From positions 1 through 59,108 of the forward strand of contig JAFYHU010000031.1 of the NCBI GenBank assembly GCA_017538965.1: 59,108 nucleotides of DNA, read 5' to 3'. Source of the DNA: Oscillospiraceae bacterium. GTDB lineage: Bacteria; Bacillota; Clostridia; Oscillospirales; Oscillospiraceae. The translations under genes and the position numbers were made by a program. Of the stretch, positions 1 to 59,108 are shown in pieces. Below the pieces are notes generated by a model. It was given only the letters and a program-made list of their open reading frames with translations. It did not search any database and was not told where the DNA came from. Position 1 is the stretch's first letter; each line of letters starts with the position of its first letter.

Positions 1-70
1 AACGGCAAGGCTATCTCGTGACGCCCAGCGCCACGTAGATTATACCCCGCCCTCTTGCTCTTGAAAAGTC

Positions 71-96
71 CCTTTTTCAAGGGGCTGAGATTTTTG
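71..96 (-). terminator. possible terminator after trpF
   Basis: On the minus strand a short CCCTT/AAGGG hairpin is followed by ACTTTTC, about 40 bases past the trpF stop. The stem is short, so this is tentative. The 132 bases left of trpF hold no other gene I can support, so trpB and trpA do not follow directly. Confidence 0.35.
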
Positions 97-132
97 CGCC
101 CACTTTCTGGATGGTACTCAAATTACAATGTT

Positions 133-741
133 TCAACCTTGATCCTCCTCTCTCACTGCCGTTACAAATGCCTTCATTTTCTCCGGATCTTTTCTTCCGT
201 CCGTTTCGATGCCGGAGCTGACGTCCACACCGTACGGCCGCAGTGTCCGGATTGCCTCCCGGATGTTTTCGGGGTCCAGTCCTCCGGCCAGAAAGTACGG
301 CTTTTTCCATTCCCGCAGCAGCTGCCAGTCGAAGACGGTTCCGCCTCCGGCGCCGGCGTCCAGCAGAAGGATGTCGGCGCTGCTGTCTTCCGCTCTTTGC
401 AGGTCTTCCGTGCCGGCGATGCGAAACGCCCGGATCACGGGTTTTTCGGTCAGCGTCCGGAGTCTGCCGAGATAGGCTTCATCCTCGTTTCCGTGCAGCT
501 GCGCCAGATCGATGATCCCCTGCTTCAGCAGCGCGGCTACGGTTTCCGCTTTCTCGTTGACGAACACGCCGACCGCCTGAATGTCAGGATTCAGCCGTTT
601 TTTCAGTGCCTCTGCCTGTCCGGGCGTTACATGGCGCCTGCTTTTCTCTGCGAAAACGAAACCGATATAATCCGGTTTCAGGATGTTTGCCGTTTCGATA
701 TCGCCGTCCCGCGTCAGACCGCAAAGCTTGATTCTTGTCAT
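133..741 (-). CDS. trpF: phosphoribosylanthranilate isomerase (TrpF)
   Basis: This 202-residue cytoplasmic enzyme catalyses the Amadori isomerisation of N-(5'-phosphoribosyl)anthranilate to CdRP, the third committed step of tryptophan synthesis. The N-terminus carries the family motif KLCGLTR with the expected catalytic cysteine at residue 7. The (beta/alpha)8 barrel continues to LLLDAGAGGGTVFDW, which holds the likely catalytic aspartate, and to the C-terminal phosphate-binding part GGLDPENI and DVSSGIE. Length is normal for a stand-alone TrpF. Its ATG overlaps the trpC stop as ATGA, so the two are probably translationally coupled. It is the last gene of a trpD-trpC-trpF unit under the upstream Trp T-box. 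Identification is firm. Confidence 0.95.
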   Translation of the reverse strand: MTRIKLCGLTRDGDIETANILKPDYIGFVFAEKSRRHVTPGQAEALKKRLNPDIQAVGVFVNEKAETVAALLKQGIIDLAQLHGNEDEAYLGRLRTLTEKPVIRAFRIAGTEDLQRAEDSSADILLLDAGAGGGTVFDWQLLREWKKPYFLAGGLDPENIREAIRTLRPYGVDVSSGIETDGRKDPEKMKAFVTAVREEDQG

Positions 742-1520
742 TCCTCGCCCCTCAGCTTTCTCAGCATGGCTGCCTTGTCTTCCGCGCGCATCAGCGCTTC
801 TCCTACCAGAACCGCATCCGCCCCGATTTCCCGCAGGGCCGTCACATCGCCTGCGTCCCGCACGCCGCTTTCCGAGACAAAGATGCTTTCCTGTGGGATC
901 AGGGCTCTGAGACGGCGGCTTAAACCCGTGTTCACGCTGAAATCCTTCAGATTCCGGTTGTTGACGCCGATGACCCGTGCCCCTGCGGAAAGCGCTGTTT
1001 CCACCTCGTGCTCATCGTGGGCCTCGACCAGGGCGGACAGCCCCAGTCCGTCGCAGCAGGCCAGGAAATCTGCAAGCTGTTCCGGGCTCAGAATTGCACA
1101 GATCAGCAGAACCGCGCCCGCGCCGAGCAGCTTCGCCTGATAGATCATATACGGGTCAACCGTAAAATCCTTCCTTAGGCAGGGAATCGAAACCTTCTCG
1201 GCAATCTCCCGCAGATAGCGATCGCTTCCCAGAAACCATTTTGGCTCCGTCAGCACCGATACGGCATCCGCTCCGGCCGCTTCGTAGTCTTCGGCAATTT
1301 CGAGATACGGAAACGGTTCTGCAATCAGACCTTTGGAGGGGGACGCCTTCTTGCACTCGCAGATGAAGGCAAGTTGTTCTCTCTTCAGAGCTCTTTCAAA
1401 GGCAAAGTCCCCTCGCGGCAGCCCAAGCGCCTCCGCCTGCAGGCTTTCATACGAGCGTTCCCGCCTTGCCTGCTCGGTCCGCTCCCGTGCATGCTCTGCC
1501 AGGCAGTCGAGGATATTCAC
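738..1520 (-). CDS. trpC: indole-3-glycerol phosphate synthase (TrpC)
   Basis: This 260-residue TIM-barrel enzyme closes the ring of CdRP to indole-3-glycerol phosphate with loss of CO2 and water. The motif [15 protein letters not shown] near residues 52-66 carries the catalytic Glu and Lys. Further family landmarks are [49 protein letters not shown] and VSESGV. It is a separate polypeptide, not fused to TrpF as in enterobacteria. It overlaps trpD upstream and trpF downstream by ATGA junctions, so all three should be translated from one message. Identification is firm. Confidence 0.96.
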
Positions 1521-2548
1521 GCCTCCGCCTCCGGGCGGTTGCTGACTTCGATAAAGCGCTGCAGAACATCCGTCGCTTTTCCGGAATCGATCAGTTCGGC
1601 CGCCAGAACGGTGCCGTCTTTCATGCTCTCGGCCTTTCCGGCAATATACAGCGCGGCTCCGGCATTCATCAGAACGGCGCTGCGCTTCGGTCCCGGCATG
1701 CCGCTCAGAATGTCCCGTGTGATGGCCGCGTTCTCTTCGGGCGTGCCGCCTCGGAGCTCTTCCCGCGTACAGCGTGCAAAGCCGAAGTCCTCGGGCTGGA
1801 TTACCGACGCCCGATACCAGCCGTCGCGGATCTCGCAGACCGTCGTAGGCGCGCTCATCGAAATCTCGTCCAGCTTGTCCTGTCCGTAGACCACCATGCC
1901 CCGTTTGACACCGAGATTGATCAGCACCTGAGTCAGCGGCGCCACGAGGTACTCATCGTAGACGCCGAGCAGCTGCATGCTCGGAGACCCGGGGTTTGTC
2001 AGCGGTCCGAGAATGTTGAACACCGTCCGGAAGCCGAGCTCTTTACGGATCGCGCCCACATATTTCATCGAGCTGTGATACTGCTGGGCAAAGAAGAAGC
2101 AGATGCCGACCTCGTTCAGCAGTTCCCTGCATCTTGCCGGGCTCTGCCGGATGTTGACGCCGAGTGCCTCCAGGCAGTCGGCCGTCCCGCACAGCGAAGA
2201 TGCCGCACGGTTTCCGTGCTTGGCAACCTTCACGCCGCCGGCCGCCGCAACCAGTGCGGAGGTCGTCGAGATATTGAAGCTCTGTGCATTGTCTCCCCCG
2301 GTTCCGACGATTTCAAACAGCTCCATGCCGGTTTCGACCCTGGTCGCATGGTCGCGCATGGCGGCCGCACAGCCGGCAATCTCGTCCGTGGTTTCCGCCC
2401 GTGCGCTCTTGGTCGAAAGCGCTGCGAGGAAGGCAGCGTTCTGCGTGGCGCTGGATTCTCCGCTCATGATTTCGTTCATGACCGCATAAGCCTCGTCATA
2501 ACTCAGGTCACCCTTGTTGACAATCTTTTCAATCGCCTGGCGAATCAT
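1517..2548 (-). CDS. trpD: anthranilate phosphoribosyltransferase (TrpD)
   Basis: This 343-residue enzyme transfers the phosphoribosyl group of PRPP to anthranilate. The start chosen is the ATG giving [10 protein letters not shown]. It follows a good GGAG ribosome site and gives the family's usual length; the open frame extends further upstream but only through leader sequence. The glycine-rich PRPP site [17 protein letters not shown] and the KHGNRAASS loop are visible. There is no TrpG glutaminase domain fused to it, and no trpE or trpG lies upstream: the T-box leader abuts it directly. First gene of the trpDCF unit, so anthranilate must be made by genes elsewhere. Identification is firm. 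Confidence 0.96.
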
Positions 2549-2582
2549 AGTTTCTTCTCCTTTTCTGTTATCTGATCTTCGG

Positions 2583-2880
2583 CGGCAAAAGAAAACGCCC
2601 CCGACAGAATCCTGTTCTCTGTCAAGGACGAATACGGTGATCCGCGGTGCCACCTTGATTCACGGTATGACCCGTGCGCTTGTCGGGATACCTGCATATC
2701 CCCGGCAACTGACGTATGCCCTCACGTTGCAGAATACTCTGCGGAGCATTCTCCGCATTTGACTGCACCCTCAGCGGTCCATTTGACAGCTTGTTTCTCA
2801 CCTGACTCTCAGCATCGCAGGCTCTCTGTAGAGGCATGACTGCCGTTATCTCCGCTTCAACGGTTTACTGTGTAAAATTG
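2583..2880 (-). promoter_or_regulatory. T-box leader, tryptophan-specific
   Basis: Reading the minus strand, the region between the promoter and trpD carries T-box landmarks. There is a Stem I with the AGAGAGCC/GCTGAGAG distal elements. A specifier loop reads CAAATGGACCGC, with the Trp codon TGG at 2779-2781. The antiterminator bulge motif AAGGTGGCACCGCGG lies at 2641-2655. A terminator hairpin GACAGA/TCTGTC is followed by GGGGGCGTTTTCTTTT. Uncharged tRNA-Trp should stabilise the antiterminator and switch on trpDCF. The codon assignment comes from its position immediately before ACC and from pairing of CCGC with GCGG in the 5' arm. Confidence 0.9.
2588..2623 (-). terminator. T-box-controlled intrinsic terminator
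   Basis: A GACAGA...TCTGTC stem followed by G5 and a T-rich tail, lying between the T-box bulge sequence and trpD. It is the alternative fold to the antiterminator. Confidence 0.8.
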
Positions 2881-2885
2881 TGTAG

Positions 2886-2914
2886 ATCATACCACCGCGT
2901 CTTCGCTTTGTCAA
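2886..2914 (-). promoter_or_regulatory. sigma-A type promoter of trpDCF
   Basis: Minus-strand TTGACA (2909-2914) and TATGAT (2886-2891) are separated by 17 bases and lie just upstream of the T-box Stem I. Confidence 0.85.
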
Positions 2915-2921
2915 CTGCTTT

Positions 2922-2948
2922 TCTTCTCCCCGCCGGAGGGCGGGGAGA
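2922..2948 (-). terminator. terminator after the YhaM gene
   Basis: A GC-rich hairpin CTCCCCGCC/GGCGGGGAG follows the stop of the nuclease gene. The downstream tail is AGAAGAAAAG, not T-rich, so its strength as a terminator on this strand is uncertain. Confidence 0.5.
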
Positions 2949-2953
2949 ATTTG

Positions 2954-3907
2954 TCATGTTTCCCGGGGCTTGTAAATCCGCTTGTCCAGCGCGTAGATCT
3001 TCTCGCTGAAAGAACCTGCCGGAACATCCTGCAGGGATTCGGCATAAATCTCCATCCGGCTGTCGATCATATCGATCAGGTGCAGAAGCTCGGCTTCCGC
3101 GCACATCGGCAGCACCGCCGCGCCGAATTCCGGTTCCCCGTGATGGGAGAGCAGCAGATGCTGCAGCAGGACGGATTTCTCCTGCGGCACACCGAGCTCC
3201 TGCGCTGCCGCCGCAACTTCCTGCGCACCCATGACGGGATGCCCCAGCAGCCGTCCTTCCGCGGAATAGTCCTTGACCGTTCCGAGCGGCGAAAAGTCGA
3301 ATTCCCGGGTTTTGGCCAGGTCGTGCAGCAGCGTTCCCGCCAGCAGCAGATCTCGGTTGATGACTTCCGCATAGAGATCTGCCAGAAAATCCGCCGTCTG
3401 CAGCATATTGGCCGTGTGCATCAGCAGGCCGTTCCGAAATCCGTGGTGGACGCTTTTGGCTGCCGGCACAGTCTGAAACGCTTCCTTCCGGCGTTGAAAG
3501 AGGGTCTCCGCCAGTTTCCGGTAGTCGGCATCCTGCAGGCCGGAGAGGAGCTTTTCCACGTAGGCCATGGCTTCGTCCTGGTCAATCGGGGCGGTCGGCA
3601 CCAGGTTTTCGGCGAGAACTCCGTCTTCCTCTTTCGCCAGGCGCAGCTGCCGCACATTCAGCTGTTTGGTGCCGCGGTAGTCCAGAACCTGTCCGCGCAC
3701 CCGTACGGCCGAGCCGTTGTTTTCCGGCCCGATTGCCAGGCTGTAGTCCCACATTTTCAGGTCCAGACTGCCGCTGCGGTCGGACAGCGTCGCCGAAAGA
3801 TAGCGGCTGCCGTTTGCGGAAGTGCGTACCGTGGCGTCCGACAGCAGGTAAAACCCGTCGATTTCGTCTCCGGGCCGCACATCGGCCAGATTCGGATTCT
3901 GGATCAT
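2954..3907 (-). CDS. 3'-5' exoribonuclease YhaM family (OB fold + HD domain)
   Basis: The 317-residue protein starts with an OB-fold-like nucleic-acid-binding segment (DVRPGDEIDGFYLLSDATVR, then LDLKMWDYSL near residues 45-55). It continues into an HD phosphohydrolase-type domain with LLHDLAKTREF and LLSHHGEPEFG. That order matches the YhaM/CBF1 family of Mn-dependent 3'-5' exoribonucleases, which turn over RNA and single-stranded DNA in Bacillota. I chose the ATG (MIQNPNLADV) that overlaps the upstream peptidase stop as ATGA and has a strong GGGGAGG site. The longer open frame is not needed. Last gene of the long leftward block; a terminator-like hairpin follows. Confidence 0.88.
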   Translation of the reverse strand: MIQNPNLADVRPGDEIDGFYLLSDATVRTSANGSRYLSATLSDRSGSLDLKMWDYSLAIGPENNGSAVRVRGQVLDYRGTKQLNVRQLRLAKEEDGVLAENLVPTAPIDQDEAMAYVEKLLSGLQDADYRKLAETLFQRRKEAFQTVPAAKSVHHGFRNGLLMHTANMLQTADFLADLYAEVINRDLLLAGTLLHDLAKTREFDFSPLGTVKDYSAEGRLLGHPVMGAQEVAAAAQELGVPQEKSVLLQHLLLSHHGEPEFGAAVLPMCAEAELLHLIDMIDSRMEIYAESLQDVPAGSFSEKIYALDKRIYKPRET

Positions 3908-5607
3908 CTTTTCGCCTCCCCGGTCTGTATTTCCTTCAGCAGGGCCTGCACGCGCCCTGCCAGTTCCTTCAGCGCTCCCGGCGCAAAGGGCGACGGGAAC
4001 CCGGCTTCCTCCAGAAGCACGGTCCACAGCTTTTCTCCGCCCTGCCGGCTCAGATGCAGATAGCGCGAGAACGCCTCGTCATAGTCCTCGCGGGACTTCA
4101 GCAGGAAGCAGAAAGCCGCCGTCTGGGCCAGGCAGTAGTCGATGTAGTAGAACGGCGTTTCATAGATGTGCATCTGATACTGCCAGCGCGTTCCCTTTTC
4201 GAGGTAGGGAATTCCTTCCGTCGAGATATGCGGCCGATACTGCCCTTCCAGATTGAGCCAGGCCGCATTGCGCTCGGCGGGGCTCATGTCGGGGTTTTCG
4301 TAGATTACATGCTGGAAGGCATCCACGGCCGTCCCGTAGGGCAGGAAGGAGAAGGCTTCCAGCGCGTGCATGTAGCGATACTTGCCGGCATCCTCGCCGA
4401 AGAACTTCTCCATATACGGCCAGGCAAAGAACTCCATGCTCATCGAGTGGGTCTCGGCCGTCTCCATGCCGCCGCAGCCGAGCTCCAGCGCGAAGCGGTT
4501 GTCGGCGATCAGCCAGGCGTTCAGGGCATGCCCGGCCTCGTGTGTAACGACGTCGACGTCTCCGGCCGTTCCGTTGAAGTTGGCCAGGATAAACGGCTGC
4601 CGGTATTTCGGAAACTCCGTGCAGTAGCCGCCGCCCCATTTGTTTTTCCGGGCATCCACGTCAAAGGCCTCGTTTTTAAGCATCATGTCGATGAAGGCGC
4701 CGGTTTCCTCGCCCATGGCGTGATACATACCCTCTGCCGCCCGGAAAATGGCTTCCTTTCCGCCGGAAGGCTTCGGATCTCCGCCCGGGATGATGATGCC
4801 GTCATCGTAGAGCTTGTACTCGGAAATGCCGAGTCTTTTTGCGTTTTCCGTCCGCAGCGCCGATACCGCCGGTACCACGTCCCGGAGGATGTTCTCCCGG
4901 AAGACCCGAACCGTCTCTTCGTCATAGCAGAGCCTTCCCATCCGGTAATAGCCCAGTTCGACAAAGTTCCGGTATCCCATTTTTCTGGCCATGCGGTCCC
5001 GGACATGGACCAGCCGGTCAAAAATACCGTCCAGCTCCTCCTGATGGGCTTCCAGTCCGCGGCCGAGCACCTCATAGCATTCGCGTCGAGTGTCCCGATC
5101 CTCGGATTTGGCGTGCTTCATCAGAAGCGCCCGCGGAAGCGTCTCCCCGCGGAAGCAGAATTCCATGCCGCTCATCAGGTCGGAATATTCCCGGACCAGC
5201 CTGTTCTCCTCAACCATGTCCTCAATGATGGCGTCGGACATCGCTTTCCGTTCCACCTCCATGGCCCGGAACAGCAGTGGGGACAGCTTTTTCTCCAGTT
5301 CCGCGCGAAACGGGGAATCCAGCAGTGCGGCGGCGTACTGTACGCCCGCGTGCTGAACCACGGGGCCGATCTCGTCGTAATACGCATTCTCGGCAACATA
5401 GAATTCGTCGACCGTGTTGACGGAATAGCGCATATAGGCCAGCGCCGAACTGGTCCGGTATTCCAGCATCAGCGCGAGATAGTCCTCCCGCGCGCGCAGA
5501 ATGTCGTCGGCGTCCTTCGCTTCCGCAATGCGGGAAAGAACGGCATCCATTCCCTCCCGGATTTCTTCCGCGCTCACCCGGCGGTAAGGCAGATCACAGA
5601 CTTTCAT
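3904..5607 (-). CDS. M3 family oligoendopeptidase (PepF-like)
   Basis: A 567-residue zinc metallopeptidase of family M3 (thimet/PepF type), predicted cytoplasmic since no signal peptide is visible. The zinc-binding motif HEAGH lies in VVTHEAGHALNAW around residue 354, followed by the conserved downstream glutamate region GGMETAETHSMSMEFF. The C-terminal part FYYIDYCLAQTAAF is also typical of the family. Such enzymes cleave short peptides, for example signal-peptide fragments. A GGAGGAGG site precedes the ATG, and 73 bases separate it from the foldase gene upstream, so co-transcription is likely. The exact subfamily and substrate range cannot be read from sequence. Confidence 0.92.
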   Translation of the reverse strand: MKVCDLPYRRVSAEEIREGMDAVLSRIAEAKDADDILRAREDYLALMLEYRTSSALAYMRYSVNTVDEFYVAENAYYDEIGPVVQHAGVQYAAALLDSPFRAELEKKLSPLLFRAMEVERKAMSDAIIEDMVEENRLVREYSDLMSGMEFCFRGETLPRALLMKHAKSEDRDTRRECYEVLGRGLEAHQEELDGIFDRLVHVRDRMARKMGYRNFVELGYYRMGRLCYDEETVRVFRENILRDVVPAVSALRTENAKRLGISEYKLYDDGIIIPGGDPKPSGGKEAIFRAAEGMYHAMGEETGAFIDMMLKNEAFDVDARKNKWGGGYCTEFPKYRQPFILANFNGTAGDVDVVTHEAGHALNAWLIADNRFALELGCGGMETAETHSMSMEFFAWPYMEKFFGEDAGKYRYMHALEAFSFLPYGTAVDAFQHVIYENPDMSPAERNAAWLNLEGQYRPHISTEGIPYLEKGTRWQYQMHIYETPFYYIDYCLAQTAAFCFLLKSREDYDEAFSRYLHLSRQGGEKLWTVLLEEAGFPSPFAPGALKELAGRVQALLKEIQTGEAKR

Positions 5608-5680
5608 GCTTTGGCCTCCTCCGTTCTTTCCGCTGCTTTCTCGTCGTCGGCTCGTCGCTCAACAGAGAAAGTTGTCCCGC

Positions 5681-6987
5681 TCACGGCTTTACAAAGTCGA
5701 GCAGATTCGGCGCTTCCGCTCCGTCCAGCCAGCTCAGTTCGAGGGCGTCTGCCGTCTCCTGCAGCTGCTTTCCGTATAGTTCGTTCGCCGCCAGCATCCG
5801 CGCGGTTCTCACGTCGCCGGTATTGCTGCTGTACTCGACGATCGCATCCGCCTTCAGCGGCAGACGAAGCAGGATATGATACCCGTAGGCCGTCTCTACA
5901 ACATCCGAAACGGCAAACTCTTCCAGTTCCTTTGCGGCATTCTCGAATTCCGGCACCATCCGGCCTTCCGTGAAGGTATATCCCTCCGGGTAATAGACGC
6001 TGCCGCTGTCTTCGCTGATCTCCTGAACCTTTTTAAGGAAAGCCGTAGCACGTTCTTTCTCGTCCTCAATCGCCCGCATCTCCGCAAGCACTGCCTCCAG
6101 CTCGGCCTTTTTGGCTGCCAGAGCTTCCTCGTCCAGCTTTTCCCCGGTTTCGGGATCCGTATTCCGGAACAGGATATGCGCCGCGGACAGATAGCCGTTG
6201 TCTTCCAGATACTGCAGCGCTTCTTCGTCCGAGAGCTTCTCGGCATTCTTTCCGTACAGCCGGTTGAAGCATTCCTGATACAGGACGTTCTGTTTCACGA
6301 TGCGGTCGTACATCTCGTCGGACAGATAGACCTTTTGCAGAGTCTCGCGGAACTCTTCCTCCGTGGCGTCTTCGCCGAGGGCGTTTACGCGATCTTCCTT
6401 TTTCTGCTCCTCTACCGCAGCCATTTCTTCCTCGCCGAGCGTGATATCGTGGTCTTCCGCAAATTTTTCGAGCGCGGCCAGCTGAACCATCAGCGATTCC
6501 GCGGTCTCCGTCGCCGTCTCGGCAAAGGTTTCGTCCGTATCTTCTTCTATGGGGTCGTCCCAGTGGAACTGCATGCCGTAGTAAGCGGCCATGCTGTCAA
6601 AATAGTTCTCAATCTGTGAGCAGTGGGAAAAGAGCACATAGAAAAAGTCGCCCCAGTGCTCTTCCTTCTCGCCGATTCGAAGGACCTTTTCTTCCTTGTC
6701 GTGCAGTGCATACAGCGTATCATAGTCCAGTCTGCCGGAATCGTTTTTCGCTTCGGTTTCCGCCTCCTGCGGTTCCGCCGCAGTTACGGCATCGGCATCC
6801 GGGCTCTGATACTCTCCGCCCGTCACCACGATCCCGTCCGGCCCGTCAACTACGCCGCTACCGCTCTGTGTCACTGCAACGCCGGAGTCCGCGGCTGTCT
6901 GCGCAGGGTTTGACTTCTGTGCCGTGAGGCTGCCGATGACCGCAACTGCGACCAGACAGAGAATCAGAAGGATGATTGCAAATTTCT

Positions 6988-6991
<4 letters not shown>
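5681..6991 (-). CDS. PrsA/SurA-like peptidyl-prolyl isomerase, membrane-anchored
   Basis: A 436-residue exported protein with an N-terminal hydrophobic segment (MKKFAIILLILCLVAVAVIG) and no clear lipobox, so it is either secreted or held by an uncleaved anchor. An acidic, Ala/Glu-rich chaperone-like region follows. Then comes a parvulin (PpiC) domain from about YLSAAHILFRNT to DVVETAYGYHILLRLPL, roughly residues 255-380. In Gram-positives such foldases assist folding of exported proteins beyond the membrane. Its ATG overlaps the mfd stop (ATGA), and the ribosome site GGAG lies inside mfd. Unlike Bacillus PrsA it lacks a lipid-attachment cysteine in the expected place. Confidence 0.85.
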
Positions 6992-10518
<3,527 letters not shown>

Positions 10519-10534
10519 TTTCCGAAGCCGGTCC

Positions 10535-10975
10535 TTATTCTGCGTAGAGATCCCGCTGCTGCACGGCCAGTTCGTCACAGCGGTTGTTCAGGCTGTTCTC
10601 AGCGTGCCCCTTGACCCAATGATAATGCATCTTATGCTGCGCGGTCAGCGCCAGCAGCTTTTCCCAGAGGTCGGGGTTCAGCGCGGGTTCCTTGTTCGCG
10701 CGCTTCCAGCCTTTCTTTTTCCAGCTTTCCGCCCAGCCTTTTTCCAGCGCGTCGATTACATAGCGGGAATCGGACCAGAGGTCTACCTCGCAGGATTCTT
10801 TCAGCGCTTCGAGTGCGGCGATCACGGCGGTGATTTCCATGCGATTGTTGGTGGTCTGTCTTTCGCCGCCGCAGAGTTCCTTTTCTCTGCCCTGATAGAT
10901 CAGGATGGCCGCCCAGCCGCCGGGGCCGGGATTTCCGCTGCAGGCCCCGTCGGTATAGATGCTGACCTGTTTCAT
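10535..10975 (-). CDS. rnhA: ribonuclease HI
   Basis: A 146-residue RNase H type 1 that degrades the RNA strand of RNA-DNA hybrids. The opening [20 protein letters not shown] holds the first metal-binding Asp. It is followed by [14 protein letters not shown] with the Glu, [15 protein letters not shown] with the second Asp, and the basic handle region [29 protein letters not shown] supplies the catalytic His and last Asp. All four acidic metal ligands are therefore present. Its ATG overlaps the gyrA stop as ATGA. Placement between gyrase and Mfd fits a role in clearing R-loops in the same expression unit, which is an inference from context. Confidence 0.97.
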
Positions 10976-13479
10976 TCTTTCGCGCTTTCCTCCGGGGCAT
11001 CATTCGTTTCCGCTTCTTCGCGGTCAGTTTTTTCCATGTCGATCACGCGGCTTCCGAGGGCCGGCCGCATGACCCGAACACCCTGCGAGCTTCTGCCGTA
11101 ACGCGAGATCTTCTCCGCCTCCACGCGGATCATGGTCCCGTCGTCGGTCACGATCAGAACGTCCTTGCCCGGCGAAACCAGGCGGACGGCCGCCACTTTT
11201 CCGGTCTTTTCGGTCAGGCGGTGGCTGGTAACTCCGAAGCCGCCGCGGCCCTGATAGCGGTATTCCAGAAGGTCGGTCCGTTTGCCGAAGCCGTTCTCCG
11301 TCAGGCTGAGCAGCGTCTCGCCTTCCGTGCTGCTGCCCGCGCCGACGACCCGGTCGCCCGCGCGCAGGCGGATGCCGCGCACGCCGACCGCCGTGCGGCC
11401 CATGACGCGCACGTCGCTCTCCGGGAAGCGGATCGCGATGCCGTTGCGGGTGGCGATCAGGATGTCCTCGCTGCCGTCGGTCGGCAGGACGGTAATCAGC
11501 TCGTCCCCTTCATCCAGGCTGATCGCGCGTATGCCGATGTTCCGCAGGTTCTTCAGCGAGGCCTGGCTGATGCGCTTGACGGTGCCGTTCTTCGTCACGA
11601 AGAAGAGATACTTGTCTTCCTCATAGCCGCGGCCGCGGATCATCGCGCTGACCTTTTCGCTTTCCTCTCCGGTTTCAATCGGGAGGATGTTGACGATGTT
11701 GGTTCCGCGCGCCGTCCGTCCGGCTTCGGGAATGGTATAGCCCTTGCGGACGAAGACCCGTCCCTTCGAGGTGAAGAAGAGAATGTGGTCGTGGGTCGAC
11801 GCGGTGAAGACCGTCTGCACATAGTCTTCTTCCTTGGTGGCCATGGCGCGCACGCCCTTGCCGCCGCGCCCCTGGGCGCGGTACTCGCTGACCGGCAGGC
11901 GCTTGATGTAGCCGCCGTGGGTCAGGGTGAAGACACACTCTTCCTCTTCGATCAGGTCTTCGATATCGATCTCGTTGTCGACGTCCTGAATTTCGGTCTT
12001 GCGCTCATCGCCGAATTTGTCGCGGATGGCGATCAGTTCGTCCTTGAGCACGCCCTTGATCTTCTCGGGGTCGGCCAGCAGTTCCTTGTAATAGACGATC
12101 TTCTCTTCGAGCTGCCGGTACTCTTCCTCCAGCTTCTCGCGGTTCAGACCCTGCAGCTGGATCAGACGCATATCGCAGATCGCCTGCGCCTGGACGTCGG
12201 AGAAGCCGAAGCGTTCCATCAGGTTCTGCTTGGCGTTGTCGTAGCTCGAACGGATGATGCGGATGACTTCGTCGATGTTGTCCTGCGCCAGCAGCAGACC
12301 TTCCAGCAGATGCGCGCGCTCCTCCGCCTTCCGCAGATCATAGCGCGTCCGGCGAACGATCAGGTCCTCCTGGAATGTCAGATATTCGTCCAGGATGGAG
12401 CGCAGATTCAGAATTTTCGGCTGGGTCTGGTTGTTGACCAGAGCCAGCATGTTAATCGAAAAACTGGTTCTGAGCGACGATTGAGCGAGGAGACGATTCA
12501 GAACGACCTGCGGATTGGCGTCGCGTTTGAGCTCGATGACGATGCGCATGCCGTTGCGGTCGGTCTCGTCGCGCAGGTCCGAAATGCCCTCCAGGCGTTT
12601 CTCATGCACCTGATCGGCGATGTTCTTGATCAGCTGCCGCTTGTTGACCTGATAGGGGAGCTCGGTGACGATGATCCGGGTGCGGTTTTGTCCGTATTCC
12701 TCGAACTCTGTCCGCGCCTGGAGGACAACCTTGCCCCTGCCGGTCAGATAGGCCTGCCGGATGCCGCTGCGGCCCATGATGATGCCGCGGGTCGGAAAGT
12801 CCGGTCCGGTCAGGTGCTGCATCAGATCCGCCAGCGTGGCTTCGGGATTGTCGAGCACGCAGACGCATGCGTTGATGACTTCGGTGAGGTTGTGCGGCGG
12901 GATATTCGTCGCCATGCCGACCGCGATGCCGCTCGAGCCGTTGACCAGCAGGTTCGGGAAGCGGGAGGGCAGGACGCGTGGCTCCTTCCGGCTCTCGTCG
13001 AAGTTCGGGTCCCAGTCGACCGTGTCCTTTTCGATGTCGCGCAGCATCTCGTTTGAGATTTTGGAAAGCCGCGCTTCGGTATAACGGTAGGCCGCCGGAG
13101 GATCGCCGTCCACGGAGCCGAAGTTGCCGTGCCCGTCGACCAGCATGTAGCGCATCGAGAAATCCTGCGCCAGACGGACCATGGCGTCGTAAACCGAGGC
13201 GTCGCCGTGGGGATGATAGTGGCCCAGCACGTCGCCGACGCAGGTCGCCGATTTCTTGAAGGGCTTGTCCGAGCTGAGCCCGGATTCGTACATGGTGTAA
13301 AGAATACGCCGATGCACGGGCTTCAGTCCGTCGCGCACATCTGGCAGGGCGCGGCCGACGATGACGCTCATGGCGTAGTCGATATAGCTGCGCTGCATCT
13401 CCCCGACGAGTTCGGACTCGGTGATGACCTGGTTCGGAAAGAGAATGTCTTCCGGTTTATAGTCTCTTTTATGTGCCAT
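10972..13479 (-). CDS. gyrA: DNA gyrase subunit A
   Basis: An 835-residue type IIA topoisomerase subunit that carries the cleavage-religation site and C-terminal DNA-wrapping blades. The winged-helix region contains [12 protein letters not shown], with catalytic Tyr133. The C-terminal pinwheel repeats include [10 protein letters not shown], corresponding to the GyrA-box region that lets gyrase introduce negative supercoils. The quinolone-resistance region reads [13 protein letters not shown]. Ala94 therefore takes the place of E. coli Ser83, while Asp98 keeps the place of Asp87. The gene sits 21 bases after gyrB and overlaps rnhA. Full length, no damage seen. Confidence 0.98.
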
Positions 13480-13500
13480 TCCTCGTTACCCTTTCCTTAC

Positions 13501-15444
<1,944 letters not shown>

Positions 15445-15466
15445 GTTCTTCTCCGTTCTGATTTCT

Positions 15467-15472
15467 ATTATA
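15467..15472 (-). promoter_or_regulatory. candidate -10 box before gyrB
   Basis: Minus-strand TATAAT about 25 bases before the gyrB start codon. No good -35 is seen at the right distance, so promoter status is tentative; it would allow gyrBA expression independent of dnaA. Confidence 0.45.
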
Positions 15473-15483
15473 CTCGCCCGTAC

Positions 15484-15650
15484 TCAGCCTTCTGCCGTTG
15501 CGCGGAAGAGAGGGATGTCCCTCGCACCCGGGTTTCCCCGCCGCGCTAGCTCCTCACAAGCTCCATTTATTCGCGGCCGCAGGAGTTTCTTAAGGGGCTG
15601 TACCTTGCCTTGCCGCGAAACGGGACCGGCTACCGGGGAGCGTACGTTTT
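15484..15650 (-). repeat. R1 repeat, long form (L1), in the gyrB leader
   Basis: The minus strand carries the R1 hairpin core (15488-15551): GCGCGGCGGGGAAAC, loop with GTGCGAGGGA, closing arm CTTCCGCGC, then AACGGCAGAAGGCTG. It is preceded by about 95 bases homologous to the 58.5 kb copy. Shared blocks are GCTCCCCGG, CCGTTTCGCGGC, GCCCCT and CCGCGA. Within the 5' part TTCGCGGC pairs with GCCGCGAA. It fills the gap between remB and gyrB in the same orientation as those genes. It could be a mobile repeat or a structured RNA; the sequence alone does not decide. Confidence 0.75.
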
Positions 15651-15899
15651 TTATAGACCGTTTCTTTTCCACAGGGTGCGGGATGTGCTCTGCGACAGAT
15701 AGATCCGGATGCCGTCCTGCTCCTCGCAGAGCAGAAAGGAATTGGGAATGTCCTCCGCCGCGTTCACGACCCGTCCGGCTTTTTCCGCCGCGGACAGAAA
15801 CTCCCGCGTCAGATGGGACTGCGAAGCGGTGTCCAGATCAAAAATCCCGAGAATCCGGTCTTTCCGGATCATCCGGTTTCCTCCGATGTTCAGGTACAT
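15651..15899 (-). CDS. remB: DUF370 / RemB-like protein (YaaB)
   Basis: An 82-residue protein at the conserved position between recF and gyrB, where Bacillus has yaaB/remB. It opens with MYLNIGGNRMIRKDRILGIF. It continues with LDTASQSHLTREFLSAAEK and a C-terminal IYLSQSTSRTLWKR, consistent with the DUF370 fold. RemB is a partner or paralogue of the RemA DNA-binding regulator of matrix genes; whether it has that role here is unknown. It overlaps the 3' end of recF by 10 bases. Identity rests on length, position and motif pattern. Confidence 0.8.
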   Translation of the reverse strand: MYLNIGGNRMIRKDRILGIFDLDTASQSHLTREFLSAAEKAGRVVNAAEDIPNSFLLCEEQDGIRIYLSQSTSRTLWKRNGL

Positions 15900-16999
15900 G
15901 TCCGGATTTTTCCTCCGTCCACCGCGAACACTCTGCCGCCGGTGCGCCCTGAAATTCCCTCGTCGGCGCAGCAGGTGATCAGGGTCTGGCCGCCGCCGAT
16001 GCGGTTGAGCACAAACTCCTGCCGCTTCTCGTCCAGCTCCGACAGCACGTCGTCCAGCAATAATACAGGATATTCGCCGGTCTCCTGGAGGATGATTTCG
16101 CGCTCCGCCAGCTTCACGGAAAGCGCCGCGGTCCGAATCTGTCCCTGCGAGGCGAAACTGCGCGCCGATTTGCCGTTGATGAAAATCTCAATATCGTCCT
16201 TCTGCGCGCCCGTCAGACAGGCCTGGCTGTCCAGTTCGGCCTGCCGGTGCTTTTCCTGGTGGTCGCAGATATCGTAATAAATCTCTTTGACCGGTCCGAA
16301 GGGGTCTCTCACGGTGCTCACCGTGCGATAGTCCAGCCGGATCTGCTCTCCTCTGCCGGAAAAGGCCTCATGGATAGGGCCGACGGTTTCGTTCAGCAGG
16401 GAGACGTAATAGGCGCGGTAGCGGATCAGCTGGGCCGAAACCCGGCACATCGCGTCGGAAAAGGCATCCAGCGTCTCCAGCAACGAGGGCTTTTCCTTCC
16501 AGTCCTTCAGAATTCTCGTCTTGTGTTCATACAGCCGGTTGAATTCCGTCAGCAGCAGGGCATATTTCGGACGGATCTGGGAGATGGCCTGATCCATCAT
16601 TCTTCTCCGGACGGCGGCGCCGTCCTTGATAAGGTTCAGGTCGTCTGGGCAGAACAGCACGACGTTGACAGTCTCGGAAAGCTCGCTCACGCTCTTCTTC
16701 ACTCCGTTGACCGTGATCCGCTTGGCCTGTCCCGGCGTCATCCGGATTTTAACGGTCTGTTCCCGCTCGTGGCTGTCAATCTCGGCCAGAATCTCGGCTT
16801 CGGAAAAATCAAACCCGACCATCTCCCGGTCAAGGCGCGTCCGAAAACTCTTCCCGCAGGAGAGCAGATAGACCGCTTCCAGCAAATTGGTCTTCCCCTG
16901 CGCGTTTTCGCCGGTGATGATGTTGGTGTTTTCCGAAAACTCGACGCTTTCCCATTCATAGTTGCGGAAACCGTTGAGCGCGATTCTTCTGACGTTCAT
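15890..16999 (-). CDS. recF: DNA replication and repair protein RecF
   Basis: A 369-residue SMC-like ATPase that, with RecO and RecR, loads RecA at single-strand gaps. Walker A is GENAQGKTNLLEAVY near residues 33-47, the ABC-type signature region is SARSFASQGQIRTAALSVKL, and Walker B is PVLLLDDVLSELDEKRQEF. The N-terminal strand RRIALNGFRNYEW is typical. The start ATG overlaps the yaaA stop as ATGA, and the 3' end overlaps remB, so this is a tightly packed part of the dnaA operon. Length and motifs are complete. Confidence 0.97.
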   Translation of the reverse strand: MNVRRIALNGFRNYEWESVEFSENTNIITGENAQGKTNLLEAVYLLSCGKSFRTRLDREMVGFDFSEAEILAEIDSHEREQTVKIRMTPGQAKRITVNGVKKSVSELSETVNVVLFCPDDLNLIKDGAAVRRRMMDQAISQIRPKYALLLTEFNRLYEHKTRILKDWKEKPSLLETLDAFSDAMCRVSAQLIRYRAYYVSLLNETVGPIHEAFSGRGEQIRLDYRTVSTVRDPFGPVKEIYYDICDHQEKHRQAELDSQACLTGAQKDDIEIFINGKSARSFASQGQIRTAALSVKLAEREIILQETGEYPVLLLDDVLSELDEKRQEFVLNRIGGGQTLITCCADEGISGRTGGRVFAVDGGKIRTCT

Positions 17000-17208
17000 T
17001 CTTTCTCTACTTTGATTTCCGCCCCGCAGAAGGAGACGACGTCCCCGGGGTAGATTTTCTTTCCTCTCATGAGGCAGACTTCTCCGTTGACCGCGACCAA
17101 GCCGTCCGCGACGACCCGCTTTGCTTCCCCGCCGGAGGCGGTCAGCGCGGCATACTTCAGCAAGGCGTCCAGCTTGATGAAGTCACCGGTGATGCGGATG
17201 TTTTCCAT
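16996..17208 (-). CDS. yaaA: S4-domain RNA-binding protein YaaA/RlbA
   Basis: A 70-residue protein between dnaN and recF, the standard place of the small S4 protein YaaA (RlbA) in Bacillota. The S4 fold is visible as FIKLDALLKYAALTASGGEAKRVV followed by DGLVAVNGEVCLMRGKKIYPGDVV. The family is implicated in ribosome assembly and binds structured RNA. It starts two bases after the dnaN stop and overlaps recF by four. Identification by synteny plus fold pattern is strong; exact target is not visible. Confidence 0.9.
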   Translation of the reverse strand: MENIRITGDFIKLDALLKYAALTASGGEAKRVVADGLVAVNGEVCLMRGKKIYPGDVVSFCGAEIKVEKE

Positions 17209-17210
17209 CG

Positions 17211-18326
17211 TCAGTCACTCTCTCTCAGACGGACCGGGAGAACCATATAGAGATAGCTGCCGCCGGACGCCGCCCGGATGATGATGGGCGAGGAGGGCGT
17301 ATTCATGGAGAGTGTGAGCTTCTCCTCGCTTGCCGCCTTCAGGGCGTCCATGAAATACCGGTCGTTGAAGCCGATCCGCATACCCTCTCCGTCGCCCTCG
17401 CAGAGGCAGCTGTCCTCGGCGTGCCCGAAGGGCGTGGTACAGTAGAACTGCAGCGTGCCGTCCTCAAAGATCATCTTGACGGGAGAGCTCTGCTTGTCCT
17501 TGATGACAAGGGAAACGCGGTCGATGACGCGGATCAGCTCTTCCCTTTCCACGACGGCCTGATACCGGAAAGAGGAAGGAATGGACTTCCGATAGTTCAT
17601 GAACTCCCCTTCCAGACGCCGGGTGATCAGCACCGTGCTGCCGATGGAGAAGGAGGCGTGCTTCTCTCCCAGGGCAATCAGTACCTCGTCTTTCTTCTCC
17701 GCCGAGCAGAGGCGTTCCACCTCGCTGAGGGAGGTCCCGGGAATGATGAAGCTGCAGGGCTGCATCTGCGCCTGCTCGAGCTTTTCCGTCCGCTTTGCCA
17801 GCCGGTAGCCGTCTACGGCGACCATGGTGAGATCGTCCTCGCTGACTTCGAACAGAATGCCCATGTAGACCGGACGGGATTCCGAGACCGAAACCGAGAA
17901 AATCGTCTGATTGATCATACTCTTCAGCAGATTCTCGGGAAGGGCGATATTCTGAACGGCGTTGATTTCGCTGAGAGAGGGGAAGGTCTCGGCGTCAATG
18001 CCCATGACGTGAAATTCCGTCTTTCCGCAGACGATCGAAACGCTGAGGCTGTCGTCCGCCTCGATCATGACCATGCCGTCCGGAAGCCGGCGGACAAGAT
18101 CGGAGAGAAAACGCGCGGAGATGACAATGCTTCCCGGTTCCATGACCGCGGCGTCCAGCACGGTGTAGATACCGATCTTGGTGTCGTAGGCGGTCAGCGT
18201 CAGCTCTCCGCCTGCCGCCTCAAGCAGGATGCCCTCCAGGGCCGGAATCGGGCTTTTGGAAGGGGCCACGCGGGAAACATTGTTGACGGCAGTCTGAAGG
18301 TCCTTTTTTTCACATCTGATTTTCAA
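17211..18326 (-). CDS. dnaN: DNA polymerase III beta subunit (sliding clamp)
   Basis: A 371-residue clamp with the three-domain DnaN architecture. It begins MKIRCEKKDLQTAVNNVSRV and ends in the typical YLYMVLPVRL motif. Further landmarks are LIAL and GFNDRYFMDALK in domain 3. The initiation codon is TTG, not ATG: the plus strand reads CAA at 18324-18326. A strong GAGGTGAT ribosome site lies ahead of it. Within the operon a 220-base purine-rich gap separates it from dnaA, whereas the downstream genes are nearly contiguous. Confidence 0.97.
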   Translation of the reverse strand: MKIRCEKKDLQTAVNNVSRVAPSKSPIPALEGILLEAAGGELTLTAYDTKIGIYTVLDAAVMEPGSIVISARFLSDLVRRLPDGMVMIEADDSLSVSIVCGKTEFHVMGIDAETFPSLSEINAVQNIALPENLLKSMINQTIFSVSVSESRPVYMGILFEVSEDDLTMVAVDGYRLAKRTEKLEQAQMQPCSFIIPGTSLSEVERLCSAEKKDEVLIALGEKHASFSIGSTVLITRRLEGEFMNYRKSIPSSFRYQAVVEREELIRVIDRVSLVIKDKQSSPVKMIFEDGTLQFYCTTPFGHAEDSCLCEGDGEGMRIGFNDRYFMDALKAASEEKLTLSMNTPSSPIIIRAASGGSYLYMVLPVRLRESD

Positions 18327-18546
18327 AAGATCACCTCATTTAAGAAAGATAGATAGAATATTATTCAGTATCAGAAACCGTAGAGAAAAATTCTGTTGAA
18401 AACGGGGAAAGAGAAAGAAAAACGGGGGAAGAAGCCTGTCGAAAGAACGGTTGATTCCGGAAGAGAAAGAGAGGGGAAAAACGAAGCAAAAGAGAATCAA
18501 CAGAAGAAAACCGACATTTGAACAGAAAAATGTTGAAAACCTGCCG
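18327..18546. other. dnaA-dnaN intergenic region, possible part of oriC
   Basis: A 220-base gap whose plus strand is strikingly purine-rich (runs of GAGAAAGA and GGGGAAAAA type). It contains two copies of TGTTGAAAA (18394-18402 and 18531-18539), differing at two positions from the DnaA-box complement TGTGGATAA, and one weaker TGTCGAAAG. No exact consensus DnaA box is present. In Bacillus this gap is part of a bipartite origin, but here that role is only suggested. Confidence 0.4.
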
Positions 18547-19857
18547 TCATCCGGTGCTGGTGGTGATGTTGGAAGTGATGTCGCGGATGACGATCGTAAT
18601 TCCCTGGTCGCTGCTCATCAGCTCTTCGATCCGGCGGATGGAGCTCAAGGCCGTCGTGTGGTTCCTGCCGAGTTCCTTTCCGATGTCATTGAGAGAAAGG
18701 TTGGTGAGCTGCCGCATCAGATACATGGCGATCTGCCTGCCGAGCGTCTTCTCCCGGGAGCGGCTGACGCCCTTGAGATCCTCGGGATTCAGATTGTAGT
18801 AGTTTGCGGTCTCCCGGATAATCAGCTCCGGCGTCGGAATGTCGTTAAAGACGGTCACATCGCCGATGGCGCGGTCGACAGCTTCTTTGGTAATCTCGTC
18901 GTTCAGAATGTCCTGATAGGCCGTCAGACGCTTGATGACGCCTTCCAGCTGCCGGACGTTGGCCTTCACGGCGGTTGCGACGTATTCAATAACCTCGTCA
19001 GGGAGAATCAGACCCAGCCGGGAGGCCTTGTTCCTGGCGATGGCCATCCGGGTCTCCAGATCGGGGGGCGCGATGTCCGCCATCAGCCCGCCCTCAAAAC
19101 GGGTCCGGAGCCGGTCGTCCAGCAGGGACATTTCCATCGGCGGCCGGTCAGAGGTGATAACGATCTGATGACCGGCTTCATAGATATAGTTGAAGGTGTG
19201 GAAGAATTCCTCCTGCGTGCTCTGCTTGCCGGCGATAAACTGAATGTCATCGAACAGAAGAAGGTCGGCATGGCGGTGCTTGTTGCGGAATTCCTCTGTC
19301 TTGCCTTCCTTGATGGCTTTGATCAGTTCGTTGGTAAAATCATCGCCCTTGATGTAAAGAATCGTCTTTTCCGGAAAATTCTCCCGTATCGCGTGACCGA
19401 TGGCCCAGAGCAGATGCGTTTTCCCGAGACCGGAATTGCCGTAAATGAACAGGGGATTGTAGTTTTTCCCGGGATTTTCCGCGACCGCGATGGCGGCGGC
19501 ATGGGCAAACTTGTTGGAATTGCCGACGATGAAGTTGTCAAAGGTGTACCCGGCCATCTCCGGAAAGTCCTCCGGGACATCCGACGCTTCCGGCTCGTAC
19601 TCCTCATCCCCGACCAGAATCAGCAGTTCAAAGTCGCAGGAGAACAGGTCGGACAGGACCGCTTTGATGGAAGAGGAAAAACGGTCGGAGATGATTTTCT
19701 TTTTAAACTCCGAGGGAGTCCGTATGACAAGGCGGTAGTCTTCAAGGCTCACAGGCACACTGTCTGCAAACCAGGTGTTGATGGCTGTCGGTGTCAGTCG
19801 GGAAGAAAGACTGCGCAGAATCTCTTCCCAGATATCCTGGATGGAATTCACGGACAT
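18547..19857 (-). CDS. dnaA: chromosomal replication initiator DnaA
   Basis: A 436-residue AAA+ initiator. Domain I spans the first 80 or so residues. Domain III contains YTFDNFIVGNSNKFAHAAA, Walker A GNSGLGKTHLLWAIG and Walker B LLFDDIQFIAGK. Domain IV contains the DnaA signature SREKTLGRQIAMYL and the box-reading helix GRNHTTALSSIRRIEEL. The linker (domain II) is short. The start codon follows AGAGGT. A strong promoter lies 50-75 bases upstream. First gene of a twelve-gene leftward block ending with the YhaM nuclease. Confidence 0.98.
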   Translation of the reverse strand: MSVNSIQDIWEEILRSLSSRLTPTAINTWFADSVPVSLEDYRLVIRTPSEFKKKIISDRFSSSIKAVLSDLFSCDFELLILVGDEEYEPEASDVPEDFPEMAGYTFDNFIVGNSNKFAHAAAIAVAENPGKNYNPLFIYGNSGLGKTHLLWAIGHAIRENFPEKTILYIKGDDFTNELIKAIKEGKTEEFRNKHRHADLLLFDDIQFIAGKQSTQEEFFHTFNYIYEAGHQIVITSDRPPMEMSLLDDRLRTRFEGGLMADIAPPDLETRMAIARNKASRLGLILPDEVIEYVATAVKANVRQLEGVIKRLTAYQDILNDEITKEAVDRAIGDVTVFNDIPTPELIIRETANYYNLNPEDLKGVSRSREKTLGRQIAMYLMRQLTNLSLNDIGKELGRNHTTALSSIRRIEELMSSDQGITIVIRDITSNITTSTG

Positions 19858-19901
19858 GACCTCTTTTCTGACAGAAATGAATGGACATCGTTAACCAAAC
19901 T

Positions 19902-19930
19902 ATTATAACAGATTTTCATCCGACTTGCAA
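19902..19930 (-). promoter_or_regulatory. dnaA promoter
   Basis: Minus-strand TTGCAA (19925-19930) and TATAAT (19902-19907) with a 17-base spacer, 45 bases before the dnaA start codon. Confidence 0.8.
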
Positions 19931-20019
19931 TAAAAAACAGAAGAACTAAATATAAATAAAGTAGGGACTTTGAAAAAAGGAGGGCGCCTGCGGAAGCATT
20001 TTCTGATACCCGACTCCAG

Positions 20020-20122
20020 CTTTCTGCAATTACGCGGTTTTTCAGCTTGGTGCTCGCATGTACCTTATCCCGCCGCGTTTTCTTGTTTTGAGTATTTCTC
20101 GGTGGGCGTTCCGGGAGCACAT
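20020..20122 (-). repeat. R1 repeat copy upstream of dnaA
   Basis: Minus-strand copy with ACGCGG...CCGCGT arms (a coordinated change from the usual GCGCGG...CCGCGC), a degenerate ATGCGAGCA loop and the tail AATTGCAGAAAGCTG. Farther 5' it has GTGCTCCCGGAA, resembling the start of the long form. It faces another copy in opposite orientation at 20160. Confidence 0.7.
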
Positions 20123-20159
20123 CTGTAGCCAAAGCGGTACGAGCCTCCCTAATAAAAAA

Positions 20160-20223
20160 GCGCGGCGGAGAAACCTTGGTGCGAGGGATCGGTTTCTCTT
20201 CCGCGCAATGGCAGGGACCTGTA
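20160..20223 (+). repeat. R1 repeat copy after mscL
   Basis: Plus-strand copy with arms GCGCGGCGGAGAAACC and GGTTTCTCTTCCGCGC around a loop holding GTGCGAGGGA, then AATGGCAG. Just ahead, 20121-20138 resembles part of module M (TGTAGCCAAAGCGG). The element lies in the gap between mscL and dnaA, antisense to both genes. Confidence 0.75.
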
Positions 20224-20246
20224 ATCGGGGATTACCTCGTATGTCC

Positions 20247-20678
20247 TTATTCTTTCTTCTTCAGCTCGTCGAGGATGGCGGTGAGCAGTTCTTCAGTGGT
20301 GGGCTTGGGCGGCTCTTCGGCCTTGGCTTCCTCTTCCTTCTGCTTCTGCAGCTTCTTGGCCATCTCCGAAGCCTTGTTCATGGCCTTGATGACCGAGAAG
20401 AGAACCAGCGCGATGACGAGGAAGTTGATAATGGCACCGACGAAGGTTCCGAGACCGAGGACGATGGCGTCCTGACCTTCCGAGGCGGCCCGCAGCGTGA
20501 TGTTCAAAGCGTCGGTATTTGGGCTCTTGAAAATCGCGGCGAGCAGCGGCGTGACCACATCGGCAACCAGGGAACTGGTGATAGCGCCGAAGGCACCGCC
20601 GACGATGACGCCGACAGCCATGTCCATGACGTTGCCGCGGGAGATGAATTTCTTGAATTCTTCCAGGAATGCTTTCAT
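20247..20678 (-). CDS. mscL: large-conductance mechanosensitive channel MscL
   Basis: A 143-residue membrane channel that opens under extreme membrane tension and releases osmolytes on osmotic downshock. The amphipathic N-terminus FLEEFKKFISRGNVMDMAVG leads into TM1 (VGVIVGGAFGAITSSLVADV). A periplasmic-type loop follows, then TM2 (FLVIALVLFSVIKAMNK) and a charged helical C-terminus rich in Lys and Glu. Length is normal. It lies between serS and dnaA, an unusual neighbour for dnaA. A GAGGAT ribosome site precedes the ATG. Confidence 0.96.
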   Translation of the reverse strand: MKAFLEEFKKFISRGNVMDMAVGVIVGGAFGAITSSLVADVVTPLLAAIFKSPNTDALNITLRAASEGQDAIVLGLGTFVGAIINFLVIALVLFSVIKAMNKASEMAKKLQKQKEEEAKAEEPPKPTTEELLTAILDELKKKE

Positions 20679-20763
20679 AAGAGATCCTCACTTTCTATTT
20701 TTTTACGGTGTTACCCGTATAGATTACCTGAGAGATAAAGCAGCAGACGGGAGAAAGATTTCT

Positions 20764-22068
20764 TTACTTCTTGGGAATCAGAACCTTCGTGCCGCCCATG
20801 TACGGCCACAGCACCTCGGGGATGGTGACGCTGCCGTCTTCCTGCAGATGGTTCTCGAGGAAGGCAATCAGCATACGCGGCGGCGCGACCACCGTGTTAT
20901 TCAGAGTGTGCGGCAGATACATTCTGCCGTCCTCGCCCTTGACGCGGATGTGCAGGCGGCGGGCCTGGGCGTCCGAGAGGTTCGAGCAGGAGCAGACCTC
21001 AAAATATTTCTGCTGGCGGGGAGACCAGGCCTCGATATCGCAGGACTTGACCTTCAGGTCGGCCAGGTCGCCGGAGCAGCATTCGAGCTGGCGGACGGGA
21101 ATCTCCATGCTGCGGAACAGCTCGACGGAGAAACGCCACATCTTTTCGTACCAGGCCATCGAGTCCTCGGGCTTGCAGACGACGATCATCTCCTGCTTCT
21201 CAAACTGGTGAATCCGGTAAACCCCGCGCTCTTCGATGCCGTGGGCGCCCTTTTCCTTCCGGAAGCAGGGGGAATAACTGGTCAGGGTCTGGGGAAGCTG
21301 GTCCTCGGTCAGAATCTGATCGATGAACTTGCCGATCATCGAATGCTCGGAGGTGCCGATCAGGTAGAGATCCTCTCCCTCGATCTTATACATCATCGCA
21401 TCCATCTCGGTCTGGCTCATGACGCCCTGGACCACGTTGCCGTGGATCATGAAGGGCGGAATGCAGTAGATGAAGCCCTTGCCGATCATGAAGTCGCGGG
21501 CGTAGGCCAGCACGGCCGAGTGCAGGCGGGCGATGTCACCCATCAGATAATAGAAGCCGTTGCCCGAGGTTCTGCCGGCCGCGTCCATGTCAATGCCGTT
21601 GAAGCGGGCCATGATCTCGGTATGGTAGGGAATCTCGTACGGCGGCACCACCGGCTCGCCGAAACGATCAACCTCGACGTTGGCGCTGTCATCCGGTCCG
21701 AGCGGCACAGAGGGGTCGATCATGTTGGGGATCAGTAGCATGCGCTTGTAAAGCTCGTCCTCGTATTCCTTTTCCAGCTTCTCAAGCTCTTCCAGCCGCT
21801 CGGCGTTCTTCCGGACCTGCTCCTTGACCGCTTCGGCCTCGGCAGCCTTCGAGGGGTCCTTCTTCGCCTGTCCCATCAGCATGCCGATCTGTTTGGAGAG
21901 CATGTTTCTCTGCGCGCGCAGGTCGCTCGCCTCGGTGATCGCCGCACGGTAGCGGGCATCCAGATCGATGACCTCGTCCACCAGCGGAAGCTTAACATCC
22001 TGAAACTTTTTCCGGATGTTCTCCTTGACCAGTTCGGGATTTTCCCGTACAAACTTGATGTCCAGCAT
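20764..22068 (-). CDS. serS: serine--tRNA ligase
   Basis: A 434-residue class II aminoacyl-tRNA synthetase. The N-terminal two-helix coiled coil that reaches the long arm of tRNA-Ser spans about residues 30-105 (RAQRNMLSKQIG ... RLEELEKLEKEYEDEL). The class II core shows motif 2 CFRKEKGAHGIEERGVYRIHQ and motif 3 NNTVVAPPRMLIAFLENH. An AAGGAGAAAAACC ribosome site precedes the start. I see no T-box or serine attenuator in the gap upstream, which instead contains repeats. Confidence 0.97.
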   Translation of the reverse strand: MLDIKFVRENPELVKENIRKKFQDVKLPLVDEVIDLDARYRAAITEASDLRAQRNMLSKQIGMLMGQAKKDPSKAAEAEAVKEQVRKNAERLEELEKLEKEYEDELYKRMLLIPNMIDPSVPLGPDDSANVEVDRFGEPVVPPYEIPYHTEIMARFNGIDMDAAGRTSGNGFYYLMGDIARLHSAVLAYARDFMIGKGFIYCIPPFMIHGNVVQGVMSQTEMDAMMYKIEGEDLYLIGTSEHSMIGKFIDQILTEDQLPQTLTSYSPCFRKEKGAHGIEERGVYRIHQFEKQEMIVVCKPEDSMAWYEKMWRFSVELFRSMEIPVRQLECCSGDLADLKVKSCDIEAWSPRQQKYFEVCSCSNLSDAQARRLHIRVKGEDGRMYLPHTLNNTVVAPPRMLIAFLENHLQEDGSVTIPEVLWPYMGGTKVLIPKK

Positions 22069-22118
22069 GGTTTTTCTCCTTTATTATCCTCTTTAAAAAT
22101 GTTCTGTTATGTATGCTT

Positions 22119-22148
22119 GCGGAGCGATCTGGGGATCGCTCCCTACGG
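22119..22148. repeat. R2 palindrome, empty form (no module M)
   Basis: GGAGCGATC and GATCGCTCC arms enclose only a few bases and are followed by CTACGG. It matches the outer arms of the R2 copies at 34334 and 37077 but lacks the 75-bp module those contain in the loop. Confidence 0.7.
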
Positions 22149-22177
22149 ACTACGCCGAGGTTACCATCCCCCATAAA

Positions 22178-22232
22178 ACGCGGCGGGGAAAGGTTCGTGC
22201 GAGGGACAGGTTCGTATTCCGCGTAATTGCAG
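22178..22232 (+). repeat. R1 repeat copy between serS and parB
   Basis: Arms ACGCGGCGGGGAAA and ATTCCGCGT, with loop GTGCGAGGGA and tail AATTGCAG. The outer pair is A-T rather than G-C, a coordinated change. It lies 30 bases after the empty R2 palindrome. Confidence 0.75.
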
Positions 22233-22260
22233 GCGGCTTCGAACGGGCAAATTGCCCCGT

Positions 22261-23142
22261 TCAGCCGCGTTCCTTCAAAGAGCGCAGCAGAGAAATCAGA
22301 GCTTCGCGGTCTTCCGCGTTGTCATAGTACAGCGCAATCGTTCCGCGGTTCTTTTTGTCCGCCAGTGTCACACGCCGGCCGAAAAGCGAACTCAGTTCCT
22401 CCGAAACGACGGCGGCATAGTCCACCTCCGCTTCCTCGCCCTTGTCCTCTTCGGATGCCGGCGCGGCCGCTTCCTTTTTCCATTTGGAAGCCAGCAGTTC
22501 GGTCTTTCTCACCGATAGCGCCTTGGAGAGCACCTGCTGCGCGGCCTTCTCCTGCAGCACGGGGTCCTCCAGCGCCAGCAGGGCGCGGGCGTGACCGGCC
22601 GAGAGCTCGCCCTTTTCGACCATCGCCGCAACCGGCGTGCTCAGATTCAGCAGGCGCAGGGCGTTGGCCACGGCGGAGCGGGACTTGCCGACCCCGGCGG
22701 CCGCATCCTCCTGCGTCAGGCCATAGTCGCCGATCAGCTTCTGATAGCCGCGGGCCTCCTCCATCGGATTCAGATCTTCGCGCTGCAGGTTTTCCACCAG
22801 CGCCAGCTCCGAGACGCTGCGGTCGTCCGCCTTCATCACCCGGACCGGAATTTCCAGCAGACCCGCCATCCGGGCGGCGCGCCAGCGGCGCTCGCCGGCG
22901 ATGATCTGATAGTCGCCGTCCTCCAGCCTGCGTACGATCACCGGCTGGATCATGCCGTGCCTTGCGATCGACGCGGCGAGGTCCTGCAGGCGCTCTTCGT
23001 CAAAACGCTCGCGCGGCTGGTCCTGCCGCGGTTCGACCCGGGAAATCGGAAGCGTGCGGATTTCCTCCTGGTCGGCCTGCAGGTCGGGCCCGAAAAGCGC
23101 ATCCAGTCCGATGCCGAGCCCTCGTTTTTCTTTTCCTGCCAT
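22261..23142 (-). CDS. parB: chromosome-partitioning protein ParB (Spo0J)
   Basis: A 293-residue CTPase/DNA clamp. The N-terminal tag KRGLGIGLDALFG is typical of chromosomal ParB. The CTP-binding region holds QDQPRERFDEERLQDLAASI and the arginine-rich box IIAGERRWRAARMAG. A helix-turn-helix follows (YGLTQEDAAAGVGKSRSAVA, near residues 135-155), and then a C-terminal dimerisation part. It binds the parS sites at 23965, 24001 and 24903 and spreads along DNA. It lies four bases after parA, so the two are co-transcribed. Confidence 0.97.
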   Translation of the reverse strand: MAGKEKRGLGIGLDALFGPDLQADQEEIRTLPISRVEPRQDQPRERFDEERLQDLAASIARHGMIQPVIVRRLEDGDYQIIAGERRWRAARMAGLLEIPVRVMKADDRSVSELALVENLQREDLNPMEEARGYQKLIGDYGLTQEDAAAGVGKSRSAVANALRLLNLSTPVAAMVEKGELSAGHARALLALEDPVLQEKAAQQVLSKALSVRKTELLASKWKKEAAAPASEEDKGEEAEVDYAAVVSEELSSLFGRRVTLADKKNRGTIALYYDNAEDREALISLLRSLKERG

Positions 23143-23146
23143 CTGT

Positions 23147-23905
23147 TTATCCTCTGTTTCTGCTTAAGAATTCATCGGCCAGCGCGAGATAGGCCTTGCT
23201 GCCCTTGTTGTTCCGGTCATAGACAACCCCGGGCAGACCGTGGCTGGGCGCCTCCGAAAGGCGGACCGAGCGGGGAATAACCGTCTGATAGACCTTGTCC
23301 GGCATGTAGCGGCGAAGCTCGCTTTCCACCTGGAGCGTCAGATTCGCCCGCCCGTCGTACATCGTGAGAAGAATGCCCTCGATCCGCAGGCGTTTGTTCA
23401 GCCGCGAGGAACAAAGGCGGATGCTGGCGATCAGATCGGTGATGCCCTCCAGCGCGTAATACTCGCACTGCATCGGAATCAGCACGCTGTCCGCGGCGGC
23501 CAGAGCGTTGACGGTGATCAGTTCCAGCGATGGGGGACAGTCCAGGAAGATGTAATCATATTCCGTGTACAGACGCTGCAGTGCGGTGTAGAGGACCTTT
23601 TCCCGGCCGGAGCGGGAGATCAGTTCCACGGTCGCCGCCGCGAAATCCCGCCCGCTCGGAATGACATCCCCGTAGGGCGTGGCGACCACGCAGCTTTCGC
23701 TCGGCACATCATGGATCATCATGTCGTAGATGTTCGGACTCCGGTTCTTTTTTACACCCATCCCGGAAGTGGCGTTTCCCTGAGGGTCGCAGTCCACGAG
23801 AAGAACCCGCAGCCCCTTCTGTGTCAGCGCTGCGCAGAGATTGACACAGGAGGTCGTTTTTCCGACGCCACCCTTCTGGTTGGCGAACGCGAGAATTTTT
23901 GCCAT
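23147..23905 (-). CDS. parA: chromosome-partitioning ATPase ParA (Soj)
   Basis: A 252-residue deviant-Walker ATPase that works with ParB in origin segregation and, in Bacillus, regulates DnaA. The motif KGGVGKTTSCVNLCAAL near residues 11-27 carries both the signature and P-loop lysines. DCDPQGNATSGMG and FLDCPPSLELITVNAL follow. The initiation site is strong (GGAGGAGCAATTGT before ATG). Its promoter lies 30-58 bases upstream and is almost touched by a parS site, which suggests ParB could repress parAB; that is inference. Confidence 0.97.
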   Translation of the reverse strand: MAKILAFANQKGGVGKTTSCVNLCAALTQKGLRVLLVDCDPQGNATSGMGVKKNRSPNIYDMMIHDVPSESCVVATPYGDVIPSGRDFAAATVELISRSGREKVLYTALQRLYTEYDYIFLDCPPSLELITVNALAAADSVLIPMQCEYYALEGITDLIASIRLCSSRLNKRLRIEGILLTMYDGRANLTLQVESELRRYMPDKVYQTVIPRSVRLSEAPSHGLPGVVYDRNNKGSKAYLALADEFLSRNRG

Positions 23906-23934
23906 ACAATTGCTCCTCCAGAAATCACAGGCAG

Positions 23935-23963
23935 ATTATACCAGCACAAACCCCGAAATGCAA
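23935..23963 (-). promoter_or_regulatory. parA-parB promoter
   Basis: Minus-strand TTGCAT (23958-23963) and TATAAT (23935-23940) with a 17-base spacer. parS site 1 begins one base beyond the -35 box. Confidence 0.8.
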
Positions 23964-23964
23964 T

Positions 23965-23980
23965 TGTTTCACGTGAAACA
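23965..23980. promoter_or_regulatory. parS site 1
   Basis: The perfect 16-bp palindrome TGTTTCACGTGAAACA, matching the bacterial parS consensus. It abuts the parA -35 box. Confidence 0.97.
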
Positions 23981-24000
23981 TTTTCTCTCATTTTCAAAAT

Positions 24001-24016
24001 TGTTTCACGTGAAACA
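24001..24016. promoter_or_regulatory. parS site 2
   Basis: A second exact TGTTTCACGTGAAACA, 36 bp centre to centre from site 1. Confidence 0.97.
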
Positions 24017-24085
24017 TAACCAAAGCCTTCCCTTTGATTTGATAAGAAAACAGAAAGAAACGCAAAAAACATCTCTCAAAAAGAA

Positions 24086-24224
24086 CTCCGCTCCGGCGGA
24101 GACCTCATCCGGCCTCACTTCGCTCAGCCACCTTTCGGGTTGCGATCACAGATCGCTTCCCGCTTTGGCTACAAACGTGCCCCCGGCACGTTTGCTTAAC
24201 GCGTCGCGCCTCAAAGGGGAAGGC
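24086..24224. repeat. R3 repeat carrying module M in its loop
   Basis: Starts with the hairpin CTCCGCTCCGGCGGAG and ACCTCATCCG, then CCACCTT. The copy ends in AAAGGGGAAGGCT. Where other R3 copies have only a short loop between CCTTCCCC and GGGGAAGG, this one holds the 75-bp module M (24135-24209), which contains GCGATCACAGATCGC and AAACGTGCC...GGCACGTTT hairpins. It ends 80 bases before the DUF559 gene. Confidence 0.75.
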
Positions 24225-24303
24225 TAAAATGAGCCGATTTCAGCTGGACGTTCTTCCTATGGTATGATATAAAGATATGGGAAAACCTACGGAGGTTTGA
24301 TGA

Positions 24304-24660
24304 ATGGCCATCTATTATTCAGAGAAGAATAAACCTCTTGCTCAAGAGCTTCGCAGAAACATGACCCGACAGGAAAGACATCTGTGGTATGATTTTCTGT
24401 CAACTTATCCCGTTCAATTTCGACGACAAAAGCAGTTAGGACGATATATAGTTGATTTCTACTGCAGTAAGGCGAAGCTTGTCATAGAACTTGACGGAAG
24501 CCAACACTTTTCTGAGGAAGGCCGTGAGTATGATGCAGAAAGAGATGCCTATCTGAAAGGTATGGATCTGCTGATCTTCAGAATTCCGAACAATGATATA
24601 GACCAGAATTTTATTGGTGTCTGCGATAGAATTGATGCGCTTGTAAAAGAGAGGTTATAA
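24304..24660 (+). CDS. DUF559 (Vsr-like) endonuclease-fold protein, copy 1
   Basis: A 118-residue protein of the DUF559 family, related to the very-short-patch repair nuclease fold (PD-(D/E)XK-like). Visible family features are NMTRQERHLWYDFLSTYP, FRRQKQLGRYIVDFYC with the first likely catalytic Asp, VIELDGSQHF with the second acidic position, and LLIFRIPNNDI. An ACGGAGG ribosome site and a TATGATATAA box lie just upstream. The gene is flanked by R3 palindromic repeats on both sides and sits between parS sites 2 and 3. A second, divergent copy lies at 39594. Biochemical activity is unknown; a role in mobilising or maintaining the repeats is inference. Confidence 0.85.
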   Translation: MAIYYSEKNKPLAQELRRNMTRQERHLWYDFLSTYPVQFRRQKQLGRYIVDFYCSKAKLVIELDGSQHFSEEGREYDAERDAYLKGMDLLIFRIPNNDIDQNFIGVCDRIDALVKERL

Positions 24661-24674
24661 CTATCTGCAACCAC

Positions 24675-24730
24675 CAAAGCCTTCCCCTCTGGGGAAGGTG
24701 CCCCAGTGCGTACACTGGGGCGGATGAGGT
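24675..24730. repeat. R3 repeat, 15 bases after DUF559 copy 1
   Basis: Hairpin CCTTCCCC-tct-GGGGAAGG, then a second hairpin GCCCCAGTG-cgta-CACTGGGGC, then GGATGAGGT. The middle hairpin has a sequence unlike that of other copies but is perfectly self-complementary. Confidence 0.8.
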
Positions 24731-24812
24731 CTCTCGTAAAGTAGGCCTCTGTTGCGGTGGAGCTACTATTTTCATCTGTTGGCAAGACAACGCCGAAAAA
24801 GAAGATAGAAAA

Positions 24813-24892
24813 GTCCGCTGCGGCGGGGACCTCATCCGTCATCCGGCTTGCGGGAGACGCCGGATGCCACCTTCCCCAGAGGGGAAGGCTTT
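24813..24892. repeat. R3 repeat in inverted orientation
   Basis: GTCCGCTGCGGCGGGGAC and CTCATCCGT, a hairpin CATCCGGC...GCCGGATG, then CACCTTCCCC-aga-GGGGAAGGCTTT. It faces the copy at 24675 in reverse and ends 11 bases before parS site 3. Confidence 0.8.
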
Positions 24893-24902
24893 ATTTCAAA
24901 AA

Positions 24903-24918
24903 TGTTTCACGTGAAACA
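24903..24918. promoter_or_regulatory. parS site 3
   Basis: A third exact TGTTTCACGTGAAACA. It is separated from sites 1-2 by the 0.9-kb DUF559/R3 segment. Confidence 0.97.
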
Positions 24919-25016
24919 TTGAGGATCAAAATATGGTGTATCGGAGGAAAGCGGACCACAAGACCTTGGAAGCGGGAAAAGATCGCAAAAAAAGCCGGAT
25001 TTGCGTGAAAAAATGC

Positions 25017-25045
25017 TTGCTTTTCCCATTCTTCTTTGTTATAAT
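25017..25045 (+). promoter_or_regulatory. rpsT promoter
   Basis: TTGCTT and TATAAT with a 17-base spacer. The short leader after it contains the hairpin GCG-A-GTGC/GCAC-C-CGC at 25053-25072, ahead of the ribosome site. Confidence 0.75.
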
Positions 25046-25104
25046 CACTAAACGCGAGTGCGAGCACCCGCGGGAATTCCATTCAGGAGGAGGTGGCAAA
25101 CTGC

Positions 25105-25368
25105 ATGGCAAACATCAAGTCTTCTGCAAAGAGAGACGAAAAGTCCAAGGAACTTCGTGCGAAGAATCGCGCTGAGAAAACCGCTCTGAAGAGCACCATG
25201 AAGAAATTCGAGGCCGCTGTGAACGAAGGAAACAAGGAAGCAGCCGCCGATGCCTATAAAGTTGCTGTTAAGACTGTTGACCGTGCCGCCGGAAAAGGCT
25301 TGCTGCATAAGAACAATGCCGCACGCAAAAAGTCGGCTATGGCCGGAAAGCTCAACGATCTGGGCTGA
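25105..25368 (+). CDS. rpsT: 30S ribosomal protein S20
   Basis: An 87-residue primary 16S-rRNA-binding protein, Lys/Ala-rich and helical as expected: [20 protein letters not shown], then [13 protein letters not shown], and [19 protein letters not shown] at the end. I chose the ATG at MANIKSS, which has an AGGAGGAGG site 11 bases away. An upstream in-frame GTG would overlap that site. It is the first rightward housekeeping gene after the strand switch. A terminator follows directly. Confidence 0.96.
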
Positions 25369-25389
25369 GAACATTCTTTACCGTGATGC

Positions 25390-25426
25390 AAAGGGGCGCA
25401 GATTCTGCGTCCCTTGGGCTTTTTGA
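25390..25426 (+). terminator. rpsT terminator
   Basis: Hairpin AAGGGGCGCAGA/TCTGCGTCCCTT followed by GGGCTTTTTG. Confidence 0.8.
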
Positions 25427-25440
25427 AGGGAAAGGTGCGC

Positions 25441-26328
25441 ATGAAAAAACTGATGCTGATCGTCAATCCCCAGGCCGGCCGCGGCGGTTATCGCTATTAT
25501 TTCGGAGAGGCGATGAAAACGCTGGCGGACGGCGGGTACCGGACCGAGCTGTTTTTCACCTCCGGGCCGAAGCAGGCGACCGCGCTGGCAAAGGCCTACG
25601 CGGCCGAGTTTGACACGGTCGCCTGCGTCGGCGGAGACGGCACCCTCAGCGAGGTCATCGGCGGCCTGATGAAGATCCCGAATCCCCCGCCGATCGGCTA
25701 TATCCCGATGGGGACGACCAACGACGTGGCCAGCACCATCGGCCTGCCGAAAAACGACACCATCGGCGCCGCCCGGCGCATCGTCGAGGGAAAGGAACAT
25801 CCCTTTGACGTAGGAGGCTTCGGCAAAGACGATTACTTCGCCTATATCGCGGCCTTCGGTGCCTTCACCGAGGTCAGCTATGCCACCCCGCAGGACCAGA
25901 AGCGCACGCTGGGCCAGCTGGCCTATGTGCTGCAGGGGGCCCAGCAGCTCGGAAAGATTGAGAAAATCCCCGTCCGGGTGGAATACGACGACGGCGTCTT
26001 CGAGGGCGAACTGGTCTACGGAAGCATGTCCAACTCGACCTCGGTGGCCGGCATCGTGCGCCTGCGCGACGAGATGGTAAGCCTCGGCGACGGCATGAGC
26101 GAGCTGGTCCTGGTGCAGGACCCGGGAACCATCGACGCCTACGGCGAAATGGTGACGGCCGTTCTGTCCCGGCGCTTTGACAGCGAGTATCTGAAGATCA
26201 TTCATACCCGGCATGCCCGTTTTGTTTTCGAGAAGCCGGTCGCCTGGACGCGCGACGGCGAAGACGGCGGAAAGCACCGGGAAGTGGAGCTCTACAACTA
26301 TCACGCGCCGGTCAGGCTGATTTTTTAA
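25441..26328 (+). CDS. diacylglycerol kinase family lipid kinase
   Basis: A 295-residue member of the DAGK/YegS/BmrU lipid-kinase family. The nucleotide-binding opening LMLIVNPQAGRGG and the signature CVGGDGTLSEVIGGLM are both clear, followed by YIPMGTTNDVASTIGLP. These soluble or membrane-associated kinases phosphorylate diacylglycerol or related lipids; in Bacillota DgkB recycles DAG from lipoteichoic acid synthesis. Start at MKKLMLIV, preceded by AAAGGTG. It lies 15 bases before asnS, so they may share a message. The specific lipid substrate cannot be told. Confidence 0.9.
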   Translation: MKKLMLIVNPQAGRGGYRYYFGEAMKTLADGGYRTELFFTSGPKQATALAKAYAAEFDTVACVGGDGTLSEVIGGLMKIPNPPPIGYIPMGTTNDVASTIGLPKNDTIGAARRIVEGKEHPFDVGGFGKDDYFAYIAAFGAFTEVSYATPQDQKRTLGQLAYVLQGAQQLGKIEKIPVRVEYDDGVFEGELVYGSMSNSTSVAGIVRLRDEMVSLGDGMSELVLVQDPGTIDAYGEMVTAVLSRRFDSEYLKIIHTRHARFVFEKPVAWTRDGEDGGKHREVELYNYHAPVRLIF

Positions 26329-26343
26329 AAGGAGAGAGGCAGA

Positions 26344-27738
26344 ATGAAAAGAACGAAGATCGCCGCCGTCTATGCGGACGCGGCAGCCTTTGCGGAACAG
26401 GAACTGACGGTCTGCGGCTGGGTCCGCACGGTCCGCGACATGAAAAACTTCGGCTTCATCGAGCTCAACGACGGCAGCTGCTTCAAGTCGCTGCAGGTCG
26501 TGTTTGCCCGCGAGAGCCTTGAAAACTACGACGAAATCGCACGCCAGAACGTCGGCGCGGCCCTGATTGTCAGGGGACAGCTGGTCCTGACCCCCGAGGC
26601 CAAGCAGCCGTTTGAGCTGAAGGCGGCGGAAATCGCGGTCGAAGGCCCGTCGACGCCGGATTATCCCCTGCAGAAGAAGCGCCACACGGTGGAGTTTCTG
26701 CGGACGATCCAGCATCTGCGCCCGCGCACCAACCTCTTCTCGGCGGTTTTCCGCGTACGCAGCGTCGCCGCGCAGGCCATTCATGAGTTCTTCCGCGACC
26801 GGGGCTTCGTCTATGTCCAGACCCCGATCATCACCGGCTCGGACTGCGAGGGCGCGGGCGAGATGTTCCGCGTCACGACCCTGGACCTGAACAATCCGCC
26901 GCGCAGGGAAGACGGCACGGTCGACGACAGCCAGGACTTCTTCGGCAAGGTCACGAGCCTCACGGTTTCCGGCCAGCTCAACGCCGAAAACTTCGCCATG
27001 GCTTTCGGCGACGTCTATACCTTCGGACCCACCTTCCGCGCGGAAGTGTCCTACACCCAGCGGCACGCGGCGGAGTTCTGGATGATCGAGCCCGAAATGG
27101 CCTTTGCAGACCTGTACGACTATATGGACACCGCGGAAGCGATGGTCAAGTACGTCATCAACACGGTCCTCGAGCGCTGCCCGCAGGAGATGACCTTCTT
27201 CAACGCCTTTGTGGACAAGGGCCTGCTGGACCGCCTCGGCAACGTGATATCGCATGAGTTCGGACGCGTCAGCTACACCGAAGCCGTCGAGATCCTGAAG
27301 AAGAGCGGCCGGAAGTTCGATTATCCCGTGGAATGGGGCATCGACCTGCAGACCGAGCACGAGCGCTACCTCACCGAAGAGGTCTTCAAGCGCCCGATCT
27401 TCGTCACCGACTATCCGAAGGACATCAAGGCCTTCTACATGCGCCTGAACGACGACGGCAAGACCGTCGCGGCGGCCGACTGCCTGGTTCCCGGCATCGG
27501 CGAGATCATCGGAGGCAGCCAGAGAGAGGAGCGCCTCGAGGTGCTGCAGAAGAGGATGCAGGAGCTCGGCCTGAAGGAAGAGGACTACTGGTGGTATCTC
27601 GATCTGCGCCGTTACGGCAGCTGCCGGCACGCGGGCTACGGCCTCGGCTTTGAGCGGCTGGTCATGTATCTGACGGGCGTCTCGAACATCCGCGATGTCG
27701 AGCTGCACCCGCGCACCACGGGCAATGCGGACTTCTGA
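26344..27738 (+). CDS. asnS: asparagine--tRNA ligase
   Basis: A 464-residue class IIb synthetase. The N-terminal OB anticodon-binding domain runs through [21 protein letters not shown] to about residue 110. The catalytic core has the class II landmarks [42 protein letters not shown] and a C-terminal motif 3 [15 protein letters not shown]. The asparaginyl rather than aspartyl assignment rests on the overall AsnRS pattern. An AAAGGAGAG ribosome site precedes the ATG. No T-box is seen upstream. The last 14 bases overlap the next gene. Confidence 0.96.
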
Positions 27739-28921
27739 GTCTTCCAGGCGAAAAAAACGGCAGCGGACGCTGTTTCTGCTGCCGCTTTTTCTTATTCTGC
27801 TGGGCGCGGCCTGCTTTCTGCTGTATAAGAACGTAGGCATCCGGCAGGCAAACGCGCCGCTGCCGGAAGAACAGCCCGCCGAGACGCCGGAACCGACCCC
27901 GACTCCTACCCCGACGCCCACGCCCACTCCCACTCCCACCCCGACGCCTCCTCCGACGATCGTCTATACGATCCCGGAAAACGTGCTGCAGGGCATGGAG
28001 CCGGACCCGGAAGGCTATCACGAGAGCATGGACGCGGGCGAGCTTGCGGCCTTTCTCGAACGGGACGAGGTGCAGGCTCTGATCGGGGACCGGAAGCCGC
28101 TCTGGAACGCCGAAATCGAGCGCTACCCGGACACGCCGATCCGCTGGTACTTCGACGAGACCATCCTCTGCATCGTGTGGCAGGAGGTGGAGGCCCAGGC
28201 GGTCGGCACCTTCTCGGAGATCTTTGTGCAGGACGGCTCGCAGCTGAGAAGAAAAATCTCGGCCGACCAGCTCTGGAGCTTTGCCTTTGAGACGACCTCG
28301 GCCTTTGCCGCCGACACGCGTGCGGTGCTGGCCTTCGGCGGGGACTTCTACTACCACGGCCGCGCCTGCGGGGTCGGCTTCTATCAGCGGGAGTGCTACC
28401 GCTTTGACCCGAAGACCTGCGACACCTGCTACATCACGTCTGACGGCGACATGCTGTTTTCCTACCGGAACCAGTTTACGACGCAGGAGGAGGCGGAGCG
28501 GTTTGCCGCCGAGAACGACGTGCTCTTCTCGCTCGGCTTCGGCCCGGTCCTGATCGACGAGTATCAGGACGTGACGCCTGAGGACTATCCCTGGGGCGAG
28601 GTGAAGGACACCTACGCGCGCTCGGCGCTCGGTCTGTTCGAGAAGCACCACTACCTGACCATGAACATCAACTGCGCCCAGCCCGGCACGGAGTATTACA
28701 ACCTCGCGACGCTGCGGCAGGAGGCGGACGCCATGGTAAAGCGCGGCTGCCGCAAGGCCTATGCGCTGGACGGCGGCCAGACCGCGACCACGGTCTTCGG
28801 CGGCCAGCTCATCAACCCGGTCCAGTTCGGCTGGGAGAAGGAGATCAGCGACATCATCTACTTTGCCTCCGCCCGCGGCGGCGAAGCAAAGGAAATCCCC
28901 TGGGACCAGATTGAAAGATGA
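27725..28921 (+). CDS. membrane-anchored phosphodiester glycosidase (NAGPA/DUF2233) family protein
   Basis: A 398-residue protein predicted to be extracellular. A basic N-terminus (RRKKRQR) precedes one hydrophobic segment ([19 protein letters not shown]). A low-complexity Thr-Pro linker of about 20 residues follows, and then a globular domain. The C-terminal part [20 protein letters not shown] and [22 protein letters not shown] match the NAGPA-like fold, proposed to hydrolyse sugar phosphodiesters in cell-envelope polymers. The start at MRTSESS overlaps asnS by 14 bases and has no good ribosome site, so translational coupling to asnS is likely. Substrate unknown. Confidence 0.8.
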
Positions 28922-28950
28922 AAACGCCCCGGAAAACGGGGCGTTTTTTG
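28921..28950 (+). terminator. terminator after the NAGPA-family gene
   Basis: Hairpin AAAACGCCCCG/CGGGGCGTTTT with a T6 tail. Confidence 0.92.
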
Positions 28951-29045
28951 TACACTTTACCGGTATGGTCAGGGGCCGGATGCTGTGATATACTGTAAAC
29001 TGGCCTTTTATGGGGCCTATACACCTCCGGAGGAACAGAGAGTTT

Positions 29046-30812
29046 ATGAACATCTCGAATCTGATCGGGCTTTTAAGCGGTCTGGCGCTCTTCCTGTACG
29101 GCATTTCGCTGATGGGCGACGGCCTCAGCAAGGTCGCCGGCGACAGACTGCAGAAAATATTGTATCAGCTGACCAGCAACCCCGTCAGGGGCATTCTCCT
29201 CGGTATTGCGGTCACCGCGCTGATTCAGTCCTCTTCCGCGACCAGCGTCATGGCCATCGGCTTCGTCAACTCGGGCCTGATGCAGTTCAACGAAGCGGTC
29301 AGCATCATTCTCGGTTCGATCGTCGGCACCAGCATCACCGGCTGGATCGTCAGCCTGACGGCGCTGGATCCGGGCGAAGGCATCATGGTGGTTTTCTCCA
29401 CGACCTTCATCACCGGCGTTCTCGCGATCGTGGGCATCTGCCTCTACAAGTTCAGCAAGAAGCCGATGCGCAATCACATCGGCGCGATCCTGCTGGGTCT
29501 CGCGGTTCTGATGTTCGGCATGAACACGATGAGCGCATCGGTCACGCCGCTTCGGGAGAACGAACAGTTCCTGGCCATGCTGACCCGCTTCTCCAACCCG
29601 TTTCTCGGTCTGCTGGTCGGCATCGTCTTTACCGCGATTATCCAGTCCTCCGCGGCGGCGGTCGGCATTCTGCAGGCCCTGAGCATGACGGGCAGCCTCT
29701 CCTTCGCCGAGACCTATCCGATCATCCTCGGCATTGCCATCGGCGGCGCGCTGCCGGTCCTGCTGGGCGCGATGGGCGCCTCGCTGAACGCCCGGAGAAC
29801 CGCCCTGGTCCACCTGTTCATCGACGTTTTGGGCGCGGCCTTCTGCGGAATCGTGTTCTATGCGATCAACGCCGTGCACCCGTTTTCGTTTATGAACGCG
29901 ACCATGACGCCGGTCAGGGTCGCGGCGCTCAACACCGTCTTCCGCATCGTGACCGTCGTGGTGCTGACCCCGGCAATCAGCCTGCTCGGGAAGCTCGCCT
30001 GCATGATCCTGAAGGACCCGCCGGACGCGCAGCCGGAGAACATCCCGGGTGACTGGGACCTGCTGGACGAGCGCTTCCTCAGCCATCCGGCCATTGCCAT
30101 CGAACAGAGCCGCATCGTCGTCTTCTCGATGGCGGCCTATGTGCAGGGCAACCTTGACAAGGCCCTGAGCCTGCTCCACGAGTACAGCGAGGAGGGCTTC
30201 CAGGAGGTCCAGGATCTGGAAGAGACCGTCGACCATTACGAGGACAAGATCGGCACCTATCTCGTCAAGGTCAGCGCGGCGGAGCTGACCGCCAAGCAGA
30301 ACGAGGACCTCTACCAGTTCCTGCACGCGATCACGGACCTTGAGCGCATTTCGGACCACGCGACGAACATCTCGGAAAACGCCAAGGAGATCTACGACAA
30401 ATCCATCGTGCTCAGCCCCGACGCCATCCACGAGCTGAACGTCATGGAAGCGGCGGTCCGGGAGGTGGTGGACCTCGCGATCCGTGCCCTGACGGATGAG
30501 GATCAGGAGAGCGCCCACATGGTCGAGCCGCTGGAAGAGCTGATTGACGACCTGAGCGACGAGATGAAGCACCGCCACGTCGACCGCCTGCAGAAAGGCA
30601 TCTGCACTCTGCAGCACGGCTTCGTCTTCAACGACCTGATTACGAATTTCGAGCGGATCAGCGATCACTGCAGCAACATCGCGGTGGCAATGATCGAGCT
30701 GGAAAAGGACGCCTTCGACACCCACGACTATGTCGAGAGCCTGATCGCCCGCAAGGACGAGGAGTTCCAGCGCTACTTCCATAAATTCAAGGAAAAATAC
30801 ACCCTCGACTGA
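29046..30812 (+). CDS. Na/Pi cotransporter family protein with PhoU-like domain
   Basis: A 588-residue polytopic membrane protein. The N-terminal half contains the two QSS repeats of the NptA/YjbB family: TALIQSSSATSVMAIG and FTAIIQSSAAAVGIL. Several hydrophobic segments surround them. The last 200 or so residues form a helical PhoU-like domain (LEETVDHYEDKIGTYLVKV, AITDLERISDHATNISENA, FERISDHCSNIAVAM). The likely role is sodium-coupled phosphate transport with an attached regulatory domain. Start at MNISNLIG after CCGGAGGA. It stands alone between two terminators. Confidence 0.92.
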   Translation: MNISNLIGLLSGLALFLYGISLMGDGLSKVAGDRLQKILYQLTSNPVRGILLGIAVTALIQSSSATSVMAIGFVNSGLMQFNEAVSIILGSIVGTSITGWIVSLTALDPGEGIMVVFSTTFITGVLAIVGICLYKFSKKPMRNHIGAILLGLAVLMFGMNTMSASVTPLRENEQFLAMLTRFSNPFLGLLVGIVFTAIIQSSAAAVGILQALSMTGSLSFAETYPIILGIAIGGALPVLLGAMGASLNARRTALVHLFIDVLGAAFCGIVFYAINAVHPFSFMNATMTPVRVAALNTVFRIVTVVVLTPAISLLGKLACMILKDPPDAQPENIPGDWDLLDERFLSHPAIAIEQSRIVVFSMAAYVQGNLDKALSLLHEYSEEGFQEVQDLEETVDHYEDKIGTYLVKVSAAELTAKQNEDLYQFLHAITDLERISDHATNISENAKEIYDKSIVLSPDAIHELNVMEAAVREVVDLAIRALTDEDQESAHMVEPLEELIDDLSDEMKHRHVDRLQKGICTLQHGFVFNDLITNFERISDHCSNIAVAMIELEKDAFDTHDYVESLIARKDEEFQRYFHKFKEKYTLD

Positions 30813-30822
30813 AAGCCGAAAC

Positions 30823-30850
30823 AAAAGCCCACAGAAGTGGGCTTTTGTTG
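30823..30850 (+). terminator. terminator after the Na/Pi transporter
   Basis: Hairpin AAAAGCCCAC/GTGGGCTTTT, followed by GTTG. Confidence 0.85.
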
Positions 30851-30866
30851 CAGAAAGGAAAAAGCC

Positions 30867-31874
30867 ATGCCGAAAAGAAAAATCCTGCTGCTGGCCACCG
30901 GCGGAACCATCGCCTCTCTCGAGACGGAGCACGGCCTGAAGCCGGGCCTTGACGCCGCACAGCTGCTCTCCTATATTCCGGAGGTCTGCGCGGAGGTCGA
31001 CATTGACGCGGTGCAGGTCTGCAACATCGATTCCTCGAACATGACCCCGCCTGTCTGGGAGCAGATCGTCCGGGCCGTCGAGGAGCGCTATCTGCAGTAC
31101 GACGGCTTCGTGATCTGCCACGGGACCGACACCATGGCCTACACCTCGGCGGCGCTCTCGTACATGATCCAGAACTCCAACCGCCCGATCGTGATCACGG
31201 GCTCTCAGAAGCCCATCAGCGAGAACAGCACCGACGCCCGGAGAAACCTGATCGACAGCATCCGCTATGCCGCCGACCCGGACTCGCGCGGGGTAGTGCT
31301 GGTCTTCAACGGCAGCGTCATCGCCGGCACCCGGGCCAAGAAGACCTACGCCCACAGCTACAACGCCTTCTCCAGCGTGAACTTCCCGGCTCTGGCCGCC
31401 ATCCAGGAGCGGAAGATCATCCGCTTCGTGCCGCAGCCGCCCTTTTCCGAGCCGGTGCGCTTTTCCCACCGGATGCACGACAGCATCGTCGTCCTCAAGC
31501 TGATCCCCGGCACGAAGCCCGAGCTGCTGGAATACCTGTTCCGCAATTACGACTGTCTGGTCATCGAAAGCTTCGGCGTCGGCGGCATCCCCCGGAACCT
31601 GCTCGAGACCTTCTGCCGCGAGATGGAAAAGTGGATTTCCAAGGGCAAGATTGTCGTCATGGCGACCCAGGTGGCAAACGAGGGCAGCAACATGGAGGTC
31701 TACGAGGTCGGCCAGAAGGTCAAGGAGGATTTTCATCTGATGGAGGCCTACGACATGACCCTCGAGGCGACTATCACCAAGCTCATGTACCTGATGGGCA
31801 GCTGCGGCGGCAGCTACACGGCCATCTGCGACGGCTTTTACAAGACCGTCAACTACGACATTCTGAGCAGATAA
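30867..31874 (+). CDS. ansA: type I L-asparaginase
   Basis: A 335-residue cytoplasmic-type asparaginase converting asparagine to aspartate and ammonia. The first catalytic threonine lies in LLLATGGTIASL. The second motif FVICHGTDTMAYTSAAL carries the Thr/Asp pair. PIVITGSQKPISENSTDARRN follows. No signal peptide is present, so this is the cytoplasmic type. The start MPKRKILLL follows GAAAGGAAAAAG. Twelve bases separate it from the TtcA-like gene, so they are probably one unit. Confidence 0.93.
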   Translation: MPKRKILLLATGGTIASLETEHGLKPGLDAAQLLSYIPEVCAEVDIDAVQVCNIDSSNMTPPVWEQIVRAVEERYLQYDGFVICHGTDTMAYTSAALSYMIQNSNRPIVITGSQKPISENSTDARRNLIDSIRYAADPDSRGVVLVFNGSVIAGTRAKKTYAHSYNAFSSVNFPALAAIQERKIIRFVPQPPFSEPVRFSHRMHDSIVVLKLIPGTKPELLEYLFRNYDCLVIESFGVGGIPRNLLETFCREMEKWISKGKIVVMATQVANEGSNMEVYEVGQKVKEDFHLMEAYDMTLEATITKLMYLMGSCGGSYTAICDGFYKTVNYDILSR

Positions 31875-31886
31875 ACGGAGCGGAGC

Positions 31887-32735
31887 ATGGGCAGAGAACT
31901 GCAGAAATACCAGCTGGTCGAGCAGAGCATCAACAAAAAGTTCAACAAGCGCCTCTGGCGCCCCTTCATCGCCGCGCTCAAGCAGTACGAGCTGATTCAG
32001 GCCGGCGACCGGATCGCCGTGTGCATGTCGGGCGGGAAGGACTCCTTCCTCCTGGCGGTGCTGATGCGGATGCTGCAGCGGCAGAGCGAGGTGCCCTTCG
32101 AGCTTGTCTATCTCGTCATGAATCCGGGCTACAATGAAAAAAACCGCCGGAAGATCGAAGAGAATGCGAAGCTCCTGGACCTTCCGATCACGGTGTTTTC
32201 CTCGGATATTTTTGATGTCACCGCCTCCGTCGGCGGCTCGCCCTGCTATCTCTGCGCCCGCATGCGCCGGGGCTTTCTCTACAGCCATGCGCAGGAGCTG
32301 GGCTGCAATAAGATCGCGCTGGGCCACCACAAGAGCGACGTGATCGAGACCACGCTGGTCAGCATGTTCTACGGCTCCCAGCTGCAGGCCATGCTGCCCA
32401 AGCTCCACAGCACGAACTTCCCGGGCATGACCCTGATTCGGCCGCTCTACGGCGTCCTCGAGGACGACATTCTGGCCTGGGCGGGCTACAACGATCTCGA
32501 ATTCATCCAGTGCGCCTGCCGCCTGACGGAGGCGAGCGCCCTCGCGGAGGACGAGATCGGCGAGAGCAAACGCAAGGAAGTGAAGCTGCTGATCCGGGAG
32601 CTCCGAAAGGAAAACCCCAACATCGACAACAGCCTCTTTCACGCGATCCACGCCGTCCACCTGGACACCTTCCCCGGCTACAAATCCTCCAGCGAGTATC
32701 ACAGCTTCTTGGAAAAATTCAACGAAGACGTCTGA
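31887..32735 (+). CDS. TtcA family tRNA 2-thiocytidine synthetase-like protein
   Basis: A 282-residue PP-loop ATPase. The ATP-pyrophosphatase motif IAVCMSGGKDSFLLAVLM lies near residues 46-63. A CYLC pair follows in GGSPCYLCARMRRGF, and a further FIQCACRLTE supplies more cysteines, as expected for TtcA-type enzymes that hold a Fe-S cluster. The family thiolates C32 of some tRNAs, though other members act on other substrates. The His-rich GHHKSDVIETTLVSMFYG is typical. It ends in the first of two inverted repeats that also precede the AbiE operon. Confidence 0.88.
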   Translation: MGRELQKYQLVEQSINKKFNKRLWRPFIAALKQYELIQAGDRIAVCMSGGKDSFLLAVLMRMLQRQSEVPFELVYLVMNPGYNEKNRRKIEENAKLLDLPITVFSSDIFDVTASVGGSPCYLCARMRRGFLYSHAQELGCNKIALGHHKSDVIETTLVSMFYGSQLQAMLPKLHSTNFPGMTLIRPLYGVLEDDILAWAGYNDLEFIQCACRLTEASALAEDEIGESKRKEVKLLIRELRKENPNIDNSLFHAIHAVHLDTFPGYKSSSEYHSFLEKFNEDV

Positions 32736-32739
32736 ATTT

Positions 32740-32782
32740 CGACAAACCTCCGCAAAACAACAACTTTTGCGGAGGTTTGTCG
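32740..32782. promoter_or_regulatory. inverted repeat 1: abiE operator and/or ttcA terminator
   Basis: Perfect stem CGACAAACCTCCGCAAAA and its complement around a 7-base spacer. It lies immediately upstream of the abiE -35 box. The same half-site AAACCTCCGC recurs at 32828. Confidence 0.75.
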
Positions 32783-32792
32783 AAATCTTTTG

Positions 32793-32822
32793 TTGACAGA
32801 AATGTCTTGTCCATGCTATATT
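32793..32822 (+). promoter_or_regulatory. abiE promoter
   Basis: TTGACA (32793-32798) and TATATT (32817-32822) with an 18-base spacer, sandwiched between two copies of the same inverted repeat. Confidence 0.8.
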
Positions 32823-32827
32823 TGGAT

Positions 32828-32862
32828 AAACCTCCGCAAAATTAATAAAAATGCGGAGGTTT
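32828..32862. promoter_or_regulatory. inverted repeat 2: abiE operator
   Basis: AAACCTCCGC and GCGGAGGTTT, spaced 15 bases, covering the expected start of transcription and ending near the ribosome site of the antitoxin gene. Confidence 0.75.
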
Positions 32863-32882
32863 CTATAAATGGAGGTGAGGAC

Positions 32883-33422
32883 ATGTTCTCACGGGAAGAG
32901 TGTCTGAGGCAATACGGCTCCGACTATTATGTTCAGAAAAAAGTGAACACCGGAGATCTGTTCCGTGTCGGGAAAGGGATCTACTCGGAGAAGGCCAGCG
33001 TCCCGGAACTTGCGCTGCTCTCTTTTAAATACCCTCATGCGGTGCTGACAATGCACAGTGCCTTCTATCTGCATGATCTGACGGACGTCATTCCGGAATA
33101 TTATGACTTTGCTACGGGTCGAAATGCGGCAAAGATTCCGGACGGAAGAGTGAAGCAGTATTTCGTCCCGGATGAGTATTTCCCGGAGGGGATCGACTTT
33201 CTGGATTATAAAGGATATTCGATTCCGATTTATGACAAGGAGAGAATGCTGATCGAGCTTATGCGATATAAGACGAAACTCCCCTACGATTATTACAAAG
33301 AGCTCATCTTAAATTATCGGAAAGCAATGCCGCAGCTGGACATCCAGAAAATCCAGGATTATGCCCTGGCAGCACCGAAGAGCGGAAAAATCCTGGACAC
33401 GCTTCAGGCGGAGGTGCTGTAA
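32883..33422 (+). CDS. AbiEi-type antitoxin / transcriptional regulator
   Basis: A 179-residue protein matching the AbiEi antitoxin family in size, partner and layout. The N-terminal winged-helix portion reads SREECLRQYGSDYYVQKKVN then GDLFRVGKGIYSE. The C-terminal domain (SIPIYDKERMLIELMRYKT, YDYYKELILNYRKAM) corresponds to the antitoxin part. In known AbiE systems this protein represses its own promoter by binding inverted repeats and counters the toxin without direct binding (type IV). The ATG follows a GGAGGTGAGG site. Its stop overlaps the toxin start (TAATG). No specific paralogue identified. Confidence 0.85.
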   Translation: MFSREECLRQYGSDYYVQKKVNTGDLFRVGKGIYSEKASVPELALLSFKYPHAVLTMHSAFYLHDLTDVIPEYYDFATGRNAAKIPDGRVKQYFVPDEYFPEGIDFLDYKGYSIPIYDKERMLIELMRYKTKLPYDYYKELILNYRKAMPQLDIQKIQDYALAAPKSGKILDTLQAEVL

Positions 33423-34228
33423 TGACGGATTTGGAAGCGCTGGCAGAGGAATACAGGAAAGAAGGATATTCCGCTGCGAATGCAGAGGCGCGCGTCTGTC
33501 AGGACATCGTTTTGAAAGCGATATCGGAAAGCAGCCTGAGCCGAAACGTTACCATCAAAGGCGGCGTCGTTATGCGCAGTATTACCGGCAACATCCGGCG
33601 GGCAACGCAGGACATGGACCTGGATTTTATCCGATACTCGCTGGAGGAATCTTCCATCCGCAGGTTCATAGAAAAACTCAATTGTCTGGAAGAGATCAGC
33701 ATCCGGATTTCGGGTAACATTGAAGAATTGTCCCAGCAGGAATATCGGGGGAAACGCGTCTATGTAATTCTGTCAGACATGCTGGGGCATTCCTTAAAGA
33801 GCAAAATCGATCTTGGCGTCCACAAAAACGCTCAGATCGTTCAGGAAGAGTATTGCTTTGACGTTTGTTTGGATGAAGAAGGCGCCAGCCTGCTGATCAA
33901 CTCGAAAGAGCAAATTTTTGCGGAAAAGCTGCGCTCGCTCCTTCGATTCGGGCCGTTGTCAACGAGATATAAGGACATATTTGATCTGTGCTATCTGACA
34001 GAAACAGTCGACCCGGAACGCTTGCGGGTATGTATCAAAACCTATATCTTTTCAGAACCGAGAATGAAAGAGACGGATATGGCAGCGCTCCGAAATCGCG
34101 TTGTCATGACTTTTTCCAACGAACGATATCGGACAAATCTGAAAAACGCAAGCCGGGCAAACTGGCTGGGAGTAACCTCCGAGGAGGCTCTCCGCAGAAT
34201 CACGGCATTTCTGCAGACCATGGAATAA
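33422..34228 (+). CDS. AbiEii-type nucleotidyltransferase toxin
   Basis: A 268-residue protein of the AbiEii/DUF1814 nucleotidyltransferase family, the toxin of type IV abortive-infection modules. The nucleotidyltransferase signature appears as TIKGGVVMRSITGN followed by RATQDMDLDFIRYS. The downstream aspartate and lysine regions are SLKSKIDLGVHKN and EQIFAEKLRSLLRFG. Relatives use nucleotides to modify RNA or protein targets and arrest growth during phage infection. It is one base overlapped with the antitoxin gene. Base composition is lower in GC than the flanking housekeeping genes, consistent with transfer. Confidence 0.87.
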   Translation: MTDLEALAEEYRKEGYSAANAEARVCQDIVLKAISESSLSRNVTIKGGVVMRSITGNIRRATQDMDLDFIRYSLEESSIRRFIEKLNCLEEISIRISGNIEELSQQEYRGKRVYVILSDMLGHSLKSKIDLGVHKNAQIVQEEYCFDVCLDEEGASLLINSKEQIFAEKLRSLLRFGPLSTRYKDIFDLCYLTETVDPERLRVCIKTYIFSEPRMKETDMAALRNRVVMTFSNERYRTNLKNASRANWLGVTSEEALRRITAFLQTME

Positions 34229-34247
34229 AACCACATCCGAAAATACA

Positions 34248-34272
34248 ACCCGCCGGCAGATCCCGGCGGGTC
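34248..34272 (+). terminator. hairpin after the abiE toxin gene
   Basis: Stem CCCGCCGG/CCGGCGGG 20 bases after the stop. The following bases (TCAAATTATCG) are only weakly T-rich. Confidence 0.45.
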
Positions 34273-34333
34273 AAATTATCGTTATCTCGATACTGTTAAC
34301 TTTTGTCGGAATTTCGCCTGCGGGCATAGAAAT

Positions 34334-34437
34334 GCGGAGCGATCTGGGGCGCGACGCGTTAAGCAAACGTGCCGGGGGCACGTTTGTAGCCAAAGCGGGA
34401 AGCAAGCTGTGATTGCGACCCGGATTCGCTCCCTACG
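34334..34437. repeat. R2 repeat containing module M
   Basis: Outer arms GCGGAGCGATCTGGGG and GATTCGCTCCCTACG enclose module M (34348-34422), here in reverse orientation relative to the 37.1 kb copy. M shows the AAACGTGCC/GGCACGTTT hairpin and TGTAGCCAAAGCGGGAAGC. Confidence 0.8.
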
Positions 34438-34461
34438 AAATATGCACTCCACAAACAAAAA

Positions 34462-34517
34462 GCGCGGCGGGGAAAGCCCGGTGCGAGGGGGCTCCTTCCC
34501 TTCCGCGCAATGGCAGC
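34462..34517 (+). repeat. R1 repeat copy between abiE and yitT
   Basis: Arms GCGCGGCGGGGAAAGCC and GGCTCCTTCCCTTCCGCGC around GTGCGAGGG, then AATGGCAG. It lies 25 bases after the R2 element. Confidence 0.75.
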
Positions 34518-34547
34518 CGGCTCCGCACGGGCGCCGGCTTTCCTTCA

Positions 34548-35408
34548 TCAATCCTTCGGTTTCATGTAGAAGTGGCCGCGAATCTCCGAGGTGCGGATGG
34601 AGTTGACAAAGGCATCGGGGTCCGCATCGTGGATGGCCGTCAGCGTGGGCTTGACATCGTTGCCCGAGATGATGGAATAGACCATTTTCAGGTTCCTGTG
34701 GCTGTACGAGCCCTCCGCGTCGAACACGGTCGCGCCGTGGTTGCAGGCGTCGTGGATGGCCGCGCAGACCGCGTCCGCCTTGTCGGTGACCACGAAGAGC
34801 GTCTGCTTCTGATAGCTGCGGTAGAGAACGTGCAGGGTCTGGGTCGAGACAAACTGGAAGATGATGGAATAGAGTGCACGCTCCCAGCCGAAGAACCAGC
34901 CGGCCACAGCGAGAATGATCACGTTGAAGCCGAGCACCAGGTTCCAGGTTTCGACGCCCCGCTTCTGGGAGAGATAGATCGCGATGAAATCGGTGCCGCC
35001 GCTGGTGGCGTCCACCGAGAGGCAGATGCTGACCGCGACGCCGCACAGAATGCCGCCGAAGACGGCGATCAGCAGCGGGTCATAAGTAATTATATAGGAA
35101 GGCATCATGTCGGTCAGGATGCTGCTGGCAACAATCATCAGCAGGGAAAGCAGCGTAAACTTCTTCCCGACGTAGCGAAAGCCCACATAGACCGGAAAGG
35201 CGTTCAGCGCCAGGTTGATGGGCGTGTAGTCGGGGATGAAGCCCAGATACTTCTCGCACAGGCGCTGCGTCAGCACCGTCAGGCCCGTGACGCCGCCGGG
35301 GAACAGATCGCCGGCGCGGACAAAGGTCTTGATCGACAGCGACATCAGCACCGCCGCGAGCAGAATGGCGAAAACGCGTTTGAGGTCGGTTTTCCAGTTG
35401 ATCGTCAT
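34548..35408 (-). CDS. YitT family membrane protein
   Basis: A 286-residue protein with about five hydrophobic segments in its first 200 residues (VFAILLAAVLMSLSIKTFV, LLSLLMIVASSILTD, LLIAVFGGILCGVAVSICL, LVLGFNVIILAVAGWFFG). A soluble C-terminal DUF2179 domain follows (KMVYSIISGNDVKPTLTAI). The motif VDATSGGTDFIAIYLSQKRG between helices is typical of YitT. The cellular function of the family is not established. A GGAGGAGAAACC site precedes the ATG. It reads leftward, against its neighbours. Confidence 0.9.
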   Translation of the reverse strand: MTINWKTDLKRVFAILLAAVLMSLSIKTFVRAGDLFPGGVTGLTVLTQRLCEKYLGFIPDYTPINLALNAFPVYVGFRYVGKKFTLLSLLMIVASSILTDMMPSYIITYDPLLIAVFGGILCGVAVSICLSVDATSGGTDFIAIYLSQKRGVETWNLVLGFNVIILAVAGWFFGWERALYSIIFQFVSTQTLHVLYRSYQKQTLFVVTDKADAVCAAIHDACNHGATVFDAEGSYSHRNLKMVYSIISGNDVKPTLTAIHDADPDAFVNSIRTSEIRGHFYMKPKD

Positions 35409-35451
35409 GGTTTCTCCTCCGAAGCGGCCTTCCGCCGCTCTGTTACCGGAA

Positions 35452-35480
35452 ATTATAAGCCGTTCCGCGGCACTTGTAAA
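35452..35480 (-). promoter_or_regulatory. promoter of the yitT-type gene
   Basis: Minus-strand TTTACA (35475-35480) and TATAAT (35452-35457), 17-base spacer. Confidence 0.75.
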
Positions 35481-35529
35481 GCCTTCCTGCAGAATCCTCC
35501 CCTATAAAAATAGTCTTCTCCCCCTTTAT

Positions 35530-35583
35530 GCGCGGCGCAGCGGCTTCGTGCGAGGGACCCGTTTCCCTTCCGCGCAATTGCAG
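35530..35583 (+). repeat. R1 repeat copy upstream of fumC
   Basis: Outer arms GCGCGG and CCGCGC, loop GTGCGAGGGA, tail AATTGCAGAAACTC. The inner part of the stem has decayed (GCAGCGG opposite TTTCCC). It ends 35 bases before the fumC promoter. Confidence 0.7.
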
Positions 35584-35617
35584 AAACTCCCGATCGGGAG
35601 ATTTCCAATATCCGGTC

Positions 35618-35645
35618 TTGACGCCGGAGAAAGCTGCGATATAGA
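35618..35645 (+). promoter_or_regulatory. fumC promoter
   Basis: TTGACG and TATAGA with a 16-base spacer, 40 bases ahead of the fumC start. Confidence 0.6.
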
Positions 35646-35685
35646 ATAAGAAGCAGAAACCGAACACAGGAAGCGAGGGAAGAAC

Positions 35686-37062
<1,377 letters not shown>

Positions 37063-37076
37063 CTCCGTCAATAGCC

Positions 37077-37179
37077 CGTAGGGAGCGAATCCGGGTCGCA
37101 ATCACAGATTGCTTCCCGCTTGGCTACAAACGTGCCCCCGGCACGTTTGCTTAACGCGTCGCGCCCCAGATCGCTCCGT
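37077..37179. repeat. R2 repeat containing module M
   Basis: CGTAGGGAGCGAATCC on one side and CCCCAGATCGCTCCG on the other, with module M in between (GCAATCACAGATTGC and AAACGTGCC/GGCACGTTT hairpins). Relative to the 24.1 kb copy, GCGAT/ATCGC has become GCAAT/ATTGC, so both arms changed together. Confidence 0.8.
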
Positions 37180-37183
37180 AAAC

Positions 37184-37214
37184 GGCGGAGGCATGTAGGC
37201 ATGCCTCCCTACGG
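37184..37214. repeat. R2-type palindrome with different arms
   Basis: GGAGGCATG-tagg-CATGCCTCC followed by CTACGGC. It has the same end (CTCCCTACGG) as R2 but an unrelated, still self-complementary arm. Confidence 0.65.
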
Positions 37215-37593
37215 CGCAGAAATGCCCGAAACCCCTATATCTTGTGGTCTTTTGGCCCCTTTTATACCATAAATTCCGCGCTCCGCCCGTCACCCCGAAA
37301 ATAAATACTTTTCTCCGGCCCATTCCACGGAAATTTACAAAAAAGACTTGCCAAACCATACTTTTTGGTGTAAAATCTGAAATCGGCCTGTTACCGGGTG
37401 AAATCAAAAATTTTCCAAAAAATTTTTGAAAAAAATCAATAAAACGCAAAGTTTGTCCACTTATTGACGGGTTTATTGATTCCTGCCGCGGTATAATGCC
37501 ACCATAGAACGGAAATAGCGTTTTCTATCCCCGTCCGGGAGCGGACAAAAAACCAATAAATTTGAGAACAAAAAAGAAAAGGAGAAGAAAGCA
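37215..37593. other. AT-rich leader region of the pilin gene
   Basis: No gene here. The stretch is clearly more AT-rich than its surroundings. A TATAAT box lies at 37492-37497 with TTGACG at 37464-37469, but the spacer is 22 bases, too long for a standard promoter. The AAAAGGAGAAGAAAGCA ribosome site precedes the pilin ATG. The roughly 90-base leader after the -10 box shows no recognisable riboswitch. Confidence 0.5.
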
Positions 37594-39231
37594 ATGAAGA
37601 AATTCAGCAAATTCCTCAGCATCGCGCTCTTGGTTGCCATGGTGCTCAGCCTCGGCATCGCAAGTGCATTTGCAAGCGAAGACGAGACTACCCCTCCGGG
37701 CAGTATCACTGTAACAGGACAGAAAGTTGCTGCTGGCGAGTCCACAACCACGTATGAAGCGTATCGTATCTTTGATCTTGCAGCGAATGATGATTACTCT
37801 GCACTGACGTACACGATTAACTCCGACTGGTCAGGGTTCTTTGGTTCAGGCGCAGCGGGTGCTGCCTACATCGCAGATGAGAATGATACCACTGCAAATG
37901 GCGGTGATGGCTACACACCGATTGTTATTGGTGGCGCTGTTAAGTATATTGCTCTTACAGAAAGCAATATTGCAGATTTCGGTAAAGCTGCTTTGACCTA
38001 TTCTCAGACTGCAGGCCTTACCCCTGTTGCATACAACACGACAGGAAGCTTCACGGGTTTACCTCTTGGCTACTACATGGTTTATCCGAAGGGCGCAAAC
38101 ATTAACGTTAGCCCGTACACTTCGATCGTTTCACTGACAACAACAAAGCCGGATGCTGAAGTTGTACAAAAAGCTGAGTATCCGACGCTGGAAAAGACGG
38201 ACGATGATGATTCTGTCGAAGTTGGCCAGACCGTGCATTACACCCTCACGAGCAAGGTTCCTGACACTACTGGTTATGAAACCTTCACCTTCGCCATGCA
38301 CGACCAGATGACCGCAGGCCTCACCTTTGATGGTGTGAGCAGCATCGCTGTCACGATTGAGAATGGCGATGACGATGTTACTGTTCCTGCAAGTGGCACT
38401 GGTGCCTACACCTTTGAAGAGGAGACTCCTGCCACTGGTTTTGCAACTGCGTTCAAGATTTCCATTCCTGTTATGTCCTATCAGGATTATGTTGGAAAAG
38501 AAATTCGGGTTACTTATACTGCTACTGTCAACAAAGATGCCGTTGTCCAGATTGATAAGAACCATGCCTATCTGGAGTACAGCAACAACCCGAAAGATGA
38601 TCAGGATCATACCGAGACTCCTCCGGATGAAGAGATTGTTTACTCCGCGAAAATCGTCATCAACAAGTTTGATGGAACCAATACGAACGCAAAACTGGCT
38701 GGTGCGAAGTTTGTTCTCCGTTGCAAGAGCGTAACCGATACAGGTACTGCTGCACATGCGGTTGCGGGTAGCTATTATAAGAGAACAGATATTGAAGATG
38801 ATACCTCAACTGCTGACGTAGATGAGACTGATTTCACAGTTTCGTGGGTTGCTGAGACAACTGTCGATGACAAAGTTACCGCTGGTAATGTTGCTCTTGA
38901 GGGTGACGTCAAGAACGGAGCTACCATTGTTGAGACTGATGAAAACGGTGTTGCTTCCTTTGAAGGCCTTGAGAATGGTGTTTATGAACTGATCGAGGTC
39001 AAGGCTCCTGCTGGATATAACCAGATTAAGGGTGTTGCAAAAGAAATCTCTGTGAGTGGTAGCAATGCAAGCACAGAATCCCTCTCTTATACTGCTGATG
39101 TAGCGAACAACTCCGGCACTGAGCTTCCCAGCACCGGTGGTATCGGTACCACGATCTTCTACGTCGTCGGCGGCATCCTGATCGTTGCGGCTGGTGTCCT
39201 CCTGGTCACCAAGAAGAGAATGTCCGAGTAA
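37594..39231 (+). CDS. LPXTG-anchored backbone pilin (SpaA-type)
   Basis: A 545-residue surface protein. A signal peptide (MKKFSKFLSIALLVAMVLSL to about residue 26) is followed by Ig-like domains. The pilin motif YPK lies in YMVYPKGANINV, supplying the lysine used for sortase cross-linking. An isopeptide D2-type domain begins around VEVGQTVHYTLTSKVPD. A Cna-B-like domain carries the E-box YELIEVKAPAGYNQ. The sorting signal is LPSTGG, then a hydrophobic stretch and KKRMSE. All parts needed for a pilus shaft subunit are present, yet no sortase or minor pilin gene is nearby. The gene is visibly richer in A/T at third positions than its neighbours, suggesting import. Confidence 0.92.
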   Translation: MKKFSKFLSIALLVAMVLSLGIASAFASEDETTPPGSITVTGQKVAAGESTTTYEAYRIFDLAANDDYSALTYTINSDWSGFFGSGAAGAAYIADENDTTANGGDGYTPIVIGGAVKYIALTESNIADFGKAALTYSQTAGLTPVAYNTTGSFTGLPLGYYMVYPKGANINVSPYTSIVSLTTTKPDAEVVQKAEYPTLEKTDDDDSVEVGQTVHYTLTSKVPDTTGYETFTFAMHDQMTAGLTFDGVSSIAVTIENGDDDVTVPASGTGAYTFEEETPATGFATAFKISIPVMSYQDYVGKEIRVTYTATVNKDAVVQIDKNHAYLEYSNNPKDDQDHTETPPDEEIVYSAKIVINKFDGTNTNAKLAGAKFVLRCKSVTDTGTAAHAVAGSYYKRTDIEDDTSTADVDETDFTVSWVAETTVDDKVTAGNVALEGDVKNGATIVETDENGVASFEGLENGVYELIEVKAPAGYNQIKGVAKEISVSGSNASTESLSYTADVANNSGTELPSTGGIGTTIFYVVGGILIVAAGVLLVTKKRMSE

Positions 39232-39271
39232 TTCAGGTCAACTGAGTTACAACGAAACTTAACAAAGCAAA

Positions 39272-39305
39272 CAGAGGCAGGTCCTTCACCGGGCCTGTCT
39301 CTTTC
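39272..39305 (+). terminator. terminator after the pilin gene
   Basis: Imperfect stem AGAGGCAGGTCC/GGGCCTGTCTCT followed by TTTC. Confidence 0.7.
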
Positions 39306-39372
39306 AACCTCATCCGTCTTTGCCCTCGCGGGGGATCGGGCAAAGCCACCTTCCCCTAAAGGGGAAGGCAAG
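39306..39372. repeat. R3 repeat after the pilin gene
   Basis: ACCTCATCCGT, hairpin CTTTGCCC...GGGCAAAG (39318-39345), then CACCTTCCCC-taaa-GGGGAAGGC. The middle hairpin shares no sequence with those of the other copies but pairs perfectly. Confidence 0.8.
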
Positions 39373-39492
39373 AAAGGGTGCGCGGTGAACGTACAGTGCT
39401 CTAAAGGGGAAGGCAAGAAGGGATGTGCGATGATCATACTCTCCCTTAAAGGGGAAGGCAAGAGGGGACGTGCGGTGATCGTGCCTTCCCCT
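39356..39492. repeat. three tandem ~45-bp units built on the R3 end
   Basis: TAAAGGGGAAGGCAAGA begins three consecutive units, each followed by a similar GGGYGTGCGRTGATCRTRC-type stretch. The last runs into the next R3 copy. It looks like local amplification of one R3 arm. Confidence 0.75.
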
Positions 39493-39575
39493 TTAGGGGA
39501 AGGTGGCATCCGGCGTCTCACGTCGACGCGCAGCTAGTTCCTTGGGAAAGCCGGATGACGGATGAGGTTCTCCAG
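39483..39575. repeat. R3 repeat abutting DUF559 copy 2
   Basis: GCCTTCCCC-ttta-GGGGAAGGTGG, a hairpin CATCCGGC...GCCGGATG with a 36-base loop, then GGATGAGGTTCTCC. The repeat ends about 20 bases before the GTG start of the nuclease gene. Confidence 0.8.
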
Positions 39576-39593
39576 CAGAAAAAGGAGGCCGCT

Positions 39594-39953
39594 GTGGTTC
39601 CGATCCGCTATGAAAAGAAAAACAAAAAGAACGCCCAGAACCTGCGGAAAAACATGACGCAGGAGGAACGGGCGCTGTGGTATCGTTTTCTGAAGACATA
39701 TCCGCATCAATTTCGGCGGCAAAAGCAATTCGGCAGATACATTGCCGATTTTTACTGTGCAGAGGCAATGCTTGTGGTCGAAATAGACGGAAGTCAACAT
39801 TACACGGACGAAGGAAAGGATTACGACAGGGAACGGACGGCATATCTGGAGGGACTTGGACTCCGCATACTAAGAATTCCCAATCGGGATGTCAATGAAC
39901 GGTTTCGAGCTGTCTGCGAGGAAATTGACAGCGTTGTAAAGGAAAGATGCTGA
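39594..39953 (+). CDS. DUF559 (Vsr-like) endonuclease-fold protein, copy 2
   Basis: A 119-residue homologue of the protein at 24304. It keeps NMTQEERALWYRFLKTYP, FRRQKQFGRYIADFYC, VVEIDGSQHY and LRILRIPNRDV, so both acidic positions expected for the nuclease fold are intact. I chose a GTG start (VVPIRYEKK). It follows a perfect AAAGGAGG site and aligns with the start of copy 1. An in-frame ATG 39 bases upstream lies inside the R3 repeat and would add 13 unrelated residues. The gene is followed directly by the remnant of an LPXTG gene. Function unknown. Confidence 0.85.
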   Translation: MVPIRYEKKNKKNAQNLRKNMTQEERALWYRFLKTYPHQFRRQKQFGRYIADFYCAEAMLVVEIDGSQHYTDEGKDYDRERTAYLEGLGLRILRIPNRDVNERFRAVCEEIDSVVKERC

Positions 39954-39956
39954 GAA

Positions 39957-40027
39957 ATACGATCTTCCATACGGTCGGCGGCATCCTGGTCCTGGCCGCG
40001 ATCGTGGCCGAAATGACGGAAGAATAA
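39957..40027 (+). pseudogene. chimeric remnant: LPXTG-protein tail fused to a duplicated small-ORF tail
   Basis: The frame reads NTIFHTVGGILVLAAIVAEM and then TEE-stop. The first half matches the pilin membrane anchor (TIFYVVGGILIVAAG, encoded at 39151-39190). The second half is identical to the end of the 61-residue protein at 42413. No start codon or upstream coding sequence belongs to it. It marks a deleted or rearranged surface-protein gene. Confidence 0.75.
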
Positions 40028-40074
40028 ACACAGACCGGCAGGTGCCCAGTGAAGCTCCTGCCGGTTTTTGTTGT
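39992..40074 (+). repeat. 83-bp direct repeat, left copy
   Basis: Near-identical to 42563-42644: both run from CTGGCCGCGATCGTGGCC through a stop codon and a CCGGCAGG/CCTGCCGG terminator to TTGTTGT. The two copies are in direct orientation 2.57 kb apart. Confidence 0.85.
40035..40070 (+). terminator. terminator in the left 83-bp repeat
   Basis: Stem CCGGCAGG/CCTGCCGG followed by TTTTTG. Confidence 0.8.
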
Positions 40075-40151
40075 CGTAGCGGGTGTTCTATGCTATAATT
40101 GTATCCATTATTCTGTGCCTTTTTAGAGGTTGGGGGAGGAGGTAGACATCT

Positions 40152-41576
40152 GTGAGTACAGTCATTGAAATAGTCAATAGATGCCGCTCGTATGATGACG
40201 AGTTGGAGTGGTTTGAGTTCAAACAGGGAACGGCATTGTCAAAACCCGATGATATCGGCGAATATATTTCCGCTTTGTCAAACGCAGCTGTACTCGCCGG
40301 ACAGCCTGTCGCTTATCTGATATGGGGCGTGCATAATTCGACTCACGAACTGACAGGCACAAAGTTCAATTATCAGAAAGATATTGACAATGAGCCTTTC
40401 CAGCATTACCTGAGCAGATATGTCTCTCCCGCGCTTTATTTCCATTTTGATGAAGATGTAATAGAGGGGCATCGTGTAGTCGTATTGACTATACCGGCTG
40501 CACGGATTGTTCCGACTGCATATAAGGATGAGCGATGGATTCGTATTGGTTCAAGTAAAGAACGCCTGAAGAAATACCCGGATCGGGAAGCCGCCCTTTT
40601 CCGTGTTCTGAATAATGGCCTGCCTGATCTGCTCAATACGGAATCCCGGTTTACTGAGTTGAGTTTTGATCAGCTTTTCCTGTACTACGATATGAAGGGA
40701 ATCAAGCTGAACAAAAGGACATTCAAGCAGAATCTGGAACTGCTGACTCCAAGCGGAAAATACAATATGCTTGCGCAGCTCCTTTCAGACGATCCGCATA
40801 TTCCGATACGGTTCGCGGTGTTCAACGGCAAGGACAAGACATCCACCATGTACGCCGTCAGAGAATATGGCAACATGTGTGTCCTGCTCTCCCTGGATAA
40901 GGTGCTGGACTTCGGGGATACTCTGAATGTGCCGCAGGCGGACGAGAGGGAGCGGAAGGTAGAACGGAAGGAAGTGCCGCTGTTTAGCAAGGAAGCGTTT
41001 TCTGAGGCGGTCATAAATGCTTTTGCTCATAATCAGTGGGTTAACGGCGACTCACCCATGTTCACTGCGTATGAAGATAGGATCGAGATCGTGTCACTCG
41101 GAACGTTGCCGCCGGGTCAGACGAAGGAAGGATTCTTTAGCGGGGTCTCTATCCCGGTAAACAAAAAGCTGTCTGAAATCCTTCTTCAGCTTCATATAAG
41201 TGAAAAGAGCGGGCGCGGCGTTCCCAGAATTGTTCATGAATATGGTCAGCAGGCGTTTGAATTCAAAGACAACGCCATTGTGGTTACCATACCGTTCAAC
41301 AGGCTCGACTTGGGGGGTACCCCATCAGATACCCCCGCAGTCACGCCCCCAGTTATCCCCGCAGTAAAGTATGGTGATGTCAATGAAACTGGGCAGAGGA
41401 TTCTGGATTATTGTTCAGAGCCAAGAAACAGCAGAGAAATACTGGGGTATCTTGGCTTGAAAGACATCAAGAACCTAAGAGAACAGTTGAAAAAACTGCT
41501 TGAACAGGGGCGATTGGCAAGGACTATACCAGATAAGCCTAACAGCCGGAATCAGAAGTATATCACGATCAAGTAA
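40152..41576 (+). CDS. AlbA_2 (Schlafen-like) DNA-binding protein with GHKL ATPase-like domain
   Basis: A 474-residue predicted regulator. The N-terminal AlbA_2/divergent AAA-4 domain shows ELEWFEFKQG, DIGEYISALSNAAVLAG and ERWIRIGSSKERLKKYP. The central part resembles a GHKL-type ATPase: FSEAVINAFAHNQWVNGDS, then DRIEIVSLGTLPPG and EKSGRGVPRIVHEYG. A C-terminal winged helix follows (EILGYLGLKDIKNLREQLKK). Such proteins are common on accessory islands and are poorly understood. The GTG start follows GGGGAGGAGG. A Pro/Thr-rich linker precedes the last domain. No obvious partner gene. Confidence 0.85.
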   Translation: MSTVIEIVNRCRSYDDELEWFEFKQGTALSKPDDIGEYISALSNAAVLAGQPVAYLIWGVHNSTHELTGTKFNYQKDIDNEPFQHYLSRYVSPALYFHFDEDVIEGHRVVVLTIPAARIVPTAYKDERWIRIGSSKERLKKYPDREAALFRVLNNGLPDLLNTESRFTELSFDQLFLYYDMKGIKLNKRTFKQNLELLTPSGKYNMLAQLLSDDPHIPIRFAVFNGKDKTSTMYAVREYGNMCVLLSLDKVLDFGDTLNVPQADERERKVERKEVPLFSKEAFSEAVINAFAHNQWVNGDSPMFTAYEDRIEIVSLGTLPPGQTKEGFFSGVSIPVNKKLSEILLQLHISEKSGRGVPRIVHEYGQQAFEFKDNAIVVTIPFNRLDLGGTPSDTPAVTPPVIPAVKYGDVNETGQRILDYCSEPRNSREILGYLGLKDIKNLREQLKKLLEQGRLARTIPDKPNSRNQKYITIK

Positions 41577-41583
41577 AACCTCC

Positions 41584-41605
41584 GCCAGACAGGGGACGGT
41601 TTCGA
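41584..41605. repeat. R4 repeat fragment
   Basis: CCAGACAGGGGACGGTTTC, resembling one arm of the R4 palindromes at 42666 and 42700. Confidence 0.5.
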
Positions 41606-41628
41606 AAACGAAAGCGGATGGTGAACGA

Positions 41629-42387
41629 ATGAATAGAATTCTCCTGGAAGTCTGCTGCGGAAGCGCCGATGATGTCATAGAAGCATATAAGGCCGGCGCG
41701 GATCGTGTTGAGTTGAACAGCAATCTTTTTCATGGCGGTCTGACGCCGACCATCGGCACGCTGCTTGTCGCGAAGCGCGAGACGGACGTCCCGATCATGG
41801 CAATGGTGCGGCCGCGGGAAGGCGGGTTTTGCTACACGGAAACGGAATACCAGGTGTGTCTGAAAGATGCGGAGATGCTGATAAACAATGGCGCAGACGG
41901 GCTGGTCTTCGGTTTTTTGACGGCAGACGGGAAAATAGACCCGGAACGTACACGCCGAATCGCCGAGATTGCAAAGAACGCCGGGAAGGAAACCGTTTTC
42001 CACAGGGCGATAGACGTGGTACCCGACTGGGAGGAAGCAATTGATCTGCTTGCAGAGCTTGGAATTACCCGTATTCTGACCAGCGGGCAGGAACCGGATG
42101 TCAGCGATGCGACAGACACCATACGCGAGATGATCGACTATGCCGGGGAAAGAATTCAGATTCTTCCGGGCGCGGGTATTACCATGCGGAACATCCGGCG
42201 AGTGGCAAAAGAGACGGGTGCAAGCCAGCTTCATGTTGCGGTTCACCGCAGCTTTACAGACACTTCAACCGCAAACAACCGCTCGATCTACTATGGCGGA
42301 TGCCTGTATCCGCCGGAAGACCGGTTTCAAATCATCGACGGCGCGTCTGTTGAGAGAATGAAGGGGTTTATACGGGAAAGCGAATAA
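41629..42387 (+). CDS. cutC: CutC family protein
   Basis: A 252-residue TIM-barrel protein of the CutC family, historically linked to copper tolerance although its biochemical role is not settled. It has the family opening LLEVCCGSADDVIEAYKAGA and DRVELNSNLFHGGLTPTIG, then MAMVRPREGGFCYTE, GADGLVFGFLTADGKID and FHRAIDVVPDWEEA. GITRILTSGQEP and LPGAGITMRNIRR follow. The start at MNRILLEV is the family start; the ribosome site (GGATGGTG) is weak. It is followed by a small gene with its own good ribosome site. Confidence 0.93.
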   Translation: MNRILLEVCCGSADDVIEAYKAGADRVELNSNLFHGGLTPTIGTLLVAKRETDVPIMAMVRPREGGFCYTETEYQVCLKDAEMLINNGADGLVFGFLTADGKIDPERTRRIAEIAKNAGKETVFHRAIDVVPDWEEAIDLLAELGITRILTSGQEPDVSDATDTIREMIDYAGERIQILPGAGITMRNIRRVAKETGASQLHVAVHRSFTDTSTANNRSIYYGGCLYPPEDRFQIIDGASVERMKGFIRESE

Positions 42388-42412
42388 AAGGGAACACGAA
42401 AAGGAGACGACC

Positions 42413-42598
42413 ATGAAACCACTGAAAGAAATGACCAGCCGGGAGCTGTTCTGCCTTCTGACGGGCGACGGTGACGCCGTGCAGCAGGCGATACTGAAAG
42501 AGATCCTGCTCGACTACAAGGCCAAATACCCCGAAAAGGTCGGGCACTTCGGCGAAATGGATCTGGCCGCGATCGTGGCCGAAATGACGGAAGAATAA
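42413..42598 (+). CDS. hypothetical 61-residue protein
   Basis: I do not recognise this family. The protein is small, acidic and probably helical: MKPLKEMTSRELFCLLTGDG, then AVQQAILKEILLDYKAKYPE, ending AAIVAEMTEE. It has a strong AAAAGGAGACGACC ribosome site and a good terminator, so it is probably expressed, possibly with cutC 25 bases upstream. Its last 11 or so codons plus terminator are duplicated at 39992-40074, where they are joined to a pilin-like membrane segment. Confidence 0.65.
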   Translation: MKPLKEMTSRELFCLLTGDGDAVQQAILKEILLDYKAKYPEKVGHFGEMDLAAIVAEMTEE

Positions 42599-42644
42599 AC
42601 ACAGACCGGCAGGTGCCAAGAAAGCTCCTGCCGGATTTTGTTGT
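42563..42644 (+). repeat. 83-bp direct repeat, right copy
   Basis: The partner of 39992-40074. Here the sequence is the natural 3' end of the 61-residue gene, so this copy is probably the source. Confidence 0.85.
42605..42642 (+). terminator. terminator after the 61-residue gene
   Basis: Stem CCGGCAGG/CCTGCCGG followed by ATTTTG. Confidence 0.8.
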
Positions 42645-42665
42645 TTCCGTTGTGTTTCTATGCAA

Positions 42666-42692
42666 CCAGACAGGGACGGGTCTCTGTCTTAT
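42666..42692. repeat. R4 palindrome
   Basis: AGACAG and CTGTCT arms around GGACGGGT. Related copies occur at 42700, 44060 and 44136. Confidence 0.65.
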
Positions 42693-42699
42693 ACATCTA

Positions 42700-42753
42700 T
42701 CAGGGGACGGATCTGTGATTGATTTGCTGGACAATCGCAGACCCGTCCCCTGA
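42700..42753. repeat. R4 long inverted repeat
   Basis: TCAGGGGACGGATCTGTGATTG and the near-perfect complement CAATCGCAGACCCGTCCCCTGA, spaced by about 10 bases. The remaining gap to the next gene (42754-42983) holds no gene I can support. Confidence 0.7.
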
Positions 42754-42983
42754 TTGAATTATCGGCCGGTTATAGCCATATTTGAAATATCCATCCTGCC
42801 ATAGAGGAAACGGAGAACCTTGATCAGCCGCTCTGTGTCGGAGATCTCATTGCCGCCATCGCGTCCGGTCCGTCGAGCAGCTCGCCCGAATCTGCATTGT
42901 GCTGCAGCGTAAACTGTCTTTCGATCTTTGTGTTGCAATTTGCATAACATAGTAGTACAATTAAAAAGAAAGGTGGTGTTACC

Positions 42984-43280
42984 ATGAAAGATGCGACCGT
43001 CAGTGCCCGCGTGGAGTATGATGTAAAAACAGAAGCGGAGAATATTCTTCAGAAGCTCGGCCTTCCGGTATCTGTCGTTATCAACTCCCTGTACAGGCAG
43101 ATCATCTACACGCGTGGTGTTCCGTTTTCTCTTGTCGTTCCCTCTGAGCCGAAAACCCTGGACAGTATGACAAAAGCAGAATTCGACGCGAAACTGCAGC
43201 ATAGCTATGATCAGTCTCTTAACGGCGAAGGACGTCCTTTCGAAGACGTATTTGATGCGCTTGAAAGAGGCCTTGCCTGA
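42984..43280 (+). CDS. RelB/DinJ-family antitoxin
   Basis: A 98-residue protein with the ribbon-helix-helix pattern of RelB/DinJ: ATVSARVEYDVKTEAENILQ then LGLPVSVVINSLYRQIIYTR. The C-terminus (FDAKLQHSYDQSLNGEGRPF) would wrap the toxin. Family members neutralise an adjacent RelE/ParE toxin and repress their own operon. The stop codon overlaps the toxin ATG by one base (TGATG). An AAAGGTGGTG site precedes the ATG. The adjacent toxin looks more ParE-like than YafQ-like. Confidence 0.88.
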   Translation: MKDATVSARVEYDVKTEAENILQKLGLPVSVVINSLYRQIIYTRGVPFSLVVPSEPKTLDSMTKAEFDAKLQHSYDQSLNGEGRPFEDVFDALERGLA

Positions 43281-43615
43281 TGGAATCTTATAAAATCATC
43301 GTTACTCCTGATGCCGAGGACGATCTGTTCGATCTAAGAAACTATATTACGGGTGTTCTTCTTGCCCGAGATACCGCAGTCAGCTATATCCGAACAATTC
43401 GGAAGGAGATCGCCTCGCTTTCCACTATGCCCACAAGATATAAGCCTGTCGATGAAGAACCTTGGCATTCAAGAGGAATCCGTAAAACCATCGCCAATAA
43501 TTTCTTTGTGTATTATCGAATCGATGAAGAAAACAAGCGTGTCTATATTCTGAATGTAATCTACGCTCGCAGAGATCAGCTTCGTGTCCTTGAGAAAATG
43601 GACATCGGCAGATAA
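43280..43615 (+). CDS. RelE/ParE-family toxin
   Basis: A 111-residue protein of the RelE/ParE superfamily: YKIIVTPDAEDDLFDLRNYI at the start, then SLSTMPTRYKPVDEEPW. The core beta sheet follows (NNFFVYYRIDEENKRVYILN), with VIYARRDQLRVL at the end. Relatives inhibit either translation (RelE) or gyrase (ParE); the D-L-x-x-I-x-x-Y-I-like N-terminus favours the ParE side but this is not decisive. It forms a canonical operon with the upstream antitoxin. Confidence 0.88.
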   Translation: MESYKIIVTPDAEDDLFDLRNYITGVLLARDTAVSYIRTIRKEIASLSTMPTRYKPVDEEPWHSRGIRKTIANNFFVYYRIDEENKRVYILNVIYARRDQLRVLEKMDIGR

Positions 43616-43627
43616 AGCACTCTTAAT

Positions 43628-43676
43628 TGTCAACAACAAAGGTTCTGCTCTTCCCAAGCACCGGTGGTATGGCAAG
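43628..43676 (+). pseudogene. LPXTG-motif remnant with frameshift
   Basis: GTCAACAACAAAGGTTCTGC then CTTCCCAAGCACCGGTGGTA closely follows the pilin sequence around its LPSTGG signal (39108-39145). It has one extra base inside the LPxTG codons, so the frame is broken. No coding sequence connects to it. It appears to be a fragment of another surface-protein gene, stranded between two antitoxin modules. Confidence 0.6.
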
Positions 43677-43731
43677 GACGTGACGCATATGATGTCGAAA
43701 TTGTCGATTATCATTGATGGGAGGAAGGATC

Positions 43732-44028
43732 ATGAGAACGGAAAACCTTATTCATCCCGGTGAAATTCTCCGCGAGGAGTTTATGATTCCCATGGGAATC
43801 TCTCAGAACAAGCTGGCTATTGAGCTGCGAATTCCTGCTACTCGAATCGGGGAGATTGTCAATGAACGCCGAGGAATCTCCGCAGACACTGCCGTACGCC
43901 TTGGTATCTTCTTCGGGACCGGCCCGGAGTTCTGGACAAATCTTCAGTCCGCCTATGATCTTGGCATGGCCATGAAACGCAGTAAAGAGGAGTTTTCCAC
44001 GATTCATGCTTATGCTCCTGCAATCTGA
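43732..44028 (+). CDS. HigA-family antitoxin (orphan)
   Basis: A 98-residue XRE-type protein of the HigA family: HPGEILREEFMIPMGISQNK, then LAIELRIPATRIGEIVNERR and GISADTAVRLGIFFGTGPEF. The helix-turn-helix is intact. HigA normally follows a HigB toxin gene, but here the gene ahead is the ParE-like toxin, separated by 116 bases that contain an LPXTG remnant. It is therefore an orphan antitoxin or a recruited regulator. The start has a GGGAGGAAGG site. Confidence 0.88.
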   Translation: MRTENLIHPGEILREEFMIPMGISQNKLAIELRIPATRIGEIVNERRGISADTAVRLGIFFGTGPEFWTNLQSAYDLGMAMKRSKEEFSTIHAYAPAI

Positions 44029-44059
44029 TAGCACCGAAACGGAAAGGAGAAGCGAAAAG

Positions 44060-44159
44060 CAAGACAGAGAAACGGTCCCTGTCTTGCAAGGATAAACAGG
44101 AGGCTATCCCCTGATCGCCCTGAGAGCCAACACGGCCAGACAGAGGACCCCCTGTCTGG
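44060..44159. repeat. two R4 palindromes
   Basis: CAAGACAG...CTGTCTTG (44060-44086, loop AGAAACGGTCC) and CCAGACAG...CTGTCTGG (44136-44159, loop AGGACCCC). They share the GACAG/CTGTC core with the copies at 42.7 kb but differ in flanking pairs. Confidence 0.65.
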
Positions 44160-44193
44160 AGCAACAGGTAAGGAGAAGAAAGGAACAGAGAAT

Positions 44194-46113
44194 ATGAAAC
44201 AGCCGAAGCCGGCAACGGAAATTACCGCGAGAATGAACGCGCTGTGGTATGACGAGCTGCCGTTTGAAGACGAGAGGGAAAAGGACTGCGCCCTCCGGGG
44301 ACTGATCGAGGCGGCAGACGACCTGGTCATCCGCAACGACGAGGAGAAGGACGTCTGGAGTGTGAAGGACTACGCCTTTCTGAAAGAGGCCGACGCCGCG
44401 CCCAAATCAGTCAATCCGAGCCTCTGGCGCAACACGCTGTACAACAGCTATGCAGGCCTGTTCGAAGTCTGTGACGGCATCTATCAGGTCCGCGGCTACG
44501 ATATGGCAAATGCCACATTCATCCGCACGGACAGCGGATGGCTGGTCTTCGACGTGATGATGTGCACCGAGAACATGAAGGCCGCAAAGGCCTTGATGGA
44601 AAAGCATTTCGGGCCGATTTCCGTCAGGGCCGTCCTGTACAGCCACTCGCACATCGATCACTACGGCGGCATTCTGGGTCTGATAGACCGCGAGGATGCG
44701 GCAGACGCCGCGCTGCCTCTCTCCGAACAGCTGGCTTCCGGCAAAACCGTCGTCCTGGCTCCGGCAGGTTTTCTTAAATACGCGGTCAGCGAAAATGTCT
44801 ATGCCGGCATCGCCATGGGCCGCCGGGCCCAGTACCAGTACGGCACGCTGCTCATGCCGGGGCGTTACGGCAGAATGGGCATCGGCATCGGACTCGGGCA
44901 GACGGTCGGCAGTACGGGCCTGATCGCCCCGACCTATGAGATCCGCAGCAACGAGACCCTTATCATTGACGGGCTGGAAATCCGCTTCCAGCTCACGCCC
45001 GGCACCGAAGCCCCCGTCGAGATGCACGCCTATTTTCCGAAGTATCGGGGGCTGTGGCTCGCGGAGAACTGCACCGGCACCATGCACAATCTTTACACGC
45101 TGCGGGGGGCGCAGGTGCGGGACGCGGCAGCCTGGGCGCACTATATTCTGGAGGCGGAACAGCTGTTCGGCAAGGAGACCGACGTGGTCTTCCAGTCCCA
45201 CAACTGGCCGCACTGGGGAAGGGAAAGCATCCAGGAATATATGGAGAACACGGCGGCGGTCTATCAGTTCATTCACGACCAGACCCTGCGCCTGATCAAT
45301 TTCGGTTATACCGCCGCCGAAATCTCGAACAGCCTCCGGCTGCCCGAGCGACTGAACCGGGTATGGTACACACGGCAGTATTACGGCACGCTCTCCCATA
45401 ACATCAAGGCGGTCTACCAGAAATACATGGGCTGGTATGATGCCAATCCCGTGAACCTGAATCCGCTTTCTCCGGAAGAGACCGCGAAGAAATGGGCGGA
45501 ATATCTCGGGGATGTCGACGCCGTGCTGGAAAAGGCCCGCAGAGACTATGAAGCGGGGGAATATCAATGGGTTGCGCAGATCACAAAGGAACTGGTCTTT
45601 GCCGACCCGACCAACCAGGCCGCCCGGGAGCTCTGCGCGGATGCACTGGAGCAGCTCGGTTATCAGGCGGAGAGCGGCCCTTGGCGCAACGCCTATCTGA
45701 CCGGCGCGCTCGAACTGCGGGAGGGCAATCAGGCGGCGCGGGCCAGGAACCCGGTCGGCGGGATCGACAACCGGCTCGCCATGACGGCCGAAATGATGCT
45801 TGACTTTATCCGCATCCGCAGCGATTCCCTTGCTGCGCAGGACGACGACCTGAGCATGAACTTTATCGTTGAGGACGAAGGAGAACGCCTCTTCCTGAAG
45901 CGCAGGGCCGGCGTAACGCTTATCTATAAAGATTTGACGGACCCGGATGCGGCCTGCACCGTCACCTGCAGCAAGCAGCAGCTGCTCGGCCTGATGCTCC
46001 GACGGCAGGAAGCGCTGGCCTCCCTGAAAATCGAAGGGGACGCCACGGCCGTCATGCGCCTTCTCAGATATATGTCCCCGATCACGCAGACCTTCAACAT
46101 TATCGAACCATGA
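44194..46113 (+). CDS. alkyl sulfatase / SdsA-type metallo-beta-lactamase-fold hydrolase
   Basis: A 639-residue protein with the three-part layout of linear primary alkylsulfatases. The metallo-beta-lactamase-fold domain has the zinc motif LYSHSHIDHYGG near residues 148-159. Further ligand regions are LAENCTGTMHNLYTLRGAQV and FQSHNWPHWG. The alpha-helical dimerisation domain contains YMGWYDANPVNLNPLSPEET, and the SCP2-like C-terminal domain begins about residue 520. Known members hydrolyse dodecyl sulfate and similar esters. There is no signal peptide, unlike Pseudomonas SdsA1, so it should act inside the cell. The true substrate here is unknown. It is monocistronic. Confidence 0.9.
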   Translation: MKQPKPATEITARMNALWYDELPFEDEREKDCALRGLIEAADDLVIRNDEEKDVWSVKDYAFLKEADAAPKSVNPSLWRNTLYNSYAGLFEVCDGIYQVRGYDMANATFIRTDSGWLVFDVMMCTENMKAAKALMEKHFGPISVRAVLYSHSHIDHYGGILGLIDREDAADAALPLSEQLASGKTVVLAPAGFLKYAVSENVYAGIAMGRRAQYQYGTLLMPGRYGRMGIGIGLGQTVGSTGLIAPTYEIRSNETLIIDGLEIRFQLTPGTEAPVEMHAYFPKYRGLWLAENCTGTMHNLYTLRGAQVRDAAAWAHYILEAEQLFGKETDVVFQSHNWPHWGRESIQEYMENTAAVYQFIHDQTLRLINFGYTAAEISNSLRLPERLNRVWYTRQYYGTLSHNIKAVYQKYMGWYDANPVNLNPLSPEETAKKWAEYLGDVDAVLEKARRDYEAGEYQWVAQITKELVFADPTNQAARELCADALEQLGYQAESGPWRNAYLTGALELREGNQAARARNPVGGIDNRLAMTAEMMLDFIRIRSDSLAAQDDDLSMNFIVEDEGERLFLKRRAGVTLIYKDLTDPDAACTVTCSKQQLLGLMLRRQEALASLKIEGDATAVMRLLRYMSPITQTFNIIEP

Positions 46114-46417
46114 GGATCAACCCCCGGATGGCCGCAAGAAGGCAGAAAAAGCCCAATCCGAGCGCTGTTCGGCGATTGGTCGGCCCTTTCCGTCAAGAAA
46201 TTGAGGCGTTTTACCCTGATATATCATACAAATTGACGCTTTTGTATTGAAAATCCGCGGACGCCTCCTGCGCGTCAAATTTCGGCGGAAATTTGTCATG
46301 AAAATTTGTATTGTTTTTTTCGCACAAAAAAATTTGGATTTGTTATTGTTTTTTTCTGTGTCTGTGGTATATTGTGACTAAGCCCTGAACGGGAAATATA
46401 AAAATGGAGGAAAACAC
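46114..46417. other. intergenic region before the sugar ABC operon
   Basis: No gene. The last 120 bases are very T/A-rich. A candidate promoter reads TTGTTT (46346-46351) and TATATT (46368-46373) with a 16-base spacer. AAATTTG recurs around 46290-46305, a possible operator, not recognised. AAATGGAGGAAAACAC supplies the ribosome site of the next gene. Confidence 0.5.
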
Positions 46418-47548
46418 ATGAAGACCTTGAAAAAAGTCCTGGCAATGGTCATCGTCCTGACCCTGATCTGCAGCCTGTCCGTCAATGCGTTCGCAGCGGA
46501 AGACAAGATCAAAATCGGCATCTCCATCTGGAGTTCCACGGACACCCTCGGCAGTGAAGTCAAGCGCATGATCGACTCTGCCGCCGAAACCCTCGGCGTC
46601 GAGACCCAGTGGGTCGACCAAGCCCACATCTCCGAGCAGGTAACCGCTTCGGCAGAGACCCTTGCGATGGCCGGCTGCGACGGCATGATCATCTGCAACT
46701 CCGCCTCTGCGGAGATGGGCTCCGTCATCAAGACCTGCGATGAGAACGAGATGTACTGCGCACAGTTCTTCCGCGTGATCGACGAGGAAGCCAACCCCGA
46801 CGAGTACAAGCAGGCCTGCGAGTCTCCGTATTATGTCGGCTGCGTACACGAGTCTGAGCCTGACAACGGCAAGACCCTCGTGACGATCCTGGCGAACAAA
46901 GGCTGCCGCAAGATCGGCCTCGAAGGCTGGGAGCCGGGCGACGCGACCTTCCTGGGCCGCTGGGAAGGCTACAAGGCCGGCGTTGAGGAATGGAACACTG
47001 CCAACCCCAGCGACCAGGTCGTCCTTCTTGAGCCGCAGTACGGCGGCACCACGACCGATACCGGCCGCAAGACTGCGGAAGCCATTATTGATGCCAATCC
47101 CGACATCGACGCTCTGATCGTTGCCGGCGGCGGCGGTGACACCCTGCTCGGCGCGATTGCCGGCATCGAAGCGAAAGGCCTGACCGGCAAGATCGCTGTT
47201 GTCTCCACCGACTTCCTGCCCGATCTGGATGTCAAGCTGGAGACCGGCGCCATGGCGGCGGAGTCCGGCGGTCACTATGCCGACCCGTTCTTTGCCTTCC
47301 TGATGGTCTACAATGCCATCAAGGGCAACTATGAAGTTCCGACCGACAGCTTCTACAACATGGTCTTCCCGTACATGTTTGTTGACTCTCCCGAGAGCTA
47401 TGCCAACTATGCAGAGTACTTCACCGGAAGTGAGCTCCCGTACTATCCGGATGAGATCAAAGAGCTTGCCGCAATGAGCTACGATGATCTGGCTGCGGCC
47501 TGCGCAGAGCTGTCCGTTGAAGACGTCGTTGCCCGCCACGCAAAATAA
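46418..47548 (+). CDS. sugar ABC transporter substrate-binding protein
   Basis: A 376-residue extracellular binding protein of the periplasmic-binding-protein type 1 (RbsB/AraF-like) family. The signal sequence (MKTLKKVLAMVIVLTLICSL, cleavage probably after VNAFA) lacks a proper lipobox, so it may be released rather than lipid-anchored. The fold shows KIKIGISIWSSTDTLGSEVK, CDGMIICNSASAEM, GRWEGYKAGVEEW and DALIVAGGGGDTLLGAI. It begins the operon with two permeases, a tandem ATPase and L-arabinose isomerase, which suggests arabinose or a related sugar as ligand. A strong terminator follows the gene. Confidence 0.9.
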   Translation: MKTLKKVLAMVIVLTLICSLSVNAFAAEDKIKIGISIWSSTDTLGSEVKRMIDSAAETLGVETQWVDQAHISEQVTASAETLAMAGCDGMIICNSASAEMGSVIKTCDENEMYCAQFFRVIDEEANPDEYKQACESPYYVGCVHESEPDNGKTLVTILANKGCRKIGLEGWEPGDATFLGRWEGYKAGVEEWNTANPSDQVVLLEPQYGGTTTDTGRKTAEAIIDANPDIDALIVAGGGGDTLLGAIAGIEAKGLTGKIAVVSTDFLPDLDVKLETGAMAAESGGHYADPFFAFLMVYNAIKGNYEVPTDSFYNMVFPYMFVDSPESYANYAEYFTGSELPYYPDEIKELAAMSYDDLAAACAELSVEDVVARHAK

Positions 47549-47563
47549 TAGCAATCTGTTTCA

Positions 47564-47597
47564 GGGATGCGGGTCTTTGACCCGCACCCTTTTTTTA
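47564..47597 (+). terminator. intra-operon terminator after the binding-protein gene
   Basis: Stem GGGATGCGGGTC/GACCCGCACCC, loop TTT, tail T7. It should reduce expression of the permease and ATPase relative to the binding protein. Confidence 0.9.
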
Positions 47598-47617
47598 AGG
47601 AGGGAAGTGGCAAAGCC

Positions 47618-48568
47618 ATGTCGAAATCACTTGAGAAGTGGAAGGGCACCAGAACCTACGGCCTGTGTCTGCTGCTCGCGATGCTTCTGTTCTTTTACCT
47701 TGTCTTTAAAATCCTGACGCCGCAGAACTTCGGTTCTCCGAGCAACCTCTACTCCTATCTGCAGTCCTCGATCATCTACTCCGTCGGCGGCTGCGGCTTC
47801 TATTTCATCGTCGTCATGGGTCTGTTCGACTTTGCCGTCGGTGCAAACGTCGTTCTGTCCTCCATCGTCGGCGTCATCCTGTCCAGACAGTTCGGCTATG
47901 CCGGTTTTATCCTCGGCTGCCTCGGCTGCGGCACGCTGATCGGCCTGCTGATCGGCACGATCTACAACAATCTGAACGTCCCGTCGATGATCGTCACCGT
48001 CGGCCTGATGCTGATCTTTGAAAGCGTCGCGGTCTTTGTCGCGGGCGGCGTCAAGCAGACGCTGGACGAGGAGCTCCGCTTTTTCTCGGGAGCCCCCGGC
48101 AACATCATTCTCGCCGGCCTGGCTTTCCTGCTGATGTATTTCATTCTGAACTATACAAAGATCGGAACGTACTGCAACGCCATCGGGTCCAACGAGTTCA
48201 CCGCGAAGAACATGGGCATCAATGTCCGGAAGTATAAGCTGCTCGGCTTTACGCTTCTGCACTTCTTCGTCGGCATCATGGCCATTCTCACGGTCTCCTA
48301 CGGCACGACCATGACGGCCCTGACGGGCATGAGCACCATGAGCCGAAACTTCCAGCCCCTGATGGGCACCTTCTTCGGCGTTGCATTCCGTAAATATAAC
48401 CTGCCGATTACGGCCATCGTCATCGGCGAGTTCATCATCTCGATCATCTTCAACGGCTTTGTCGCCCTCGGCGCGCCGACGACGATTCAGAACGTCGTCA
48501 CCGGCGCTGCGCTGCTGATCATCGTGACCCTGACCGCCCGCGGCGCCAAGGGCAGCGTGGTAAAGTGA
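47618..48568 (+). CDS. sugar ABC transporter permease (first)
   Basis: A 316-residue membrane subunit of the RbsC/AraH type with about eight to ten hydrophobic segments, for example LCLLLAMLLFFYLVFKIL, YFIVVMGLFDFAVGANVV and GLAFLLMYFILNY. The loop TKIGTYCNAIGSNEFTAKNM is the usual ATPase-coupling (EAA-like) region. Start at MSKSLEKW, with AAGGAGGG about 13 bases away, a slightly long spacing. A second permease lies after the ATPase gene, so the transporter is probably a heterodimeric membrane channel. Confidence 0.92.
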   Translation: MSKSLEKWKGTRTYGLCLLLAMLLFFYLVFKILTPQNFGSPSNLYSYLQSSIIYSVGGCGFYFIVVMGLFDFAVGANVVLSSIVGVILSRQFGYAGFILGCLGCGTLIGLLIGTIYNNLNVPSMIVTVGLMLIFESVAVFVAGGVKQTLDEELRFFSGAPGNIILAGLAFLLMYFILNYTKIGTYCNAIGSNEFTAKNMGINVRKYKLLGFTLLHFFVGIMAILTVSYGTTMTALTGMSTMSRNFQPLMGTFFGVAFRKYNLPITAIVIGEFIISIIFNGFVALGAPTTIQNVVTGAALLIIVTLTARGAKGSVVK

Positions 48569-48577
48569 GGTGCCGGG

Positions 48578-50077
48578 ATGAGTAACAAACCATTGCTCGT
48601 TGCAGAAGGCATCGACAAGCGCTTCGGCATTACCCACGCCGTCAAAAAGGTCTCCCTCACCATTGACGCAGGTGAAATCCGCGGCCTGATCGGTGAAAAC
48701 GGCTCCGGCAAGAGCACCTTTTCCCAGATGCTCTGCGGCATCTACACCATCGGCGGCGGCAGCTTTACCCTGGACGGGGAAGCGCTGCATCCGCACAACC
48801 AGGTCGAGGCGAACAACGCCGGTGTCGCGATCATCGTGCAGGAGATGGGCACCCTTTCCGGCCTCACCGTCGCAGAGAACATCTTCCTCGGGCACGAAGA
48901 GCCCTTCATGCACTTCGGCATCAAGAACACCGGAGCGATGAACCGGGAAGCCCAGCGGCTTCTGGACGAATACGGCTTCGGGCACATCAAGGCCTCGGAC
49001 ATGATCGACCGCTACAACTTCGAGGACCGCAAGCTCGTCGAAATCGTCAAGGGAACCTACATGAAGCCGAAAATCCTCGTGATCGACGAGACGACGACCG
49101 CCCTCTCCCAGCACGGACGGAAAGAGCTGTACAAGATCATGGATGCCATCCGCGCGGACGGCAGAACCGTGATTTTCATCAGCCACGACCTCGGCGAGGT
49201 CATCGAGCACACCGACTCGATCTCCGTTCTGCGTGACGGCGAGTTTGTCGGGACCTACCGCACGGCGGACGTGACCGAGGACGAGCTCAAGCGCCTCATG
49301 GTCGGCCGCGAGATCGGCTCGGCCTACTACCGCGCCGACTACGGCGAGAAGGTCTCCGACGAGGTGGTCCTCACGGTCGACAACGTGAGCGTCCCCGGCG
49401 AGATCAGCAATATCAGCTTCCAGCTCCACAAGGGTGAGATTCTCGGCTTCGGCGGCCTCTCCGAATGCGGCATGCACGAGGTCGGCAAGGCGATCTTCGC
49501 CGCCTCCTGGGACCGTACAGGCACGGTCACCCTCGCGGACGGCACCGCCATCGACAGCATTCCCACCGCCATCCGCAACTCCATCGCCTACGCTTCCAAG
49601 GACCGCGACAACGAGTCCGTCATCCTGAACGAATCGATCCGGAACAACATCGTGCTCCCGTCCATCGAGGACCTTGCCTCTCACAGGCTTCTGAACAACA
49701 GGAAGCTCACGGCCTTTGCGGACAAGAACGCCAAGGATATGCAGACAAAGATGGCCAGCGTCCATCAGTTCGTCTCCGAGCTCTCCGGCGGCAACAAGCA
49801 GAAGGTCGTCCTAGCCCGCTGGCTCGGCAAGGGAAGCGACATCCTGGTGCTCGATTCCCCGACCCGCGGCATCGACATCGGCGTGAAGCAGGCCATTTAT
49901 GCTCTGATGGACGATCTGCGAAAGCAGGGAAAATCCATCATCATGATCTCCGAGGAAATTCCGGAACTGCTCGGTATGGCGGACCGCATCATCGTCATGA
50001 AGGACGGCGCCATCAGCGGAGAATTCCTGCGTGATCCGGGTCTGAGCGAAGAAGACCTGATCGCAAAAATGGTGTAA
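48578..50077 (+). CDS. sugar ABC transporter ATP-binding protein (tandem, RbsA-like)
   Basis: A 499-residue protein with two ABC cassettes. Cassette 1 has Walker A GENGSGKSTF and a Walker B reading VIDETTTAL. Its signature region (NFEDRKLVEIVKGTY) is degenerate. Cassette 2 has a degenerate P-loop (GGLSECGMHEVGKAIF) but a good LSGGNKQKVVLARWL signature and LVLDSPTRGIDIG. That complementary pattern leaves one composite site likely competent, as in other RbsA/MglA-type proteins. It is directly downstream of permease 1 and 13 bases before permease 2. Confidence 0.93.
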   Translation: MSNKPLLVAEGIDKRFGITHAVKKVSLTIDAGEIRGLIGENGSGKSTFSQMLCGIYTIGGGSFTLDGEALHPHNQVEANNAGVAIIVQEMGTLSGLTVAENIFLGHEEPFMHFGIKNTGAMNREAQRLLDEYGFGHIKASDMIDRYNFEDRKLVEIVKGTYMKPKILVIDETTTALSQHGRKELYKIMDAIRADGRTVIFISHDLGEVIEHTDSISVLRDGEFVGTYRTADVTEDELKRLMVGREIGSAYYRADYGEKVSDEVVLTVDNVSVPGEISNISFQLHKGEILGFGGLSECGMHEVGKAIFAASWDRTGTVTLADGTAIDSIPTAIRNSIAYASKDRDNESVILNESIRNNIVLPSIEDLASHRLLNNRKLTAFADKNAKDMQTKMASVHQFVSELSGGNKQKVVLARWLGKGSDILVLDSPTRGIDIGVKQAIYALMDDLRKQGKSIIMISEEIPELLGMADRIIVMKDGAISGEFLRDPGLSEEDLIAKMV

Positions 50078-50090
50078 GGAGGCGGAGAAG

Positions 50091-51056
50091 ATGCAGAAAA
50101 ACAACAATCAGGAGCAATCCAAGCTCCGCGCCTTTTTCAGCAGCGACACCTTCAAGGGAATGCTGCCCTTCATCGGCCTCGTCGTCATCGTCGTCGTCAT
50201 GAACATCCTGACCCAGGGCAAGATCCTGACGCCCAAGCGTCTCCGTCTGCTGCTGTCCCAGGTCTATTATCCGATGATCGTCGCGACTGGCGTCTTCTTT
50301 GTCATGACGCTCGGCTCCATCGACTTCACCGAAGGCTCGACCCTCGGCCTCGCGTCGATCGTCATCAGCAAGCTGTCCTTTGTCAGCATTCCTCTCGCGA
50401 TTGCCGGCGGCATTCTCACCGGCGCCGCCATCGGCGCCGTCAACGGCTTCTTCCACGTGAAATTCAAGCTGCAGAGCTTCATTATCACGATCTGCACGAT
50501 GTATCTGTTCCGGGGCGTCTGCGCCTATCTGACAACGGAAACCGCCATCCCGGCAAGCACCGAGATCAAGGCGCTGGATCTGAACTGGCTGAAGATCAGC
50601 ATCACGATCGCCGTGCTGCTTGTCGCCTGGTTCCTCTTCCGCTTCACCCGGGTCGGAAACGACGTGAAGGCGGTCGGCTCCGGCGAAACGGCAGCCCGCT
50701 TCTCCGGCGTCCGGACGGATCGCGTGAAGTTCTTTGCCTTCGTTGCGGCGGGTGCGCTGACGGGCCTTGCAGCCTTCGTCAACGTCGTCAAGGTCGGTTC
50801 GATCACCGCCACCGCGGGCAGCCAGCTGGAAACCCAGATTCTCATCGCGCTGGTCCTCGGCGGTCTGCCGATCACCGGCGGCGCCAAGGTCCGCTTCTCG
50901 AACATCATCGTCGGCACGCTGATGTACACGGTCCTCAACAACGGCCTTGTCATGCTGGGCTATGAGACCCAGACGCAGCAGCTGATCAAGGGCATTATCT
51001 TCCTGGTGTTCGTCGCCCTGACCATCGACCGCAAGGCGCTGAAAGTCATCAAGTAA
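50091..51056 (+). CDS. sugar ABC transporter permease (second)
   Basis: A 321-residue membrane protein of the same family as the permease at 47618. Hydrophobic segments include MLPFIGLVVIVVVMNIL, AIAGGILTGAAIGAVNGFF and ITIAVLLVAWFLFRFTR. The coupling loop is VGNDVKAVGSGETAARFSGV. GAGGCGGAGAAG precedes the ATG. The two permeases differ throughout, so they are ancient paralogues rather than a recent duplication. Fourteen bases separate it from araA. Confidence 0.92.
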   Translation: MQKNNNQEQSKLRAFFSSDTFKGMLPFIGLVVIVVVMNILTQGKILTPKRLRLLLSQVYYPMIVATGVFFVMTLGSIDFTEGSTLGLASIVISKLSFVSIPLAIAGGILTGAAIGAVNGFFHVKFKLQSFIITICTMYLFRGVCAYLTTETAIPASTEIKALDLNWLKISITIAVLLVAWFLFRFTRVGNDVKAVGSGETAARFSGVRTDRVKFFAFVAAGALTGLAAFVNVVKVGSITATAGSQLETQILIALVLGGLPITGGAKVRFSNIIVGTLMYTVLNNGLVMLGYETQTQQLIKGIIFLVFVALTIDRKALKVIK

Positions 51057-51070
51057 CAAAGGGGAAGAAT

Positions 51071-52537
51071 ATGAAGAAATACGAATTCTGGTTTGTGGTC
51101 GGCAGTCAGTTCCTCTACGGCCCCGAGGTTCTGAAAACCGTCGAGACCCGCGCCCGCGAAATGGCGCAGGAAATGAGCCGCGCCCTTCCGTTTCCGCTCG
51201 TTTACAAGGTAACCGCCAAGACCAGCGACGAGATCACCGATGTCGTCAAAGAGGCCAACTACCGGGAGGAGTGCGCCGGCATCATCACCTGGTGCCACAC
51301 CTTCTCCCCGTCCAAAATGTGGCTGACCGGGCTCGACCTGCTGCAGAAGCCCTGGTGCCACCTGGCCACGCAGTACAACCAGGCCATCCCGAACGAAGAA
51401 ATCGACATGGATTTCATGAACCTGAACCAGGCGGCCCACGGCGACCGGGAGCACGGCTTTATCGGCGCCCGGCTGCGGAAGCCCCGCAAGGTGATCGCGG
51501 GCTACTGGAAGGATGAATCCGTTCGCCGGCGTATGGGCGACTGGATGCGCACGGCGGTCGGCGTCGCGGTGTCCCGCGAGATGCGCGTCATGCGCTTCGG
51601 CGACAACATGCGCGACGTGGCCGTCACCGAAGGCGACAAGATCGAGGTGCAGAAGAAGCTCGGCTGGCAGGTAAACACCTGGGCGGTCGGCGACCTTGTC
51701 CGGGAGATGAACGCCGTCACGGAGGCCGAGGTCGACGCGCTGGTCGCGGAATACGAGGCGGCCTACGACGTGGCCACGGACAACACCCAGGCCATCCGCT
51801 ATCAGGCCCGGGAGGAAATCGCGATCCGCCGCATGATGGACCGGGAGGGCTGCAGGGCCTTTGCCAACACCTTCCAGGATCTCTACGGCATGGAGCAGCT
51901 TCCGGGGCTCGCCAGCCAGCACCTGATGGCGCTGGGCTACGGCTACGGCGGCGAGGGTGACTGGAAGGTCTCCGCGATGACGGCGATTCTGAAGGCCATG
52001 GGCGAAGGCGGCAACGGCGCCTCCGGCTTCATGGAGGACTACACCTACAACCTCATCGAGGGACAGGAATATTCCCTCGGCGCGCATATGCTGGAGGTCT
52101 GCCCGAGCCTTGCTGCGGACAAACCCCGGATCGAGACCCACCATCTGGGCATCGGCATGAACGAGAAGGACCCGGCGCGTCTGGTCTTTGAAGGCAAAGC
52201 CGGTCCTGCCATCGTCGCGAGTCTGATCGACATGGGCGGCCGTCTCCGCCTGATCGTGCAGGACATCGAATGCGTCAAGCCCATCCTTCCGATGCCGAAT
52301 CTTCCGGTGGCCCGCGTCATGTGGCGCGCCATGCCGGATCTGACAACCGGCGTGGAGCTCTGGATCACGGCGGGCGGCGCGCACCACACGGTGCTCAGCT
52401 ACGACGTCAGCGCAGACATGCTGCGCGACTGGGCCCGCATCATGGAGATCGAGTTCGTCCACATCACGAAGGACACCGTCCCCGAGCAGCTGGAGGATGA
52501 TCTCCTGGTCAAGGATCTCATCTGGAAACTCCGGTAA
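51071..52537 (+). CDS. araA: L-arabinose isomerase
   Basis: A 488-residue metal-dependent isomerase converting L-arabinose to L-ribulose. Family landmarks: YEFWFVVGSQFLYGPEVLKT at the start, NLNQAAHGDREHGFIGARLR, and LMALGYGYGGEGDWKVSAM, with a catalytic Glu region. Later come SLGAHMLEVCPSLA and ETHHLGIGMNEKDPARLVF. It is the last gene of the sugar-ABC operon. Kinase (araB) and epimerase (araD) genes are not in the window, nor is an AraR-type regulator. Identity is firm; related sugars could be accepted. Confidence 0.94.
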   Translation: MKKYEFWFVVGSQFLYGPEVLKTVETRAREMAQEMSRALPFPLVYKVTAKTSDEITDVVKEANYREECAGIITWCHTFSPSKMWLTGLDLLQKPWCHLATQYNQAIPNEEIDMDFMNLNQAAHGDREHGFIGARLRKPRKVIAGYWKDESVRRRMGDWMRTAVGVAVSREMRVMRFGDNMRDVAVTEGDKIEVQKKLGWQVNTWAVGDLVREMNAVTEAEVDALVAEYEAAYDVATDNTQAIRYQAREEIAIRRMMDREGCRAFANTFQDLYGMEQLPGLASQHLMALGYGYGGEGDWKVSAMTAILKAMGEGGNGASGFMEDYTYNLIEGQEYSLGAHMLEVCPSLAADKPRIETHHLGIGMNEKDPARLVFEGKAGPAIVASLIDMGGRLRLIVQDIECVKPILPMPNLPVARVMWRAMPDLTTGVELWITAGGAHHTVLSYDVSADMLRDWARIMEIEFVHITKDTVPEQLEDDLLVKDLIWKLR

Positions 52538-52562
52538 AAACAGACAGAATCAACAGAAACGC

Positions 52563-52592
52563 AAAGCAGGTCCTTCGGGGCCTGCTTTTGTC
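52563..52592 (+). terminator. terminator after araA
   Basis: Stem AAAGCAGG.CC/GG.CCTGCTTT with loop TTCG and a T-rich tail. Confidence 0.9.
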
Positions 52593-52680
52593 TGCCCGGG
52601 CTTGTCAAACCGGGGTGGGGCTGGTAGAATGCAGACAGAAAAGCAGAAAGCCGGCAGTACACCGGGAAGGAGAGAAAGCC

Positions 52681-53478
52681 ATGGTTGAAAAGCTGATCGA
52701 AGAGCTGGTTGCGGCGGTGACGGCGCTGTGCGTTCTGGCCCTGTCGGCCTGCGGGGGCGAGCCGGCGGAGCGGCCGAGCGACACGAAGGACGGCATCACC
52801 GTTACCCTGCGGGGCATGCGTTTTGAGCAGAAGGGCATCCATGTCGTGATTCCCGACGTCGAGATCCGGAACGAAAGCGGCTCGGACCTCATGGAAGTGT
52901 TCTACAAGATGACTTTCTATGACAAAGAAGGCACGGAGCTGGGCGAAAACGCCATGTTCTATCTCCGGGAGGAGGAGCCGATCCCGGCGGGCGCGGCGGT
53001 CATTCAGAACGATTCGCGCTTTGTGCTGAAGTTCCGGGAAGACCCGGCGCGGGCCGAGATCGCGGTCACGGGCTATAAGACGGCAGAAGAGATGCCGCCG
53101 ATCCGCGTGCCGAAGGAGGGCGACTTTCTCTATGCGGCGATGGGCAGCGAATATCTGAAGGAACTGCCGGAGCGCCCGCCCGAGCGGATCACCGTCCACA
53201 TCGACCGGATGGGCTACGGACAGGAGGCCGTCTTCGAGGAAGGCAGCGGCCTGGAAGAGGCGACGGCCGCCTTTCTGAAAATCCGGGTGGGGCCGGACGG
53301 CGCGCCCATGGTGACGGACAACTACAACTGGTTTCTGTTTGAATGGGAGGACGGGACGAGCTGCATGATCCGGCTGAATCTCTACTGCCTCGAGTACAGC
53401 GGCTACGGAAGCCATCACAGCTACTATCTCGTCGACGCGGAAGATTTCTGGAATCTTGCGTACGCGAATCTCAGATAA
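52681..53478 (+). CDS. putative lipoprotein, unknown function
   Basis: A 265-residue predicted lipoprotein. An N-terminal hydrophobic segment (LVAAVTALCVLALSAC) ends in a lipobox LSAC, followed by GGEPAERPSD. The rest is soluble and beta-rich: GITVTLRGMRFEQKGIHVVI, DVEIRNESGSDLMEVFYKMT, and a C-terminal NWFLFEWEDGTSCMIRLNLY. The region near ITVTLRGM resembles a DUF4352-like immunoglobulin fold, but I would not assign a family. The start follows GAAGGAGAGAAAGCC. It stands between the arabinose operon and the amylase. Confidence 0.75.
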   Translation: MVEKLIEELVAAVTALCVLALSACGGEPAERPSDTKDGITVTLRGMRFEQKGIHVVIPDVEIRNESGSDLMEVFYKMTFYDKEGTELGENAMFYLREEEPIPAGAAVIQNDSRFVLKFREDPARAEIAVTGYKTAEEMPPIRVPKEGDFLYAAMGSEYLKELPERPPERITVHIDRMGYGQEAVFEEGSGLEEATAAFLKIRVGPDGAPMVTDNYNWFLFEWEDGTSCMIRLNLYCLEYSGYGSHHSYYLVDAEDFWNLAYANLR

Positions 53479-53502
53479 AGAGCTTGATCGGGAGCAGAAA
53501 AA

Positions 53503-53540
53503 CTGCGAAATTTGACAAATTCGCATTTTTGTGGTAAAAC
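53503..53540 (+). promoter_or_regulatory. amylase promoter overlapped by a near-palindrome
   Basis: TTGACA (53512-53517) and TAAAAC (53535-53540), 17-base spacer. The -35 lies in TGCGAAATTTGACAAATTCG, which is almost perfectly self-complementary and followed by T5. It may act as terminator of the lipoprotein gene, as an operator, or both. Confidence 0.65.
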
Positions 53541-53572
53541 ATGCGGAAATCCACCGGGAGAGGAGGAATGGA

Positions 53573-55054
53573 TTGAATAAAAACAGGAATAACGAAACCA
53601 TGATGCAGTATTTTGAATGGTATCTGCCCAATGACGGACTGTGGTGGAAGCGCTGTGCAGCGAAGGCCGAGAATCTCTCCGCCCTCGGCATCACGCAGGT
53701 CTGGCTTCCGCCTGCCTACAAGGGAACCTCGCAGGAGGATGTAGGCTACAGTGTTTATGATATGTATGATCTCGGAGAGTTCGACCAGAAAGGAACGATC
53801 CGTACCAAATACGGCACCCGGGAGGAATACCTGGAGGCCATCCGGGCCTTCCACGCCGCCGGCATCCGCGTGTTCGGCGACATCGTGCTCAATCACCGCA
53901 TGGGCGGGGATGAGCTGGAAGAGATCCGCGCCGTCACCGACAATCCGGAAAACCGCTGCGAACAGATCGGCGACGAGCGAACCATCCGCGCCTGGTCCCG
54001 CTTCACCTTCCCCGGCAGAAACGGGAAATACAGCCGCTTTGTCTGGGACCGGCGGCACTTCTCCGGTACCGACTGGGATGAAGACACGCAGGAGGCTGGC
54101 AACATCTACCGCTTTGCCGGCAAGACCTGGGCGCCGGAGACCGACCCGGAAAACGGCAACTTTGACTATCTGATGGGGATGAACGTGGACACGGCTAACC
54201 CCGAAGTCGTCCGGGAAAACGAAAAATGGCTCAACTGGTATCTGAACGAGACCGGCATCGACGGTCTGCGTCTCGATGCCGTCAAGCACATCCGCTTCCC
54301 CTTTTACCGCGATCTGCTGAAAAGCGTACGCGAAAACGGACATCCGGAGCTTCCGGCTGTCGGGGAGTACTGGAGCGGAGATCTGCAGCGACTGACCTAT
54401 TATCTCGATTCGGTGGATAACGAAATGTCTCTCTTTGATGTCGCGCTGCACTATAACATCTACAACGCCTCCCAGGCCGGCCCGGACTATGACCTGCGCA
54501 CGATTCTGGACGGAACGCTGGTCCGCGAGCGGCCGGAAAACGCCGTGACCTTTGTCGACAACCACGACACGCAGCACGGCCAGAGCCTGCAGTCCTTCGT
54601 CGAGGACTGGTTCAAGCCCCTCGCCTACGCGCTGGTGCTGCTGCGGGAGGAGGGCGTGCCCTGTGTATTCTATTCGGATTACTACGGAAACCCTGTCAAA
54701 AACCGGCCGATGGTGCCGAACCTCGGCAAGCTCATCAAGCTGCGGCGCTTCTACGCCTACGGCGAGCAGGAGGATGCCTTTGCCGAAGCGCAGCTGATCG
54801 GCTGGGTGCGCCGCGGCGATGAGGAGCATGAGGGCTCCGGCCTCGCCGTCGTGCTCTCCAACGGAGAGGTCGGGAGCATCCGGATGAACATGGGACGGAG
54901 ATTCGCGGGAGAGGCATTCTACGACGTCCTCGGCAACTGTACCGAGGAGACCGTCATCGACGAAGAGGGCTACGGCGACTTCCGCACGGAAGGCGGCAGC
55001 GTTGCCGTCTGGGTGCGCAAGGACGCGTTCGAGAACCTGATCGTCAACGAATAA
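53573..55054 (+). CDS. cytoplasmic alpha-amylase (GH13)
   Basis: A 493-residue glycoside hydrolase 13 enzyme close to the intracellular AmyS-type amylases. The four conserved GH13 regions are visible: VFGDIVLNHRMG, GLRLDAVKHI with the nucleophile Asp, VGEYWSGDLQRL with the acid/base Glu, and FVDNHDTQHGQ. The N-terminus ETMMQYFEWYLPNDGLWWKR is typical of the subfamily. There is no signal peptide. The initiation codon is probably TTG (53573-53575), six bases after AGGAGG; the nearest ATG is out of frame. It should hydrolyse internal alpha-1,4-glucan links in storage or imported maltodextrins. Confidence 0.93.
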   Translation: MNKNRNNETMMQYFEWYLPNDGLWWKRCAAKAENLSALGITQVWLPPAYKGTSQEDVGYSVYDMYDLGEFDQKGTIRTKYGTREEYLEAIRAFHAAGIRVFGDIVLNHRMGGDELEEIRAVTDNPENRCEQIGDERTIRAWSRFTFPGRNGKYSRFVWDRRHFSGTDWDEDTQEAGNIYRFAGKTWAPETDPENGNFDYLMGMNVDTANPEVVRENEKWLNWYLNETGIDGLRLDAVKHIRFPFYRDLLKSVRENGHPELPAVGEYWSGDLQRLTYYLDSVDNEMSLFDVALHYNIYNASQAGPDYDLRTILDGTLVRERPENAVTFVDNHDTQHGQSLQSFVEDWFKPLAYALVLLREEGVPCVFYSDYYGNPVKNRPMVPNLGKLIKLRRFYAYGEQEDAFAEAQLIGWVRRGDEEHEGSGLAVVLSNGEVGSIRMNMGRRFAGEAFYDVLGNCTEETVIDEEGYGDFRTEGGSVAVWVRKDAFENLIVNE

Positions 55055-55085
55055 AAGCCTGTCTCTGCAGGGAAAAACGGAAAAA

Positions 55086-55140
55086 GCGCGGCGGAGAAAC
55101 TTCCGTGCGAGGGATCGGTTTCTCTTCCGCACAATGGCAT
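55086..55140 (+). repeat. R1 repeat copy after the amylase gene
   Basis: Arms GCGCGGCGGAGAAAC and GGTTTCTCTTCCGCAC around GTGCGAGGGA, then AATGGCAT. The stem sequence is nearly that of the copy at 20160. Confidence 0.8.
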
Positions 55141-55149
55141 ATAGCTGAG

Positions 55150-55186
55150 AACGGGGTTGTCCAAGGTTCCTGAGACAGCCCCGTTC
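55150..55186. terminator. bidirectional terminator between convergent genes
   Basis: Stem AACGGGG.TGTC/GACAG.CCCCGTT located between the ends of the amylase (+) and SHOCT (-) genes. Confidence 0.65.
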
Positions 55187-55189
55187 CGT

Positions 55190-55567
55190 TTACATATCCC
55201 GTTCGTAGCGGTCTTTCAGCACCGCATATTCCTTCCGATCAATGAGACCGGTTTTCAGCCAGTCGTCCAGCTGACGGATGCGGTTCCTCTTGTCCCGCTC
55301 CAGATGATCTTCCCCGGTGTGCTCGCATACGATGCAGGGCGCGTCGGGTTTCGTGAAGGTCTTCATCCGCGGGTCCTCCGGCCGCTTCTCCGCTTTGGCT
55401 TTCTTTGCCGCCCGGACGGCGGTGATCACGCACACGATCAGAATGCCGAGGGTAAGCAGGATAAAGAGAAAGGCGTCGCTGACCCCGGCTTCGCTGAGCA
55501 TCGCGCCGGCGATGACCAGGAACACGACAACGGCCGAGATCGGAGAAAAGGAACTCTTTTTCTTCAT
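55190..55567 (-). CDS. small membrane protein with C-terminal SHOCT domain
   Basis: A 125-residue protein. Two hydrophobic segments occupy the N-terminal half (ISAVVVFLVIAGAML and DAFLFILLTLGILIVCVI). A basic linker (RAAKKAKAEKR) and a CIVCEHTGEDH stretch with a CxxC follow. The C-terminal helical hairpin IRQLDDWLKTGLIDRKEYAV matches the SHOCT module. The ATG is preceded by an excellent AGGAGGT site; the open frame running much farther upstream is coincidental. Function unknown. It is divergent from the macrodomain gene. Confidence 0.78.
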   Translation of the reverse strand: MKKKSSFSPISAVVVFLVIAGAMLSEAGVSDAFLFILLTLGILIVCVITAVRAAKKAKAEKRPEDPRMKTFTKPDAPCIVCEHTGEDHLERDKRNRIRQLDDWLKTGLIDRKEYAVLKDRYERDM

Positions 55568-55646
55568 AACGCACCTCCTGAGGAGCGGATGAGAGAAGTT
55601 TACCAGAGAAATGCCGAAAAGGCAAGCGAAAAGCGGAAAAGGGCGC

Positions 55647-55675
55647 TTGCAGGGAAGGAAGGAGCGTGTTATCAT
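55647..55675 (+). promoter_or_regulatory. promoter of the macrodomain gene
   Basis: TTGCAG (55647-55652) and TATCAT (55670-55675) with a 17-base spacer, ending 25 bases before the macrodomain start. Confidence 0.65.
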
Positions 55676-55699
55676 GGTCGTTAAGGAGGGATGACAACG

Positions 55700-56224
55700 A
55701 TGAGTACGAAAATCTGCTGTGTCCGGGGAGACATTACGAAGGATCATCAGGTCGACGCGATCGCCAACGCGGCGAACACCAGCCTGCTCGGCGGCGGCGG
55801 CGTGGACGGCGCCATCCACCGGGCCGCGGGCCCGGAGCTGCTGGAAGAGTGCCGCACGCTCGGCGGCTGCCGGACCGGAGAGGCGAAGATCACGAAAGCC
55901 TACCGTCTGCCCTGCAAATACGTGATTCACACGCCGGGGCCGATCTGGCGCGGGGGCGGACACCGGGAACGGGAGCTGCTGGCTTCCTGCTACCAAACCT
56001 GTCTGGAGCTGGCGGTCGAAAACGGCTGCAGGAGCATCGCCTTTCCCTCCATCTCGACCGGCGTCTATCATTTCCCGCTGGAGGAGGCGGCAGCCATCGC
56101 CGTGCAGACGGCACGGGAGTTTGCGGAAACGCATCCGGACAGCCTGGATGTCATCAAATGGGTTCTCTTTGATGAAAAAACCCTCGCCGTCTATGAAAAA
56201 GTTGTGTCGGAAACGGAAAAATAA
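55700..56224 (+). CDS. macrodomain protein, O-acetyl-ADP-ribose deacetylase-like (YmdB type)
   Basis: A 174-residue macro domain. The ADP-ribose pocket motifs are intact: GDITKDHQVDAIANAANTSL then LGGGGVDGAIHRAAG, and later SIAFPSISTGVYHFPLEEAA. Such proteins remove acetyl or ADP-ribosyl groups from ADP-ribose derivatives and can reverse protein ADP-ribosylation. I chose the ATG giving MSTKICC, which sits 10 bases from AAGGAGG. The ATG nine bases earlier would be too close to the ribosome site. Substrate is not deducible from sequence. Confidence 0.93.
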   Translation: MSTKICCVRGDITKDHQVDAIANAANTSLLGGGGVDGAIHRAAGPELLEECRTLGGCRTGEAKITKAYRLPCKYVIHTPGPIWRGGGHRERELLASCYQTCLELAVENGCRSIAFPSISTGVYHFPLEEAAAIAVQTAREFAETHPDSLDVIKWVLFDEKTLAVYEKVVSETEK

Positions 56225-56319
56225 GCGGCTTTCAGCTTGTATGACGGCGAAGAATCTGATAAAATAACAAGAAGGACAACCCAAACCCGAAAACTGCACT
56301 ATCAGAGGAGGACAGTACT

Positions 56320-57219
56320 ATGCGGAAGTTTTTGCGTGTATGCCGCGTCATCTCGAGGATTCTGATCATCCTGAGCGTGGCGGCGATTCTGCTTCTTTAT
56401 TATGCCCGCCCGGACAGCTTCGCCTTCCTTGGCATCGATGGCCCTGCGAGCGACAGCTTCTGGAAGGTCTTTGCGACGACCCTGGCCATGGCAGCCGTAA
56501 TGTTTGCGGCTTCCGACTGGGCATTTACGAGCGTGGAGGAGAAGGACTTTCTGGTGACCCTTTCTTCGTCCGTCCTGCGCCCCTGCTACGATGAGCACGA
56601 TCTCAGCGACAAGCACTATGCGAAGGCGGCCTCGGCCGACGAGGTGGACTTCAACGCGAACCTGCGCGAAGTCATCGACGGAAAGGAACGCGTTCTGCAG
56701 GAGCTGGCCTGGGAGAGAAAGAACAACAAGCGGCTGAAGAGCAAGGCTGCCGGCAACAGCATTGTCAGCCTGATCTTCTTCCTGGCGGCGCTGTTCTTCC
56801 TGATTTACCCGATCGTGATGTTTATCCTGCGGGGACAGCTGCTGATGCTGCCGGACGGCAGCTTCATGCCGTACTTCACCGCCGCGGCCGTGATGCTGAC
56901 GATCATCATCCTCTGTGACAACACCGGCTATCGGAATCTGCAGCGCAGACTGAACACGATCCTGTCGATCCGCAACCGGAACGACGGCCTTGAAGATGCC
57001 CCGGCCGTATTGCCGGCGGCCCCCGCCCCGATTCCGGCGCCCGCGCCCGCCGCGGTGCCCGTCCCCGCACCCGCGCCTGCCCCCGCCCCGGCAGCAGAGC
57101 CGATCTTCCGGGAGGAAAACATCGTTTCCGAAGCCGCCGCAGCGGTTCCGGAGACCCCGACGGAGTCGGGAGCCGTGTTTGAGAGCCTGGAGCCTGAAGA
57201 AGACAGTCCGGAATACTGA
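56320..57219 (+). CDS. membrane protein with C-terminal Ala-Pro-rich tail, unknown function
   Basis: I do not recognise this family. The 299-residue protein has four hydrophobic segments: near residues 10-27 (ISRILIILSVAAILLLYY), 48-66 (VFATTLAMAAVMFAASDWAF), 150-170 (SLIFFLAALFFLIYPIVMFI) and 185-202 (FTAAAVMLTIIILCDN). A soluble loop lies between the second and third. The cytoplasmic-side tail contains an Ala-Pro repeat of some 40 residues, then an acidic end. The ribosome site AGAGGAGG is good. The Ala-Pro segment probably acts as a spacer. The next gene is 48 bases away. Confidence 0.65.
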   Translation: MRKFLRVCRVISRILIILSVAAILLLYYARPDSFAFLGIDGPASDSFWKVFATTLAMAAVMFAASDWAFTSVEEKDFLVTLSSSVLRPCYDEHDLSDKHYAKAASADEVDFNANLREVIDGKERVLQELAWERKNNKRLKSKAAGNSIVSLIFFLAALFFLIYPIVMFILRGQLLMLPDGSFMPYFTAAAVMLTIIILCDNTGYRNLQRRLNTILSIRNRNDGLEDAPAVLPAAPAPIPAPAPAAVPVPAPAPAPAPAAEPIFREENIVSEAAAAVPETPTESGAVFESLEPEEDSPEY

Positions 57220-57267
57220 GCCGGAGAGACGCTTACTATTATATAATAATATAGAAGGAGCATACGG

Positions 57268-58539
57268 ATGAACTACAGGGACTGCAGCAAGACCGAACTG
57301 CTGGAAGAGCAGAAAGCCTGCCGCGCGGCCTTTGAGGCGCTGAAGGAAAAATACCTGAAGCTGGACATGTCCCGCGGCAAGCCGGGCAGAGAACAGCTGG
57401 ACGCGGTAAGTGACATTCTGACCGTCCTGAACCAGGCGGAAGACTGCCTCGTCGACGGCATGGACGTGCGCAACTACGGCGGCCTTGCCGGCCTGCCGAG
57501 TGCCAAAGCGCTGTTTGCCGAAATTCTCGGCTGCAAGCCGGAGGAATGCTTTATCGGCGGCAGCGCGAGTCTGACCCTGATGTATGACACCATCTCCAAG
57601 GCCTATACGCACGGGCTGCTGCACAGCCCGCAGCCCTGGGCGAAGCTGGACAAAGTGAAGTTTCTCTGCCCGGCGCCGGGCTATGACCGGCATTTCCGGA
57701 TTACCGAGAGCTTCGGAGCCGAACTGATCACCGTCGCCATGACCCCGACCGGCCCGGACATGGATGCCGTGGAGGAACTGGTGAAAGACCCGGCCGTCAA
57801 GGGCATCTGGTGCGTACCGAAATACTCGAACCCCGACGGCATCGTCTACAGCGTCGAGACCATCCGCCGCTTTGCGAACCTGAAGCCGGCCGCGCCCGAC
57901 TTTATCATCATGTGGGACAATGCCTACTGCGTACACGAGTTCGACGGCGACTTTGTCCCCTTCCCCGACATCCTGAGCCTCTGCCGCGAGGCCGGCAGCC
58001 CTGACATGGTGTTTGAGTATGCCTCGACCTCGAAAATCACCTTCCCGGGCGCGGGCATCTCGGTCATGGCGGCGAGCGAGGCAAACCAGAAGTATATGCA
58101 GAAGCTGATGGGCGTGCAGATGATCAGCTATGACAAGGTCAACCAGCTGCGCCATGTGCGCTATCTGAAGGATAAGGAAGGCACGCTGCAGGTGATGAAG
58201 AAGCACGCGGCGATCCTGAAGCCGAAATTCGACATGGTGCTGGAGACCCTCGAGCGCGAGATCGCGCCGCTGGGCATCGCCGAGTGGCAGAAGCCCAAAG
58301 GCGGCTACTTCGTCAGCGTGAACACAATGGATGGCATCGCCGGGCGCACGCTGGCTCTGTGCAAGGAAGCCGGCGTCGTGATGACCGCCGCCGGGGCAAC
58401 CTTCCCCTACGGAAAAGACCCGCACGACAGCAACATCCGCATCGCGCCCAGCCTGCCGCCGGTGGCCGAGCTGGAGCAGGCGATGGAAGTCTTCTGCGTC
58501 AGCATGCGCCTCGCCGCGCTGGAGAAACTGCTGGGATAA
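57268..58539 (+). CDS. PLP-dependent aminotransferase (aspartate aminotransferase, MocR-like core)
   Basis: A 423-residue fold-type I aminotransferase of the Asp_aminotransf (PF12897) group. The opening KLDMSRGKPGREQLDAVSDI and YGGLAGLPSAKALFAEILG are distinctive. The PLP site shows WCVPKYSNPDGIVYS, IMWDNAYCVHEF and the internal-aldimine lysine in ASTSKITFPGAGISVMA. IRIAPSLPPV carries the substrate-binding Arg. Members are probably aspartate or broad-specificity transaminases. GAAGGAGC precedes the ATG. The ~50-base gap upstream is AT-rich and may hold a promoter. Confidence 0.9.
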   Translation: MNYRDCSKTELLEEQKACRAAFEALKEKYLKLDMSRGKPGREQLDAVSDILTVLNQAEDCLVDGMDVRNYGGLAGLPSAKALFAEILGCKPEECFIGGSASLTLMYDTISKAYTHGLLHSPQPWAKLDKVKFLCPAPGYDRHFRITESFGAELITVAMTPTGPDMDAVEELVKDPAVKGIWCVPKYSNPDGIVYSVETIRRFANLKPAAPDFIIMWDNAYCVHEFDGDFVPFPDILSLCREAGSPDMVFEYASTSKITFPGAGISVMAASEANQKYMQKLMGVQMISYDKVNQLRHVRYLKDKEGTLQVMKKHAAILKPKFDMVLETLEREIAPLGIAEWQKPKGGYFVSVNTMDGIAGRTLALCKEAGVVMTAAGATFPYGKDPHDSNIRIAPSLPPVAELEQAMEVFCVSMRLAALEKLLG

Positions 58540-58542
58540 GCT

Positions 58543-58735
58543 TCGTGCTCCCCGGAAGCTGGTACCGTTTCGCGGCCAGAGACAGTTTGTGCCCCTGTCA
58601 TACCCTCTGCTGCCGCGATTCATAAAGAGAGAGGCTGTGTTTTCCCTCTCAGAAAGCGCGGATCAGAAGTCTGGAGCGAGGGAACGGCCTGTCTCCCGCG
58701 CAATGGCAGAAAGCTGCGAACGTGCGCCCATAAGA
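58543..58735 (+). repeat. R1 repeat, long form (L2), candidate structured RNA
   Basis: Starts CGTGCTCCCCGGAAGC and CCGTTTCGCGGC, continues to CTGCCGCGATTCATA, and ends in the R1 core (58655-58709: GCGCGG, GAGCGAGGGA, CCGCGC, AATGGCAG). It aligns over its whole length with the L1 element upstream of gyrB. TCGCGGC/GCCGCGA pair in both. An intrinsic terminator follows 8 bases later. It could be a small-RNA gene or an inert repeat. Confidence 0.7.
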
Positions 58736-58742
58736 ATTGACG

Positions 58743-58772
58743 AAAAGACCACCATACACGGTGGTCTTTTCG
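58743..58772 (+). terminator. terminator after the L2 element
   Basis: Stem AAAAGACCACC/GGTGGTCTTTT with a T-run built into the arm. Confidence 0.9.
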
Positions 58773-58831
58773 GCGCCCGGACACAAGATACAGATAGACA
58801 AAAAAAGATGGGAATTTTGCGAAAAAATTGC

Positions 58832-58860
58832 TTGACTTTTGCCTTTCCGGGTGCTATATT
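58832..58860 (+). promoter_or_regulatory. promoter P1 of a probable rRNA operon
   Basis: TTGACT (58832-58837) and TATATT (58855-58860), 17-base spacer. A second, similar promoter follows 100 bases downstream. Confidence 0.75.
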
Positions 58861-58934
58861 AGCCAAGCGCCTTGAGAAACGGGCGCAGGATTTCTATCAA
58901 CCGAACAAAATTGAGAGAATTAGAAAAATATTTC

Positions 58935-58963
58935 TTGACTTTCAGGTTTGGCTGTGGTATTCT
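58935..58963 (+). promoter_or_regulatory. promoter P2 of a probable rRNA operon
   Basis: TTGACT (58935-58940) and TATTCT (58958-58963), 17-base spacer. The following leader contains CCTTGAAAATTGAACAATG, a phrase common in clostridial rRNA leaders. The window ends before any mature 16S sequence, so the downstream rRNA is inferred. Confidence 0.7.
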
Positions 58964-59108
58964 ATATAAGCTGCCGCAAGGCGGTGGATGTACCTTGAAA
59001 ATTGAACAATGTAAGAAGCTTATGCTAAATAAGCACCAGAACGGGATTTTAAATGGAGCATTTAAAATATGACTCCGAAATTCTTTTGAGAGCTGGAAAG
59101 CGAATCAA

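Follow-up and report, generated by a model that had tools for sequence, protein, structure and literature searches.

In REP/RAYT systems, short palindromic intergenic elements, often arranged as inverted doublets, flank the gene of an enzyme. Repeat and enzyme lineages are matched, repeat copy number is tied to the enzyme, and RAYT is thought to spread the REPINs. The enzyme, TnpA-REP, is of the Y1 HUH type. REP elements bear a GTAG or CGTC tag, according to the part of the source drawn on here (PMC3733652). The BoxC/PIT/TM-ECO repeat is a class II intrastrand triplex repeat with 3610 copies in 262 proteobacterial genomes, and TM-ECO has been studied by CD and NMR (PMC4666352, in the part drawn on here and below). 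Its two types pair inverted in all five close K-12 pairs, and in that same part of the paper Holder et al. 2015 state that mobility activities were never found beside these repeats (PMC4666352). On the protein side, DUF559 is already known as a Vsr-like or EDxHD-type nuclease (PMC12907096, PMC9403480; both in part). Among open-licence PMC papers, as far as their accessible portions go, we found none that ties DUF559 or its E. coli representative ycjD to palindromic or triplex repeats, in agreement with a preliminary description of the present locus, which knew of no system of this kind. Both halves, the DUF559 nuclease and the class II triplex repeat, are thus separately known; their joining appears to be new.

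The DUF559 block between the parS sites

The window is the whole stretch of DNA analyzed, 59,108 nt in length. The preliminary description placed in it a 118-residue DUF559 gene flanked by three R3 repeats, one on the left and two in opposite orientations on the right, the block as a whole lying between parS sites 2 and 3. The coordinates bear out both statements:

23965–23980, no strand: parS site 1 (context)
24001–24016, no strand: parS site 2 (context)
24086–24226, minus strand: left R3 element, C-type, tail GGATGAGG, with about 70 bp interrupting stem-loop 1
24304–24660, plus strand: DUF559 (PF04480) Vsr-like nuclease gene, 118 aa, from the ORF and Pfam
24676–24732, plus strand: middle R3 element, C-type, tail GGATGAGG
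24810–24892, minus strand: right R3 element, C-type, hairpin B arms GCATCCGGC and GCCGGATG, tail GGATGAGG
24903–24918, no strand: parS site 3 (context)
39306–39371, minus strand: another C-type R3 element, likewise upstream of the second DUF559 gene
39483–39570, plus strand: R3 element directly upstream of the second DUF559 gene, C-type
39594–39953, plus strand: second DUF559 gene in the window

Pfam assigns the ORF at 24304–24660 to DUF559 at E=1.1e-28. Fold matches of the protein are to 3hrl, I-Bth0305I and Vsr, and D51, D64 and H68, together with other catalytic-type residues, are invariant in 77 sequences. The protein therefore has the fold and the conserved acidic and histidine residues of Vsr and of EDxHD homing endonucleases such as I-Bth0305I, but unlike these it is tied to dispersed DNA repeats. 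Pfam and fold alike give a DUF559/Vsr-type enzyme and not the Y1 HUH type of TnpA-REP. A defence function was rejected on a PADLOC scan that returned just partial matches of 22–27 bits.

In the middle R3 element, stem 1 is formed by CCTTCCCC and GGGGAAGG and hairpin B by GCCCCAGTG and CACTGGGGC; its predicted DNA fold has an energy of −21.4 kcal/mol (z −6.4), equaled by 0 of 200 shuffles. The 25-nt stem stretches of the middle and right elements are mutually 100% complementary. In the left element, a nested insert several tens of bp long, with palindromes of its own, sits in stem-loop 1 at ∼24136–24210; comparable interruptions of stem-loop 1 were observed in other genomes at L225, L232 and L100, in the last case downstream of the DUF559 gene.

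Co-location of gene and repeats had been noted in two places, which is correct but understated: a genome search at E≤0.01 gives three DUF559 genes in the source genome, and all three adjoin such repeats. The third (C2:15528) lies on another contig, amid a palindrome family that is different but analogous, GCTCCCTC..GAGGGAGC. A further dispersed repeat of ∼58 bp occurs in both orientations in the window at 20024–20081, 20157–20215 and 22175–22233 (76–80% alike), and a stretch resembling it by eye lies beside the third DUF559 gene (L003, ∼1113–1171).

At the same parA–rpsT site, the nearest relative (ParA 83% identical; a draft genome, 57% complete) has 334 bp, compared with 1202 bp in the source genome, and this shorter site holds neither a DUF559 match nor the repeat motif. 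The borders of this empty site are not base-exact; a base-exact border of the block against relative L234 was sought and given up, the alignment being too scattered between parS and the rpsT promoter. None of 26 relatives' parA loci had a DUF559 match (the flank was shorter than 400 bp in two of the 26), and one, L259, carries a motif copy. Because no relative's parA locus had a DUF559 match, the placement of the block among the parS sites is probably incidental. In the genus relatives L235, L236 and L244, the parA–rpsT gap is ∼0.8–1 kb longer than in the nearest relative. The window copy is also atypical of the loci described below, as its tails are directed away from the gene and all its elements are C-type; it is probably old or rearranged.

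Anatomy of the repeat element

The elements are ∼55–85 nt long and consist of a pyrimidine arm, a short loop, a purine arm, TG, a variable hairpin B and a purine-rich tail. The tail complements the 5' arm when the two are read in the same order rather than antiparallel, as in the arm/tail pairs CTCCCTC–GAGGGAG, CTCTCCC–GAGAGGG, CCCCCTT–GGGGGAT and CTCCCCT–GAGGGGT. We classified 394 elements from the DUF559 loci, four source-genome stretches and the doublet loci, a hairpin B being required of each. Tail letters 1–2 are fixed by the regular expressions and were hence excluded from the arm/tail statistics, as were 19 elements lacking that tail and 23 whose stems fell below 8. When the rule is scored on tail letters 3–8 with C calling for G and T for A or T, 94.6% of these letters fit in 352 elements, compared with 67.1% after shuffling, and 0 of 2000 shuffles reach the observed value. 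With T calling for A alone, the fit is 83.4% against 61.5%, and with one consensus tail for each of 25 distinct arms it is 96.7% against 58.4%. Antiparallel order gives a fit of 47–53%. Watson–Crick guide/target pairing of arm and tail, as in IS200/IS605, was rejected, since the antiparallel scores (0.42–0.53) lie below the shuffled means. R3 itself violates the rule once, with C over A at tail letter 6.

There are two types of element end. C-type elements have C:G as the outer stem pair and G as the tail letter, and G-type elements have an outer G:C pair and a tail T, the latter being the usual choice opposite an inverted (G:C) pair in a third strand. The outer stem pair is coupled to tail letter 1 in 317 of 320 elements, 74 of the 394 having no readable tail letter. 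The preliminary description had called R3 palindromic. This is incomplete, as the tail runs in the same order as the pyrimidine arm of the stem; and since the tail is coupled to the arm and two end types exist, a plain palindrome or terminator is an insufficient description.

A purine-motif third strand runs antiparallel to the purine strand and forms G.GC and A(T).AT triplets (PMC4666352, part drawn on). Such a strand calls for same-order complementarity to the pyrimidine strand, and the sequence suggests that the element as single-stranded DNA could fold into a purine-motif triplex within one strand, hairpin B serving as the spacer. Like BoxC/PIT/TM-ECO, the elements are intergenic and comprise a pyrimidine arm, loop, purine arm, spacer and rule-matching third strand, with inverted type pairing (5/5 A+B pairs there, 35/41 C/G pairs here) and numbers that vary widely between close relatives (PMC4666352, part drawn on). 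They differ in that the spacer is a whole variable hairpin rather than 3 nt (TTA or CCG), so that a search limited to loops of 1–6 nt would miss them, and in having many stem families instead of one (PMC4666352). The published consensus CCCTCNCCCN3-6GGGNGAGGGN3GGGNGAGGG (PMC4666352, part drawn on) does not match the elements, as their stems differ and the second loop is a hairpin.

Covariation in hairpin B exceeds that of shuffles on three of five measures (each 0/500) within one genome, G097, which has 14 copies (11 distinct). There, 97.0% of the cells of both stems pair, compared with 87.3% after shuffling; 13 cells are changed on both sides, compared with 4.2; and the covariation score is 0.233, compared with 0.065. 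For the other two measures in this genome, pairs changed on both sides number 4 against 2.6 (71 of 500 shuffles reach this), and further pair types are not beyond shuffles (270 of 500 reach). By eye, hairpin-B modules such as CACGGCGAAGCCGTG, GCTCGCGAAGCGAG and CCAGTGTGCGCACTGG recur across stem-1 families and genomes in loci L064–L232, as if hairpin B were exchanged as a block. A known RNA family was rejected, as Rfam at E≤0.1 gave for four loci just a mir-198 match far under the gathering score.

Proximity, copy number and lineage matching

DUF559 genes and elements lie side by side. Our 148 DUF559 loci comprise 79 from a species scan, 30 from a family survey, three from the source genome and 36 chosen by place. 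The species scan covered one genome for each of 84,980 species and retained the best 80 loci (79 distinct) by protein similarity alone; the family survey covered 200 family genomes, and its DUF559 matches that were partial, at contig ends or not fetched are excluded from the set. Under an element definition looser than that of the composite count below, an element lies within 500 bp of DUF559 in 144 of the 148 loci and on both sides in 84, compared with 60 and five of 314 control genes. The adjacency beyond chance that the preliminary description proposed to check is therefore present. Gemmiger formicilis and Eubacterium coprostanoligenes are among the species with linked loci. In 112 loci, GC-rich hairpins number 10.45 per kb up to 100 bp from the gene, compared with 0.38–0.85 per kb at a distance of 1–6 kb, and the degenerate motif CTYCCYYN{3,5}RRGGRAGSTG occurs within 500 bp of 87 of the 112 genes, with 0.09 per kb elsewhere in those loci. 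Tandem two-hairpin composites within 400 bp were found at 92 of 109 DUF559 loci (both sides, 49) and at 46 of 353 control ORFs on the same contigs (both sides, 4/353), and they occupy 123 of 196 gaps adjoining DUF559, compared with 30 of 322 other gaps of the same contigs. These control ORFs and gaps rule out chance co-location in a gene-poor strip. Of 16 DUF559 loci taken from other Bacillota families, none has the motif in flanks of up to 1.5 kb, L260 and L261, the closest in sequence, lying near contig ends; a link common to all DUF559 genes is ruled out by this result. The gene–repeat link is real and general within this clade, but not across all DUF559 subfamilies.

Units that bear the gene most often consist of an element, DUF559 and an inverted element, with the tails inward. 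Where both flanks carry elements, the nearest tails face the gene in 52 of 84 loci, and the tails-out layout of the window is found in 11 of 84. In 26 of the 148 loci, the nearest downstream element is inverted with its stem starting 2 nt past the stop codon, so that the reading frame ends inside that element's tail and hairpin B. One gene-bearing unit (in G022) spans 454 bp, leaving little room beyond the DUF559 gene. The same inverted C/G doublets also occur without a gene, scattered as units of ∼100–160 bp, and some element copies are solo. Among 41 gene-less tail-in pairs, 35 combine a C-type with a G-type element (p=2e-6 if independent), in a set that includes motif-chosen doublet loci and many pairs from genomes picked for doublets. 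The doublets are dispersed: in 19 of 24 loci of three genomes they are 84–89% alike on average, and their farther flanks, compared beyond the adjoining 35 bp on each side (partly conserved in some sets), have identities of 0.52–0.64, compared with 0.56 at random, the left flank in G097 (0.64) being somewhat over random. Two of these three genomes, G097 and G153, had no DUF559 match in the family survey. At L293 (G165), contig 136 opens with a cut DUF559 gene, after which come two inverted tail-in units of ∼140 and ∼220 bp. As in MITEs and insertion sequences, a gene-bearing unit thus coexists with shorter gene-less units that share both of its inverted ends, here of C- and G-type; unlike those, the ends are of hairpin and triplex type, and by eye no target-site duplication was seen in the doublets inspected. 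No matched pair of occupied and empty element sites was found.

Repeat copy number follows the gene, which was the second of the checks proposed, and there are exceptions both ways. Counted with a motif chosen on 112 of the same loci, and with copies adjoining DUF559 genes included, the 58 family genomes with DUF559 have a median of 13 copies (mean 29.3) and the 142 without it a median of 0 (mean 3.2; p=6e-15), many of these genomes being fragmented drafts and neither elements nor genomes being independent by descent. Read backwards, the motif pattern gave 93 matches, compared with 2156 for the true pattern. In the 32 genera that hold both kinds of genome, those with DUF559 are higher in 25, equal in four and lower in three. 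The window's genus (61 genomes) repeats the contrast, with a median of 28.5 in 32 genomes with DUF559 and of 1 in 29 without (p=2e-6). The exceptions in the family are 14 of 142 DUF559-negative genomes with at least 10 copies and 15 of 58 positive ones with at most 2; those in the genus are seven of 29 negative genomes with at least 10 and six of 32 positive ones with at most 3. Genomes G187, G122, G092, G097, G498 and G501 hold 29–78 motif copies and no DUF559 match. Such motif-rich genomes may possibly reflect remnants of loss, gaps in drafts or a distant enzyme.

Protein lineage and repeat type are matched as well. The stem arm was classed for 130 loci. For 78 of 127 loci, the arm class is shared with the nearest DUF559 at no more than 70% identity (shuffled 20.2, maximum 38); at no more than 60% identity the count is 37 of 127, barely over the largest shuffle (35). 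In multi-copy genomes whose DUF559 genes differ in arm, the nearest outside relative shares the arm in 22 of 26 cases. Physical linkage alone could bring about co-inheritance of a gene with its adjacent repeats and hence this adjacent matching. Elements are also commoner genome-wide where the cognate gene is present, as seen in the 41 of 58 genomes that could be labeled: CTTCCCC elements have a median of 19 in 10 genomes with a CTTCCCC-type DUF559 and of 0 in 31 genomes (p=1.7e-4), and CTCCCTT elements a median of 8 with the cognate DUF559 and of 0 without it (p=2.3e-3), although for each arm class six of 31 non-cognate genomes have at least 8 copies. Because cognate repeats are commoner genome-wide with the cognate gene, this abundance argues, more weakly, for action in trans.

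A proposed two-component system and its possible E. coli counterpart

We consider it probable, if well short of certain, that DUF559 and the repeats form a two-component system like that of REPIN and RAYT, built on an unrelated Vsr-type nuclease and triplex-type ends, with binding and movement being the parts that we infer. Gene and repeats would be two halves of one system. As single-stranded DNA, the element would fold back on itself, with the tail as a third strand on stem 1 and hairpin B as a spacer, and the DUF559 protein would recognize and nick the folded cognate element, which we propose because it is the simplest account of the association, the copy-number dependence, the matching and the arm/tail rule. 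Nicking might then lead to the element being copied or moved, in a division of labor like that of RAYT and REPIN; this RAYT-like spread by nicking is suggested with less certainty than recognition and nicking.

The main rival to this two-component reading is that the nuclease is a homing hitch-hiker. The repeats would spread by other means, and the nuclease would cut gene-less elements, into which repair would copy the gene, so that the gene needs the repeats but the repeats do not need the gene. It is unlikely in our judgment, since homing of this kind predicts neither the dependence of repeat number on the gene, seen both between genomes and inside genera, nor the greater genome-wide abundance of cognate repeats with the cognate gene. 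Less probable again is host housekeeping, in which a Vsr-like repair or structure-specific enzyme resolves folded repeats and is kept by repeat-rich genomes, the repeats placing or regulating its gene; this would leave unexplained why gene and repeat lie side by side at 144 of the 148 loci, why several DUF559 copies within a genome match their repeats arm by arm and why an inverted downstream element starts 2 nt past the stop codon in 26 of 148. That the elements are mainly bidirectional terminators or intergenic insulators, with DUF559 a passenger in repeat-rich gaps, is very improbable: by eye, runs of A and T often border stem 1 and terminator-like stretches precede some solo copies, but composites are rare in other gaps (30/322, compared with 123/196 beside DUF559), and terminators require neither an arm-matched tail nor two coupled end types.

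Compared with REP/REPIN and RAYT, the two-component system favored here shares inverted palindromic elements, a single enzyme gene flanked by its own repeats, lineage matching and a repeat number tied to the enzyme, with the exceptions given above. It differs in its enzyme, a PD-(D/E)XK/Vsr-fold nuclease instead of a Y1 HUH protein, and in its element, which has a second variable hairpin and a triplex-rule tail where REP has its GTAG or CGTC tag. The fold of the enzyme and the structure of the element thus both set it apart from REP/RAYT, and in its logic it may be regarded as a second REPIN-like system. The REPIN/RAYT parallel drawn in the preliminary description fits in this sense of logic and not as homology, as that description had itself said of the different protein family.

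In K-12, a BoxC element lies 167 bp beyond the end of the DUF559 gene ycjD (1351407–1351760, minus strand) and is the sole strict match in the 25 kb examined. The stop codon of ycjD falls within a degenerate BoxC-like element, a position that elements also take in Clostridia. Both elements are 3' of ycjD, and no element was seen on the 5' side. In the BoxC paper (PMC4666352), as far as the part drawn on goes, no mobility functions are described near the repeats, whereas these K-12 elements adjoin ycjD. Of 5426 E. coli genomes, 3365 carry the gene. We sampled 60 of 5393 records evenly; with the ycjD locus itself subtracted, 37 rows with ycjD have a median of 17 BoxC-like places (11–25) and 23 rows without it a median of 4 (1–16; p=1.7e-9), places being deemed BoxC-like, without individual inspection, since the displayed matches fall on that part of the query. 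This contrast is confounded by clonal descent, and the single row named O157:H7 lacks ycjD and has 12 places. A clean empty site was sought in eight ycjD-negative records and is absent from them, as efflux genes lie beside fabI or sapF. In these eight records, the fabI–sapF locus (L297–L304) holds a TetR regulator and an RND adaptor, or MFS and outer-membrane parts; there seem to be two alternative contents.

Taken together, ycjD and the BoxC/PIT repeats have the appearance of the same partnership in a proteobacterial branch. A broader reading, which we advance tentatively and with less confidence than the two-component system itself, is that throughout bacteria, in E. coli BoxC/PIT as in Clostridia, DUF559 nucleases supply the partner that intrastrand-triplex repeats have lacked; the enzyme would read a single-stranded triplex fold, with the third strand acting as its specificity code, and would spread the elements by a mechanism unlike that of any known transposase family.

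If true, the proposal would give a function to DUF559, a large family of unknown function, and a partner to BoxC/PIT/TM-ECO, a repeat class described without mobility functions alongside. It would also place beside REPIN/RAYT a second, independent instance of that mode of life. Since the arm-to-tail code can be read and predicts base triplets, E. coli K-12 would allow a direct test of what triplex DNA does in living cells. With up to 209 motif matches per genome in the window's genus, the system would bear on how such genomes change.
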